NCBI GenBank assembly: GCA_016934295.1
Contig: JAFGTD010000036.1
Coordinates: forward strand, 1 to 53,774
DNA: 53,774 nt
Reading direction: 5' to 3'
Origin: Acidobacteriota bacterium
Lineage (GTDB): Bacteria; Acidobacteriota; UBA6911
A model generated the notes under the pieces. It saw only the letters and a list, made by a program, of their open reading frames with translations. It did not search any database and was not told the DNA's origin. Within the stretch, counting starts at the first letter, position 1, and every line of letters starts with the position of its first letter. Below, in pieces: positions 1 through 53,774 of the stretch. Both the position numbers and the translations under genes were made by a program.

Positions 1-31
1 ACCGATTCCGATTCCGAGACCGACCCCGACA
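1..31. repeat. Truncated copy of the composite GATTCC/GACCCC hairpin element
   Basis: The first 31 bases are built of GATTCC, GAGACC and GACCCC hexamer-like units. They match the right half of the core seen at about 11550-11580 (same order: CCGATTCCGAT, then GAGACCGACCCC). The rest of the copy lies outside the window. It is followed by a small perfect hairpin AGCCGCT-TTG-AGCGGCT (41-57). Confidence 0.75.
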
Positions 32-169
32 ATTTTTTCAAGCCGCTTTGAGCGGCTCATTGTATAAAGCCTTCGGCTGGGACCGGAGGATATTTACTCC
101 TAAAATTGTGATATAAGGTGAAAAATACCGTAGGTGTGAAGTAAATGTTCATGGCGGTTTTACTGTATA

Positions 170-222
170 TTCCGTATCGCAGGCCAACGTGCAATGTTCA
201 AACGTGCAACGTTTAACGAAGC
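170..222. repeat. AACGT-rich intergenic repeat
   Basis: Short run of ACGTGCAA / AACGTTTAACG motifs just upstream of ppsR. The same vocabulary occurs at about 25072-25120, 27283-27470 and 50835-50888. No function is evident; it sits in what should be the promoter/leader of the following gene. Confidence 0.5.
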
Positions 223-243
223 GGTATTTTTTGAGGATTCGTA

Positions 244-1062
244 ATGGCCGGAAAGAAAAAGCTGACAATATTTCTGGTGTCCGACGGTAGGGCTGAAACA
301 GCCGCCAGGGTTCTGCAGGCTGCGGCGGTGCAGTTTGAAGGAGAGGAATACCGGGTCGAACGTCGGCGAAATATCCGAACGCCGGAGGCAGTCCACCGGG
401 TTGTTAAAGAAGCCGAGAGGTTGGGTGCGATCATTTTCTTCACCCTGGTCGGGAAAGAAACGCGCAAGGTCATGCACCAGGCGATGGGAAGAAATATCGA
501 AATTATTGACCTGCTTGGTCCCGTCATTACCGCGCTCCACAGCCGTTTCAAGAGAGAGCCGGGAGCGGTTCCGGGACTGCTCTACGATCTGGAGCGCGAC
601 CATTACGACCGCATGACCGCTTTCGATTACGTATTGACGCATGACGACGGGCAGCGAATCCATGAGCTGAACCGGGCCGATGTGGTGCTGACCGGAGTGT
701 CCCGGTCCTCAAAGAGTTCGACCTGTTTCTATCTTGCCTTCCAGGGAGTTCGCGCGGCGAATGTGCCCCTGGTGCCGGGGATGGATCCGCCCCCTCAATT
801 ATTGAAGCTGCCCCCGAATCGTGTGGTCGGACTTCGAATCAATGTACAGCGTCTTGTAAGGGTTCGGGAAGCGAGAATGCCCGATCTGGGACTGGATGTC
901 GACCAGGACTATGCCGACCAGAGAGCCGTAGCCGCCGAAGTCAATTATGTTAACCGTCTTATGGACAAGCGGAAATGGAACACCGTTGATGTTTCCTATC
1001 TTGCTGTTGAAGAGATAGCCCGGCAGGTTCTGCATCTTCGATGGCCTATGCGCAGAAGATAG
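244..1062 (+). CDS. ppsR: Pyruvate, phosphate dikinase regulatory protein (kinase/pyrophosphorylase, DUF299)
   Basis: A 272-residue protein, the usual length of the PPDK/PEP-synthase regulatory family. This bifunctional enzyme inactivates PPDK or PpsA by ADP-dependent phosphorylation of a threonine and restores it by phosphate-dependent pyrophosphorylation. It sets the direction of the pyruvate-phosphoenolpyruvate step in the cytoplasm. The family P-loop is visible at residues 151-159 (GVSRSSKSS), after an N-terminal region that opens with the typical FLVSDGRAETA. The conserved NVPLVPG and VGLRI segments follow. The start is ATG 244 with GAGG at 233-236. No PPDK or PpsA gene lies in the window, so the target is inferred from the family. 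Confidence 0.9.
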   Translation: MAGKKKLTIFLVSDGRAETAARVLQAAAVQFEGEEYRVERRRNIRTPEAVHRVVKEAERLGAIIFFTLVGKETRKVMHQAMGRNIEIIDLLGPVITALHSRFKREPGAVPGLLYDLERDHYDRMTAFDYVLTHDDGQRIHELNRADVVLTGVSRSSKSSTCFYLAFQGVRAANVPLVPGMDPPPQLLKLPPNRVVGLRINVQRLVRVREARMPDLGLDVDQDYADQRAVAAEVNYVNRLMDKRKWNTVDVSYLAVEEIARQVLHLRWPMRRR

Positions 1063-1064
1063 TA

Positions 1065-1086
1065 GGGGCGAACACAAGTTCGCCCC
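1065..1086. repeat. GGGGCGAAC hairpin repeat, copy 1
   Basis: Perfect 9-bp inverted repeat GGGGCGAAC-ACAA-GTTCGCCCC beginning 3 bases after the ppsR stop codon. Related hairpins occur at 27484-27539, 36163-36183 and 51006-51026. Its position after a stop codon is compatible with a role in transcript ends, but there is no clear T-run. Confidence 0.7.
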
Positions 1087-1212
1087 AATTGGTAATTGTT
1101 TTGTTGTTTACAAGCCATAATATAAAAGTCCAATATAAGAGCAATAATTCACGATTATCTGGAATCATTTCTAAAACGGGCGATGATAAGTGCCTGAAAA
1201 GCGGGAGGCGAA

Positions 1213-1743
1213 ATGGACGAGGATTCAATGGATTCTGTACCGGACAATACGTTCAGAGAAGAAGTTAAGCCGGTGGATATCGGAATTGAACAGCCTGAAG
1301 AGATTCTTTTAACGGCGGATGGACGGAAATTTCTCAACCAGACAAGACCGTGGGTACGGTTCATGGCCATTATTGTGTTTATCGGGGCCGCCGTTTCGTT
1401 GCTTGTAGGTTTGATGTCATTTCTTTTTGAAGTAACCGGAAGCCTGTTCGGCGCACAGGATGAAGTTTTCGGAGGGCTGCGCGGCGGCGGTTTTATTTTA
1501 GGATTGGTTTATTTCGTTCTGGCGATCCTGTACATTCCACCCGGAATTTTCCTGACCCGGTATGCATCGGCGATCAGGACTCTGGAATCGACGGGCACAT
1601 CCAAAGCGCTTGAAAATGCGCTGAAATATCAAAAATCTTTCTGGCGTTACATAGGAATGCTCACTGTAGTCAGCTTGATTGTTGCAGCCGCGGTTATCGC
1701 CTTTTCCTTCGCCATTGCCTTATTCATGGTTGTGAACAGATAA
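1213..1743 (+). CDS. Small integral membrane protein (DUF5362-like)
   Basis: A 176-residue protein with a soluble N-terminal tail of about 45 residues. Three predicted transmembrane segments follow, at about residues 50-78, 92-116 and 140-172. The middle loop contains a glycine-rich stretch and the conserved-looking FLTRYASAI. The pattern resembles the DUF5362 group of bacterial membrane proteins; no function is known to me. The start is ATG 1213 with a good Shine-Dalgarno (GGGAGGCG) immediately upstream. It stands alone between ppsR and trmFO on the same strand, about 150 and 135 bases away, so it is probably an independent unit. Confidence 0.7.
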   Translation: MDEDSMDSVPDNTFREEVKPVDIGIEQPEEILLTADGRKFLNQTRPWVRFMAIIVFIGAAVSLLVGLMSFLFEVTGSLFGAQDEVFGGLRGGGFILGLVYFVLAILYIPPGIFLTRYASAIRTLESTGTSKALENALKYQKSFWRYIGMLTVVSLIVAAAVIAFSFAIALFMVVNR

Positions 1744-1821
1744 CAGGCCGGGAACGCCTTCGTCAATTTCCGTTACAGGACAGCGAAGTACCGCACTCCT
1801 GGCTTCACAAAAGCCGTGTCT

Positions 1822-1860
1822 TTTTAATCTGCAATCTTTAATCTTTAATCTTCAATCACT
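1822..1860. repeat. AATCTTCAATC-type intergenic repeat, copy 1
   Basis: A run of near-identical octamers (AATCTTTA, AATCTTCA) lies directly ahead of trmFO. A second copy sits at about 4468-4496, directly ahead of polA. In both cases it fills the leader region. Function unknown. Confidence 0.55.
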
Positions 1861-1879
1861 TATCCACTAGAATCTTCCA

Positions 1880-3196
1880 ATGAAGCCCGGAATAAAAGTG
1901 ATCGGCGGCGGTCTCGCCGGATCGGAGGCTGCATGGCAGATAGCCCGGCAGGGACTGGATGTCGAGTTGTATGAAATGCGGCCCTGTGTGATGACGCCGG
2001 CGCATACAACGGACAGGCTTGGCGAACTGGTTTGCAGCAATTCACTGAAGTCGGAACAGGAGGGGACGGCACCGTTTCTTCTTAAACAGGAACTGCGGCG
2101 GATGGGCAGCCTGCTGCTGCAGATAGCCGACGAAGCAAAAATCCCCGCCGGGCATGCACTGGCGGTGGATCGGTTGCAGTTCAGCCGGCGCATTACAGAG
2201 GAAATCCTGAAGGTTCCCGGGATCAAAGTCGTTCGCGAAGAGGTCCGCAGCCTTCCCGACGACGGCATAGCGATTGTAGCCACGGGCCCCCTGACGTCGC
2301 AGCCGCTGTCCGAAGCCATTGTCCGTTTTGCCGGGGCGCAGAACCTGTATTTCTATGATGCGATTTCCCCCATCGTCGACGCCGGAACGCTGGATCCTTC
2401 GAAGCTCTTCTTCGCATCGCGTTACGGCAAAGGGGGAGAGGATTACCTGAATGCTCCCCTGTCCCGTGAAGAATATCATCGATTTTACGAAGCCCTGGTC
2501 CATGCGGAATCGGCGCCCCTGAAGGAATTTGAGAGGCCGGTTTATTTCGAAAGCTGCCTCCCGATTGAGGAACTGGCGCGCAGGGGGGTGGATACCCTGC
2601 GGTTCGGGCCGATGAAGCCGGTAGGCCTGATCGATCCCAATACGGGGAAGCGGCCTTATGCGGCTGTGCAGTTGCGCCGGGAAAACAGGATGGCCGATTG
2701 CTACAACCTGGTAGGATTCCAGAATCACATGAAGTATCCGGAGCAGTTGCGTATTTTCAGGATGATTCCCGGTCTCGAGAAAGCCGAGTTTATGCGATTC
2801 GGCCAGATACACAGGAATTCCTATATTCATTCGCCCCGCCTGCTGCGTCCGACTCTCCAGAGCAGAACAGCGCCCGGTCTCTTTTTTGCAGGGCAGATAT
2901 GCGGGGTTGAGGGCTATATCGAATCCATAGCCATGGGACTCCTGGCCGGGATGAATGCGGGGCGTCTGGCCAGGGGGAAAACACCGGTATCTCCGCCCGG
3001 ACAAACCGCCTGCGGCAGCCTCCTGAACTATATTACCTTTGAAGGATTAAAGAGTTTTCAACCCGCAAACATAACTTTCGGACTCCTGGAGACGGACGAG
3101 GAATTGAAAAAGCGGGTTCGCGACAAGAAGGAAAGGCGCCGGATACAGGTGCGTGAAGCTCTTCAAAATATGGAAGAATGGATTAATACAATCTAA
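1880..3196 (+). CDS. trmFO: Methylenetetrahydrofolate--tRNA-(uracil-5-)-methyltransferase TrmFO
   Basis: A 438-residue flavoprotein that makes 5-methyluridine at position 54 of tRNA, using methylenetetrahydrofolate as carbon donor and FAD/NAD(P)H as reductant. The FAD-binding glycine motif is at residues 9-14 (GGGLAG). The two conserved cysteines of the family are in place: C52 in LVCSNSLKSE and C226 in FESCLPIEELA. The segments GFQNHMKYPEQ and FAGQICGVEGYIES are also diagnostic. Length matches the family (about 435-440). The start is ATG 1880 and no strong ribosome-binding site is visible. It is followed by xerC, a neighbour pairing seen in many bacteria; the 63-base gap suggests cotranscription. 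Confidence 0.95.
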   Translation: MKPGIKVIGGGLAGSEAAWQIARQGLDVELYEMRPCVMTPAHTTDRLGELVCSNSLKSEQEGTAPFLLKQELRRMGSLLLQIADEAKIPAGHALAVDRLQFSRRITEEILKVPGIKVVREEVRSLPDDGIAIVATGPLTSQPLSEAIVRFAGAQNLYFYDAISPIVDAGTLDPSKLFFASRYGKGGEDYLNAPLSREEYHRFYEALVHAESAPLKEFERPVYFESCLPIEELARRGVDTLRFGPMKPVGLIDPNTGKRPYAAVQLRRENRMADCYNLVGFQNHMKYPEQLRIFRMIPGLEKAEFMRFGQIHRNSYIHSPRLLRPTLQSRTAPGLFFAGQICGVEGYIESIAMGLLAGMNAGRLARGKTPVSPPGQTACGSLLNYITFEGLKSFQPANITFGLLETDEELKKRVRDKKERRRIQVREALQNMEEWINTI

Positions 3197-3214
3197 GCCT
3201 CTTGTAGTTTTAAA

Positions 3215-3245
3215 CCTGGAACCGGAAACGGGAAACGGGAAACGT
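3215..3245. repeat. GGAAACG tandem repeat
   Basis: Three back-to-back GGAAACG units preceded by GGAACC, in the trmFO-xerC gap. A related array, three 14-base units containing GGGAAACG, is at 20091-20132. Confidence 0.55.
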
Positions 3246-3259
3246 GTTAAGATTTCGCC

Positions 3260-4225
3260 ATGGATGGAACACTATTGATCTGGATTGAGAAATATCTGGA
3301 TTACCTGCGTTTTCAAAGAAATGCTTCGTCCCATACGATACGGAACTATGCTTCCGACCTGCAGCAGTTCCTCCAATACCTGACGCATACCCCGGAAGGA
3401 GAGCAGCGGCCGGAGCCGGAACTGGAGCAGATAGACAACCTCACAATACGGGAATTTCTTGGGACCCTCTACCAGAAGAGGAACAAAAAATCTTCAATCG
3501 CCAGGAAGCTGGCATCCGTCCGTTCCTTTATGAAGTTCCTGTCCCTTCAGGAGGCGATCGGAACGAATCCGGCCAGGAATGTGGTTTCTCCGAAACAGGA
3601 AAGCCGTCTTCCGGATTACATGGCAATCGATTCTGTCGTAAGTCTGGTCGAATCGCCGGATACGGGCACCGACCTGGGGAAGCGCGATCGTGCGATTCTG
3701 GAGCTGTTATATGCCGCGGGTATTCGTGTCGGCGAGCTGGTCGGGCTGAATCTTGGGGATATCAGTATGGATGAAGGGCTTGTGCGTGTTTTGGGAAAGG
3801 GCTCCAAGGAACGCATTGTTCCATTCGGTGAACGGGCACGCGAATCCCTGGAAACCTATTTGAAGGTTAGGGGCAAGCGTATCCGTATAAAAAGAGAGCC
3901 GCAATCCGGAATGCGCCATTCCGAAGGGGAGGCCGTCTTTCTTAATGTTCGCGGCGGGAGACTGACGGCCAGAAGCGTATGGAATATTGTCGACCGCTAT
4001 GTGGGTCGTCTTGCTCAAAGGTTGAAAGTGCATCCCCATACCCTTCGCCATACCTTTGCAACCCACATGCTGAATGCCGGCGCCGATCTGCGTACGATCC
4101 AGGAGCTTCTGGGACATGAAAGCCTGTCGACGACCCAGAAGTACACCCATGTTTCGGTGGAGCATTTGATTAAGGTCTACGAATCCTGTCATCCTCGCGC
4201 CGGAAATAAATCGGGCAAGTCATGA
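3260..4225 (+). CDS. xerC: Site-specific tyrosine recombinase XerC
   Basis: A 321-residue tyrosine recombinase. With XerD it resolves chromosome dimers at dif during division. An N-terminal SAM-like core-binding domain covers about residues 5-105 and the catalytic domain about 120-310. The active-site set is complete: R156 (AGIRVGEL), K180 (LGKGSKER), H260 and R263 (HPHTLRHTF), H286 (LLGHESLS) and nucleophile Y295 (TTQKYTH). The start is ATG 3260. The chromosomal context after trmFO, with no integrase-type neighbours, supports a housekeeping Xer rather than a phage integrase. XerC versus XerD cannot be settled without the second paralogue. Its stop overlaps the next start (ATGA at 4222-4225). 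Confidence 0.92.
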   Translation: MDGTLLIWIEKYLDYLRFQRNASSHTIRNYASDLQQFLQYLTHTPEGEQRPEPELEQIDNLTIREFLGTLYQKRNKKSSIARKLASVRSFMKFLSLQEAIGTNPARNVVSPKQESRLPDYMAIDSVVSLVESPDTGTDLGKRDRAILELLYAAGIRVGELVGLNLGDISMDEGLVRVLGKGSKERIVPFGERARESLETYLKVRGKRIRIKREPQSGMRHSEGEAVFLNVRGGRLTARSVWNIVDRYVGRLAQRLKVHPHTLRHTFATHMLNAGADLRTIQELLGHESLSTTQKYTHVSVEHLIKVYESCHPRAGNKSGKS

Positions 4226-4449
4226 GCACTCTGAAAGTCGAATGTTATGCCGGGTACAAAGGGGACCAGTACCCGCTTCGTTTTGCCTTGCGGGACCGCA
4301 CATTGAAAGTCGAGGAGGTCGAAGATCAATGGTATAGTCCTTCCGAACAATTCTTTAAAGTGCGTGCAGATGACGGCAATCTGTATATCCTGTGCCATAA
4401 TGAAGGCAACGATGTCTGGACCCTGACCGCATTCCGGAAAACAGACTGA
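4222..4449 (+). CDS. Small conserved protein (DUF6504-like), coupled to xerC
   Basis: A 75-residue protein starting in the ATGA overlap with the xerC stop, hence probably translationally coupled. It is rich in charged and aromatic residues, with no signal peptide or membrane segment. The central segment, EDQWYSPSEQFFKVRADDGN followed by LYILCHN, resembles small bacterial domains of the DUF6504 type. I do not know a function. Position between xerC and polA on the same strand places it in a DNA-maintenance cluster, but that is only context. Confidence 0.7.
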   Translation: MSTLKVECYAGYKGDQYPLRFALRDRTLKVEEVEDQWYSPSEQFFKVRADDGNLYILCHNEGNDVWTLTAFRKTD

Positions 4450-4467
4450 GCAATTTTTAATTGTGTT

Positions 4468-4496
4468 TTTAATCTTCAATCTTCAATCTTTAATTG
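4468..4496. repeat. AATCTTCAATC-type intergenic repeat, copy 2
   Basis: AATCTTCAATCTTCAATC-like run just ahead of polA, matching the copy ahead of trmFO at 1822-1860. An in-frame GTG at 4463 would place this repeat inside polA, which argues against that upstream start. Confidence 0.55.
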
Positions 4497-4516
4497 CTGA
4501 TTTGGAAGGAATCCCC

Positions 4517-7141
4517 GTGAGTCAAAAACGTCTTTTCCTGATCGACGGCATGTCTCATATCTACCGCGCATTCTATGCAATACGCAACCTGAGCAATTCC
4601 AGCGGGATGCCTACGAATGCCGTTTTCGGCTTCACCTCCATGTTGCGAAAATTGATACAGGAGCAGAAACCGGAATATATCGGCGTGGCGCTGGATCTGG
4701 AGGGGCCTACCGTACGCCATGAGAAATATGAGGAATACAAAGCGACTCGCAAGCCGACGCCCCCGGATCTTATCCAGCAGATACCGTATATAAGAAAAGT
4801 CTGCGATGTGTTTCATGTTCCGGTTATCGGATACGAAGGATACGAAGCCGATGATGTGATCGGGACTCTTGCGTCTCAAGCGACGGAGCAGGGGCTGGAA
4901 ACGGTGATTGTGACGAGCGACAAGGATATGCTGCAGCTGGTGTCGAAGCACGTATGCGTCCTCGACACCATGAAGGATAACCTGATACTGGATGGCCCGA
5001 AGGTCGAAGAGAAAATGGGTGTCCGTCCGGATCAGGTGACCGATTTGTTGGGTCTTTGGGGGGATGCGTCGGATAATATCCCCGGCGCACCCGGGATCGG
5101 CGAGAAAGGCGCCAAGGATCTGATTCGGACATTCGGCAGTATCGAGGCCCTGCTGGAGGATCCCGACAAAGTCAAAAAAAAATCGTACCGGGAAAGCCTG
5201 CGCGATAACGCCGAGCTTATTCGCATGAGCCGGGAACTGGCCACAATTCAGAAAAACCTCCCCATACATCTGGACCTTTCGTCCCTGGTACTGTCCGAGC
5301 CCGACAGAAAATCCGCCTATGCCCTGTTCTCGGAGCTGGAATTCAATTCTTTAAAACGGGAATTCCACGATGAGGAAAAGCGTCCTCCCGTGAAAGGAAA
5401 ATGGTTTACGGATTCCGGATCCGACAGTATCTTGAAAAAACTGACGGCTGAAGAGGGGCTCTACGTGCAGCTCGGCTGTACTGAAAATGCTCTCGGACGA
5501 AAAACAGCCAGATTCGGATGTATTCTCGGCGATTCCGGAGATGCTCTTCTGTTCGATTTAAGCAATAAAGCCGATGCCGGATCCTGGCGACGCTTAATGG
5601 AAGACGGCGCGCTGCCGAAAATCTGCTGGGATTCGAAGCTATGGCTGCTTTCTCAACAGCCTCTTGGGATGCACGTTGCGGCGATGCCGGAAGATGCAAT
5701 GCTGATGGCTTTTTTGACGGCCTCGAATGCCGGAGATTATTCCCTGAGGCGCTGGGCTATGGACAGGCTGGATGTTTCATTGACCGAAGGGAGGATCGAA
5801 AATGGAGGCCTGCTTCCTCCGGATCCGGATAAAATGGCCGATAGTCTCTGCCTTCAGGTTGAGTCCCTGCGGCAGCTTTATAAAGCGTTGCAACCGAGTT
5901 TGGACCAGCAGAAACTCCGCGATCTTTATGAGGAGATCGAAAGACCCCTGGTTCCCGTGTTGGCGGATATGGAAGAGACGGGAATCAAAGTGGATCGTGG
6001 AATACTGCAGCAGATGTCTTCCGAAATGGAAAAGCAGCTCGAAGGGCTGACTCGTAAGATTTACGAAGCCGCGGGAGAAGAATTCAATATCAACTCGCCG
6101 AAACAGCTCGGGACCATCCTGTTCGAGAAACTGAACCTGCCGATCCGTAAGAAAACACGCAAGACGGGATCCTACAGCACGGACCAGGCTGTCCTTGAGG
6201 AACTTGCTCAGACCTACGACCTTCCGAAGCTGATTCTCGATTTCCGCCAGATTGCCAAGCTCAAGTCCACTTACGTGGATGCCCTGCCCGCGCTGGTTCA
6301 TCCGCAGACCGGAAGAGTGCACACATCCTTTAACCAGACCGGGGCCGCAACGGGACGCCTGTCGAGTTCCGATCCGAATCTGCAGAATATCCCGATCCGG
6401 TCCGATACGGGGCGCCTGATACGGCGAGCATTTGTCGCCGAGAAGGGAAATGTACTGATTTCGGCCGACTATTCCCAGGTGGAATTGCGTATTCTGGCAC
6501 ACCTTTCCGGGGACGAGGTCCTGGTCGATGCTTTCCGGGCGGGCGAAGACATACACGACAGAACGGCACGCGAAGTCTTCAGCGCAGCCGAAATGGATAA
6601 TCCGGCTGAATGCCGCCGGCGGGCCAAGGTAATCAACTTCGGAATTATTTACGGGCTTTCCGCGTTCGGGCTCTCTCAAACGCTGGGTATTTCAAGAGAG
6701 AAGTCCCAGGCTTTTATCGATGCCTATTTCCAGCGTTATCACGGCGTACGGACGTGGCTGGACGCAACCATTGAGGAAGCCCGCAGCATCGGCATGGTGA
6801 GAACTCTTTTCGGGAGGATTCGCCCCATTCCGGATATCCACAGCAAAGACTACAACATGAGGCAATTTGCAGAGCGGACTGCCGTGAACAGCCCGATTCA
6901 GGGTACCGCGGCGGATATAATCAAGATCGCCATGATTCGGGTCCATAAGGCTTTACGGCAAAAGCAGCTTTCGTCTAAAATTTTATTGCAGGTGCACGAC
7001 GAGCTGGTTCTTGAAGCCCCTGCCTCCGAAGTAGAAACAGTCTCCGCGCTTGTGCGGGAAGAAATGGAAGAAGCCGCCTCTCTGGAAGTGCCGCTTGATG
7101 TGGATTTAAAGGTCGCGGATAATTGGATGGATGCAAAATAA
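4517..7141 (+). CDS. polA: DNA polymerase I
   Basis: Family A polymerase of 874 residues for Okazaki-fragment processing and repair synthesis. The N-terminal 5'-3' exonuclease domain begins RLFLIDGMSHIYRAF and includes the helix-hairpin-helix PGIGEKGAKDL. The middle domain is in the place of the 3'-5' exonuclease, but the DxE motif expected at its start is absent (GLYVQLGC there), so proofreading is probably lost as in Taq-type enzymes. Polymerase motifs are intact: A (DYSQVELRI), B (RRRAKVINFGIIYG) and C (LQVHDELVLEAP). I chose GTG 4517 because GGAAGGA (4504-4510) precedes it and the protein then starts MSQKRLFLIDG. The in-frame GTG at 4463 would add 18 residues encoded by a repeat. Confidence 0.95.
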   Translation: MSQKRLFLIDGMSHIYRAFYAIRNLSNSSGMPTNAVFGFTSMLRKLIQEQKPEYIGVALDLEGPTVRHEKYEEYKATRKPTPPDLIQQIPYIRKVCDVFHVPVIGYEGYEADDVIGTLASQATEQGLETVIVTSDKDMLQLVSKHVCVLDTMKDNLILDGPKVEEKMGVRPDQVTDLLGLWGDASDNIPGAPGIGEKGAKDLIRTFGSIEALLEDPDKVKKKSYRESLRDNAELIRMSRELATIQKNLPIHLDLSSLVLSEPDRKSAYALFSELEFNSLKREFHDEEKRPPVKGKWFTDSGSDSILKKLTAEEGLYVQLGCTENALGRKTARFGCILGDSGDALLFDLSNKADAGSWRRLMEDGALPKICWDSKLWLLSQQPLGMHVAAMPEDAMLMAFLTASNAGDYSLRRWAMDRLDVSLTEGRIENGGLLPPDPDKMADSLCLQVESLRQLYKALQPSLDQQKLRDLYEEIERPLVPVLADMEETGIKVDRGILQQMSSEMEKQLEGLTRKIYEAAGEEFNINSPKQLGTILFEKLNLPIRKKTRKTGSYSTDQAVLEELAQTYDLPKLILDFRQIAKLKSTYVDALPALVHPQTGRVHTSFNQTGAATGRLSSSDPNLQNIPIRSDTGRLIRRAFVAEKGNVLISADYSQVELRILAHLSGDEVLVDAFRAGEDIHDRTAREVFSAAEMDNPAECRRRAKVINFGIIYGLSAFGLSQTLGISREKSQAFIDAYFQRYHGVRTWLDATIEEARSIGMVRTLFGRIRPIPDIHSKDYNMRQFAERTAVNSPIQGTAADIIKIAMIRVHKALRQKQLSSKILLQVHDELVLEAPASEVETVSALVREEMEEAASLEVPLDVDLKVADNWMDAK

Positions 7142-7246
7142 ATCGGAACCGGGACCGCCGGTTTACGTCTAATGACAAGAGCAGAGTGGGCGGATAAGAT
7201 TGCCCCGGTGGATTGCCGGAAGTATTATGATTCTAAAATATTGTAT

Positions 7247-7252
7247 TATAAT
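7247..7252 (+). promoter_or_regulatory. Putative -10 element (TATAAT) of the sigma-factor operon
   Basis: Perfect TATAAT 55 bases before the preferred sigma-factor start at 7307. No good -35 hexamer is seen at the usual spacing, so this is a weak call. The region is AT-rich compared with its surroundings. Confidence 0.35.
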
Positions 7253-7306
7253 GACTTGTAAAGAAAACGCCTGAAACCGATGGGTTTCCGAAAAGAGGAG
7301 AAAATA

Positions 7307-7954
7307 TTGCCTTCAGAACTCCGGGATGAATCCATAAGACTCCCTGCCATCGGACGAGGTCTTTCCCAGGATGCACGGAACGACGACAACGGTCTTGTGA
7401 GGGATTTTATTTCGGGAAACGATGCGGCATTCGCGCAGCTTGTGGGCAAGTACAAGGATGCGATAACCAACTATATAAATATGATCATCGGCGATTACGA
7501 TACATCCGTGGATCTCTGCCAGGAGACCTTTCTCAGGGTTTACCGGAATATCAACCGGTACAGCAACCTTTACCAGTTTTCCACCTGGATCTACCGGATA
7601 GCCACGAATCTTGCCATCGATGAGCTGCGGTATCGGAAACGTCGCGGTCGCGTGTTTCATCGCAACGTCTGGGGGAAAACGAAACAGGAGGAAGACGGTA
7701 CGCCGGAGTATGAAATCGCGGATGTCCGGTCCAACCCGAGGGACGAGATATTGAGGAAGGAAAGCGGCCGGATTCTGAAGGATGCTATCCGGTCGCTGCC
7801 TGAAAAATACAGGACTGCATTTATTATGAGAGAGGTTCAGGAATTGCCCTATGAGGCGATTTCGTCAATATTGAAGTGCTCGGCCGGGACGATAAAGTCC
7901 CGGCTGCATCGGGCGCGGGAGCTGCTCCAGAGGAAACTGGAGCACTACAGGTAA
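7307..7954 (+). CDS. ECF-type RNA polymerase sigma factor (RpoE-like)
   Basis: Sigma-70 family protein of the extracytoplasmic-function class, 215 residues from TTG 7307. Region 2 is clear: LVGKYKDAITNY, then DLCQETFLRVYRNI, and the -10-binding FSTWIYRIATNLAIDELR. Region 4 follows after a charged linker: LPEKYRTAFIMREVQELPYEAI and the helix-turn-helix CSAGTIKSRLHRARELL. I prefer TTG 7307 because AGAGGAG (7294-7300) sits 6 bases before it; an in-frame ATG at 7280 has no ribosome-binding site and would add nine residues. The next two genes encode a zinc anti-sigma factor and an envelope PDZ protein, so it probably governs an envelope-stress response. Confidence 0.9.
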   Translation: MPSELRDESIRLPAIGRGLSQDARNDDNGLVRDFISGNDAAFAQLVGKYKDAITNYINMIIGDYDTSVDLCQETFLRVYRNINRYSNLYQFSTWIYRIATNLAIDELRYRKRRGRVFHRNVWGKTKQEEDGTPEYEIADVRSNPRDEILRKESGRILKDAIRSLPEKYRTAFIMREVQELPYEAISSILKCSAGTIKSRLHRARELLQRKLEHYR

Positions 7955-8025
7955 CCCCGGCTTGCCCGGTTATGTTGTACGACGAAGAATGATTCAGGGT
8001 TCAAACCCGTAATGGAAAGACAATT

Positions 8026-8709
8026 ATGAACTGCCGTACATTTCAAAAGAACCTTGAAGATTACCTGGAGAACAGCCTGGATTTTGCCGGCCGGTTTGGA
8101 ATGGAAAGGCACGCCCGGCAATGCGCCCGATGCGGCCGTGAAATGGCCGAAGCCCAGCATTTGAGCCGGTTGGTTCGCGGTCTGGATAAAGTCAAGGCGC
8201 CTCCGAATTTCGAATCGACGGTTCTCAATGAAATAGGGGCGCGCAAGCTGCACAGCCGTTTCCCGATGTTTCGCAGTTTCCTGGTATTCGGCTTCGATAT
8301 GGTGTCCTGGAGACACTATGCATTGGCGGCTTCGATTGTTCTTATGCTCGGTTTGGGATTTCTCTACTGGCAGAATCTTGAAGAAAGAAATCCGTCTCAA
8401 CCTTCAACGTGGACGAAAGCCGATTCCATCAACCGTCCCGATATTGACGGGATTGAGGAAGGCCGGGTTTCTTCCATGGCGAATACGCTGATGCCTGGAG
8501 AAGATACTATGCACGGTACGGACAGTATCTTCGACAATGTTTCTGAAGAAGGGCTAAACGTCGATTATCGCTCGAGCGAATCCGATTACCGGGAATACAG
8601 AGCAATAGGCCCGGATGACCTTCCGATGATTATTCCATTGCCGGACAGGATCCATATGCGGGTGACTCCGCCTGCGGAAGAGTATTTTATTAGAAATGTC
8701 AGCCATTGA
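8026..8709 (+). CDS. Transmembrane anti-sigma factor with N-terminal zinc-finger (ZAS) domain
   Basis: A 227-residue protein. The N-terminal anti-sigma domain carries C3 and the H29-x3-C33-x2-C36 motif (HARQCARC), the zinc-binding signature of ZAS anti-sigma factors. One transmembrane helix is at about residues 97-116 (HYALAASIVLMLGLGFLYW). The remaining 110 or so residues would be periplasmic and show no recognisable sensor domain. It lies 71 bases after the ECF sigma gene, the usual order for a cognate pair, and its 3' end overlaps the next gene by 14 bases. Release would presumably need regulated proteolysis, but no site-1 or site-2 protease is encoded here. Confidence 0.85.
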   Translation: MNCRTFQKNLEDYLENSLDFAGRFGMERHARQCARCGREMAEAQHLSRLVRGLDKVKAPPNFESTVLNEIGARKLHSRFPMFRSFLVFGFDMVSWRHYALAASIVLMLGLGFLYWQNLEERNPSQPSTWTKADSINRPDIDGIEEGRVSSMANTLMPGEDTMHGTDSIFDNVSEEGLNVDYRSSESDYREYRAIGPDDLPMIIPLPDRIHMRVTPPAEEYFIRNVSH

Positions 8710-10123
8710 ATCGGTTATGGCACGCATGATTCCAATTCGTTCAATCCGTATTCCCGATTTTCTCACTATATGTGCGATCCTCGTAGCCGCCGTCGGTATG
8801 ACCGGCATCGGCTATACGCAATCTCCCTTTGCGGAATTGAATGATGCGCTGGTCCGTGTAAATGTGACGTTCGAAATTAAAGGCGCGGGCGATGTTCTGG
8901 AATTCAGGAAGCGGCTCCTCGACGAATACAACCCTGTTTTTATCCAGAATTTTTCATCAACCGGCATTGTTCTGGACCGTCAGGATCAGATAATGGCCTT
9001 TCTGGGAGTCGGCAGATACTTTATCCCGGACCGGGATACTCAATATGAAATTGTTACATCGAAAGGCCTGCGGTATACAGGAAAACTGGTCGGTATCGAC
9101 CGGGGCAACGGCACGGCCGTAATCCGAATTCCTGATGAAACGCTTAGTAAAACCCTTGTCTGCCGGGACTGCAATATTCAAGACGGGACGGTTGTTATCG
9201 CACCGGTCAGGGGCTCGACCGGAGTCCGGTATCAGGAAGCCCGGATTATTTCCACTGAATTAAACCGGGATGCACAGGGACAGAGTGCCTGGAAAATCCG
9301 GATGAACCGGACGTTTCTTGAGGAACGGCACCCGGTGTTTACACTGGACCGTCGGGCGCTTGGATTTATTGAAAAGGATGAAAGCGTGCGGTATATCCTC
9401 CATCCTGTTTCCGAACTGCTTGCTTCCTCCGAGAAAATCATTAAAAAGAATGGGGATGTCCGGAACGGCTATCTGGGAATTGTTCCGGATGATTATCTCA
9501 GCGGCTCAGTTTCCGGCGTCATAATAAAAAGCATTACCACGGGCAGCCCCGCGCAAAAGGCAGGGCTTGCCGTTTCCGATATCGTGCTTCAATACGACGG
9601 TCGGAATGTCCGGAACGCCCCGCAGTTTATTAGCCTCGTACAGGAAACACCCGTCGCGTCCGATGTGAAAATCAGAATTTTGAGACGCGGAATACCGACT
9701 ACACTGAATGCACGGATTCAGGCTCGGAAACTCGGGGATCCGATGGATTTCATGCTGAAGAATATTCAGAATACAATTAATTCGGAATTGGCCGATATTT
9801 TTCTCCCACAGGGGAACCAGCCCCGTATGCATGCAATCGGCTTCAACGCTGTTGATTTAACGCCAGCGGTTGCCGATGAGCTTCAAATCCGAAGACGGTC
9901 GGGGCTTCTGGTTTACGACCTTGTGCAACAAACCCCTGCGGGCCGGGCCGGAATCAGGAACGGGGACGTCATTGTCTCCGTCAACGAACAGCCCTTTTCG
10001 GACGCCGCTCAATTTTTTTCCTACCTGCAATCGCTGAATTCGGGGTCGCGTGTCACAATGAAGGTCGACCGCGACGGTTCCGAGCGGATTATTTCCCTGC
10101 AGTTGCCGGAGCCGAATCGATAG
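8696..10123 (+). CDS. HtrA-like PDZ protein with degenerate trypsin domain (predicted pseudoprotease)
   Basis: A 475-residue envelope protein: a hydrophobic signal or anchor (about residues 20-42), a trypsin-like fold (about 45-245) and two PDZ domains (about 256-345 and 380-470; GYLGIVPDD and SPAQKAGL in the first, TPAGRAGIRNGDVI in the second). In active HtrA proteins the fold carries NNHV, SDIAV and GNSGGP. The equivalent places here read AFLGV (101-105), NGTAV (138-142) and ERHPVF (210-215), so His, Asp and Ser all appear replaced. A chaperone, scaffold or stress-sensing role is therefore more likely than proteolysis. It overlaps the anti-sigma gene by 14 bases, the slot in which RseB- or MucD-like regulators are often found. 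ATGs at 8717 and 8726 are alternative starts. Confidence 0.8.
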   Translation: MSAIESVMARMIPIRSIRIPDFLTICAILVAAVGMTGIGYTQSPFAELNDALVRVNVTFEIKGAGDVLEFRKRLLDEYNPVFIQNFSSTGIVLDRQDQIMAFLGVGRYFIPDRDTQYEIVTSKGLRYTGKLVGIDRGNGTAVIRIPDETLSKTLVCRDCNIQDGTVVIAPVRGSTGVRYQEARIISTELNRDAQGQSAWKIRMNRTFLEERHPVFTLDRRALGFIEKDESVRYILHPVSELLASSEKIIKKNGDVRNGYLGIVPDDYLSGSVSGVIIKSITTGSPAQKAGLAVSDIVLQYDGRNVRNAPQFISLVQETPVASDVKIRILRRGIPTTLNARIQARKLGDPMDFMLKNIQNTINSELADIFLPQGNQPRMHAIGFNAVDLTPAVADELQIRRRSGLLVYDLVQQTPAGRAGIRNGDVIVSVNEQPFSDAAQFFSYLQSLNSGSRVTMKVDRDGSERIISLQLPEPNR

Positions 10124-10133
10124 TTGAATTGGA

Positions 10134-11180
10134 TTATTTATTTCCCTTGGCCAGGGCCTGTTCCCATTTCCAGGCAGAGCGCATCATGTCGTCCAGATCT
10201 TTTTCAGCCTTCCAGCCGAGTTCACGGTTTGCATAGGAAGTGTCCGCCCATACCTGTTCTATATCTCCAGACCGGCGTCCGACAAACTTATACGGCAGTT
10301 TCTGCCCCGAAACCTTTTCGAACGACCGGATTGCCTCGAGCACGCTGTAACCCTTGCCGGTTCCGAGATTGAAAATCTCGTAGTCCGATTTTGTTTTATT
10401 CCCGATCATCCGGTTGACGGCGACGACGTGCGCTTCGGCGAGATCGACGACATGAATATAATCCCGGATCGGAGTGCCGTCCGGCGTGTTGTAATCGGAC
10501 CCGAAAACGCTTAAACGATCGCGCCGTCCGATGGCGGTCTGCGTGATAAAAGGCGCGAGATTGTTGGGAACTCCACGCGGCAATTCTCCTATCAGGGCCG
10601 ATTCGTGGGCACCGACGGGATTGAAATATCGCAAAGCGATGGTTTTGATCCCGTAGGCACCGACCGAGAACCTGAGTATCTCTTCGGACATCTGCTTCGT
10701 ATTGCCGTAAACGGACAGGGCTTCCTTGACCGGGGAGGTTTCCTTGACCGGCAGTTCGTCCGGCTGGCCATATACGGTACAGGATGAAGAGAAGACAAGA
10801 TTGGCGACCTTATAGTTGCGCATCCCTTCCAGGATATTCATCAGGGATACCAGGTTATTGCGATAGTACATCAAGGGATTTTCCATCGACTCGCCGACCG
10901 CCTTGTAGGCGGCGAAATGGATGATGCCTGCCAGGTCGGCATTCGACGCAAAAAAGGAATCCGTTTTATCGGTATCGACAAGGTCGAACTCGTGGAATTC
11001 CGGTTTAACGCCGGTAATCTCGCCGATTCGGTCAATCACTCCCGCGTGGGAATTGAACAGGTTGTCGATGACGATTACACGGAAACCGTGCTGCTGCAGT
11101 GCGACGACCGTGTGGGATCCTATGTAGCCTGCGCCTCCGGTAACCAATACTTTCAGTTTCTGTTCGCTTGTCTTTTTCAT
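10134..11180 (-). CDS. galE: UDP-glucose 4-epimerase
   Basis: A 348-residue extended short-chain dehydrogenase that interconverts UDP-glucose and UDP-galactose, feeding galactose use and surface polysaccharide synthesis. The NAD-binding motif GGAGYIGSH is at residues 15-23. The catalytic Y158-x3-K162 (YGNTK) and the SSSCTVYG segment are present. Family segments ALRYFNPVGAHESALIGE and GTPIRDYIHVVDLAEAH support GalE over other epimerases. Start ATG 11180; stop only 10 bases from the convergent PDZ-protein gene. No other galactose genes adjoin it. Confidence 0.93.
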   Translation of the reverse strand: MKKTSEQKLKVLVTGGAGYIGSHTVVALQQHGFRVIVIDNLFNSHAGVIDRIGEITGVKPEFHEFDLVDTDKTDSFFASNADLAGIIHFAAYKAVGESMENPLMYYRNNLVSLMNILEGMRNYKVANLVFSSSCTVYGQPDELPVKETSPVKEALSVYGNTKQMSEEILRFSVGAYGIKTIALRYFNPVGAHESALIGELPRGVPNNLAPFITQTAIGRRDRLSVFGSDYNTPDGTPIRDYIHVVDLAEAHVVAVNRMIGNKTKSDYEIFNLGTGKGYSVLEAIRSFEKVSGQKLPYKFVGRRSGDIEQVWADTSYANRELGWKAEKDLDDMMRSAWKWEQALAKGNK

Positions 11181-11273
11181 AGATCCAAGATCTCAGAATC
11201 CCCGGGTGTGGAACTCCCGCAGCCGGAAATTTTCCTATAGTGGCTTATCGACCGTTTCGGCTTTAAGGCGATC

Positions 11274-11302
11274 ATTTTAACTGCGGAAAGATGAAGAATC
11301 AA
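11274..11302 (-). promoter_or_regulatory. Putative sigma-70 promoter for galE
   Basis: On the minus strand TTGATT (11302-11297), then 17 bases, then TAAAAT (11279-11274), about 95 bases ahead of the galE start. Good hexamer match and spacing, but not proven. Confidence 0.4.
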
Positions 11303-11384
11303 AGAATTGTATATATCGATATCGAGTTTATCTGATGTTTGTAGATAAGATGTCGGATCCGGAAGGAATGGGTAATAAAGTATT

Positions 11385-11647
11385 AAGAAGCCAGAAGCCA
11401 GAAGAACGTTCGAACGTTCAACGTCTCACGTTTAACGGCTAACGTTAGAACGTTCTTCTGGCCTGTGACTCTTTTCGAAGCGAAAAGCAGGAACGGGAAT
11501 CCATCGGCGTCGGGGTCGGAATCGGTATCGGGATCGAGCTTTTAAAAACCGATTCCGATACCGACTCCGAGACCGACCCCCGAAAACTTACACGGAGTCA
11601 CAGATTGTTTAATCCGGTACCAACCGGAGGCCGGGCTGACTTCTGAC
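11385..11647. repeat. Composite hairpin repeat, copy B
   Basis: Three parts. First, a 15-bp perfect inverted repeat GCCAGAAGAACGTTC / GAACGTTCTTCTGGC (11397-11411 and 11448-11462) around an AACGTT-rich loop. Second, a core from CTGTGACTC (11463-11471) to GAGTCACAG (11595-11603) made of GGGGTCGGAATCGG units on the left and their complement on the right, joined by GAGCTTTTAAAA. Third, a tail ending in GGGCTGACTTCTG. Copies C and D carry the same parts in the opposite orientation. With the rest of the 11181-11787 gap, no gene is seen here. Confidence 0.85.
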
Positions 11648-11787
11648 GTGAAGATAACCGGATTGCGAAAACACAGTCAGAAAACCAAACACCCGGTTTT
11701 GCTTTAAAAGTCACAGAGCAGGCTGGAGTTGCGGCTGAAAGTCGGATAAATTATTTAGAGATTTCATGAATAATCCGGGGGGACATT

Positions 11788-13203
11788 ATGATCATCTGCG
11801 CAAAATTCAGTAAAAGACGGGCATTACCGGCAATTTCCTTAGGACTATTGATCTTATTGTTGTCGCCCTTTGTATATGGACAGCGTACGCGTTTGGAGCC
11901 GGGATTCAACCTGTTTTCCGTTCAGCAGGATGTTGAACTGGGCCGGAATGTCGCCCAGGATGCCGAGAGTAAGCTCCCGATGCTGAACAATGACCGGGTG
12001 GATAATTACCTGAACCGGTTGGGGAAGAAGCTGGCGGCCTACGCGCCGGGGGAAAAATATCCCTACCAGTTCAAGTGCGTCAACGATTCCAGTGTCAATG
12101 CGTTTGCATTGCCCGGAGGCTTTCTATACATCAACCGGGGAGTTATAGAAGCTGCGGATAACGAAGCGGAACTGGCGGGGGTTGTGGGACATGAAATCGG
12201 ACATGTGGCTCTCAGGCACGGGACGAATCAGGCCAGCAAGGCACAGGTTTACCAGGCGCCGCTTGCCATTCTGGGAAGTGTTTTGGGCGGCGATTCGATG
12301 GCAGCGGCCCTCGCGCAGCTGGGTGGCGAATTTGCCGTCAATTCCGTACTTTTGAAATATTCCCGGGACGCCGAGCGCCAGGCCGATCTCATCGGAACAC
12401 AGATATTGTTCGATACGAACTACAACCCTGTCTATATGGCGAGATTTTTCGAAAAACTGGAGGCTGGGAATCGCGGCACCGATTTTTTCAGCAGCCACCC
12501 TCATCCTGAGAACCGGATCGATCATATTAACGCGGAAATCGCCAGACTGGGTTCGTACTCCCGGAACAGGGTAAATGATACCGGGGAATTCCGGGAAATT
12601 AAGAGACTGCTGCAGTCCCTTCCTCCCGCGCCAAAACAGGGGGAGGTGCAGGCACAGGCGCCTTCCGGGGAGCGCAGAACTTCACCATCGCAGACGGAAC
12701 AGCAGCAGGAGGCGCGCCCGCCCGCTCCATCGAATAACTTCCGGAGGTTTTACAGCGAGAATCTAAAGCTTCAGTATCCCGAAAACTGGAAGATATTCGG
12801 GCATGAAAAGGAATTTACACTGGCTCCCGAGGGAGGTATTCTTCGTAGCGCCGATAATTCAGCTCTTGCCTATGGAGTTGAGGTCAGCCTGATTGAAATT
12901 CCTGAGGACATCAGGTCCGATATCGAATTAAAAGAAGCGACCGATCGGCTGATAGTATCCCATCAAGAATCTAATCCTGCCATGCGGTTGATAAGAGATC
13001 GAGGGCGTATCCGGGTTGACGGGCGTAGAGGCCTGTCGAGGATATACGAAAATGAATCTCCTGTGGGAGGCCGGGAGATCGTCTGGATCGTAACGGTGTT
13101 GCGTGCGGAAGGATTGATGGTTTTCGCTTTTGTAGCGCCGGAACGGCATTTCGACGAGTACGATCGCGCATTCGAAAAAATTCTCGATTCGGTGGATTTT
13201 TGA
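11788..13203 (+). CDS. Secreted M48-family zinc metalloprotease (BepA/LoiP-like) with C-terminal extension
   Basis: A 471-residue protein with an N-terminal signal peptide (about residues 1-31, ending near FVYG). The zinc motif HExxH is at 135-139 (HEIGHVALRH) and the third ligand is E196 in DAERQADLIG. Both are standard for periplasmic M48 peptidases involved in outer-membrane protein quality control. After the peptidase domain comes a low-complexity Pro/Gln/Ser linker (about 278-315). A C-terminal domain of about 150 residues follows (LKLQYPENWKIF onward) that resembles PsbP/DUF1795-type folds. Start ATG 11788 with a GGGGGG Shine-Dalgarno. It stands alone, flanked by composite repeats B and C. 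Confidence 0.88.
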   Translation: MIICAKFSKRRALPAISLGLLILLLSPFVYGQRTRLEPGFNLFSVQQDVELGRNVAQDAESKLPMLNNDRVDNYLNRLGKKLAAYAPGEKYPYQFKCVNDSSVNAFALPGGFLYINRGVIEAADNEAELAGVVGHEIGHVALRHGTNQASKAQVYQAPLAILGSVLGGDSMAAALAQLGGEFAVNSVLLKYSRDAERQADLIGTQILFDTNYNPVYMARFFEKLEAGNRGTDFFSSHPHPENRIDHINAEIARLGSYSRNRVNDTGEFREIKRLLQSLPPAPKQGEVQAQAPSGERRTSPSQTEQQQEARPPAPSNNFRRFYSENLKLQYPENWKIFGHEKEFTLAPEGGILRSADNSALAYGVEVSLIEIPEDIRSDIELKEATDRLIVSHQESNPAMRLIRDRGRIRVDGRRGLSRIYENESPVGGREIVWIVTVLRAEGLMVFAFVAPERHFDEYDRAFEKILDSVDF

Positions 13204-13271
13204 AAAGGCGAAGGAACGGTCGATCAGAAATAGAATATTTGCCTGTAAGCGATATTTCAGGCCATTAAGAT

Positions 13272-13520
13272 AAGAGAAGCCAGAAGTCAGCCCGGCCTCC
13301 GGTTGGGACCGGACTGAACAGCCTGTGACTCCGGGTGAGTTTTCGGGGGTCGGAGTCGGAGTCGAAATCGGAATCGGTTTTAAAAGCTCGATCCCGATAC
13401 CGATTCCGACCCCGACGCCGATGTATTCCCGGTACAGCTTTTCGCTTCGAAAAGAGTCAAAGGCCAGTAGCCAGTTGAACGTTTTAACGTTCAACGTTGG
13501 AACGTTCTCCCGGCTCCTTC
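13272..13520. repeat. Composite hairpin repeat, copy C (inverted relative to B)
   Basis: Mirror arrangement of copy B. A GAAGCCAGAAGTCAGCCCGG flank is followed by a core from CTGTGACTC (13323-13331) to GAGTCAAAG (13454-13462, one mismatch). An AACGTT-rich end with GTTGAACGTT / AACGTTGGAACGTT closes it. It occupies the whole 316-base gap and ends at the stop codon of the convergent oxidoreductase gene (13521-13523). Confidence 0.85.
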
Positions 13521-14915
13521 TTAGGATGAAGGTAATTTCACTCCCTGTCGTATCAAATTTCTCTGAAGCGCCGAGTAGTTCACGTCTCTGGGACGGATGC
13601 CCGAATCCGCGGCCATGGCCGCGGCTGTGCCCGCCGCCTGGCCGAACGCGATGCAGTGCGGGATCAGATTGAAATATTCGTTGAACTGGTATTCGGACGA
13701 AAAAGCGCGGCAGGCTACCAGCAGGCCGTCGACTTTTTTGGGCACAAGGGCGCGATAGGGAATGCACACGTTTGGGTGTTCGGCCGATATTTCTTCGTTG
13801 TCGTTGTCCGGAAATATGGCAATGGTGTCTTCAAACACTTCATCCGATGTCATGTCGCCGGCGGAGCAGACATACTCTCCGACAACGCGTTGCCCGCCCT
13901 GGGTTCCGAGCTGCGGCGAACTGAGTGCGATATAGCTGTTTTCAAAGCCGGGCACACGGTCCCGGTAGAATTCGTAGGAAAGGAGCATTTTCTTCCGGCC
14001 TTCGAGTTCGACGCGGTTGATCTCGTGAATGTCTGATTGATCCGTGCTGGGAAAGAACGGGTGGAACCAGACGACGCCGTCATGATTTTTCACCAGATCC
14101 TTCATATAAAAGAAGGCACCGCCCCGGCTTTCAAGCTCCTGCACCAATGCGTCCCATTGCTTCGGCCGCGAAGCCCTGAAATCCTCGAGCTTTTTCATGT
14201 CGACGTTGCCGATCCAGAACGGGAATGCAAACGCCGCGATTCGGAGGCCGGCCATCATCCGGATATCGCACTCGGCGCCGGCCGGCTGCAGAAGGTCGCC
14301 GTCCCCGGTGGAATCGATGACCACTTTTGCCAGAATAGCCTGCCTGCCCGATTTGTTTTCTATGATGACGCCTTTAACCGTATTCCCCTCGACAATAGGC
14401 CGGACTCCCCAGGAGTGGAGATACAGTTTTACGCCGACTTCTTCCATCATGGTGTTCAGTTCGCATTTCATGATCTCCGGATCGATAAGAGCCGTGTACA
14501 GCACCCGTTTACGTCCGATGTTCAGGTCATTGCGAATATAGAACCAGTCCAGTTTGGCATCTATGTAATATTGGACCAGCTTTTCGTCCGCGGACCCCCA
14601 GTCGGCCTTCTTCGGGTAATGGGTTGCGCCCCTGGCGTCCAGCCGGTCCACGAGTTCCTGGCAGATGCCGGTTATCTGCTGCTCTCCGCTGATGTCACTC
14701 AGATTTGGGATGATGGTAACGAGCCCGCCGGTTGCCATCCCCCCCAGATGTCCGTATCGTTCCACAAGTACCGTATCCGCGCCGCTTCTGGCCGCCGCGA
14801 GCGCCGATCCGATCCCGCCGGGGCCGCCGCCGACAACGACAACATCCGCTTCCCTGGTTACATCTATATGTCTGGCCGGTTCGGTGATTGTTTTTCTGGT
14901 GGAACGGGGGTTCAT
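13521..14915 (-). CDS. FAD-dependent oxidoreductase (FAD_oxidored / PF12831 type)
   Basis: A 464-residue flavoprotein. The N-terminal dinucleotide-binding motif VVVGGGPGGIGSALAAARSG is at about residues 25-44 and is followed by VERYGHLGGMATGG, the signature of the FAD-dependent oxidoreductase group also found in some thiamine- and sugar-related enzymes. The second FAD contact region is the C-terminal HCIAFGQAAGTAAAMAADSG. No signal peptide is seen. The substrate cannot be read from the sequence. ATG 14915 is preceded by GGAGGG at suitable spacing. Neighbours (permeases on the same strand 150 bases downstream in the window) do not indicate a pathway. Confidence 0.82.
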   Translation of the reverse strand: MNPRSTRKTITEPARHIDVTREADVVVVGGGPGGIGSALAAARSGADTVLVERYGHLGGMATGGLVTIIPNLSDISGEQQITGICQELVDRLDARGATHYPKKADWGSADEKLVQYYIDAKLDWFYIRNDLNIGRKRVLYTALIDPEIMKCELNTMMEEVGVKLYLHSWGVRPIVEGNTVKGVIIENKSGRQAILAKVVIDSTGDGDLLQPAGAECDIRMMAGLRIAAFAFPFWIGNVDMKKLEDFRASRPKQWDALVQELESRGGAFFYMKDLVKNHDGVVWFHPFFPSTDQSDIHEINRVELEGRKKMLLSYEFYRDRVPGFENSYIALSSPQLGTQGGQRVVGEYVCSAGDMTSDEVFEDTIAIFPDNDNEEISAEHPNVCIPYRALVPKKVDGLLVACRAFSSEYQFNEYFNLIPHCIAFGQAAGTAAAMAADSGIRPRDVNYSALQRNLIRQGVKLPSS

Positions 14916-15069
14916 GGTCGGGCCCTCCTTTTTCGACGTGGCGGCCTTTTATCAATAAGGTCCATAGTACGACAGTTTGATCCCTAATTGAAATATCAAC
15001 AGTGATCGGAACCTGGAAATTCATTGAATAGGGAAAGAGTTTAAAAACTGCAGGCAGCTCCCGGTGTGT

Positions 15070-16332
15070 CTACTCGTAGCGAAGGGATTCGATGGGATCG
15101 AGGCGCGCGGCTTTGACTGCGGGCCAGACACCGAAGATAAGGCCGACCAGGGTGGATACGCCGAGGCCCGAAAACACCGCCCAGGCAGGCGGTACGGCAG
15201 GAAGGCCCTGGATGAAATAAGCCAGAATCAGGCCCAGAAATCCCGCCATGGTAACTCCGCAGAGTCCTCCGATCGTGGTCAAGACAGCCGCTTCCAGCAG
15301 AAACTGCGAAACGATGTCGCGCTTGCGGGCGCCGACAGCTTTACGAATCCCGATTTCCCGGGTGCGTTGAGTGACCGACATCAGCATGATGTTCATGACC
15401 CCGATGCCGCCGACGAGCAGCCCCAGACCGGATATTACAAACGTTCCTATCCGAACCAGCGCCGTAATCTGGTCTATCTGCTGAATGATGGAGTCCGAAG
15501 TGCTCAGGAAAAAATCTGACTCATCGCCCGATTTGAGTCCCCGCAGCCTTCTTAACTCGGATTCGACTTCCTCCAGGGCGATATCGCGCATCCCCGGTTT
15601 CGCCCGGCAGTAGAGGATTACCGTATCGGCTTCGGGGTAGCGCAGCCGGGCGGTCTTGAGCGGAATCACGAAAACGTTGTTCCGCCTGTTCTCCCCGGTG
15701 AATCCTCCCCCCTCATGTTTCTCGAAGACTCCGAGCACCGTGTAGATCGCCCCGCTCATTTCGACCTTTTTCCCGATCGGATCCGTTGAAGGGAAGAGCG
15801 ATTCGGCAATGTTGGAACCCAGGAGGCAGACCTTTGCGCGCCGTTCTTCTTCTTTAAGGGAAAAGACACGCCCGGACCGCATCTCGGCGCTGGTTACCTG
15901 TGCGTAATTCCACGTGGCGCCCTGAACCTGGATGTTTTCATTTTCAATGTTCCGGTACCTGGCCGTCTGCGCCCGGCCCCCCACGATGCTCGGCACATAC
16001 AACTGCACAGCCGTGTCTTTTAGGGAGGGACAGGCGCTTAAAAGCGCGGGCGCGAATTCCGGCTGCAGAGGCCTGAGGGTCATCTCTTCAGGCTGGAGAC
16101 GCGTATTGCCCGGATCCCGGTTCAGGTGATAGGCGAAGATGTTGTCGGTACCGAGTCCCTGGAATAACAAAATAATATTGCTGCGCACCCCGACCAGAAC
16201 CGAAGCCACCAGCACGACGGTAACAATGCCGATGATAATTCCCAGGATCGTCAGCAGGGAGCGGAACTTGTGTGCCAGGATGTTGGCCAGCGAGGAATCC
16301 AGGGCTTCGCGATTGAAAAGGCTCCGATTCAT
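15070..16332 (-). CDS. MacB-like ABC transporter permease (second of pair)
   Basis: A 420-residue permease: N-terminal transmembrane helix, periplasmic MacB-type domain (about residues 50-270) and three C-terminal helices of the FtsX fold. TQRTREIGIRKAVGARKRDI is the conserved coupling segment. The protein ends with the typical AARLDPIESLRYE. I chose ATG 16332 because it lies one base after the stop of the preceding permease gene (TGA at 16336-16334), giving tight coupling; an upstream in-frame start would overlap that gene. MacB-like permeases export peptides, antibiotics or lipoproteins with a separate or fused ATPase. No ATPase or membrane-fusion protein is present here. Confidence 0.88.
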   Translation of the reverse strand: MNRSLFNREALDSSLANILAHKFRSLLTILGIIIGIVTVVLVASVLVGVRSNIILLFQGLGTDNIFAYHLNRDPGNTRLQPEEMTLRPLQPEFAPALLSACPSLKDTAVQLYVPSIVGGRAQTARYRNIENENIQVQGATWNYAQVTSAEMRSGRVFSLKEEERRAKVCLLGSNIAESLFPSTDPIGKKVEMSGAIYTVLGVFEKHEGGGFTGENRRNNVFVIPLKTARLRYPEADTVILYCRAKPGMRDIALEEVESELRRLRGLKSGDESDFFLSTSDSIIQQIDQITALVRIGTFVISGLGLLVGGIGVMNIMLMSVTQRTREIGIRKAVGARKRDIVSQFLLEAAVLTTIGGLCGVTMAGFLGLILAYFIQGLPAVPPAWAVFSGLGVSTLVGLIFGVWPAVKAARLDPIESLRYE

Positions 16333-16333
16333 A

Positions 16334-17626
16334 TCAGGTCTCCGAACCCAGGGCTTCGACCGGAGACATTCTGGAAGCCAGCAAGGCCGGGAAAATGCCT
16401 GCGCCGATCCCGATTGTCGCGGCAACGGTCAGCGCCATAAGGATGTACTCGGGTTGTATGGTGACTTTCGAACCGAATGTATTGTCCAGTCCGAATGCAG
16501 CCAGATATGAGATAAGAAGCCCGGCTGCCCCGCCCAGGATTGTCAGAATCGTGGATTCAAGCAGAACCTGGGCTAGGATGTCCCCGTTCCGGGCGCCCAG
16601 GGATTTTCGAATCCCGATTTCCCGTGTCCGTTCGGTGACGGAAACGAGCATCATGTTCATGACCACGATGCCGGCCACAATCAGGGCCACGGAACTGATC
16701 GGCACGATGGCAATGCCGATCATTTCGATGATCTGCGCCAGGAAGTCACGGTTTGCCTCAGGCGTCAGGATGTCGAAGTTGTCCGGGGCGTTCGGCTTTA
16801 ACCGGCGCAGGATGCGGAGATGGAACCGGGCTGTTTCCTGTATTTCATGGAACCGTTCCGGATCATTCGGCTGCACATAGAAATCCACCGAATTTCTGCT
16901 GCCCCAGATCTTTTCATAGGCTCCCAGCGGGATGTAGGCATTCCGATCGAGCGAGTTGCCGAAACTGGACCCCTGTTTTTCCTCTACCCCGATCACAACA
17001 AAAAGTCTTCCCATGATCCGGATCTCTTTGCCCAGGGGGTCGACTTCCGGAAAAAGCTCGTCGACAAGAGCCTGGCCGATAACGGCGACACCTTTCGAGC
17101 GTCGATTCTCTGTTTCCGTATAAAACCGTCCGCTGCTTAACACAATATCGCGGATGGCCTGGATCGTCGGATTCGAACCGATAACCTGCGCTGTGAGGAA
17201 CATCCTTTTCCCGGCCTTGACGTCCGAAAAGTTCTGAAGAACGGGTACTGTCCGGGCATACGGTTCGATACGTTCGGCAAGTCTTTCAGCCTCCCGGCGG
17301 TAGATTTCGGGATTTTTCCGGATTTTTTCAGCCAACGCCTTTCGGTCAAGGTTGCCGACCGATCCCACCCGGGCTATGAGAAAATTGTCGGTGCCGAAAG
17401 TCTGAGCGATACTTCTTTCTATGGATTCACGTAAGACTCCCAGAGTTGCCCCGACAAGGACGACGGCAGCAATGCCGATTATGATGCCGAACAGCGTAAG
17501 AGCCGACCGCAGCTTGTGCATCCATAGAGTGTCCAGCGCGATCCAGAACGCATTGATAAACGTTACAGTCCAATTCTGAGTTGTTTCTGTTCGGAGGATT
17601 TTTTTTTCAGGAGTATTTCGTTTCAT
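16334..17626 (-). CDS. MacB-like ABC transporter permease (first of pair)
   Basis: A 430-residue paralogue of the downstream permease with the same plan: one N-terminal helix (LFGIIIGIAAVVLVGATLG), a large periplasmic domain and three C-terminal helices. The coupling segment TERTREIGIRKSLGARNGDI and the ending ASRMSPVEAL are present. I chose ATG 17626 (MKRNTPEKK) with GAAGG just upstream; a longer in-frame start at 17737 would run into an extra hydrophobic stretch. The two permeases probably form a heterodimer. The ATP-binding subunit must come from another locus or be shared. Confidence 0.86.
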   Translation of the reverse strand: MKRNTPEKKILRTETTQNWTVTFINAFWIALDTLWMHKLRSALTLFGIIIGIAAVVLVGATLGVLRESIERSIAQTFGTDNFLIARVGSVGNLDRKALAEKIRKNPEIYRREAERLAERIEPYARTVPVLQNFSDVKAGKRMFLTAQVIGSNPTIQAIRDIVLSSGRFYTETENRRSKGVAVIGQALVDELFPEVDPLGKEIRIMGRLFVVIGVEEKQGSSFGNSLDRNAYIPLGAYEKIWGSRNSVDFYVQPNDPERFHEIQETARFHLRILRRLKPNAPDNFDILTPEANRDFLAQIIEMIGIAIVPISSVALIVAGIVVMNMMLVSVTERTREIGIRKSLGARNGDILAQVLLESTILTILGGAAGLLISYLAAFGLDNTFGSKVTIQPEYILMALTVAATIGIGAGIFPALLASRMSPVEALGSET

Positions 17627-17721
17627 GCCTTCATTCACATGGATATCCCAGAATGATAATAAAAATAATATCAGATCCCGGGAACGGAAATCTGCATATT
17701 TCATGTTGTGCCGAGGAAACC

Positions 17722-17767
17722 CAGTAAACCTGGACACCCATTATCAGTAAACCTGGACACCCATTAT
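17722..17767. repeat. Tandem 23-bp direct repeat
   Basis: Two perfect adjacent copies of a 23-base unit containing AAACCTGGACACCCATTAT (17722-17744 and 17745-17767), between divergent permease and GH9 genes. The motif resembles terminal sequences of some insertion sequences (TGTCCAGGTTT on the other strand), so it may be an IS footprint or a tandem operator. Confidence 0.6.
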
Positions 17768-17923
17768 CGTTTTTGTCCACTCTTTGTTTGTTTTCTTCAT
17801 GTGTATTAGGATTTCTGCGGATCTGAAGTCGGAAATGTTTTCGCTAATATATTGAGCCCGCAGTAAAATCAAAGCCTGAAATTGTATAAAAAACATCTCA
17901 TTCAGTCCTGAAGGGTGAATTCT

Positions 17924-19993
17924 ATGACGAAAAAAATAGGCGCACTTTTAATTTTATGGTTGCTGAGCGGCATTACGGCCCTGCATGCGGAAGCGACTCT
18001 TCAAGCGATTCATTCCGCATCCAATGACGTATTGGTAGCATTCATTGCCGGCGATTCGACCGATGTGCATGCAGTCAAGATCGAGGATAAATCCCTGTGG
18101 AAGATCAACGGGAAGCCGGCAGCCGAAATATTTATTTACGCCACCGCCGCCGATCCCTGCGACTACCATGTTTTTTTGAAGACCTCCCGGCTGGAGGAGG
18201 GAGCGCAGTACAGAGTAGAGACTCCTTATGGGGGAAAGACTATCCGATTCAGGGAAAGGGAGATTTTCTGCGAAGCCATTAAAACCAACCAGTCCGGCTA
18301 CAGCGCATTTTCCAGGACGCGCTATGCCAATTTTGCCGTCTGGCTCGGAACCGGAGGCGCTCAAAAAATAGAGGGTGTTCTGCCTTCCTATGAAGTTTTC
18401 GAACCGGAAACGAATAAAACGATTGCGTCCGGTACCTTGACCGAGATCGGAAAAGACGGGGGTTCGGGTGATTATGTTTACCGTATAGACCTGGCGGCCG
18501 TGCCCGAAGGGGGGCCCTATAAAATCGCGGTTCACGGCTACGGGAGTTCCCATTCCTTCGGGGTGGGGGGTGAGTTCTCCAAAAGACTCGCCCATGTTCT
18601 TTTTCGCGCCCAGTACCTGCAGCGGTGCGGATGCCCCATCCACAACCCTGATATCCGGAAAAATGCCTGCCATACGTTGATCTACGATGTCGACGGCCCG
18701 ATCGGGGAGGCGAATATCGATGTGAAAGGCGACGAGCGGACCTTCAAGGTCTACGGGGGATATCATGATGCCGGAGATGCGGACCGCCGAGCGTATCATA
18801 TGTCCAATCCCGTGATCAACCTGATGATTTATGAAGCATTCCCGGAATATTTTACGGACGGTCAGTATGACATCCCCGGCGATTTCGACGAAGAGTATCG
18901 CATCCTGAATTACACGAATGGCGTCCCGGACCTTATGGATGAAGCGGCATGGGGAACCCTTGTCTGGGAGTATCTGCAGAACGATGACGGGAGCATCCAT
19001 TTCGGAACGGAGACGAGAAGATATCCGGATCCCTTCGCCGCGCCGCTGGATCTGGATGACAAGAAATACGGGACGGTCAAAATCGACGCCCGCGCCACAA
19101 GCGTGGGAGCGGGCCTGTTTATGCACCTGGCGCGCATGATAAAGCCGTATGATTCGAAGCGTTCCGAGACGCTGGTAAAGCGGGCGGAGAAGGCCATGGA
19201 GTTCGAAAGCAAAACCATGGCGGATCCGGAAAGGCTGTACTATCACATCCAGCGCTACCTTTTGCTGCGGGATGACGCGGACCATCGGAAAATCAAGGAG
19301 CTTTACAGAATTGCAGGCGGATTAAAGGAAAATTTATTCCTGACGCCGGGATACTCGTTGAATGATGCCAGGTTCGACAATCCGGCATATATACTCTCCT
19401 ATATTCTGGAAGATGAGATTCCTGCCGATCGGGAAATAGTGGATTTCTTCAAACAGGCGATAAAAGATGCCGCCGATGCGAACATTGCTGAATTGCGCCG
19501 CCATGCCTATCCTGTCGGCAACAATCCTGATGGTATGGCCTGGGGGCATAATGTGCGCCAGCCGCAGTATGCCGCAGCTCCTTTACTGCAATGGAAGCTG
19601 TCGGGAGATCGGGGCTATTTTGACGCCGCTTCCGAACTGATGGATTACAAAACGGGACTGAATCCGATCGGCATCAGCTATGTCACCGCCCTGGGATTTC
19701 ACCGGGTTCACAACGTTCACGATCGTGAAAGCGCCTATACGATATCCAAAGGGTGGGGGCCGAAACCCGGAATAACGGTATTCGGTCCCGGCGTTACCGG
19801 GTGGAACCGCGACATCCGGGTCATCCCGCCGATAGAGGAATTGCCGAAAGAGCGCCAGTATGTCGATGACAGGGAAATCATATCCTTTAATGAATTCACT
19901 ATATTTGAAACCATGCACTACGACGCCCTCTACACGATACTTGCCGGCGGCGGGAAATGGGACGGAAAGGATCCCTTTGCATCTGATGATTAG
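17924..19993 (+). CDS. Secreted glycoside hydrolase family 9 enzyme
   Basis: A 689-residue protein with a signal peptide (MTKKIGALLILWLLSGITALHA). A cellulase-type N-terminal Ig-like domain spans about residues 95-215, beginning IKTNQSGYSAF. A GH9 (alpha/alpha)6 catalytic domain follows from about 220. GH9 signatures are visible: GGYHDAGDADRR with the catalytic aspartate, GLNPIGISYVTALGFHRVHNVHD (the NP-SYVTG-G plus His region) and a C-terminal FNEFTIFE with the acid glutamate. GH9 members are endoglucanases, cellobiohydrolases and exo-glucosaminidases; the exact substrate is unclear. ATG 17924 has AAGGG 8 bases upstream; a GTG at 17915 is the alternative. Stand-alone gene with no polysaccharide-utilisation neighbours. 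Confidence 0.85.
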   Translation: MTKKIGALLILWLLSGITALHAEATLQAIHSASNDVLVAFIAGDSTDVHAVKIEDKSLWKINGKPAAEIFIYATAADPCDYHVFLKTSRLEEGAQYRVETPYGGKTIRFREREIFCEAIKTNQSGYSAFSRTRYANFAVWLGTGGAQKIEGVLPSYEVFEPETNKTIASGTLTEIGKDGGSGDYVYRIDLAAVPEGGPYKIAVHGYGSSHSFGVGGEFSKRLAHVLFRAQYLQRCGCPIHNPDIRKNACHTLIYDVDGPIGEANIDVKGDERTFKVYGGYHDAGDADRRAYHMSNPVINLMIYEAFPEYFTDGQYDIPGDFDEEYRILNYTNGVPDLMDEAAWGTLVWEYLQNDDGSIHFGTETRRYPDPFAAPLDLDDKKYGTVKIDARATSVGAGLFMHLARMIKPYDSKRSETLVKRAEKAMEFESKTMADPERLYYHIQRYLLLRDDADHRKIKELYRIAGGLKENLFLTPGYSLNDARFDNPAYILSYILEDEIPADREIVDFFKQAIKDAADANIAELRRHAYPVGNNPDGMAWGHNVRQPQYAAAPLLQWKLSGDRGYFDAASELMDYKTGLNPIGISYVTALGFHRVHNVHDRESAYTISKGWGPKPGITVFGPGVTGWNRDIRVIPPIEELPKERQYVDDREIISFNEFTIFETMHYDALYTILAGGGKWDGKDPFASDD

Positions 19994-20090
19994 CGCTTGG
20001 CGGCGATTAGGGTGTAGTAGAGGATTGATTTATGGATTTATTGTTGCCTGTTATTCAACTTCAAATGAGGAATCTGGCAAATTCAGTTCC

Positions 20091-20132
20091 AACGGGAAAC
20101 GGTGAACGGGAAACGATGAACGGGAAACGATG
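20091..20132. repeat. Tandem 14-bp repeat (AACGGGAAACGRTG) x 3
   Basis: Three contiguous copies of AACGGGAAACGATG (first copy has GGTG) in the gap between the GH9 gene and the convergent FAD subunit. Related GGAAACG units lie at 3215-3245. Confidence 0.7.
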
Positions 20133-20196
20133 CCTGTATTTTATCGGGAATAAAAATCGTTCCCAATTTTAATGTCTTCGGAAAAATACAAAGATT

Positions 20197-21159
20197 TCAG
20201 GAACAGGCCAGCAGGGCTCTTTTCACCATCGTTTTGGCGATCTGGATCTTCCACTTGTTTCTGTCCCCGGGCAGGGCCCGGGCCGATTCGACCGCCGCGG
20301 CGCCTGCCGCATCGGCGCTCTCTTCGTTGATCGTTTTTCCCTTTATAGACTCTTCTGCTGCCGTGGCCCGGTAGGGCTTGTTGTAGACGGCATTGAGACA
20401 TATGCGTGCATTGCCGTTGAGCACCGAAGCGGCGCAGTTGACAATCGGGAAATCGATCGATTTCCGAATGGCGAATTTAATGAATGCACTCCTGGATCCG
20501 GCCGCCGGTTTGGGAACCTGGATTTCGGTGACGATTTCATCGGCTCCAAGAACGGTAGAGCCGGGGACCGCCATGTCCCAGAAGTTTCCAGCTTCAATCA
20601 ACCTTTTATTTGTTTTTATTCTGGCGTTGAGAGCGACCAGAGACGGCGCCGTATCGCTTGGATTGACGGCAAAGCAGGATTTTACCGCCCCGAAGATGGA
20701 GTGGTACCGGTTGTCTCCCATTACGGCGTAACACTGCCGCCCCCCTTTTCGAACGCAGTTGAACCGGTTGTCGGGAAGTCGGAAATACCAGCATCGGGTC
20801 AGCTGGCAGATATTGCCCGCGATAGTTCCCATCTCGCGGATATGCGGTGTAGCGGTTCGATGGGCCGCTTCCGCCAGCGCGGTGTAACGGGTTTTTACGG
20901 TCTCGTCCTTCGCGATATCTTCCAGCCGGGTCAACGCTCCGATCCGGAGCATGGAGGCATCTTCTTTTATATATTCCAGATCCGGTATGCTTTTGAGGTT
21001 TACAACGACTTCAGGATAATCGGGCAATACCTCAAAACGCATCGTGCCCAGAAGATCCGTTCCGCCCGAGAGAACCGAGGCATTTCCCGCCCGTAGAATC
21101 GAAGCTGCTTCGTCGACTGTTTTTGCATCGATATGCGTGAACTTTTTAATTGTTTTCAT
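20197..21159 (-). CDS. Molybdenum hydroxylase FAD subunit with [4Fe-4S] insertion (PaoB/YagS-like)
   Basis: A 320-residue FAD-binding subunit of the xanthine dehydrogenase family. It begins with the FAD-binding LSGGTDLLGTMR (about 30-41) and contains ATPHIREMGTIAGNICQ. Four cysteines (C118, C123, C135, C143) in NICQLTRCWYFR...FNC...QCYAVMG match the extra [4Fe-4S]-binding insertion of the E. coli PaoB/YagS and 4-hydroxybenzoyl-CoA reductase type. It passes electrons between the 2Fe-2S subunit and FAD. It lies 53 bases after the 2Fe-2S gene on the same strand; the Mo-binding subunit is absent here but one is at 38144-40639. Confidence 0.88.
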   Translation of the reverse strand: MKTIKKFTHIDAKTVDEAASILRAGNASVLSGGTDLLGTMRFEVLPDYPEVVVNLKSIPDLEYIKEDASMLRIGALTRLEDIAKDETVKTRYTALAEAAHRTATPHIREMGTIAGNICQLTRCWYFRLPDNRFNCVRKGGRQCYAVMGDNRYHSIFGAVKSCFAVNPSDTAPSLVALNARIKTNKRLIEAGNFWDMAVPGSTVLGADEIVTEIQVPKPAAGSRSAFIKFAIRKSIDFPIVNCAASVLNGNARICLNAVYNKPYRATAAEESIKGKTINEESADAAGAAAVESARALPGDRNKWKIQIAKTMVKRALLACS

Positions 21160-21211
21160 CGGAGGCTCTCATTTCTATAAAAGCTGACACTATTGGGTTG
21201 ACCTGTATTGT

Positions 21212-21889
21212 TTAGGTTTTCTTGAGTTCGCGGGCGGCCTGTAAAACGGCAGGAGGATGCTGTTGATAGGTGGCGCACCGGCAGAGATTGCCGCCGAGTG
21301 CGTCGCGCGCATCCGCCTCCGTGGGATTGTTGTTACGATCCAGCAGCGCCTTGGAAGTGCAGACGAATCCCGGCGTGCAATAGCCGCATTGAAAGGCGTT
21401 GTTGTCGATATAAGCCTGGATTATAGGATGACCGGCTTTTGCTATGCCTTCCGCGGTTTCAATATTGGCGCCGTCGCATTCGCATGCCAGGGTAAGGCAG
21501 GACAGGACGGGACGTCCATTCATTATGACGGTGCAGGATCCGCATGCGCCGAGGCCGCCACACCAGTCCTTGGGAGATGTGAGCCCTATCTCGTCGCGAA
21601 TCAACTGACGCAGGCTCCAGTTCGGTTCGACCGTAAACCGGTATTTATCCCCATTTACCGTCAATTCAATAGTTGTGGCTGCTTCTGTATGAATTCTGCT
21701 GACGGTAGAGCCGTCTTCGGATTGAGTCTCTGCGGCCCTATCCTGTGCCGATGCCTGGCCGGAGGATGCCGCAATGGTTCCAATCGCCGGCGCTCCTACT
21801 ACGAACCCCGCATCCTTAAGGAAAGTTCGACGGGATACATTCCCGGTCCCTTTTTTATTAATATTTTCCGATTTTTTTTCTTCTGACAT
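21212..21889 (-). CDS. Tat-exported 2Fe-2S subunit of molybdenum hydroxylase (PaoA/YagT-like)
   Basis: A 225-residue subunit with a twin-arginine signal (SRRTFLKDAGFVVG, residues 19-32) and a plant-type [2Fe-2S] site (CGGLGACGSCTV, then C at SCLTLACECD). A second C-terminal [2Fe-2S] site follows, FQCGYCTPGFV and GNLCRCATYQQHP. In E. coli PaoABC only the 2Fe-2S subunit carries the Tat signal and carries the folded complex to the periplasm; the same is likely here. The first gene of a two-gene minus-strand operon with the FAD subunit. Start ATG 21889. Confidence 0.9.
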   Translation of the reverse strand: MSEEKKSENINKKGTGNVSRRTFLKDAGFVVGAPAIGTIAASSGQASAQDRAAETQSEDGSTVSRIHTEAATTIELTVNGDKYRFTVEPNWSLRQLIRDEIGLTSPKDWCGGLGACGSCTVIMNGRPVLSCLTLACECDGANIETAEGIAKAGHPIIQAYIDNNAFQCGYCTPGFVCTSKALLDRNNNPTEADARDALGGNLCRCATYQQHPPAVLQAARELKKT

Positions 21890-22077
21890 TTCTTTGACTC
21901 CGTTCCGTTCCGGAATTTTACTGCGATGGAATCCCGTTTCCCAAGAAATAACAGCACAATGGGTAATTACGACGCCAACGGGCGGTATGTTGCGCTGCTT
22001 TTTGAGTAACTATGTGATTTTATCATAAACGGACAGACCGGATTATTTGAGGCTGTCCGGTTATTGTCAAGGATAAA

Positions 22078-22105
22078 CAGTAGGCAGTAGGCAGTGGGCA
22101 GTAGG
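22078..22105. repeat. CAGTAGG heptamer array
   Basis: Four heptamers CAGTAGG, CAGTAGG, CAGTGGG, CAGTAGG in the 340-base gap ahead of uvrA. A loosely similar GTCGGTAGTCGGTAGT run is at about 36197-36211. Nothing else is recognised in the 21890-22230 gap. Confidence 0.6.
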
Positions 22106-22230
22106 ACAGACCGATTGGATTTATTGTTCCGATATTGTTGTCCGTAAGGGCGAACCTGGGTTTGATCCTGTTCATGACCCTCATTGACCCCTGCAGGCCG
22201 GGGCCGTACAATGAAAAGTTTGGTCTGGCT

Positions 22231-25038
22231 ATGTTGAATAAAATAGTAGTGCGCGGTGCGCGCATGCATAATCTGAAGGATCTTGACTTCGAGATTCCCC
22301 GACACAGGATCACTGTTATTACCGGCCTGTCGGGATCCGGCAAGTCCAGTCTGGCGTTTGACACGATTTACGCGGAGGGACAACGTCGCTATATCGAGTC
22401 GCTGTCGTCCTATGCCCGCCAGTTTCTGGAGAGGATGGAAAAGCCGGAGGTGGACAGTGTGGAGGGACTGTCCCCGGCCATCAGCATCGAGCAGAAAACC
22501 ACAAGCAGAAGCCCCCGCTCCACCGTAGGTACGATTACCGAGATTTACGATTATATGCGCCTGCTTTTTGCCTCCGTGGGGAAACCTCATTGCCATATTT
22601 GCGGCAAACCGATCTCTCAACAGAGCCTTGAGCAGATTGTGGATTTGATCCTGGCCTACCCGGACGGTACCCGGGTGGTCATTCTGGCGCCCGTTGTCCG
22701 CGACAGGAAGGGAGAATTCAAAAAGCTTTTCGAAAACTATATCAAAAAGGGGTATTTGAAAGCGCGTGTGGACGGACGCATGTACGACCTGGAAGAGGAG
22801 ATCCGTTTAAACAAAAACCGCAACCATACCCTCGAAATAGTTGTCGACAGGATCCTGATTAAAGGGGGGATTCGGCGACGCCTGGAGTCTTCTGTAAAAA
22901 CGGCAATGAAGCTGGCCGAGGGCCTTGTGACGGTTGCGGCTATGGAGATCGAAGAACGGCTGTTTTCCGAACGCCAGGCGTGCATTGACTGCGGCGTCAG
23001 CATTCCGACGCTCGAACCCCGTTCGTTTTCTTTCAATTCCGCCCACGGGGCCTGCCCTAAATGCAACGGGATGGGAATCCGGCGGATGGCGAATCCGGAA
23101 AACATTATTCAGGATCCGGAACGTCCCGTTTCTACGCTCGAATTTGCATTTAAAAACAACCGGATCGCCCGCTTTTTGCGTGAATCTCTGACTTATGTGG
23201 TCCAACAGACCGGTATCGATCCGGAAACACCGTTCCATAAGCTTCCGGCCGGACTCCGAAAAGCCTTCTTTTATGGAAACGACGGAACTGTTTCAGGAAG
23301 GGAGGGTTCACGCAATCGTATCGGTCAATTTCAGGGTGTTTGCCGGTGGCTTGAAGAACTCTGCGATGATGAAGCCGACACGCGATTCCGGGAAGAGTAC
23401 GAGAAGTTTTTTTCATTTCAAGACTGCCCCGATTGTTCCGGTTCCCGTCTTCGTGCGGAGAGCCGGGCAGTGAAGATAAACGGTCTGGCGATTTCCGATT
23501 ATGCCCGCCTGCCGCTGGAGGATGCTTATAAGGAATTCAGTCGAATCAGGCTGACTGAAAGGGAAAGTCAAATCGCAGGACAGGTAATGAAGGAAATCTG
23601 CGATCGCCTCGAATTTCTACTGAATGTAGGCGTCGGGTACCTTTCGCTCGATCGTCCCGCTGCGTCCCTTTCCGGAGGGGAGGGGCAGCGCATACGGCTG
23701 GCAACGCAGATCGGGTCCAGGCTGCGGGGGGTGCTTTATGTGCTGGATGAGCCGTCCATCGGCCTGCATCCCAGGGATAACAGCCGGTTGCTGGATACAT
23801 TGGCGGATTTAAGGGATCTGGGCAATACGATCCTTGTAGTCGAACATGACGAAGAGACAATGCGCCGATCGGACCATATCGTGGATCTCGGACCCCTGGG
23901 AGGGCGGGAAGGGGGCGGTATCGTGGCCGCCGGTACGATCGCGGAAGTGATGCAGTCCCGGGATTCCTACACAGGGAAATACCTGAAAGGGGATCTTTCC
24001 ATCAAATGTCCCCTTAAGAGGCGTAAGGAAAACGGCAAGTGCATAACCGTAATCGGCGCCCGGCAGAATAACCTTCGAAACCTCAGGGTGGAGTTCCCGC
24101 TCGGCCTGTTTATCTGCGTTACAGGGGTTTCAGGCGCGGGGAAGTCTTCGCTGGTGGACGATATCCTTTATAAAGTGCTTTCCCGCAAACTGCACCGGGC
24201 AATGGCCGATCCGGGGCTCCACGATGAAATACGCGGAATCGAATATCTGGACAAGGTGATCGAAATAGACCAGTCGCCGATCGGCAGAACGCCCAGATCA
24301 AATCCCGCAACCTATACCGGGCTTTTCACCCCGATCCGGGAACTGTTTGCCATGCTCCCGGAATCCCGCATCCGCGGGTACAGGGCGGGAAGATTCAGTT
24401 TCAATGTCAAAGGCGGCCGGTGTGAAGAGTGCCAGGGCGACGGCATGCGCCGTATAGAGATGAGTTTTCTTCCGGACGTGCATGTTCTTTGTGAAACCTG
24501 CATGGGGAAAAGATACAATCGCGAAACACTTACTGTGAAGTACAAGGGGTATTCCATAGCGGATCTGCTTGAGATGAATATAAGCGACGCGTTCGAGTTA
24601 TTGAAAAATCTTCCGCCCATCGCGCAAAAACTGCGGACTTTGAATGAGGTCGGCCTTGGATACGTTCATCTTGGCCAGCCGGCAACGACTCTCTCGGGCG
24701 GGGAGGCGCAAAGAGTCAAGCTTGCGAAGGAGCTGAGCCGTCGGGCGACGGGACGAACCCTGTATATCCTGGATGAACCTACGACGGGACTCCATTTTCA
24801 TGACGTACAGAAGCTGCTGGACATCCTGAACAGTCTGGTGGACCGGGGAAATACCGTCGTTGTGATCGAGCATAACCTTGATGTGATTAAAATGGCGGAC
24901 CGGATTATTGATCTTGGTCCTGAGGGTGGGCATCGAGGCGGCAGAATCGTCGCTCAGGGAACGCCCGAACAGGTTGCCCGCGTCAAAAAATCGGCAACCG
25001 GGCAGGCGCTTCGCAAAGTCCTGGGCAAAGGACAGTAA
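22231..25038 (+). CDS. uvrA: Excinuclease ABC subunit A
   Basis: A 935-residue DNA-damage sensor of nucleotide excision repair, with two ABC ATPase modules. The first Walker A is [13 protein letters not shown] and the second [14 protein letters not shown]. The ABC signatures are [17 protein letters not shown] and [15 protein letters not shown]. Zinc-binding cysteine pairs are visible: CHICGKP; CIDCG with CPKCNGMG; and CEECQGDG with CETCMGKRY. The glycine after LSGGE in the first module replaces the more usual alanine. I chose ATG 22231 ([15 protein letters not shown]), the family's usual N-terminus; an in-frame upstream start at 22135 would add 32 unrelated residues. UvrB and UvrC are not in the window. 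Confidence 0.95.
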
Positions 25039-25071
25039 AGGATGCTAAGCCCTGAAGGAGCGACAATGGTC

Positions 25072-25120
25072 TTGAACGTTCTAACGTTAGACGTTGAACG
25101 CTGAAACGTTGGAACGTTAA
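25072..25120. repeat. AACGTT-rich repeat between uvrA and queE
   Basis: Closely spaced GAACGTTCTAACGTTAGACG / GTTGGAACGTTAA motifs, related to the AACGTT arms of composite elements B and C and to the repeat at 50835-50888. Confidence 0.6.
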
Positions 25121-25151
25121 TCCCATCGGAATTGTGAGCTATGGAAGTGCC

Positions 25152-25790
25152 ATGAAAATCAATGAGATTTTCTACAGCATTCAGGGAGAATCTTCATACG
25201 CGGGCAGCCCCTGCGCTTTTATCCGCCTGGCCGGATGCGATCTCCGGTGCAGTTACTGCGATACGGAATATGCATTTTCCGGGGGAACGGAAATGTCCGT
25301 TGCAGAAATTCTGCAGGAGATTGAAGCCTTTCCGACTCAACTGGCGCTGATAACGGGCGGGGAGCCGATGCTGCAGCCGTCGGTTCATGACCTGTCCCGC
25401 GGCCTTCTGGAGAAAAACTACGAGGTGCTCCTTGAAACAGGAGGGCATATATCCCTGAAGGATGTCGACCCGCGCGTGCATAAGATTATGGATTTAAAAT
25501 GCCCTTCAAGTGGAATGCAAAAGCATAACGATTACGCCAATATCCGTTATTTGACTTCCGGGGATGAGCTGAAATTTGTGGTCGGCGATCGTGAAGATTT
25601 TGACTGGGCCTGTGGCGTGATCCGGCGATACAAGGAAACGCTTCGGGTCGGCAGTATCCATTTTTCTCCCGTTCACGGTAAAGTGCCGCTCGAGGATCTG
25701 GCCGGCTGGATTTTATCCAGCGGTATGCCCGTTCGCCTCCAGCTACAGCTGCATAAAATAATCTGGCCCGACATCAATCGTGGAAAATGA
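25152..25790 (+). CDS. queE: 7-carboxy-7-deazaguanine synthase
   Basis: A radical SAM enzyme of 212 residues that converts 6-carboxytetrahydropterin to 7-carboxy-7-deazaguanine in queuosine/preQ0 synthesis. It starts KINEIFYSIQGES, the QueE hallmark. The cluster cysteines are spaced CX3CX2C (GCDLRCSYCDTEYAF) as is usual for QueE. TGGEPMLQ is the SAM-binding GGE motif and DLKCPSSGM is the conserved metal/substrate segment. ATG 25152 has GGAAG a few bases upstream; GTG 25134 is the alternative. No queC, queD or queF is present; the next gene is another radical SAM protein 22 bases on. Confidence 0.9.
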   Translation: MKINEIFYSIQGESSYAGSPCAFIRLAGCDLRCSYCDTEYAFSGGTEMSVAEILQEIEAFPTQLALITGGEPMLQPSVHDLSRGLLEKNYEVLLETGGHISLKDVDPRVHKIMDLKCPSSGMQKHNDYANIRYLTSGDELKFVVGDREDFDWACGVIRRYKETLRVGSIHFSPVHGKVPLEDLAGWILSSGMPVRLQLQLHKIIWPDINRGK

Positions 25791-25812
25791 CAGATAAAAA
25801 TATGGGTGGCTC

Positions 25813-27255
25813 ATGAAGACATGGGATTTGTTCAATCAGGTCCGCAGGCGGGTAAAAGATGAAGTGGGAGTCTTCCAAAAGACTGCAACGCTCAAGGTCG
25901 CGCTCTGTCATCCCAGCCCCTATAAGGTCGGGATGAGTTCTCTCGGGTTTCAGACAATATACCGGGAAATCAACCATCATCCCGGCGCATCCGCCGAGAG
26001 GGCATTTCTTCCGGACAGTCCTGAAGATTACAGGAAACGCCGCGTGCCGGTTTTTACCTATGAATCCGAGACGCCGTTGGGCGATTTTCCCGTGGCGGCG
26101 TTTTCCATAGCCTACGAGCTGGAATTGCCCGGGCTGCTGGAAACGCTGGATTTATGCGGCATCCCCCTGCTCCGCCAGGACAGGACGGAAAAGCATCCCC
26201 TCATAATTGCCGGCGGTCCTTTGACGCATTCGAATCCCGTTATCCTGGCTCCCTTCGTAGACCTTGTGATCCTGGGCGAAGGCGAGGATCTGGTGCATGC
26301 CCTGCTGGATGCCGTTGCCGGGACGAGCCGGCACACGCTTCTTTCCCGTTTTTCACGGGTGCCCGGATTCTATGTCCCCGGATTGTCCCCGGGCTTGTCT
26401 GAAATCGCCAGAGTGGAGCAGGATCGTCTCCCGGCGTATTCCCGGATTCTTACCAAACAGGCTGTTTGGGCATCCATGTTTCTTATAGAGCCTGAACGGG
26501 GATGTTCTCACGGGTGCGCTTATTGTGTCATGCGGCGTTCGACGAACGGGGGCATGCGTCTGGTATCTCCGGACAAGGTCTTATCCCTGATACCGGACCA
26601 TGCCCGGAGAGTCGGATTGGTAGGCGCCGCAGTGACGGATCACCCCGAAATAGAAGAACTGACCGATAAAATAGTGGCGAGCGGCCGCCGGATAGGCATA
26701 TCGAGCCTGCGCGCCGATCGTCTCAATGAAAACCTGTTGCGGATTTTGTGCCGGGGTGGGTATCGGACTCTCACAACCGCTTCCGACGGCATTTCCCAAA
26801 GGTTGCGCACACGGATCGGCCGGAGAACGACAGAGCATCATTTAATGCGTGCTGCGGAAATGGTTCGCAACGCGGGAATGCAACGTCTGAAACTCTACCA
26901 GATGATAGGGCTTCCGGGTGAGACGAAGGAAGACATTGATGAAGGTATCCGTTTTTCACTGGAGCTGGCGCGTGTCGTTCCGCTTTCCCTGAGCATTTCG
27001 CCCTTTGTGGCCAAGCGGAATACCCCGCTGGACGGAGCTCCGTTTGAGGCGATTGCTTCGTTGGAAAGGAAGTTGTCCGCAATACGTTCCGGTCTAAAGG
27101 GTAAGGTGGATGTCCGGCCCAGTTCCGCGCGATGGGCCTGGGTGGAATATATGCTGTCGCAGGGCGACGAGAATGCCGGCCTCGCGGCGATGGAAGCATG
27201 GAAAAACGGCGGCAGCTTTGCCGCCTGGAAAAAGGCTTTTATAGAAAAAATGTAG
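25813..27255 (+). CDS. Radical SAM protein with N-terminal B12-binding-like domain
   Basis: A 480-residue protein. The N-terminal part (about residues 25-185; ALCHPSPYKVGMSSLGFQ, then VDLVILGEGEDLV) resembles the cobalamin-binding-like Rossmann domain of B12-type radical SAM enzymes. The radical SAM core begins at EPERGCSHGCAYCVM with the CX3CX2C cluster motif. LRADRLNENLLRILCRGGYRTLTTASDG and KLYQMIGLPGETKEDIDEG are standard barrel segments. Such proteins include methylthiotransferase-like and uncharacterised enzymes; the substrate is unknown. Position 22 bases after queE suggests cotranscription, so a role in tRNA or cofactor modification is possible but not shown. Confidence 0.82.
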   Translation: MKTWDLFNQVRRRVKDEVGVFQKTATLKVALCHPSPYKVGMSSLGFQTIYREINHHPGASAERAFLPDSPEDYRKRRVPVFTYESETPLGDFPVAAFSIAYELELPGLLETLDLCGIPLLRQDRTEKHPLIIAGGPLTHSNPVILAPFVDLVILGEGEDLVHALLDAVAGTSRHTLLSRFSRVPGFYVPGLSPGLSEIARVEQDRLPAYSRILTKQAVWASMFLIEPERGCSHGCAYCVMRRSTNGGMRLVSPDKVLSLIPDHARRVGLVGAAVTDHPEIEELTDKIVASGRRIGISSLRADRLNENLLRILCRGGYRTLTTASDGISQRLRTRIGRRTTEHHLMRAAEMVRNAGMQRLKLYQMIGLPGETKEDIDEGIRFSLELARVVPLSLSISPFVAKRNTPLDGAPFEAIASLERKLSAIRSGLKGKVDVRPSSARWAWVEYMLSQGDENAGLAAMEAWKNGGSFAAWKKAFIEKM

Positions 27256-27545
27256 GGGCGAACCTAAAGATATTAAAGCGTCGTTGCACGTTGAATGTTA
27301 AAAGAAAAAAGCGTCGTTGCACGTTTCGAGCTGACCGGCAGATCCATATGGCATGTTTTGATGTATTTAACGATATGAATAAGGGATTAGCTTCTTTTAT
27401 AAATTTTATGTTTGAACATTCAACGATCTTTTTGTTTTTAACGTGCAACGTGTAAACGTTCAACATGCAACGGTTTGTTTATAGGGCGAACACCAACTTG
27501 TCAGGCGCAGCTCGAAGAGCGAAGCCTGAAGGTTCGCCCCTACTG
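27253..27545. repeat. Cluster of interspersed repeats (GGGGCGAAC and GCGTCGTTGCACGTT types)
   Basis: The 449-base gap ahead of htrA has no supported gene. It holds a solitary GTAGGGGCGAAC arm abutting the radical SAM stop. Two direct copies of AAAGCGTCGTTGCACGTT follow (27275-27292, 27308-27325), then AACGTGCAACG motifs near 27440-27470. A long hairpin with GGGCGAAC (27484-27491) and GTTCGCCC (27532-27539) closes the cluster; its loop contains a second stem TCAGGC/GCCTGA. Confidence 0.7.
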
Positions 27546-27704
27546 TTATGTCTCCTGACTCCTCAATAACTTGCAATCTTTGATCCGTAATCATAAATTT
27601 ATAGTTAATAATTATTGGTAGTGTTGTATTAATGCAACAGACAGATATCGATGCCGTAAAAAAAGTGCGTAGGCATTCTTAATAATATTTGGAGGTGATT
27701 GTAA

Positions 27705-29324
<1,620 letters not shown>

Positions 29325-29355
29325 CGGACGGCAGTTTGAGCCTGTCTTGCACATC

Positions 29356-29394
29356 GTGGCGGATTTCTTAACGTACGTTAGAGGAATCCGCCAC
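29356..29394. terminator. 39-bp palindrome downstream of htrA
   Basis: Outer arms GTGGCGGATT (29356-29365) and AATCCGCCAC (29385-29394) pair perfectly, and the centre holds a second perfect palindrome TAACGTACGTTA. It starts 32 bases after the htrA stop. A T-run is lacking, so it may be a factor-dependent terminator or mRNA 3'-end stabiliser rather than a classical intrinsic terminator. Confidence 0.5.
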
Positions 29395-29430
29395 AATTAA
29401 ATTCCCCATTTCCGAAATCCACCCGTCTGT

Positions 29431-29458
29431 TTGACTTTACTTCAACCGATACTATAAT
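29431..29458 (+). promoter_or_regulatory. Putative sigma-70 promoter of the hrcA operon
   Basis: TTGACT (29431-29436), 16 bases, TATAAT (29453-29458): close to the vegetative consensus. It would start transcription near 29465 and leave a leader of about 155 bases before hrcA. No CIRCE element (TTAGCACTC-N9-GAGTGCTAA) is seen in this leader, although HrcA normally binds CIRCE. Confidence 0.6.
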
Positions 29459-29621
29459 CTTTACTGGCAATTATTTACACGTAGTCCGTATTTCTTACAG
29501 TTTTCAGCCGTTTTGCTTCGGAAGTTGCTTCTCTTGCAACGAGGCGATGAAAGATTGTGAGAAATGCGAAATTGGTAGCTGTTGTGCTTGAAACCTGGTA
29601 AGGAAGGCCGTTCGCAAAGCT

Positions 29622-30683
29622 ATGGCGGATACAAACGAATACCTTTCAAACGAGCGATCCAGGGAAATACTCCACTGGGTTGTCTCTACGTACATTTTAA
29701 CCGGCAAACCGGTAGGATCCCGCCGTGTAGCCCAGCACAGCAGTGAACAGTTGAGCGCCGCAACAGTCCGGAACATTATGGCGGATCTCGAGGAGATGGG
29801 GTATCTGCAGCAACCGCACGCTTCCGCCGGACGTGTCCCGACAGACAAGGCCTATCGTTTTTATGTGGATTACCTGATGGAGCGGCGCGAGATATCCACG
29901 CATGACCGAAAATTAATTGACCGTGATCTTAAACTTGACGACAGTGCCGAGCATTTTATGGAGAGAACCAGCCAGGTGCTGTCGCGGGTTTCGAAAAACG
30001 TAGGCATCGTGCTGTCGCCTCCAATTAGCGGCGTTGCGCTGGAGCATATTAATTTTATTAGACTTACCGATAGACGAATCCTTGTAATCCTCGTCTCTAA
30101 ATCGGGAATTGTTCAGAATCGGGTTATTCATTACCGGGAAGAAATAACCCAGACAGAGCTGGACCAGGCGGCACGTTATATCGTGGAGAATTTTAAAAAC
30201 CGAACCCTGTTCGAAATCAGGCTTCAGATTCTCAAGATGATTCGGAAAGAACAGGCTCTTTACGATAAATTCATGCAGCGGGTTATCACGCTCAGCACAC
30301 GATCCTTCACGGAATCGACGAGCGAATCGGAAGCTCAAATATACCTGGACGGTGCTTCCAACCTAATAAAAGCTCCTGAATTCACCGATATTAATAAAAT
30401 GAAACTTCTGTTCGAAACCATAGAGGAAAAGAACAGGCTTGCAGCTCTAATATCCCGATGTATTGAGGAGGATACCCAGGAAGTCCGAATTACAATCGGT
30501 GCCGAGAATGCGCTGGCGGGGATTGAGGATTGCACCCTTATTACTTCCCGATATGTTGTAGATGATAACACCAGAGGATCGCTTGGTATTTTAGGGCCTA
30601 CGCGTATGGAATATGCCCGTGCAATCGCTCTTGTCGACTATGTGGCAAGGCTGTTTGGGCGCGTACTCGAAACCGGAAACTGA
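29622..30683 (+). CDS. hrcA: Heat-inducible transcription repressor HrcA
   Basis: A 353-residue repressor of class I heat-shock genes. The N-terminal winged helix-turn-helix is clear: ILHWVVSTYILTGKPVGSRRV, then SAATVRNIMADLEEMGYL and HASAGRVPTDKAYRFYVDYL. The central inserted domain (about 95-250) and the C-terminal GAF-like domain follow, with the conserved IGAENAL and GILGPTRMEYARAIALVDYV. First gene of hrcA-grpE-dnaK-dnaJ-rsmE. In related operons HrcA represses its own transcript through CIRCE, stabilised by GroEL; no CIRCE is recognised upstream here. Confidence 0.95.
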   Translation: MADTNEYLSNERSREILHWVVSTYILTGKPVGSRRVAQHSSEQLSAATVRNIMADLEEMGYLQQPHASAGRVPTDKAYRFYVDYLMERREISTHDRKLIDRDLKLDDSAEHFMERTSQVLSRVSKNVGIVLSPPISGVALEHINFIRLTDRRILVILVSKSGIVQNRVIHYREEITQTELDQAARYIVENFKNRTLFEIRLQILKMIRKEQALYDKFMQRVITLSTRSFTESTSESEAQIYLDGASNLIKAPEFTDINKMKLLFETIEEKNRLAALISRCIEEDTQEVRITIGAENALAGIEDCTLITSRYVVDDNTRGSLGILGPTRMEYARAIALVDYVARLFGRVLETGN

Positions 30684-30704
30684 ATCATTTCTTGGAGAGT
30701 GAAT

Positions 30705-31295
30705 ATGAAGCAATCGGAATCGGAAAATGCCGAACCCGATATGAATAATGAAGGGGAAGAAAAAACGGAATCCGTTGCCGCTCCGGCGGATCCATCGGTA
30801 CAGGCGGAAGCAGATCTGAAAGCGGCCAAGGCCGAAGCGGCGGAGTGGCAGGACAGGTTTTTGCGAAAGGCGGCAGAGCTTGAAAACTTTCGGAAGAGGA
30901 CGGATAAAGAGAAGGTCGACTCCCTGATGCTGGCGAGGGGTAGCCTGTTGATAGAATTTTTGCCGGTTGCCGATGCCTGTGAGAGGGCTTTGCATAGTAT
31001 GGAAAACGGTGAAAACGATACGAGCGAACTCGAGCAATACAGGGAAGGGGTCGAACTGCTATACAAGCAATTGCTGGATACATTAAATAGAACCGGAGTG
31101 GTTCCGATTGAGTCGGTGGGAAAACCGTTTGATCCTCACCTGCACGAAGCATTGTCCAGAAAAGAAGATCCGAATTATGAAGCGGACACGGTTATTCAGG
31201 AATTGCGCCGCGGATACCGTTTCAAGGACAGGCTTCTTCGACCGGCTCAGGTAATAGTCGCCGTTAAACCAGAGGAACAGAGCGAAGAATCCTAA
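30705..31295 (+). CDS. grpE: Nucleotide exchange factor GrpE
   Basis: A 196-residue DnaK co-chaperone. An acidic, disordered N-terminus is followed by a long coiled coil (about residues 35-85, LKAAKAEAAEWQDRFLRKAA onward) and a C-terminal beta domain with the conserved GVVPIESVGKPFDPHLHEAL and QELRRGYRFKDRLLRPAQVIV. ATG 30705 has GGAG 7 bases upstream; GTG 30699 is an alternative start. The stop codon overlaps the dnaK start (TAATG), showing translational coupling. Confidence 0.95.
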   Translation: MKQSESENAEPDMNNEGEEKTESVAAPADPSVQAEADLKAAKAEAAEWQDRFLRKAAELENFRKRTDKEKVDSLMLARGSLLIEFLPVADACERALHSMENGENDTSELEQYREGVELLYKQLLDTLNRTGVVPIESVGKPFDPHLHEALSRKEDPNYEADTVIQELRRGYRFKDRLLRPAQVIVAVKPEEQSEES

Positions 31296-33190
31296 TGGGC
31301 AAAATCATAGGTATCGACCTGGGAACAACGAATTCATGCGTTGCCGTTCTGGAAGGCCAGTCGGTTCAGATTATTCCCAACAGTATCGGCGGAAGGACAA
31401 CCCCTTCCATTGTTGCTTTCGGCGACGGGGAAAGCAGGCTCCTGGGGCAGATCGCAAAACGGCAGGCAATTACTAATGCTGAAAATACCGTTTATGCGGT
31501 TAAGCGGATGATGGGCCGGCGATTCGACGATCCCGAGATTCAGAAAATCCGGACTTATTTGCCGTATAAGGTAACTTCCGCGCCCAACGGGGATGCCAGG
31601 GTCTCCATTCGCGACACGGATTACAGCCCGCCTGAAATATCCGCAATGCTGCTGCAGTACCTTAAAATTGCGGCGGAAGAGTATCTGGAAGAAGAAGTGA
31701 CGGATGCCATTATTACGGTCCCGGCCTATTTTGATGATTCGCAACGTCAGGCAACGAAGGATGCGGGGCGCATTGCCGGCCTGCAGGTCCGCAGAATCAT
31801 CAATGAACCCACTGCAGCCGCGCTTGCGTACGGATTGGACAAGAAAGAGAAAGAGCGGGTGGCTATCTTTGATATGGGGGGAGGCACGTTTGATATCTCT
31901 ATCCTCGAACTCAACAACGGGATTTTTGAAGTCTTGTCGACCTGCGGCGACAGTTTCCTGGGAGGCGAGGATTTTGACAGGGCCCTGATGGATTGGATGC
32001 TCGCCGCTTTCAAAGAGGATTCGGGCATCGATCTGGGCAACGATGTTCTGGCCATGCAGCGTTTAAAGGAAACCGCGGAAAAGTCAAAGTGCGAACTGTC
32101 CATGGCGGAAGAGAGCCATATCAACATCCCTTTTATCGCCTCAGAAAACAATTCTCCGGTTCACTTCGACAGAACCATGACGCGGGATCAGTTTGAGAGT
32201 CTGGTCAGCGGGCTGATCGAAAGAACGACTGCTTTCTGTGAGAAAGCTTTGAAGGACAGCAACCTGACTGCTGCAGACATCGGCAAGGTGATTCTTGTCG
32301 GCGGACAGACGCGGATGCCTGCTATTCAGCGCCACGTGGAGAGAGTCTTTGGAATGAAACCTTCCCTGGAAGCCAATCCGGATGAAGTCGTCGCCATAGG
32401 GGCGGCCCTTCAGGGAGGCGTTCTGCAGGGGGAATTAAAGGATATCGTCCTGCTGGATGTACTGCCGCTTTCATTAGGGCTGGAAACACAAGGGGGGCTG
32501 TTTACCCGGATCATCGAACATAACGCAACAATACCGTTGAAGAAAACGATGGTTTTCACCACCGTTGCCGACAACCAGACCATCGTGGATATCCATGTAT
32601 TGCAGGGGGAACGGGAATTGGCCGAACACAACCGTTCGCTGGCGAAATTCGAATTAGTGGGAATTGCGCCGGCGCCGGGCGGAGCCCCGCAGATAGAAGT
32701 ATCTTTTGATATGGATGCTAACGGGATATTGAATGTTTCCGCCAAAGATAAGCTTTCGGGAAAGGAACAGGCGATCAAAATCACCCCCTCCACCGGTTTG
32801 AGCAAAGAAGAGATCGACCGGATGGTCGAAGATTCAAAACGACACTATGAAAATGATCGAATGAGCCGGGAATTGAAGGAACTGAAAAACCGGATCAAGG
32901 GACGGATGGCGTCCACGGTCAGAAGCTACTCGGAGTTCGGCCGGTTTCTTGACAGTAACGGACAGGAAATGGTAAAAAATGCGATCCAAAAGGCCAGAGA
33001 TATCGACCCGGAGGAAGACAGCATTTCCCTCTTGAATGATGTGCTGGATCAACTGGAAACCGGAGCCGAGAAACTGACTACCGCAATGTTTATTTCCCCT
33101 GAAGGCGCAAGTCGGTCGGGAGAAGGTGAACTTAAAGAAGCCGACTTACAACAGCTTCTGAAATCCGCACTGGATGATGTAAAGTCCTGA
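31295..33190 (+). CDS. dnaK: Molecular chaperone DnaK (Hsp70)
   Basis: A 631-residue Hsp70. The ATPase domain begins GKIIGIDLGTTNSCVAVLEG and includes RIINEPTAAALAYGLDKK and FDMGGGTFDISIL. The substrate-binding domain starts after the interdomain linker KDIVLLDVLPLSLGLE, and the helical lid covers about residue 505 onward. The Gly/Glu-rich C-terminal tail is short. Starts at ATG 31295 inside the grpE stop. With GrpE and DnaJ it folds and rescues cytoplasmic proteins. Confidence 0.97.
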   Translation: MGKIIGIDLGTTNSCVAVLEGQSVQIIPNSIGGRTTPSIVAFGDGESRLLGQIAKRQAITNAENTVYAVKRMMGRRFDDPEIQKIRTYLPYKVTSAPNGDARVSIRDTDYSPPEISAMLLQYLKIAAEEYLEEEVTDAIITVPAYFDDSQRQATKDAGRIAGLQVRRIINEPTAAALAYGLDKKEKERVAIFDMGGGTFDISILELNNGIFEVLSTCGDSFLGGEDFDRALMDWMLAAFKEDSGIDLGNDVLAMQRLKETAEKSKCELSMAEESHINIPFIASENNSPVHFDRTMTRDQFESLVSGLIERTTAFCEKALKDSNLTAADIGKVILVGGQTRMPAIQRHVERVFGMKPSLEANPDEVVAIGAALQGGVLQGELKDIVLLDVLPLSLGLETQGGLFTRIIEHNATIPLKKTMVFTTVADNQTIVDIHVLQGERELAEHNRSLAKFELVGIAPAPGGAPQIEVSFDMDANGILNVSAKDKLSGKEQAIKITPSTGLSKEEIDRMVEDSKRHYENDRMSRELKELKNRIKGRMASTVRSYSEFGRFLDSNGQEMVKNAIQKARDIDPEEDSISLLNDVLDQLETGAEKLTTAMFISPEGASRSGEGELKEADLQQLLKSALDDVKS

Positions 33191-33210
33191 AACAGTAATG
33201 GGGTTTATAC

Positions 33211-34320
33211 TTGAATAACAAGAGAGATTATTACGAAGTACTTGGCATATCCCGGGATGCCTCGGACCAGGAGATTAAGAGCGCCTATCGCAAGTTGGCC
33301 ATTAAATACCATCCCGATAAGAATTCCGGCGATAAGAACGCCGAAGAAAAATTTAAGGAAGCGGCAGAGGCATACAGCGTTCTGAGCGATCCCGACAAGC
33401 GCGCACGTTACGACCGTTTCGGTCACAGTGGAATGCAGGGAGGATTCAGCGGTTTCGACCCGAATATATTCGGCGATTTCGGCGATATCCTGGGAGAATT
33501 CTTTGGATTCGGGGACATTTTCGGCGGGCGCCGCCGTAACGGACCTGCTCGGGGCGCGGATCTTCGATATGATCTGAAGATTTCCTTCAGGGAAGCGGCA
33601 TTCGGCCTCAAAACAAAAATCAAGATACCCCGCCAGGATACCTGTCCTTCCTGTAACGGGAGCGGAGCTCCCAAGGGAAAGCCGCCGGTCACCTGCCCTA
33701 CCTGCAAAGGTGCGGGCCAGGTGCGTTATCAGCAGGGATTCTTCTCCATCAGCAGAAGCTGCGGGCAATGCAACGGGACCGGCCGGGTTATTACCGAACC
33801 GTGTGAAACATGCCGGGGCAAGGGTCGGGTTCATAAAGAAAAGGTTCTTGAGGTACGGATTCCGGCCGGCGTCGACAACGGCGCAAGGCTGCGTATCCAG
33901 GGGGAAGGCGAGGCCGGATCCCACAACGGCCCTTCGGGTGACCTCTATGTCATTATTTACGTGGAAGAACACCCCTTCTTCCAGAGACAGGAAAATAATA
34001 TCTATTGCCAGATACCCATAAGCATCGTGCAGGCGGTATTGGGATCTGAAATCGTTGTTCCCACACTCGAAGGCGAGGAAAAGCTTAAAATCCCCGAAGG
34101 AACCCAGACGGGATCCGTTTTCCGCCTGCGCAACAAAGGGATCGTCAGTTTAGGTGGGAGAGGCCACGGGGACCAGTTCGTAACGGTCAATGTCGTTGTG
34201 CCTACAAAACTCACCAGAGAGCAGCGTCAGGCTTTTGAAAATCTGGCTAAAGTCAGCGAAGACGACGAACTTATACAGGAACGGAATATTTTCGACAAAG
34301 TTAAAGACATTTTCGGATAA
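33211..34320 (+). CDS. dnaJ: Chaperone DnaJ (Hsp40)
   Basis: A 369-residue DnaJ with all domains: J domain (residues 6-70, with IKYHPDKN), Gly/Phe-rich region, and four zinc-binding CxxCxGxG repeats ([32 protein letters not shown]). The C-terminal substrate-binding domains follow. The start is TTG 33211, giving [13 protein letters not shown], with GGGG at 33200-33203 as ribosome-binding site. The nearby ATG at 33198 is out of frame and ends at once, so TTG is the only credible start. 20 bases separate it from dnaK. Confidence 0.95.
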
Positions 34321-34327
34321 CCTGCCG

Positions 34328-35095
34328 ATGACCCGAAGGCGGTTCTACGTTCCCCGGGATTCCATTAAAAACGGAACGGCGCATCTTTCCCCGGATCAGT
34401 CCCACCATTTGCACGATGTGCTGCGCATCGGGGCAGGTGAGACTGTGGAGATTTTCGACGGAGAAGGGACGGGATACGTCGGAGAAGTCTCGTTCCGCGA
34501 TTCCGTTGTCGTCATCCATCACCTGAAACAGCTTCTTTCCGAACCACCCGGTGTTCCGCTTATTCTGGCGGCCGCTTTGATCAAACCTGCGAAATTCGAA
34601 TGGATTCTGCAGAAGGCCACGGAACTGGGAGTCCATGAAATCATCCCGGTGAAAACCCGTCGGAGCGAAATAAAGATCCCGCGCGATAAGGTCGCCTCCA
34701 GGCATGAACGATGGAATCGCATAGTGCGGGAAGCGTCCAAACAGTGCCGGAGATTTTCCGCACCTCGTGTACGCCCGCCTTTGGATTATTCCGACATGCT
34801 TCAATATGAAGAATTCTCCGTTTATTCCAAACTTCTATTTTATGAAAATGCGGACGGACTCTGGCGCCCTGAAACGGTTGGGGCTTCGGGTGGCGTTGTC
34901 CTGTGTATAGGGCCTGAAGGAGGATGGGAGGACATCGAGATAGAGGAAGCCCGCAGGGCCGGATACCGCATATTCAGCCTCGGTCCCTGGATATTGAGGG
35001 CGGAGACGGCGGCTGTCGCAGCAGTATCCATTGTTCAGTATCATATCAACCTCCAAAGATCTGCTGACAGTTCCGGGAAAAATCCTCTAATATAG
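34328..35095 (+). CDS. rsmE: 16S rRNA (uracil-1498-N3)-methyltransferase RsmE
   Basis: A 255-residue SPOUT-class methyltransferase that makes m3U1498 in 16S rRNA. It has an N-terminal PUA-like domain (FYVPRD, HHLHDVLRIGAG) and the C-terminal knotted SAM-binding segments CIGPEGGWEDIEIEEA and SLGPWILRAETAAVAAVSI. EWILQKATELGVHEIIPV is also diagnostic. ATG 34328 lies 7 bases after the dnaJ stop; an in-frame start inside dnaJ is rejected. Placement after dnaJ is common in bacteria. Confidence 0.93.
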   Translation: MTRRRFYVPRDSIKNGTAHLSPDQSHHLHDVLRIGAGETVEIFDGEGTGYVGEVSFRDSVVVIHHLKQLLSEPPGVPLILAAALIKPAKFEWILQKATELGVHEIIPVKTRRSEIKIPRDKVASRHERWNRIVREASKQCRRFSAPRVRPPLDYSDMLQYEEFSVYSKLLFYENADGLWRPETVGASGGVVLCIGPEGGWEDIEIEEARRAGYRIFSLGPWILRAETAAVAAVSIVQYHINLQRSADSSGKNPLI

Positions 35096-35110
35096 ACTGG
35101 CTGGGAAATT

Positions 35111-35254
35111 CACCGCAGAGACGCAGCCCGATCGGCAGCCGAAGGTATAATGAACACTGCAACATTGAAGCCTGCCGATCGGGCTAACGCAGAGGTTCGC
35201 AGAGAAAAAATTAATATCTCTGCGATTCTCGGCGGCCTCTGCGTCTCTGCGGTG
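35111..35254. repeat. Interspersed 'CGCAGAGACGCAG' palindromic element with nested inverted repeat
   Basis: Outer arms CACCGCAGAGACGCAG (35111-35126) and CTGCGTCTCTGCGGTG (35239-35254) are perfect 16-bp complements. Inside, CCGATCGGCAG (from 35129) and CTGCCGATCGG (ending about 35181) form a second inverted pair. The GCAGAGG / CCTCTGC motifs repeat around a TTAATAT centre. It fills the gap between rsmE and the outer-membrane gene. This looks like a small non-autonomous interspersed repeat. Confidence 0.75.
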
Positions 35255-35288
35255 AGTATTTGTGGTTCAGTAGCATTGGAGAGTAGCT

Positions 35289-36140
35289 ATGCGGAATTGG
35301 CGATGGATAGTGTGGATGACAGGCATGATGTTTGCCTGCTATGCGTTCGGACAGCAGCGACCGCTCCTGACGGATGATGCGGAAATTCTGCCGACCGGCC
35401 GGGTTCGTTTGGAATCCGGAATCGAATTTATTCAGGGACAGAAATATTCCCTTTCGGGCCTCGAAGGCGATCTGACCCGGTTGGGTGTGATGGGAATTCA
35501 TGTGGGTGTCGGCGAATACGCCGAGTTCCAGATTTCCGGGGTGGTTCAGGATGTTTTCTCGGTTAAGAGTCGTTCGGAGCCGGTTGTGGCTCCGACATTT
35601 ACCGGCGACACGACGCATGATTTCGGAAATCTTGTGCTGGCGACGAAATTGAAGATCCTGGGTGAAAAGCAGCGCCGTCCGGCGATGGCATTCAAGTTTG
35701 CCGTGGAACTTCCCAACGCCAACCAGGAGAATGGCCTTGGAACGGACCAGACGCAGTTTTATACGAGCCTGCTTTTTAAGAAACATTTCAGCCGGGTTCA
35801 GATTCTGGCCGACCTGGGAATGGCCATCCTGGGATCGCCGGTTGAAGCGGGAAAGCAGACGGACCCTTTTACCTACGGAATCGGCACAGTCGTCTCGGTG
35901 CATCGCAGGCTCAATCTGGTTGCTGAGATCAACGGGCGACAGGGTTCCGAGAGAGTGGGAAACGAAAACAGGTCCCAGGTGCGCGCCGGAATGCAATTCC
36001 GGACCGGAAGCATTCGTTGGGATGTCGCCGGCATGGCCGGTTTGAAAGAATTAGATCCGGACTCCGGAGTGATTGTAGGCGCGACCTATGAGTTTCAGGC
36101 ATTCAAACGAAATAAGGAACCGGTTAAAATCATTAAATAA
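35289..36140 (+). CDS. Predicted outer-membrane beta-barrel protein (transporter/MetA-pathway-like)
   Basis: A 283-residue protein with a signal peptide (cleavage near YAFGQ, about residue 21). Alternating beta-strand segments end in aromatic or charged residues, for example RVRLESGIEFIQGQ, AMAFKFAVELP and GVIVGATYEFQAF. The start of the mature part, RPLLTDDAEILPTGRVRLE, is typical of the family annotated as outer-membrane transporter or phenol-degradation meta-pathway related. No substrate can be inferred. ATG 35289 has GGAGAG upstream. Confidence 0.72.
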   Translation: MRNWRWIVWMTGMMFACYAFGQQRPLLTDDAEILPTGRVRLESGIEFIQGQKYSLSGLEGDLTRLGVMGIHVGVGEYAEFQISGVVQDVFSVKSRSEPVVAPTFTGDTTHDFGNLVLATKLKILGEKQRRPAMAFKFAVELPNANQENGLGTDQTQFYTSLLFKKHFSRVQILADLGMAILGSPVEAGKQTDPFTYGIGTVVSVHRRLNLVAEINGRQGSERVGNENRSQVRAGMQFRTGSIRWDVAGMAGLKELDPDSGVIVGATYEFQAFKRNKEPVKIIK

Positions 36141-36162
36141 AGGACAATGCTGATTCCTGTAG

Positions 36163-36183
36163 GGGCGAACCTTGTGTTCGCCC
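36163..36183. repeat. GGGGCGAAC hairpin repeat, copy 3
   Basis: GGGCGAAC-CTTGT-GTTCGCCC, 23 bases after the outer-membrane gene stop. The rest of the 36141-36462 gap shows only a GTCGGTAGTCGGTAGT run and no gene. Confidence 0.7.
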
Positions 36184-36462
36184 TGGGAAAAATACAGTCG
36201 GTAGTCGGTAGTAAGTGGTTGGGAGACGTGGGTCTAAAGTTAGAGGTAAAATCGATTTATAATTTAGTTTTCGAGTGCCAGACTTTCCACAATATTATTA
36301 ACGTGGATGATTGAAATTCCATGTGCCTTCGTCCGCATTTTTCATAGGGATTCGCCGCAGCTGTAAATTGACGGGTAATACCGGTTTATACTACCTTGCT
36401 GCTAAGCCGGATCGCGGAGCAAGGAGCGCTCCGGCCGAAGAATCGCCTCTACAGGTGAACTG

Positions 36463-37920
36463 ATGCAGAACGTTGTCGACGAACCCGATCACCGGCAGCA
36501 GACCATGGAGGCGCAGGTACGCGAAAAGAGGGGCGTCGCCGGGACCTCGGTTGCGGCGGCCGTATTTCTTACCTGCACCAAGCTGATTGTCGGCGTGATG
36601 ACGGGAAGCCTGGGCATCCTTGCGGAAACCGCCCATTCTGCGCTGGATTTGATTGCGGCTGTTATCACATTCTTCGCCGTTCGCATAAGCGGTCGTCCTG
36701 CCGACGACTCCCATCCGTACGGGCACGGGAAGGTAGAAAATCTCAGCGCGCTGGCGGAGACCTTTCTCCTGATGCTGACCTGTGTTTGGATTGTCTACGA
36801 AGCCGTCCGGAGGCTCTTCTTTGAGAAAATAGAGGTCGATCCGAGTATCTGGGCATTCCTGATAATGGGATTGTCGATCGCAATCGATTTTTCCCGCTCC
36901 AGGGCACTGGGACGTGTCGCTAAAAAATACGGCAGCCAGGCGCTGGAAGCGGATGCGCTGCATTTCAGTACGGACATCTGGAGTTCGGCCGTTGTCATCA
37001 TTGGCTTGGGGCTGGTGAAATTCGGCCAGTATCGTGGGGACGAGGCGGCTTTCTACCAAAGAGCCGATGCGGTCGCGGCACTGGTTGTCGCCGTTATCGT
37101 AACCATTGTCAGTATAAGATTGGGCCGCAGAGCCGTCGATATACTCCTCGACCGGGCGCCGCAGGGGCTTGCCGACCGTATCTCCCGGTCGGTGGAAGCA
37201 CTTGCAGGGATTCAGGCCGTATCGCGCGCCCGTGTGCGGAATGTAGGCAACAAAGTATTTGTCGATTTGATAGTCGATGTGCCGCGCCATCTCTCCTTTG
37301 AAGAAACCCACCAGCAGACTCGGGAAATCCAGGAAACTGTTAATCGGATTTCTCCGGAAGCGGATGTGGTTGTTCACACGGTACCAACGAAGGCCAATGA
37401 AGGCATTTTAGAAGAAATCCAGTCGGTCGCGGCACGGGAGCATGTATCCATCCACAACATTACCACGCATCGAACGGAACGGGGAATTTGGATCGACCTC
37501 GACCTTGAAGTGGATCCGAAACTCAGTTTCGAGCGCGCCCATGAACTGGCGACGGACCTGGAAGGCAAGCTTCAGGAAGCGTTGATCCACGAGCGGATAT
37601 CGGCCACCATTGCCGATATCAACGTTCATATCGAACCCCGCGCCGAAGAGTCGGTTGTCGGGACGCCGGTCACAAAGGAAGAGGCCCTTCCCTATACGGA
37701 GCGGATTCGGGCGATTGGAAACAGCCTCGAGGGGAGTTGCGGCTGCCATGATGTTACGCTGCATAAAGTGGACGGCAAAATATACCTTTCATTGCACCTG
37801 TCGATTCGTTCGGGAATACCGATTAAGAAAGTGCACAGCATCGCGGAAGAAATGGAAAGCCTGCTGCGGCTTGAATTCCCGGAGCTTGGACGCGTTGTTA
37901 TCCATACCGAACCCGAATAG
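36463..37920 (+). CDS. Cation diffusion facilitator with three cytoplasmic dimerisation-type domains
   Basis: A 485-residue metal/proton antiporter. The six-helix N-terminal part carries the two HxxxD metal sites: HSALD in helix 2 and HFSTD in helix 5. It also has the family loop SHPYGHGKVENL. After helix 6 come three successive ferredoxin-like cytoplasmic domains of about 75-90 residues (starting near VEALAGIQAV, IQSVAAREHV and IRAIGNSLEG), each with beta-strand-helix patterns ending in HTVP, HIEP or HTEP. Usual members have one such domain, so this is an extended version. Likely substrates are Zn, Fe, Co, Mn or Ni; the motif HxxxD in both sites is compatible with several. Confidence 0.88.
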   Translation: MQNVVDEPDHRQQTMEAQVREKRGVAGTSVAAAVFLTCTKLIVGVMTGSLGILAETAHSALDLIAAVITFFAVRISGRPADDSHPYGHGKVENLSALAETFLLMLTCVWIVYEAVRRLFFEKIEVDPSIWAFLIMGLSIAIDFSRSRALGRVAKKYGSQALEADALHFSTDIWSSAVVIIGLGLVKFGQYRGDEAAFYQRADAVAALVVAVIVTIVSIRLGRRAVDILLDRAPQGLADRISRSVEALAGIQAVSRARVRNVGNKVFVDLIVDVPRHLSFEETHQQTREIQETVNRISPEADVVVHTVPTKANEGILEEIQSVAAREHVSIHNITTHRTERGIWIDLDLEVDPKLSFERAHELATDLEGKLQEALIHERISATIADINVHIEPRAEESVVGTPVTKEEALPYTERIRAIGNSLEGSCGCHDVTLHKVDGKIYLSLHLSIRSGIPIKKVHSIAEEMESLLRLEFPELGRVVIHTEPE

Positions 37921-38143
37921 AGCATGAACCGAAATTTTCAGCTCATATCCCATTTCCCTCCTCATATTTTTTTCGAAACAAGTTTCGCCGAAGGGGAGTA
38001 ATTAGGGAAGAGCGGCAGAGGGCGGGATATTATCGACGTCCCGTATTTATGTCGCTGAATTTCGTGATGTTTGTAGATGTAAGATTCTGCATCTTTTATC
38101 TGCATTACACATTTCGAAGAATTCCATCAACCGGGAGCGGAGT

Positions 38144-40639
38144 ATGGCAGACCTGAACCGACCGTGGACCTTGAAAGTGCCCGAGTCCAGCGAAACGATT
38201 AAAGAAAACACGAAGCGCCAGGACGCCTTTGACAGGGTGTCGGGACAGGCGGTTTACACTCGGGACGTGCGGCTTTCCGGGATGCTCTATGCAAAGATAC
38301 TTACCTCTCCGTATGCGCATGCCAGAATCGAAAATATGGATACAAGCGAAGCAGAAAAGATCGTCGGAGTGCGGGACATTCTGAAATTTGACGATCCCGA
38401 CATTTCCGGTGATCGGGGAGTCGGGGCTGATAACGGCGCCATGTACAGCATCCTCACGCTTGCAGGGACAAGCAATTTCTACCAGCATCCAATGGGGGTA
38501 GCCGTAGTCGCCGACAGCGAAGAGCTGTGCGATAGGGCTTTAAGAGCGATAAAAATAGAATGGGAGGAGCGTCCTTTCATCCTGGACATGGAGGAGTCCG
38601 CAAAGCCGGACGCACCGAGGGTTATGCCGGAAGTCATGCCCATGCGTTTCGGTTTCGGGATGTCGAACAGTGGATCGGGCGGCGATTCCAATATAGTGAT
38701 GACCGAAGAGCGGGAGATCGGAGACGTCGAGAAGGGTTTTGCCGAAGCGGACAAGGTTATCGAGTATAGGATCGACCGTGGCATGAATTCTCCTGCCGGT
38801 GTCGAGGCCATGGTTTGCGTGGCCCGGTGGAAAAACGACTTCCTCGATCTCTGGGTGCATCACCAGTCCAATCCGCAGAGAAACCTCAGTGCGGCGGGCA
38901 TGAGCATGGGAGGACCGGCTGCGGGGATGCCCTTCATGGGAGGCATGTTCGGTTCCGGTCAGGGAAACGCATCGCAAGCCAGCACGCACTGGTCCAAAAT
39001 CACGGTTAAATTCCCCTACCAGGGATCATGGTTCGGCGGGCTGGCCTGGCTGGCTTATTCCGATCTGTTCATAAAACTCGCTGTAATACTGGCCAAGCGG
39101 GCAGACGGCAGGCCTGTGAAACTTTTATACGACGAGAGCAGTTTCTACTGCGGCGGCGATGAAGGAGGGACCTATAACTGCAAAGTCGGCGCCAAAAAAG
39201 ACGGGACCATTACTTCCTTCCACTGGCATATGACGGGAGTGCGCAATCCCGCAGTCGATAAAACCTATGAATGCACAAAAATTCCCAATATCCTCGGCAC
39301 GCAGACATGGGCTTTAATCAATAAAGGCCATCAGGCATGTTTCCGTCACGGAGCCGCATCCTGCGTGCCCCATAATGTGATGTTCGACCTTGTCGCGGGT
39401 GAATTCGGCCTGGATCCGGTCGAAGTTGCGATGATCAATGACGGGTGCCGGGGTCACGACTGGAACTGGGTCACGCAATATCAGAAGGAAAACGGGTTTC
39501 CCCAGAGACACAGCCTCAAGGAAGTTGTTGCAATGGGGAAGAAGGCTATCGACTGGGACCGCAAGTGGCATGCTCCCGGTGTGAAAAAGCTCGAAAACGG
39601 GCGGATGCACGGGTTGGGGTTCACGTCCGTAAATGAGTGGCACTGGGGCCGCGGCGCCATGTCTTTTGTCAGCAATTCCTATGCCTGCCTTATGCTTCGG
39701 GACGGGAAGGTGACCATTATCGGGCTCCGCTGCGACATGGGTGTCGATACCGAGTCCTCCTATCGCCATTGCGTGGCTGCCGAGTTGGGCATGAAGTATG
39801 AAGATGTGCTTATTCAGGAGCAGCATGCCGACAACAGCGCCTATTGCCTGGCTCAGCCTGCCGGCTCCAGCGGTACCGTTAATGCAACCGTTCAGCTGGT
39901 TGCGGCAGCCAGGGAGCTTAAGCAGAAAATCCTGGAGGCGGCGGCGGCGCCGATGGGAATGCCGGGATTCATGTTCAATATGGGCGGAGGATCAAGACAA
40001 TCACAGAGTACAAATCCCGAGGATTACGATATTAAGGACAGCTATGTTTTCGAGAAGGCCGATCCCGACAGCGGAAGACCCGTCAGCCAGGTGGTGGGCG
40101 GTTTCATGAACACGAGTCCCATAATCGCGCACCCCGAGGTCAACTCTCCCATAAACATGATGTCGAACGGGATGATGGGGGGTGACACCTATGTCATGGG
40201 AAGGCAGGCGCATTTCATCGAGGCCGAGGTGGATACGGAAACCGGCATGGTCCTGGTAACGAATGTGGTATGCGCCAATGATATCGGGCACCTGTTCAAC
40301 CGGCGGGGCGCCGAAGCGCAGCAGTACGGCGGGGCCGTTATGGGAATCGGCAAGAGCGCCACGGAGGGAAAAGTCTACTGCCCGTCCACCGGAGTGGGAC
40401 TGAACTTCGACCATATCAACTATCATTTCGGGACGATGAACGACTACCCCACGGTCGACTGCCATCTCGCCGAGACACACCTGGGATACGGCACCTACGG
40501 CGCTTTCGGAATCGGGGAAAACATCGGCGCCGCCATGGCGGCCATCACCTCGTCGGCCATATACAACGCGATAGGAAAATGGATATTAGACTATCCGATT
40601 ACTCCTGATAAGGTGCTGAGGGCGCTCGGGAAGGCCTGA
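38144..40639 (+). CDS. Molybdenum-binding large subunit of an aldehyde/xanthine dehydrogenase-type hydroxylase
   Basis: An 831-residue molybdopterin subunit. It opens with DAFDRVSGQAVYTRDVRLSGMLYAKIL (about 27-53), the MoCo-family N-terminal domain. Later segments include RHGAASCVPHNVMFDLVAGEFGLDP and QPAGSSGTVNATVQL. The catalytic glutamate is E792 in GIGENIGAAM. No signal peptide is seen. Two Met/Gly-rich stretches (about 250-275 and 601-617) are unusual for the family. It lacks its 2Fe-2S and FAD partners locally; the only ones in the window are at 20197-21889, so they are its probable partners. If so, export would depend on the partner's Tat signal. Confidence 0.88.
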   Translation: MADLNRPWTLKVPESSETIKENTKRQDAFDRVSGQAVYTRDVRLSGMLYAKILTSPYAHARIENMDTSEAEKIVGVRDILKFDDPDISGDRGVGADNGAMYSILTLAGTSNFYQHPMGVAVVADSEELCDRALRAIKIEWEERPFILDMEESAKPDAPRVMPEVMPMRFGFGMSNSGSGGDSNIVMTEEREIGDVEKGFAEADKVIEYRIDRGMNSPAGVEAMVCVARWKNDFLDLWVHHQSNPQRNLSAAGMSMGGPAAGMPFMGGMFGSGQGNASQASTHWSKITVKFPYQGSWFGGLAWLAYSDLFIKLAVILAKRADGRPVKLLYDESSFYCGGDEGGTYNCKVGAKKDGTITSFHWHMTGVRNPAVDKTYECTKIPNILGTQTWALINKGHQACFRHGAASCVPHNVMFDLVAGEFGLDPVEVAMINDGCRGHDWNWVTQYQKENGFPQRHSLKEVVAMGKKAIDWDRKWHAPGVKKLENGRMHGLGFTSVNEWHWGRGAMSFVSNSYACLMLRDGKVTIIGLRCDMGVDTESSYRHCVAAELGMKYEDVLIQEQHADNSAYCLAQPAGSSGTVNATVQLVAAARELKQKILEAAAAPMGMPGFMFNMGGGSRQSQSTNPEDYDIKDSYVFEKADPDSGRPVSQVVGGFMNTSPIIAHPEVNSPINMMSNGMMGGDTYVMGRQAHFIEAEVDTETGMVLVTNVVCANDIGHLFNRRGAEAQQYGGAVMGIGKSATEGKVYCPSTGVGLNFDHINYHFGTMNDYPTVDCHLAETHLGYGTYGAFGIGENIGAAMAAITSSAIYNAIGKWILDYPITPDKVLRALGKA

Positions 40640-40697
40640 CGGCAAATAGAGCACTCACGATAATAGTCTTTTTGTTGGAATATGGATGTCTGGTTTC

Positions 40698-40770
40698 GAG
40701 CGCCGTGCTAATGTTCTAACGTGCTAACGTAAAAAGCCTTCGTCCCGGTTGGAGCGCTGTTGACAGATTA
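40698..40770. repeat. Direct repeat R1 flanking the vapBC segment
   Basis: GCGCCGTGCTAATGTTCTAA, then CGTGCTAACGTAAAAAGCC and TTCGTCCCGGTTGGAGCGC. It matches R2 at 41816-41900 in the same orientation with a few differences. The 1.1 kb between them holds the small membrane gene and vapBC. Confidence 0.7.
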
Positions 40771-40921
40771 ATTGTTGGCATGAAGGTCAGAAGCGACCTG
40801 AATAATTTTAAAATAGTTATTAGGATGTTGAGAGTGTAAAATCTTTCACTACAGGCTCAGTAAGCCTTTGTGGATTGGTACAAGCAATTAATATCTTCTG
40901 ACAATTTTAAAGATTAATTCA

Positions 40922-41146
40922 ATGATTGCTTCTGAACAGGCTACAGGATTCTTAATTGCTGTAATTGGCTGCTTGGCGATAATTTTTCGATCCCAATTTG
41001 CAGAAATATGTGCAAATTTCCAGAAAAAACATAACGGGGTTTCATTTAATAAAAAACAGAATGTATATCCGATATTTGTAATTGGGTGTTGTTTCCTTAT
41101 ATTGGGCATATTATTGTGTTTCGGAATTATACATTTAAGAAACTAG
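40922..41146 (+). CDS. Hypothetical small membrane protein
   Basis: A 74-residue, AT-rich gene encoding two predicted transmembrane helices (about residues 9-26 and 50-70) separated by a basic loop with QKKHNGVSFNKKQN. Start ATG 40922; the ribosome-binding site is weak. Codon use is more AT-rich than in neighbouring genes, consistent with acquired DNA. I do not recognise a family. It shares the segment between direct repeats R1 and R2 with vapBC. Confidence 0.5.
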   Translation: MIASEQATGFLIAVIGCLAIIFRSQFAEICANFQKKHNGVSFNKKQNVYPIFVIGCCFLILGILLCFGIIHLRN

Positions 41147-41177
41147 AAATAATTTTCTACTTTTTACGTTTAAATAA

Positions 41178-41546
41178 TCAATCTGCTCTCGAATAAGCAA
41201 CGTTCAAATCTTCTGCGACTCCCTGGAGACGTTTGTCCGATGTATAGAGGGAGCATTTGCTGATGAAGCATGAAGCAAGAAGATGGGCGTCGATCAGGCC
41301 GATGCCGCTGCCGCCCAGGCGATACTGTTCAATGAAATAAAGGATTTCGTCGTCGGAAGCCTTGTGAACGGCAGGTAGCGCGCGCAGCAGAGAGATTATT
41401 TCCTTTCTGTTCTTGATATTGCCGCAGGCAAGTTCGCCAAGGACAAAAGGGTGAGTATAGACGGTTTCTGCATCAAGAAGGATGGAGAGATGCCTGCTGG
41501 ATCTGCGGAAATGATCAACCCAGACGGATGTATCCACAAGTATCAA
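41178..41546 (-). CDS. vapC: VapC-type PIN-domain ribonuclease toxin
   Basis: A 122-residue PIN-domain nuclease. The four-acid active site is readable: D5 (MILVDTSVW), E38 (VLGELACG), D86 (LIDAHLLA) and D104 (TSDKRL). Such toxins cut tRNA or rRNA to stop growth when the antitoxin is lost. Its start overlaps the vapB stop by four bases (ATGA, 41543-41546), the usual order antitoxin-toxin on the minus strand. VapB would bind it and repress the promoter. Confidence 0.9.
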   Translation of the reverse strand: MILVDTSVWVDHFRRSSRHLSILLDAETVYTHPFVLGELACGNIKNRKEIISLLRALPAVHKASDDEILYFIEQYRLGGSGIGLIDAHLLASCFISKCSLYTSDKRLQGVAEDLNVAYSRAD

Positions 41547-41737
41547 CGGGCCGACCTCCGCCGGGGAATGTTTCGTATATCGGGTTCCGTACCTCCGAGA
41601 GCCGCCAGGCGTTGTGCGCTGCAGCGCGCGATCAGCGCTTCAAGACCCATCCGGACCAGGGCGGTCTTTTCCTTTACTCCCGTGAGACGCGAGGCTTTCT
41701 TTAACATTACATCATCTATGTTTAGTGTGGTTCTCAT
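41543..41737 (-). CDS. vapB: VapB-type antitoxin
   Basis: A 64-residue protein with an N-terminal ribbon-helix-helix DNA-binding domain (MRTTLNIDDVMLKKASRLTG, then KTALVRMGLEAL) and a basic, flexible C-terminus expected to wrap the VapC toxin. The start ATG 41737 directly abuts an AT-rich palindrome that is likely the operator. Confidence 0.88.
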   Translation of the reverse strand: MRTTLNIDDVMLKKASRLTGVKEKTALVRMGLEALIARCSAQRLAALGGTEPDIRNIPRRRSAR

Positions 41738-41738
41738 G

Positions 41739-41763
41739 CATATATAATAGGCATATATATATG
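41739..41763. promoter_or_regulatory. Probable vapBC operator/promoter palindrome
   Basis: CATATATA (41739-41746) and TATATATG (41756-41763) are perfect complements around an 9-base centre, one base upstream of the vapB start. A TATTAT -10-like hexamer on the minus strand overlaps it. If used, the transcript would be almost leaderless. Autoregulation is inferred from vapBC systems in general. Confidence 0.5.
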
Positions 41764-41815
41764 TTTAGGTCAAGCATACGTTCGTCATGCCCTCGCAGGG
41801 CGACAGCTTGATTTA

Positions 41816-41900
41816 AAAGCGCCGTGTGAATATTCTAACGTACTAACGTGCTAACGTAAAAAGCCTTCGCCCCGGTTGGAGTGCCTTTGACGGATAAAGG
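41816..41900. repeat. Direct repeat R2 flanking the vapBC segment
   Basis: Matches R1: GCGCCGTGTGAATATTCTAA, then TAACGTGCTAACGTAAAAAG and CCTTCGCCCCGGTTGGAGTG. R2 has one more CGTACTAA unit than R1. Nothing else is recognised in the 41738-42075 gap. Confidence 0.7.
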
Positions 41901-42075
41901 GCGTGATTGAATGCCGTGACAGGCCAATCCCTCCATATAAAAACTTATTTTCAATTATTATGTTAAAAAGCAGGAATGACAATTAATAGGATTGCTGGTC
42001 TGCTATTCATCATATAATTGTTCCTATTTGGGGGAGACCCAATAAAATCCGTCTCCTATAAACAACAGGAGTCAT

Positions 42076-43677
42076 TCACCGTCTGTCCGGGGGGAACCAG
42101 AAGTCCATGGCGCCGGCGCGAACGGGTCCGGACCATCCTTCCAGACGCTCCCGCAGCTGCGGGTAATTCAAGACGGGATAATCCATCCGATTGTAGCCTG
42201 AAGGAGAAGTGTCGACGAGGGCTGCCGGAGGATTGGCGTCCCATTCCCTTAAAAACTGTTCCCATTCCCTGCTGCAGATAAATTCGGGATTGCTTGGCCT
42301 GGACTGGCTTTCTGCAGATTGGAAGTCCGCCGTAAAACGTTCCCAGGCACCTGCTTCCTTCAGTAGAACTCCGGGCGATCCAAAACCGGCTCCAACCAGG
42401 AAGCTGTTGGAATAGAACGCGGGCCAACCGTGGCGGGCGGCGTCCAGATAGACTTGCGGGGCGTAACCCCAGACGAAGACATTCGAACCGGGCGGCGTTC
42501 GATCCGTCAGGAAGCGCGATTCCTCCGGGAAGCGCGTCAACCGACCGGAACCCGACGCGGCGGCGGCCGTCCATCCAATGACGGAACCGAGTGTGAAGAG
42601 AGCTGCAAATGCCATGACGCGGCGGCCGAGTCCCCGCAACCCTGCTAAACGGGATGCTTCAATACCGGCCGCAAGCGCCAGAGGAGGGTAGGCGAGCAGG
42701 TAGTAATGCCCGTACAGCCGGCCTCCGGCGGGTACCAGAAGCATCGCGAACACGAACCAGAAAAGTGCAAGCTGCATTTCAGATCGGCGGTCGATGCGCC
42801 TCAAAACCCGGACGAGTCCTGATAAACCAATTGCCCAGAGAGGCAATCCGCACAGTACGATCTTTCCCGTCTGCCAGAAGAATTTCAGGGCAAGGTAGCC
42901 TGCCGGGAGGCTTCCAACCTGGGCAAAGGCGAATTGATGTTCAAAGACAAGATGAAACGCATGATCGGCTGCACCGGCGCCGGCCACCTGCGCGTACCAG
43001 CCGGCAGCGACGACCAATGTGCCCCCCAGCATCCATCCGATATCCGGCAGAGCCTGTCTCCTTCCTTTAAACAATCTCCACGCCAGGAAGGCAAGCAGGC
43101 ATGCGCTCGCCTGCGTTTTGGCGGACACCGCCAATGCAAGGAGAATGCCCGTCAGGAGGAATTTTACAGCACGCCGGGTATTCGTCCCGGGCCCTGTCGC
43201 GTGCACAGCAAGCAGGGCGGACAGTGAAATCAGGCCATTTGCGATCGTTTCGCTGTTAAAGGCAAGGAAGTCATCCGGATCGAACGCCATCGAAAACGCA
43301 CCGTATAACGTTGCGGCCAGAATTCCTGCTGTAGTGCCCGCTGTCCGAAATGCCAGTGTGCCGATGGCCCAGCATATGACGGCAATCCAGAATGCGCCGA
43401 AGAGAGCGACTGCATAGCCGTTGCCGTCGCCGAAAATCCGTTGCAGCCATGCGTAGACGTATAGGGTCAACGGGGGGATCTGGTCGACAACATCCCGATA
43501 CAGGACGTGCCCGTCATTGATCGCCTGTCCCAGCATCATCCATGAAGGTTCATCAATGTTCCAGAATCCCCTGAAGATTCCGGGGAGGCGAAGCAGCCCT
43601 GCAGCAGCGGAAATCAGCAGTACGTACCGGTTGCTCCAAACCTTGTGTTCTGCTGTTGGATCGTGGAAGCCTTCCAT
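42076..43677 (-). CDS. Polytopic membrane glycosyltransferase of the PMT/ArnT-like (GT39/GT83) class
   Basis: A 533-residue protein with about ten or more hydrophobic helices. The first periplasmic loop contains the acidic motif NIDEPSWMMLGQAI, like the catalytic DE region of polyprenyl-phosphate-dependent glycosyltransferases, and the conserved GHVLYRDVVDQIPPLTLYVYA. LYGHYYLLAYPPLALAAGIEA lies in a late helix, and a soluble C-terminal tail of about 130 residues follows (FVWGYAPQVYLDA). Such enzymes add sugars to lipids, glycans or proteins outside the inner membrane. The acceptor is unknown. Stand-alone gene, start ATG 43677. Confidence 0.82.
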   Translation of the reverse strand: MEGFHDPTAEHKVWSNRYVLLISAAAGLLRLPGIFRGFWNIDEPSWMMLGQAINDGHVLYRDVVDQIPPLTLYVYAWLQRIFGDGNGYAVALFGAFWIAVICWAIGTLAFRTAGTTAGILAATLYGAFSMAFDPDDFLAFNSETIANGLISLSALLAVHATGPGTNTRRAVKFLLTGILLALAVSAKTQASACLLAFLAWRLFKGRRQALPDIGWMLGGTLVVAAGWYAQVAGAGAADHAFHLVFEHQFAFAQVGSLPAGYLALKFFWQTGKIVLCGLPLWAIGLSGLVRVLRRIDRRSEMQLALFWFVFAMLLVPAGGRLYGHYYLLAYPPLALAAGIEASRLAGLRGLGRRVMAFAALFTLGSVIGWTAAAASGSGRLTRFPEESRFLTDRTPPGSNVFVWGYAPQVYLDAARHGWPAFYSNSFLVGAGFGSPGVLLKEAGAWERFTADFQSAESQSRPSNPEFICSREWEQFLREWDANPPAALVDTSPSGYNRMDYPVLNYPQLRERLEGWSGPVRAGAMDFWFPPDRR

Positions 43678-43896
43678 AGGTGTATGGGAAGAATGGACGC
43701 CTGTTTTTAGAATCTCGCTCCCTATCGAAAACCGCTCTTTTGTTTATGATAAGAAGCCTTATTTTCTTTTAATTGAATTTCAGGTTTTGATTTTACTATG
43801 CTTTGCACCAGGTTCAGCTAAAAAACTCGATAATCGCAGATAGATATTCGGGTCAACTTTGAGTCGTTTTGAATCGTGTAAGGGGAGACGAACTTC

Positions 43897-44682
43897 ATGA
43901 CGTATGTGGCGTTGACGATAGCGGGATCCGATCCGTCGGGCGGGGCGGGGATCCAGGCGGACCTGAAGACGTTTCACCAGAGAGGTGTTTACGGAACCAG
44001 TGTCGTCACGCTTGTGACGGTTCAGAACACGCGGAAAGTCAGCGAAATTGAGATCCTTTCCCCGGATCTTGTCGAAAAGCAGATGGACGCCGTGCTGGAG
44101 GATATTCCTCCGGCGGCGGCAAAAACAGGCGCTTTAGGCAACAGTGAAATTGTTCGGCTTGTTGCAGAAAAAGCGAAGGATTTCACATTCCCTCTTGTCG
44201 TGGATCCTGTCATGATCAGCAAGCACGGTCTCCCTCTTATTGACGAGGACGCGCGATCGGTTCTTGCGGAAGAATTGCTGCCGCGCGCGTTCCTGATAAC
44301 GCCCAACCTTCATGAAGCCGCCGAACTGGCGGAAATGCCGATCCAGGATCTCGAGTCGATGGGGAAAGCGGCCGCGATCATCGCGGGAAAAGGCGCAAAT
44401 GCCGTTCTTGTCAAGGGAGGCCATCTCGAGGGGGAGGCGGTCGATCTGCTCTATTACAAAGGGGAAATACGGTGTTACACCGCGCCCAGGTTCGACACGC
44501 GCCATACACATGGGACAGGCTGCACTTATTCAGCCTGTATCACGGCGGAGCTTGCCAAGGGGCGCAGTATGGAAGATGCCGTGGATATTGCGAAACGTTT
44601 TATTTCGCGCGCAATTGAAACGAATCCCGGCCTCGGGGCCGGGTCCGGTCCGGTCAATCATCATGCGGATATCGATGAATAG
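43897..44682 (+). CDS. thiD: Hydroxymethylpyrimidine/phosphomethylpyrimidine kinase
   Basis: A 261-residue ribokinase-fold enzyme that phosphorylates HMP and HMP-phosphate for thiamine synthesis. It opens TIAGSDPSGGAGIQADLKTF, the HMP-binding signature. The anion-hole motif HTHGTGCTYSACITAELAKG is near the C-terminus, and VVDPVMISKHGLPLIDEDA is the ATP/Mg segment. Start ATG 43897 with GGGGAGACG upstream. No TPP riboswitch and no other thiamine genes are visible nearby, so it may act in salvage. Confidence 0.94.
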   Translation: MTYVALTIAGSDPSGGAGIQADLKTFHQRGVYGTSVVTLVTVQNTRKVSEIEILSPDLVEKQMDAVLEDIPPAAAKTGALGNSEIVRLVAEKAKDFTFPLVVDPVMISKHGLPLIDEDARSVLAEELLPRAFLITPNLHEAAELAEMPIQDLESMGKAAAIIAGKGANAVLVKGGHLEGEAVDLLYYKGEIRCYTAPRFDTRHTHGTGCTYSACITAELAKGRSMEDAVDIAKRFISRAIETNPGLGAGSGPVNHHADIDE

Positions 44683-44756
44683 CTGGACGCAACACAATCG
44701 GCGTTGTTATTTTACACGCAGGCCTTTATTCTTAGATGTTTGAAGCAAGTGTTCAG

Positions 44757-44794
44757 GCTCAGCCGGAGGCTGAGGGCCCAGCCTCCGGCTGAGC
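44757..44794. terminator. Perfect 16-bp hairpin after thiD
   Basis: GCTCAGCCGGAGGCTG (44757-44772), loop AGGGCC, CAGCCTCCGGCTGAGC (44779-44794). Stem of 16 perfect pairs, about 75 bases past the thiD stop, without a T-run. It may end the thiD transcript or be part of the repeat family that follows. Confidence 0.5.
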
Positions 44795-44807
44795 TGGATT
44801 AAACAAC

Positions 44808-45010
44808 CTGTGACTCCGAAAGTACAGGCTGGTTATTAAGGAAGAAGGAGTCAGGAGTAAAGGAGCAAGGAGAAAAACATCCGGGCAACCGGAGTGAAGA
44901 ATTAATAATCAGCCTATACTCCTGTCTCCTTGCTCCTTTTATGTAGATAACCAGGCTGCCAATGTACCGTCAGAAATCTAAAAAAACCGGATTCCCTATG
45001 GGAGTCACAG
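44808..45010. repeat. Composite hairpin repeat, copy E (core replaced)
   Basis: Bounded by CTGTGACTC (44808-44816) and GAGTCACAG (45002-45010) like copies B-D, but the GATTCC/GACCCC core is absent. Instead it holds a 14-bp inverted repeat AAAGGAGCAAGGAG (44859-44872) / CTCCTTGCTCCTTT (44926-44939). It ends about 16 bases before the LOG-family gene. Confidence 0.65.
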
Positions 45011-45026
45011 GCCAGGAGAAGGAAGA

Positions 45027-45857
45027 ATGGAAAAGAATCCCGGTAAACCGCAGAAAGCCTATCGGAACCTTAAATTTCTTCGCGGAAAGGACGGTCGCCT
45101 TGTAAGGATACTCAGCGAGTATCTGGAGCCCGCGAGCCGTCTTCACTGGCAGAAAGTCAAGGATACAATCGTGTTTTTCGGATCCGCCCGGGTCAAGCCG
45201 CTGGAAGAAAACCGAAAGCTGCTTGAGGATTTGAAACAAAAGCGTCAGTCCGGTGGCGGCAATGCCGTCGCGATCGACGCCGAGATTGCAAAGGCGGAAT
45301 GTGCGGTCCGGATGTCCCGTTATTACGAGGATGCGGCAACACTGTCTAAGTTAATCGTCAACTGGGCGAAAACTCTGGACGGAAGGATGAAACGCCTGCT
45401 CGTTTGCTCCGGAGGCGGGCCCGGAATCATGGAAGCGGCGAACCGCGGGGCGATGGAAGCCGGGGAAAAATCCATAGGGCTGTCCATCAGCCTGCCTATG
45501 GAGCAGTCCATCAACCCTTATGTATCGGAGGAGCTGGCTTTCGAGTTTCATTACTTTTTCATGCGCAAGTTCTGGTTCGTGTACCCGGCGAAAGCCCTGG
45601 TCATTTTTCCGGGAGGTTTTGGAACCCTGGATGAGCTTTTTGAGGTATTGACCCTGGTCCAGACCGGGAAAACCCGCAAGATGGCTCCGGTTCTGGTTTA
45701 CGGCACTGAATTCTGGAAGGAAGTGATTAATTTCGATGCCCTCGTGCGCCGTGGAACCATCTCTGCAAAAGATATGGATCTGATTCATTTCAGCGACGAT
45801 CCGCAGGAGGCTTTTGAGTACCTGAAGGGCGAACTCACAAGGATTCATAAATTATAA
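45027..45857 (+). CDS. LOG-family protein (Rossmann-fold, 'lysine decarboxylase-like')
   Basis: A 276-residue protein with the two LOG signatures: [15 protein letters not shown] and PGGFGTLDE. Characterised LOG proteins are phosphoribohydrolases acting on nucleoside 5'-monophosphates, including cytokinin nucleotides; bacterial members like PpnN act on purine nucleotides. This larger type has a basic N-terminal extension of about 90 residues with [16 protein letters not shown]. Start ATG 45027 with AGGAGAAGGAAGA upstream. The stop is followed almost at once by composite repeat D. Confidence 0.88.
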
Positions 45858-46062
45858 AGAAGGCAGAAGCCAGCCCGGCCTCCGGCGAATCTAAAAGCGA
45901 AGCCGGATTAAACAATCTGTGACTCCTGGTAAGTTTTCGGGGGTCGGGGTCGGAATCGGTTTTTAAAAGCTCGATCCCGATACCGATTCCGACCCCGACG
46001 CCGATGTATTTCCGGCCCGGCTTTTTACTTCGGAAAGAGTCACAGGCCAGAAGCCAGAAGCT
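45858..46062. repeat. Composite hairpin repeat, copy D (same orientation as C)
   Basis: AGAAGCCAGCCCGGCC flank, core from CTGTGACTC (45918-45926) to GAGTCACAG (46037-46045), and a GGCCAGAAGCCAGAAG end. The core has GGGGGTCGGGGTCGGAATCGG, TTTTTAAAAGCTC and GATACCGATTCCGACCCC. It starts directly after the LOG gene stop and fills two-thirds of the 307-base gap before dgt. Confidence 0.85.
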
Positions 46063-46164
46063 GAAAGTTGGCGAATTTGCTCCTGAATGCATTAAATATA
46101 AAAACAGCCCCGGGACAGTGACATAATGTTCAAAACAGGCCGATAGGAAAGAATAGAATATTTT

Positions 46165-47505
46165 ATGGACGAATTTTTGCTGCAACGTCGTTATCCCGAA
46201 AGCCCGGCTTCTTCGAAGGATCATCGACACCCTACGGAGAGGGATCGGGACCGGGTGCTCCATAGCTCTGCTTTTCGCAGGCTTCAGGGGAAGACGCAGG
46301 TATTCGGCATCGGGCAGGCGGATTTTTATCGGACGCGCCTGACGCACAGCGTCGAAGTGGCGCAGATCGCCCGGGCGATCGCCCATAATCTGCTCATCGA
46401 ACAACCTCAAATGGGTTGTTGCCTGGCACCTGAGCTGGCTGAGGCCGCGGCTCTGGCGCACGATCTGGGCCACCCTCCTTTCGGACACGCCGGAGAACAG
46501 ACCCTGGATGCCTGTATGAGAGAAGTCAGCTCCCGTTCGAGACGGACGGGCCGCAGCGCCCTGCGATTCGAAGGGAACGCGCAAACCTTCCATATTCTGG
46601 TAGCGGCCGAACCGAAATCTCCTGATTATCCCGGGCTTAATTTGACCCGTGCGACCCTGTCCGGCGTTATGAAATATCCCTACGAACAGGGTGTCCGGAA
46701 TGACAAGTTCATTTTTGCCTCCGATCTCGCAATGGCGAAATGGGCCCTCCGACGGGGCGGAGAGATAATGAAAACAGAGGGGAAGTCCGGAAACCGCCGT
46801 CTCAAAACGTCGATAGCCTGCCAGGTTCTGGACTGGGCCGATGACTGCGCCTATTCGGTTCATGATGTAGAGGATGCGCTGCAGGCTCAGTTCCTGCATC
46901 CCGGGGACCTTGAGGATGCTTCTTTTGCAAGAAAGGTTTTCAATCATTACGAGGAAACCCGCAGGGAGGAAACCGCGCCCAAACTTTCTCTTTCGGAGGT
47001 GCGCGAGCGTTTGCTGGACCTGGAGAAGAGGATCCGGCCCAGGGGGCATGGGGATAAACGGGCGCATCGGAAAGCCGCCATGCGCAATATCCTGAATGAC
47101 CTGATAACCTCCGTTAACGTCGAAGCGTCGCGGAGCAGCAGGCGGCCGGACTTTGCCTGGCGCCTTGTAGTCCCGCCCGAAGCCAGAATCCTGTCGGTTT
47201 TATGCAAGTCCGTGATATGGGAAGCGGTGATCACCGATCCCAGGGTCGCCGCCATGAGTACGAAAGGCCGCGAGATTCTCCGGGACCTTTTTCATCTGCT
47301 TATGGGTGAGGTTCTTGACAAGAAGAGCGTGGCGCTGTTTCCCCGGTATTACCGGCCCATTATTGAGGATTCCCTTGAAGGAGGACAAATGGAAGCCGCC
47401 CGTGCCGTCTGTAATTTCCTGGCTTTACTGACCGACATGGATGCTCTGCGATTCCATGCTCTTTTGCGGGGTTCCAAAGCATCTTCCATCTTCGATTTTA
47501 TCTGA
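46165..47505 (+). CDS. dgt: Deoxyguanosinetriphosphate triphosphohydrolase-like protein (dNTPase)
   Basis: A 446-residue HD-domain enzyme that splits dNTPs to deoxynucleosides and triphosphate. The family start RDRVLHSSAFRRLQGKTQVF is present. The metal ligands are H in RLTHSVEVAQIA, HD in HDLGHPPFGHAGE and a late D in DDCAYSVHDVEDAL. The conserved NAQTFHI segment (FEGNAQTFHILV) is also seen. Start ATG 46165. The last 27 codons overlap the end of the convergent PHP gene. Confidence 0.9.
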   Translation: MDEFLLQRRYPESPASSKDHRHPTERDRDRVLHSSAFRRLQGKTQVFGIGQADFYRTRLTHSVEVAQIARAIAHNLLIEQPQMGCCLAPELAEAAALAHDLGHPPFGHAGEQTLDACMREVSSRSRRTGRSALRFEGNAQTFHILVAAEPKSPDYPGLNLTRATLSGVMKYPYEQGVRNDKFIFASDLAMAKWALRRGGEIMKTEGKSGNRRLKTSIACQVLDWADDCAYSVHDVEDALQAQFLHPGDLEDASFARKVFNHYEETRREETAPKLSLSEVRERLLDLEKRIRPRGHGDKRAHRKAAMRNILNDLITSVNVEASRSSRRPDFAWRLVVPPEARILSVLCKSVIWEAVITDPRVAAMSTKGREILRDLFHLLMGEVLDKKSVALFPRYYRPIIEDSLEGGQMEAARAVCNFLALLTDMDALRFHALLRGSKASSIFDFI

Positions 47506-48231
47506 TGGAACGCCCCGGGGCGGTGAGTTCGCCCGAAAAACTTTTCTCCAGGCTGTAGCGGCCCACCAACCTGCCGCCTCGCACCAGGACAGGGGCGATG
47601 CCTCAATACGAACCAGCCCGTGCCTGATGGCGTCTATTACCGAGAGCACATTCGGTTCGGCGTATATCCAGGTAAAGGTTCTCCCCAATTGCCAGAGATA
47701 GTGGATGTCTCCGAATCCAACAAGCGGTTTGTAGTTTCTTTTTGAAAGCTTCACACTCCTGCGGTTAAAGTCCAGTCCCCGCACCAGAAATCCGGAATAT
47801 TCAATAGCGTCGAAAAGATCCAGGTTCTTTTCAAGAAGGCCCCCCAGGCCGCTTGGTCCCGGGTAAAACGGGTGAGGCGCTACGATGAGTGTTTTTTCAC
47901 TGGAATTGGCGCGGATTTTTTCAAGGGTATTGAGGTTTTCCGGATCTTCTCCGGAATTATAAACAAGAACATGACGTTTTTTCTCGACGGTAACTTCCAT
48001 GCCCGGGATCAGGGTAATTCCCCAGCTTCGTGCATAATCGAACAACTCGGGTGTCCAGATGTCCAGGTCATGGCACGTGATCGAGAGAACTTCGAAGCCC
48101 AGCCCGGTGGCTTTCTGGATCAGTTCTTCCGGGGCGAACCGGCAGACGCCGTAATCATGGGGATCCAGGTTACAGTGCGCGTGCATCTCCGCTTTCAGCC
48201 AGCGTTTTTCGGTATTGAAGTCACCGTTCAA
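47425..48231 (-). CDS. PHP-domain metal-dependent hydrolase with extended C-terminus
   Basis: A 268-residue PHP-domain protein. Metal-binding motifs are AEMHAHCNLDPHD (HxH), ITCHDLDIW, PGMEVTVE, APHPFYPG and GFGDIHYLW. PHP proteins include histidinol phosphatases, polymerase-associated phosphatases and phosphoesterases acting on nucleotide or signalling substrates; which applies here is unclear. The last ~27 residues are read antisense through the end of dgt and show no PHP similarity, so the original stop codon was probably lost. Start ATG 48231. Confidence 0.82.
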   Translation of the reverse strand: MNGDFNTEKRWLKAEMHAHCNLDPHDYGVCRFAPEELIQKATGLGFEVLSITCHDLDIWTPELFDYARSWGITLIPGMEVTVEKKRHVLVYNSGEDPENLNTLEKIRANSSEKTLIVAPHPFYPGPSGLGGLLEKNLDLFDAIEYSGFLVRGLDFNRRSVKLSKRNYKPLVGFGDIHYLWQLGRTFTWIYAEPNVLSVIDAIRHGLVRIEASPLSWCEAAGWWAATAWRKVFRANSPPRGVPSDKIEDGRCFGTPQKSMESQSIHVGQ

Positions 48232-48430
48232 AACCGTATTCCTCCGATATATACAACATTACTTACACAGGTTTTCGGGCAACAGCCTGACCGCGCCAGA
48301 TCCTGCAGGAAAACCGGACTGACATTGCTATGTATTCTGTCTTATCGGCAGTCCATCATATTTAATGATACGAAAAAGTTAGTAGACTGCATCCGGGGCG
48401 GAATGGGATGAATTTTCTGTAAATAGCTTG

Positions 48431-48919
48431 CTACAAAGTCCTGTTGGCACTACGGGCCAGGATCTGGCGCAGCGCTTCATAGACAGCAATCCCCACGGAG
48501 GTTGCAAGATTCAGGCTTCTGACATTGCCCGAGATCATGGGAATCTTTAGAGCATTTGAGACATTTTCGGACAGCAGCCGCTCCGGGAGCCCTTTCGATT
48601 CCGGTCCGAAAACCAGGCAGTCTCCCGCGAGAAACTCGAAATCGGTGTAGAGGCGGTCCGCCCTGGCGCTGAAATAGACCATGCGGGATCCGTCGAGCCG
48701 GGTCTTTAGTTCCTCGAGATCCGCCTCTTTACGGAGATCGACGAAGGGCCAGTAGTCCAGTCCCGCTCTCTTGACGGAACGCTCGTCGGTTCGAAACCCC
48801 GGGTTGCCGACAAGGTGCAGGGGTATGTTGTTTGCGGCGCAGAGACGGGCGATGTTTCCCGTATTCGGGTGAATCTCGGGATTCACCAAAGCCACATGAA
48901 TAGTGTTAAGGGGAATCAT
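48431..48919 (-). CDS. trmL: tRNA (cytidine/uridine-34-2'-O)-methyltransferase TrmL
   Basis: A 162-residue SPOUT methyltransferase. It has the compact TrmL form with no added domain: VALVNPEIHPNTGNIARLCAA at the N-terminus, VFGPESKGLPERLL in the middle and RSLNLATSVGIAVYEALRQ as the SAM-binding knot. It 2'-O-methylates the wobble base of tRNA-Leu isoacceptors. It lies 35 bases downstream of the UGA-containing gene on the same strand, so the two may be cotranscribed. Confidence 0.9.
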   Translation of the reverse strand: MIPLNTIHVALVNPEIHPNTGNIARLCAANNIPLHLVGNPGFRTDERSVKRAGLDYWPFVDLRKEADLEELKTRLDGSRMVYFSARADRLYTDFEFLAGDCLVFGPESKGLPERLLSENVSNALKIPMISGNVRSLNLATSVGIAVYEALRQILARSANRTL

Positions 48920-48953
48920 TACCGCCTGAAAATAATCCTTTCGTCAATTCCGA

Positions 48954-50726
48954 TTAATCGTACCCGGAGGCGTTCAGAGCGGCGGCATGCCTTTTCTGCC
49001 GCGCCTGCCGTCGTCGAGCCGTCTGTTCGTTCTCTTGAAAAATTCCACCCCTTGGCCGCCACTTGTCGACGGAAACCGTCTGGGTGTACCACATGTCTGT
49101 GGTAAACCAGAGCGCCTGGGTTTCTCCGCCAACCACAACCATGTTGATTTTCTCCGGATCGGTATAGGGCGCGATCATGGCATCTTCAGGCAGTTTAAGC
49201 CATGATGCGAACGGTTCGATTCCATTGCGCGCATTCGGTTCGACCAGCGAGTAGACTACATCGGATCCCCAGAACTGCCCGGCCGTCATTTTAAAGTTAT
49301 CCGACAGGTATCCGGCGAGATCTTCCGTGTTATTGAACCCCTGCTCTTTCAGATGTTTGGCCACAAGGGGATCCATGACCAGGGTTACGGCCTGTTGGAT
49401 ACAGGGAAAAGCCTGCATCATAATGAGCGTTTCTTCCTGTGCCGGACGGCGGCAGCCGGCCGCGCCCATGCTGTTGATGGCGCTCCAGCCCTGGAAAAAA
49501 CTGACGGTGCTTTCTTCCTTTTTAAAACCTTTGCGGACGTGGAACGGTTCCCACACGCTGCGCTCCTCATTTTCCGGGATCAGCATATTGTTGTAGTTCA
49601 CGTTGTTGCCCGTAGAGCCCATGAAGGTCTCTCCCAGGCGCGAATCCGCCAGGTTGATCGTCATCAGGGTCCATGCACGTCCGATGACGGTGTTGGCATG
49701 ATTGAACGGACTCAGGGCGCCAAGGCCGGTATTCATGCCGATCTCTTCGCGGATGGGACCGTTTACGACCGCCATTCTTCCGAATGATGTGGTAGAACTC
49801 GGCATGGAGGGTTCCTGGCTGGCCGCCAGAGCGAGGATGACCGGGAGATGTTCCGGTCCGGCCCCGGCCATAACGGCATTGACGGCTACTTTTTCCACCG
49901 TATATTCCAGTTTTTCCTGGTGGATCGTGATGGTCATCCGCCCGACGACTTCATTGGGATCGGCGGCGGTTCCGGTCAGCATGTTCGCCACGCGTTCTTC
50001 CGTCGGCAGAACGATCGGGGCCCCATCGGTCCAGCCGTTTTCCAGGAACAGCTTGTGAAGATTCTCCTCGGTGTCGGGTTGAAGAAGACGCGGTCTGGGA
50101 GCGCCGCGGGCGGCTTCGGGATTCTTTTCTTTTTCAGTCAGAGGCTGGGTAAGGGCGTCGATGACCTGTGGCATTAAGGGTTTGCCGGAGATCGGATCGT
50201 TGCCTTCCGCATACTGCCGCAGCACTTCGCGCGGTCTTCCAACAAGCGGATAGGGCGGGAAACTGAAGCGCAGGTTCATGCCGTGGTTCCGTGCGTCCAT
50301 TGCGGCGTATTCGGCAAAACGCGCGCTTGCCAGGGGCGCGGTGGGAATACCGCATTTTATTTCAATTTCTCTGCAGTGTGCGGCGACACTCGCCGTACAG
50401 CCGTCTCAACCGCCCACGCCGAAAATGACGGCGTCTCCGTTTTCCTTGATCTCATCCCACATTTCGGGCTCGTCGACGAACATGATGCCCTTTTTGTGCT
50501 GCAGCACCGTCTTGACATCAGGGTAATTGCGTGCGAACCAGGCGTTGGCCTCCTCCAGGAATTCCCATCCGCCGCCGAATCCTACGTCAATAATGTAGAG
50601 GGTTTTTCCCTGGATCGTATCGAGACGGGGTGCCAGGGGGTGAGGCTGGATCTCGGCCGTCGGCTGACCTCGGGGATCCAGAACGGTGCACAGGGAACGG
50701 GTTTGGCGAGGTGAACTTTTTACCAT
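48954..50726 (-). CDS. Predicted selenoprotein of the UGSC type with in-frame UGA (Sec107) and long C-terminal domain
   Basis: One reading frame of 590 residues is interrupted only by a TGA at 50408-50406 (codon 107). The sequence around it reads VIFGVGG-U-DGCTASVAAHC, then the frame continues to residue 590. The N-terminal ~150 residues (VLDPRGQ, LAPRLDTIQGKTLYIIDVG, KCGIPTAPLA) resemble the UGSC family, in which a Sec (or Cys) and a Cys form a U-x-x-C redox motif; here it is U-D-G-C rather than U-G-S-C. Residues ~190-575 form a second domain (NGWTDGAPIVLPTEERV, VEKVAVNAVMAGAGPEHLP) of unknown function. Start ATG 50726 has GGAGG (50738-50734) at 7-base spacing. If UGA is not decoded as Sec, this is a pseudogene split into a 106-residue part and a remainder. 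Confidence 0.82.
50377..50405 (-). promoter_or_regulatory. Putative bacterial SECIS hairpin after the in-frame UGA
   Basis: On the minus strand, directly after the UGA, the RNA can fold as CGGCGA-GUG-UCGCCG (50395-50381), or CGGCG closing an AGUGU loop. It is extended by UGU (50399-50397) with ACA (50379-50377) across one A-C mismatch. The loop begins 15-16 bases after the UGA and has G near its 5' side, as described for bacterial SECIS elements. SelB binding is inferred. Confidence 0.6.
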
Positions 50727-50810
50727 TGGAAACCTCCAACGAAAATGCGGGTTAAACGTCAAACAAGAATAGCACCTTTTGCCATTCTTTTACGACAGGG
50801 TTGAATAAAA

Positions 50811-50890
50811 TAAGAAGCCATAAGCCGGAAGAATGTTGGAACGTTCAACGTCTCACGTTCAACGTTTAACGTCCAACGTTGGAACGTTTT
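50811..50890. repeat. AACGTT-rich palindromic repeat with GAAGCC flank
   Basis: AAGAAGCCATAAGCCGGAAG leads into GTTGGAACGTTCAACGTCTC and further AACGT units, ending CCAACGTTGGAACGTT. It matches the left arm of composite copy B (same GAACGTTCAACGTCTCACGTT order) without the CTGTGACTC core, i.e. a partial copy. The gap 50727-51118 contains no gene. Confidence 0.65.
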
Positions 50891-51005
50891 GATATATGGA
50901 TATATCGAGAAGGGAAAATTTCTCAAATCTTTTAACGTGATATTTCAAATTTTGAAAAGATCCTCTATCATCTGCTGATCGCCTATATTCTATTAATTGT
51001 TAAAA

Positions 51006-51026
51006 GGGCGAACACAAGGTTCGCCC
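51006..51026. repeat. GGGGCGAAC hairpin repeat, copy 4
   Basis: GGGCGAAC-ACAAG-GTTCGCCC, upstream of the broken GH-like gene. Confidence 0.7.
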
Positions 51027-51118
51027 CTGTGGCTGCGCAATATTTTCGTTCCCCCAAAATGATGAATATCATAAGCTCAAGTTCGGTCAATAAATTCACA
51101 ATATTGAGATCAAATACG

Positions 51119-51488
51119 ATGAAAATTAAAAATGTCGTTCATGGGATGTCCTTCTTTTTCCTGATTGCGGCCGCATGTCAGGTGGGTATGGCGGTGGAAC
51201 CTTCGGATCCCGATGCTACGCCTGAGGCGAAGGCGCTGCTTGAATTGTTTTATAAAATATCGGGCAAATACACCTTGACCGGGCAGCACAATTTTCAATG
51301 AAGATGGTAAAAACATCAAGATCAGTTCGTCGGCGAAATTCAATTTCGGCGGCCGTGAAATGGAAATGAACAGCAGCGAGGAATGGACGCTCAAAGAGGG
51401 AGGGAGGGTTCTGGAAGTCGTCCAGATATCCCCCGGCTTCCGGGGAGACGAGAATACATCGGTCCTTGTGTTTGAAAAATTTAAATAG
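51119..51488 (+). pseudogene. Chimeric remnant: 5' end of a secreted glycosidase-like gene joined to an unrelated 3' fragment
   Basis: From ATG 51119 a signal peptide (MKIKNVVHGMSFFFLIAAAC) leads into ATPEAKALLELFYKISGKYT and LTGQHNF, which looks like the start of a GH26-type beta-mannanase. It stops at TGA 51299-51301. From 51300, in the next frame, 62 codons read EDGKNIKISSSAKFNFGGRE... to VLVFEKFK and TAG 51486-51488, like the C-terminal end of a small beta-sheet protein. A deletion or frameshift between different genes is the simplest explanation. The IS66-like element begins 24 bases later. Confidence 0.55.
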
Positions 51489-51515
51489 TCGGCTCGTTTT
51501 TTTTACTTTTCGTAA

Positions 51516-52967
51516 CTACTCACCCGGTTCATCATAGATTTGACCGGAAAGCGCCATCTGAATAGCGATGAGAGGATTGTGCCCCATATTGGCCATAGTC
51601 TGAAGGTAACTGGAGATGCGACAATAGGCTTGGGCCAATGCCTCGGTTCTAAAGCAGCCGGAGACTTTCTGTTTGACCTTGCTCATTCTCAAATCGCGTT
51701 CTGCACGGTTGTTGGTAAAAGAAACATGAGGCAACTTGGCAAACAGCAATACTGCGGTTTCGTACTCTTTGAGACGTTCCCACAGATTGTGGGCATCCGT
51801 CTTGGCGATGCGGCCTCGTTTGCCATTCTGTCTGGCGGGAACGGGAGGAAGTTCCTTTTCTCCCCGGGTAAGAATATTGCGGTAGCGTTTTTGCAGATTC
51901 GCGTATTCTTCCGGAGTCAGATTCTTGTTTTCACGCTTTGCGACCTCGACGCAGGTCTCCCGCAGAAGTCGCTTCATATTGTTCGCCCATGCATAGCCGT
52001 TGGCATCCACAATGAATGTCAGTTCCCGGAGCAGGTGCGAGCCGCACAGTCCGTGACCGCAATGATCGTAGTCGAGATAAGATGCCCAACAGTCATGAAT
52101 GATAGTCCCGCCATAGCGGGGAATGACGCCGATGGCATCAATCGCTTCGCGCCCCCGTTTGGAATGCAGGAATTTCATGGTGATCTCGCCTGCGGAACAA
52201 ACATGGATCCAGTAATTCTTCTTATCCACTCGCAACGATGTCTCATCGACATGCATCGCGGGCATAGCCAGGATCTGATCGATTGCCGAATGTTCCCACC
52301 GCTCCAGGCTGTAATGCAGCTGCAATACGTATTTCAGAAAGGTTGCTTCAGAGATTGTTTGTCCGATGAGGGTCTTGATCGATTGCTGAACCCGTTTCAG
52401 GGAAACCATCTGGGAGGCGAGCAGATTGATGACATAAGATTTGATGCCCGTCCCGTATTGCAGCGGACCGGTCATGTCTGCCGGGAACGGTCCTTTGGTC
52501 CGCGCCCGGCATGCGGGGCACTGCTTGATTTCAGCATCCACGTGACTGACCACTTTTTCGAAGATGATGTCGATCTTCGTGCGTCGTTCACGCCCGACGC
52601 ACCGGGTTTTACTGAGATCCTCGCCACAGGTTTCACAGGCACGAACCTCGGAGACCTGAACGGTCTCCACCGTGCGGCTGTTGCCCGATCGTGCATTTTT
52701 CTGGCCTTTGCCCTTGCCTTTGCTGCCAAGCTGAACCGCCGCGGTTTCATCCTTGGATGTCTGAGAAGACGGCTTGCTGGAGTTCCTGCTGTCCTTGGTC
52801 GTACGTCTTTCCATGAATACGGCCATCAGCAATTCGAAGAGCATCAACATGGTCTGAAACAGGGCGCGGCTGTCCGAGCCCATCTTGCCTTCGGTGCAAA
52901 GCTGTTCGAACTGCGCCTTCATCGTGTCGAACTCTTCCCGAAGGGATTGTTTGTTGACGCTGGACAT
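51516..52967 (-). CDS. tnpC: IS66-family transposase (TnpC type)
   Basis: A 483-residue DDE transposase. It has an N-terminal helical region, a Gly/Lys-rich linker, and a zinc-binding-like region (CETCGEDLSK and CPACRARTKG). The catalytic core shows MHVDETSLR (first D), IHDCWASYLDYDHC (second D) and SFTNNRAERDLRMSKVKQKVSG (E). The TnpA and TnpB accessory genes of classic IS66 elements are absent, as in the single-ORF ISBst12-like subgroup. The start ATG 52967 lies 3 bases after the methyltransferase stop with GGAAGAA upstream, so translation is coupled. The TAG stop (51518-51516) is part of the terminal repeat. Confidence 0.92.
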   Translation of the reverse strand: MSSVNKQSLREEFDTMKAQFEQLCTEGKMGSDSRALFQTMLMLFELLMAVFMERRTTKDSRNSSKPSSQTSKDETAAVQLGSKGKGKGQKNARSGNSRTVETVQVSEVRACETCGEDLSKTRCVGRERRTKIDIIFEKVVSHVDAEIKQCPACRARTKGPFPADMTGPLQYGTGIKSYVINLLASQMVSLKRVQQSIKTLIGQTISEATFLKYVLQLHYSLERWEHSAIDQILAMPAMHVDETSLRVDKKNYWIHVCSAGEITMKFLHSKRGREAIDAIGVIPRYGGTIIHDCWASYLDYDHCGHGLCGSHLLRELTFIVDANGYAWANNMKRLLRETCVEVAKRENKNLTPEEYANLQKRYRNILTRGEKELPPVPARQNGKRGRIAKTDAHNLWERLKEYETAVLLFAKLPHVSFTNNRAERDLRMSKVKQKVSGCFRTEALAQAYCRISSYLQTMANMGHNPLIAIQMALSGQIYDEPGE

Positions 52968-52970
52968 GGT

Positions 52971-53633
52971 CTATTCTTCCGCCTCGACGGCCATCATGGC
53001 TGCAAGCACCGCCAATCGTTCCGCTCGGGGCAGCGCCTTATAGCGTCTGCCCCAGTTGGCAGCCTTTCGTTTGACGCTTTGCCGGTGGGTAAAGTTCTTG
53101 CCCGCATAGCTGGCCCAATGCAGGCGGTCCACGGTGAAGTTGAACCAGATCTTCTCGGTGCGGACCCCGTCCTGATTCATGACCTGCAATTGCAGGCTTT
53201 GCCACCCGTCGAGCCGTTCGTCATACAAGGCCGAGGGGTACCCGGAGATCATGACTTGACAGGGCAGCCGTTTGAGCAGTCCCAGCAGCTCGACATGATT
53301 TTCTTCATCATAGTCGAAACGGTACCTGCGTCCCGAGGTTCGGGTGCTCAGAAGATACGGCGGGTCGCTGTAGATCAGCTCTCTACCCTGATATTCGTAA
53401 TCGGACAGAAACCGGTGCGCGCACCCGTTTATCAGTTGCACCGGGTAGCTGCATTCGAATTTGACAAGAGCTTTCGGATTTATGTCGATGCCGATATTGT
53501 GCAGTGCCGGCGGTTTGCGCTTCATTATCGCGCCTCCGCCCAAATGCGTTTCAATGTAGGTATCATGTGGCGGCATCATGGCAATGATTGCCTGGCACAA
53601 ACCCGATGTTGCCTTCGATCCAAAGTAGCCCAT
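52971..53633 (-). CDS. DNA adenine methyltransferase (D12 class) carried by the IS66-like element
   Basis: A 220-residue Dam-like methylase. Motif X and the N-terminal SAM site read MGYFGSKATSGLCQAIIAMM; motif I is ETHLGGGAIM in place of the usual EPFGGGA. The catalytic motif IV is SDPPYL. The C-terminal part is basic (KRKAANWGRRYKALPRAERL). The target-recognition region is short, so specificity is not readable; GATC is the commonest target of this class. I chose ATG 53633; an in-frame TTG at 53648 would lie inside a palindrome. As a passenger of the IS it may methylate the element or its host. Confidence 0.82.
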   Translation of the reverse strand: MGYFGSKATSGLCQAIIAMMPPHDTYIETHLGGGAIMKRKPPALHNIGIDINPKALVKFECSYPVQLINGCAHRFLSDYEYQGRELIYSDPPYLLSTRTSGRRYRFDYDEENHVELLGLLKRLPCQVMISGYPSALYDERLDGWQSLQLQVMNQDGVRTEKIWFNFTVDRLHWASYAGKNFTHRQSVKRKAANWGRRYKALPRAERLAVLAAMMAVEAEE

Positions 53634-53641
53634 TGCGTCCC

Positions 53642-53663
53642 GATCCAATATCGTTGTTGGATC
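53642..53663. promoter_or_regulatory. GATC-capped palindrome in the methyltransferase leader
   Basis: GATCCAA (53642-53648), 8-base centre, TTGGATC (53657-53663): perfect 7-bp arms, each ending in GATC. It lies 9 to 30 bases upstream of the methylase ATG. It could be an operator whose binding depends on adenine methylation, or an RNA hairpin limiting translation. Confidence 0.5.
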
Positions 53664-53774
53664 ATCAGCATAGTTTGGCTACCCTATGTTGCCAAGATAT
53701 TTTTTCTACCTTTTTTTGCCAGGAAGGTATTCGGCTTTTCGGTTGAAAACTGGTCAAATGGGGTGAGTAGTTAC

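Follow-up and report, generated by a model that had tools for sequence, protein, structure and literature searches.

The window, by which we mean the whole 53,774-nucleotide stretch of DNA analyzed here, carries a selenoprotein gene of the UGSC family, in which sequence comparison suggests that the in-frame UGA at codon 107 is almost certainly read as selenocysteine (Sec). The central claim of the earlier note, an unannotated selenoprotein of the UGSC kind, is strongly supported as real by the Cys residues of homologues, the Sec machinery of the genome, a downstream hairpin and the predicted fold. The family itself was already known, and the novelty lies in the size of its paralogue set in this genus and in a proposed functional link to GrdB/PrdB. 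Combining Sec decoding, a reductive-cleavage enzyme and the paralogue set gives a joint explanation that we consider reasonably probable as a whole, its Sec part being the firm one.

Translation confirmed the reading frame from the ATG at 50726 to 48954 on the reverse strand, which comprises 590 codons with TGA at codon 107 as the sole internal stop and TAA at the end. A table-11 caller reports two ORFs in its place, of 118 a.a. (TTG 50762 to 50406) and 448 a.a. (ATG 50300 to 48954), as the earlier note had foreseen. Over the 35 codons that follow the TGA, no ATG, GTG or TTG start occurs, again as claimed, and the coding character continues across it, with a GC3 of 0.68 on the 5' side and 0.66 on the 3' side; by base composition alone, the chance of 484 further open codons is ~6e-10. 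The motif first described as U-D-G-C is present and can be refined to FGVGG-U-DGC, a U-x-x-C motif of the UGSC kind. The Pfam UGSC model (PF24696) matched residues 14−174 of the read-through protein (E 4e-21, 76.3 bits; gathering cut-off 25), spanning the TGA as expected of one continuous domain, and the two halves scored separately gave 37 and 22 bits. The proposed resemblance to UGSC thus holds for the Pfam family but not for the NCBIfam equivalog NF041046, where the protein scored 49.1 bits against a curated cut-off of 125, so that we regard it as a divergent UGSC member. The features are listed in Table 1.

Table 1 Features of the selenoprotein gene and its surroundings (window coordinates).
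Feature	Position	Strand	Basis or remark
Selenoprotein gene, N-terminal UGSC and C-terminal Unknown_1-type domain	48954..50726	−	590 a.a. with UGA as Sec
In-frame UGA, codon 107, proposed selenocysteine	50406..50408	−	Translation; Cys in homologues
Cys110, +3 cysteine of the UxxC motif	50397..50399	−	Absent from Ser paralogues, themselves without Sec
RBS-like GGAGG, 6 nt 5' of the ATG	50733..50737	−	Direct reading of the sequence
UGSC domain (PF24696), interrupted by the UGA	50205..50687	−	Pfam match
Unknown_1-type C-terminal domain	49047..50114	−	In most sampled relatives with both, encoded next to UGSC as its own gene
Bacterial-SECIS-like hairpin CGGCGA-GUG-UCGCCG, starting 10 nt past the UGA	50381..50395	−	Folding and compensatory changes

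Short imperfect repeats with an AACGTT-rich unit occupy 50832−50888, in the intergenic DNA on the upstream side of the gene. Directly upstream on the same strand (51516−53648), two genes resemble, judging their translations by eye, an IS66-type transposase and a DNA adenine methylase. The genes around the window gene itself gave no clue to its substrate.

Homologues outside the genus have Cys at the UGA column, the check proposed in the earlier note: Haloterrigena turkmenica (GDCGSC), where a standalone UGSC gene adjoins Unknown_1, and Variovorax (GACGSC) and Neorhizobium galegae (GHCSTC), where the two domains are fused. In Paracoccus versutus, a stop codon occupies the same column of an otherwise continuous UGSC frame. 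The homologue in Neorhizobium galegae VafX2 (L147:6368-8036) is split in its annotation into two overlapping hypothetical proteins and appears to be one frameshifted gene. The second proposed check, a search for the Sec genes, found all four: selA, selB, the tRNA-Sec gene (selC; 72.5 bits) and two copies of selD (L016 and L017; G000:C267 and C23). Since each selD contains one TGA inside the matched frame, both SelD proteins are probably selenoproteins themselves.

A true stop at codon 107, in a pseudogene, through a sequencing error or between two separate genes, would fit the two ORFs of the table-11 caller, but we consider it extremely unlikely: the TGA is kept in every same-genus orthologue (74−91% identical) and in the same column of 20 genes of its own genome, the next 35 codons lack a start, homologues have Cys at that column, the Sec machinery is complete, and a single confidently predicted fold spans the junction. 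A genome-wide reassignment of UGA, for example to Trp or Gly, has nothing in its favor beyond the read-through itself and is vanishingly improbable, because TGA is an ordinary stop elsewhere, terminating 25 of 80 long ORFs around the paralogues, because the UGSC genes carry it at the motif column, and because tRNA-Sec, selA and selB are encoded in the genome. We therefore retain Sec insertion, in which UGA107 would be decoded by SelB and tRNA-Sec under the direction of the downstream hairpin.

For this hairpin, we compared the region with synonymous recodings across 61 sequences; it folded better than they did, with a mean z of −1.5, versus −0.3 in control windows, and the window gene alone showed a modest signal (P ~0.08). 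Compensatory paired changes were found in both groups tested, and in one sequence (L021), the G-C pair 18−24 became C-G through two synonymous changes, each at a third codon position. The bSECIS-like hairpin is thus supported across the group and weak for the single sequence, and its role as the SelB target is putative. Rfam searches around the window gene returned chance matches only, and the comparison with phages gave no match.

AlphaFold2 predicted the read-through protein, from the 61-sequence alignment, with a mean pLDDT of 91.2 and a pTM of 0.89. In the model, U107 lies between a strand (99−105) and a helix (108−125), and four β strands, alternating with helices, precede residue 150. 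A Foldseek search of the PDB with the whole protein found nothing at E≤0.001, and PDB sequence searches with the protein and with the 61-sequence profile found no significant relative; the weak PDB matches of the whole model were flavodoxin- or lumazine-synthase-like, not thioredoxin-like. Together with the order of strands and helices, these low-scoring matches hint at a flavodoxin-like α/β domain.

Residues past ~205 matched no Pfam or NCBIfam model. In the sampled phylum genomes where both domains were found, the C-terminal domain is mostly a separate gene adjoining a separate Sec-containing UGSC gene, whereas in the window gene the two are fused. A fusion of UGSC to a conserved domain named "Unknown_1" was reported in 2008 (PMC2398784, text on Fig. 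S1A), and the C-terminal domain here is likely the same one. Foldseek of this domain against the PDB gave nothing at E≤0.001; weak matches to class I fumarase and cyclic-amide hydrolase (TM ~0.2) were not trusted. Kinship of Unknown_1 with GrdE/PrdA was rejected, as the domain showed no similarity to GrdE.

The window gene belongs to a large set of paralogues. In the genome, 27 UGSC places exceeded the Pfam cut-off and one more fell below it; in 20 of the genes, the motif column holds TGA. The window protein has 10−28 matches in each of nine further genus genomes, all of them thus expanded, while the remaining genomes of a 396-genome phylum survey, in which up to eight candidates were scored per genome, have 0−2 UGSC places each. 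We considered whether the 20 copies might be an artefact of co-assembled strains, as the fragmentation of the assembly into 343 contigs would allow. This is very unlikely: the contamination estimate is 1.7%, the 25 paralogues compared share 20−73% pairwise identity (median 30%), the other genus genomes are expanded as well, and the tree contains orthologue groups common to several genomes. Twenty genes from one family are striking beside the largest selenoproteomes that a 2026 review names for bacteria, of 57 and 63 genes (PMC13188914). The literature searched contained no description of an expansion on this scale, although Haft 2023/2025 or the work on the Methylomirabilota MAG with 63 selenoproteins may mention it.

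The paralogue motifs keep the form UxxC and include UDGC, UPGC, USTC, UWGC, UHGC, USSC, UDSC, USLC, USQC, USVC, UGSC and one UUGC. The xx pair is largely specific to the orthologue group; on the tree, paralogue sets are often made up of members from several genus genomes, with a motif that is largely common to the set. Sec and the +3 Cys are coupled, both being present in 44 aligned rows and the Cys being absent from all five Ser rows. The paralogues with Ser for Sec (L099:5476-10738; L095; L100), which also lack the +3 Cys, imply at least four state changes on the tree, and three Ser paralogues lie in one cluster beside a molybdopterin dehydrogenase gene. Another paralogue (L101:5048-6664; G000:C289:14047-15663) has two adjacent in-frame TGA codons (GFGG-UU-GC), which are kept in an 88% identical orthologue (L187; G010:C14:1181-2797), possibly as a conserved Sec-Sec pair. 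Two genus genomes contain loci that exactly match records bearing the label Acidobacteria (isolates Zod_maxbin.0255 and Zod_Metabat.240); some near relatives are labelled Actinobacteria, which may reflect transfer or mislabelling.

No function of UGSC was found reported in the literature searched. In GrdB and PrdB, Sec is the nucleophile in the reductive cleavage of glycine and D-proline. When the UGSC Sec-domain profile was compared with the GrdB/PrdB-like proteins of the phylum, hhalign gave a probability of 95.6%, with U aligned on U, the +3 Cys on Cys and GIP on GIP, versus ≤1.8% for the controls (eight unrelated proteins and GrdE). The GrdB/PrdB model PF07355, which matches 94 of the 396 phylum genomes, had no match in the genome of the window gene even at E 10, and the pyruvoyl partner GrdE/PrdA (PF09338) was found in two genomes (G143 and G376) but in neither the genome of the window gene (G000) nor G009. 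With neither GrdB nor GrdE/PrdA among the results for this genome, a partner would need to use another chemistry.

Taking glycine and D-proline reductases as a model, we propose a mechanism for the UGSC/Unknown_1 proteins, to which we give even weight for and against. Sec would sit at the strand end and helix start of a predicted α/β domain with a Sec segment related to that of GrdB/PrdB, and substrate binding most likely falls to the fused Unknown_1 domain. The selenolate might attack an activated carbon in a small organic molecule, and the bond would then be cleaved reductively. Cys110 could resolve the selenium as Se-S, which a thiol or a ferredoxin-linked donor might re-reduce. Genes beside various paralogues encode a TRAP transporter, CoA-transferase III, AFOR and 2-oxoacid:ferredoxin oxidoreductase, and further neighbors are glycyl-radical, xanthine-dehydrogenase-type and tannase genes; these neighborhoods would fit organic-acid catabolism.

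The principal competitor is a general thiol-redox or peroxidase-like role, in which UxxC would act like the redox pair of thioredoxins, the assumption made in the 2008 literature. The motif and the coupling of its U and C speak for this role; the alternation of strands and helices, the flavodoxin- and lumazine-synthase-like character of the weak PDB matches, the differing xx pairs of the orthologue groups and the profile link to GrdB/PrdB speak against it, and ~20 copies per genome are better explained by substrate diversity than by a single redox role. We therefore consider it rather unlikely and prefer reductive cleavage, with the ~20 divergent Sec paralogues of the genus probably serving different substrates. 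More tentatively still, the genomes of this uncultured genus may each encode some twenty Sec-dependent enzymes for catabolism by reductive cleavage, arisen by duplication within one GrdB-related superfamily. In these enzymes, UGSC would carry the selenolate, and Unknown_1 would bind a diversity of substrates with no pyruvoyl partner involved. The link to GrdB/PrdB, the partnership with Unknown_1 as two genes or fused, and the ~20 Sec genes per genome together offer a testable enzyme hypothesis for UGSC, whose Sec genes standard annotation would break or miss.

Compared with known systems, the window protein shares with the GrdB/PrdB-like proteins (PF07355) the layout of the Sec segment, strand-U-x-x-C-helix-GIP, but differs in its second domain and in a genome where neither a PF07355 match nor the GrdE/PrdA partner was found. 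Its architecture, UGSC with an otherwise unknown conserved domain, is apparently that of the UGSC/Unknown_1 fusion (PMC2398784), where the text on the fusion describes neither the expansion nor the motif diversification. UGSC selenoproteins were reported by Zhang and Gladyshev as one of the most abundant selenoprotein families of aquatic metagenomes (PMC2398784). With this family (PF24696, NF041046), the window protein shares the N-terminal domain, Sec at the motif column, the +3 Cys and the strong predominance of Sec over Cys, whereas it has UDGC in place of UGSC, scores below the equivalog cut-off, is fused, and is one among ~20 Sec paralogues.
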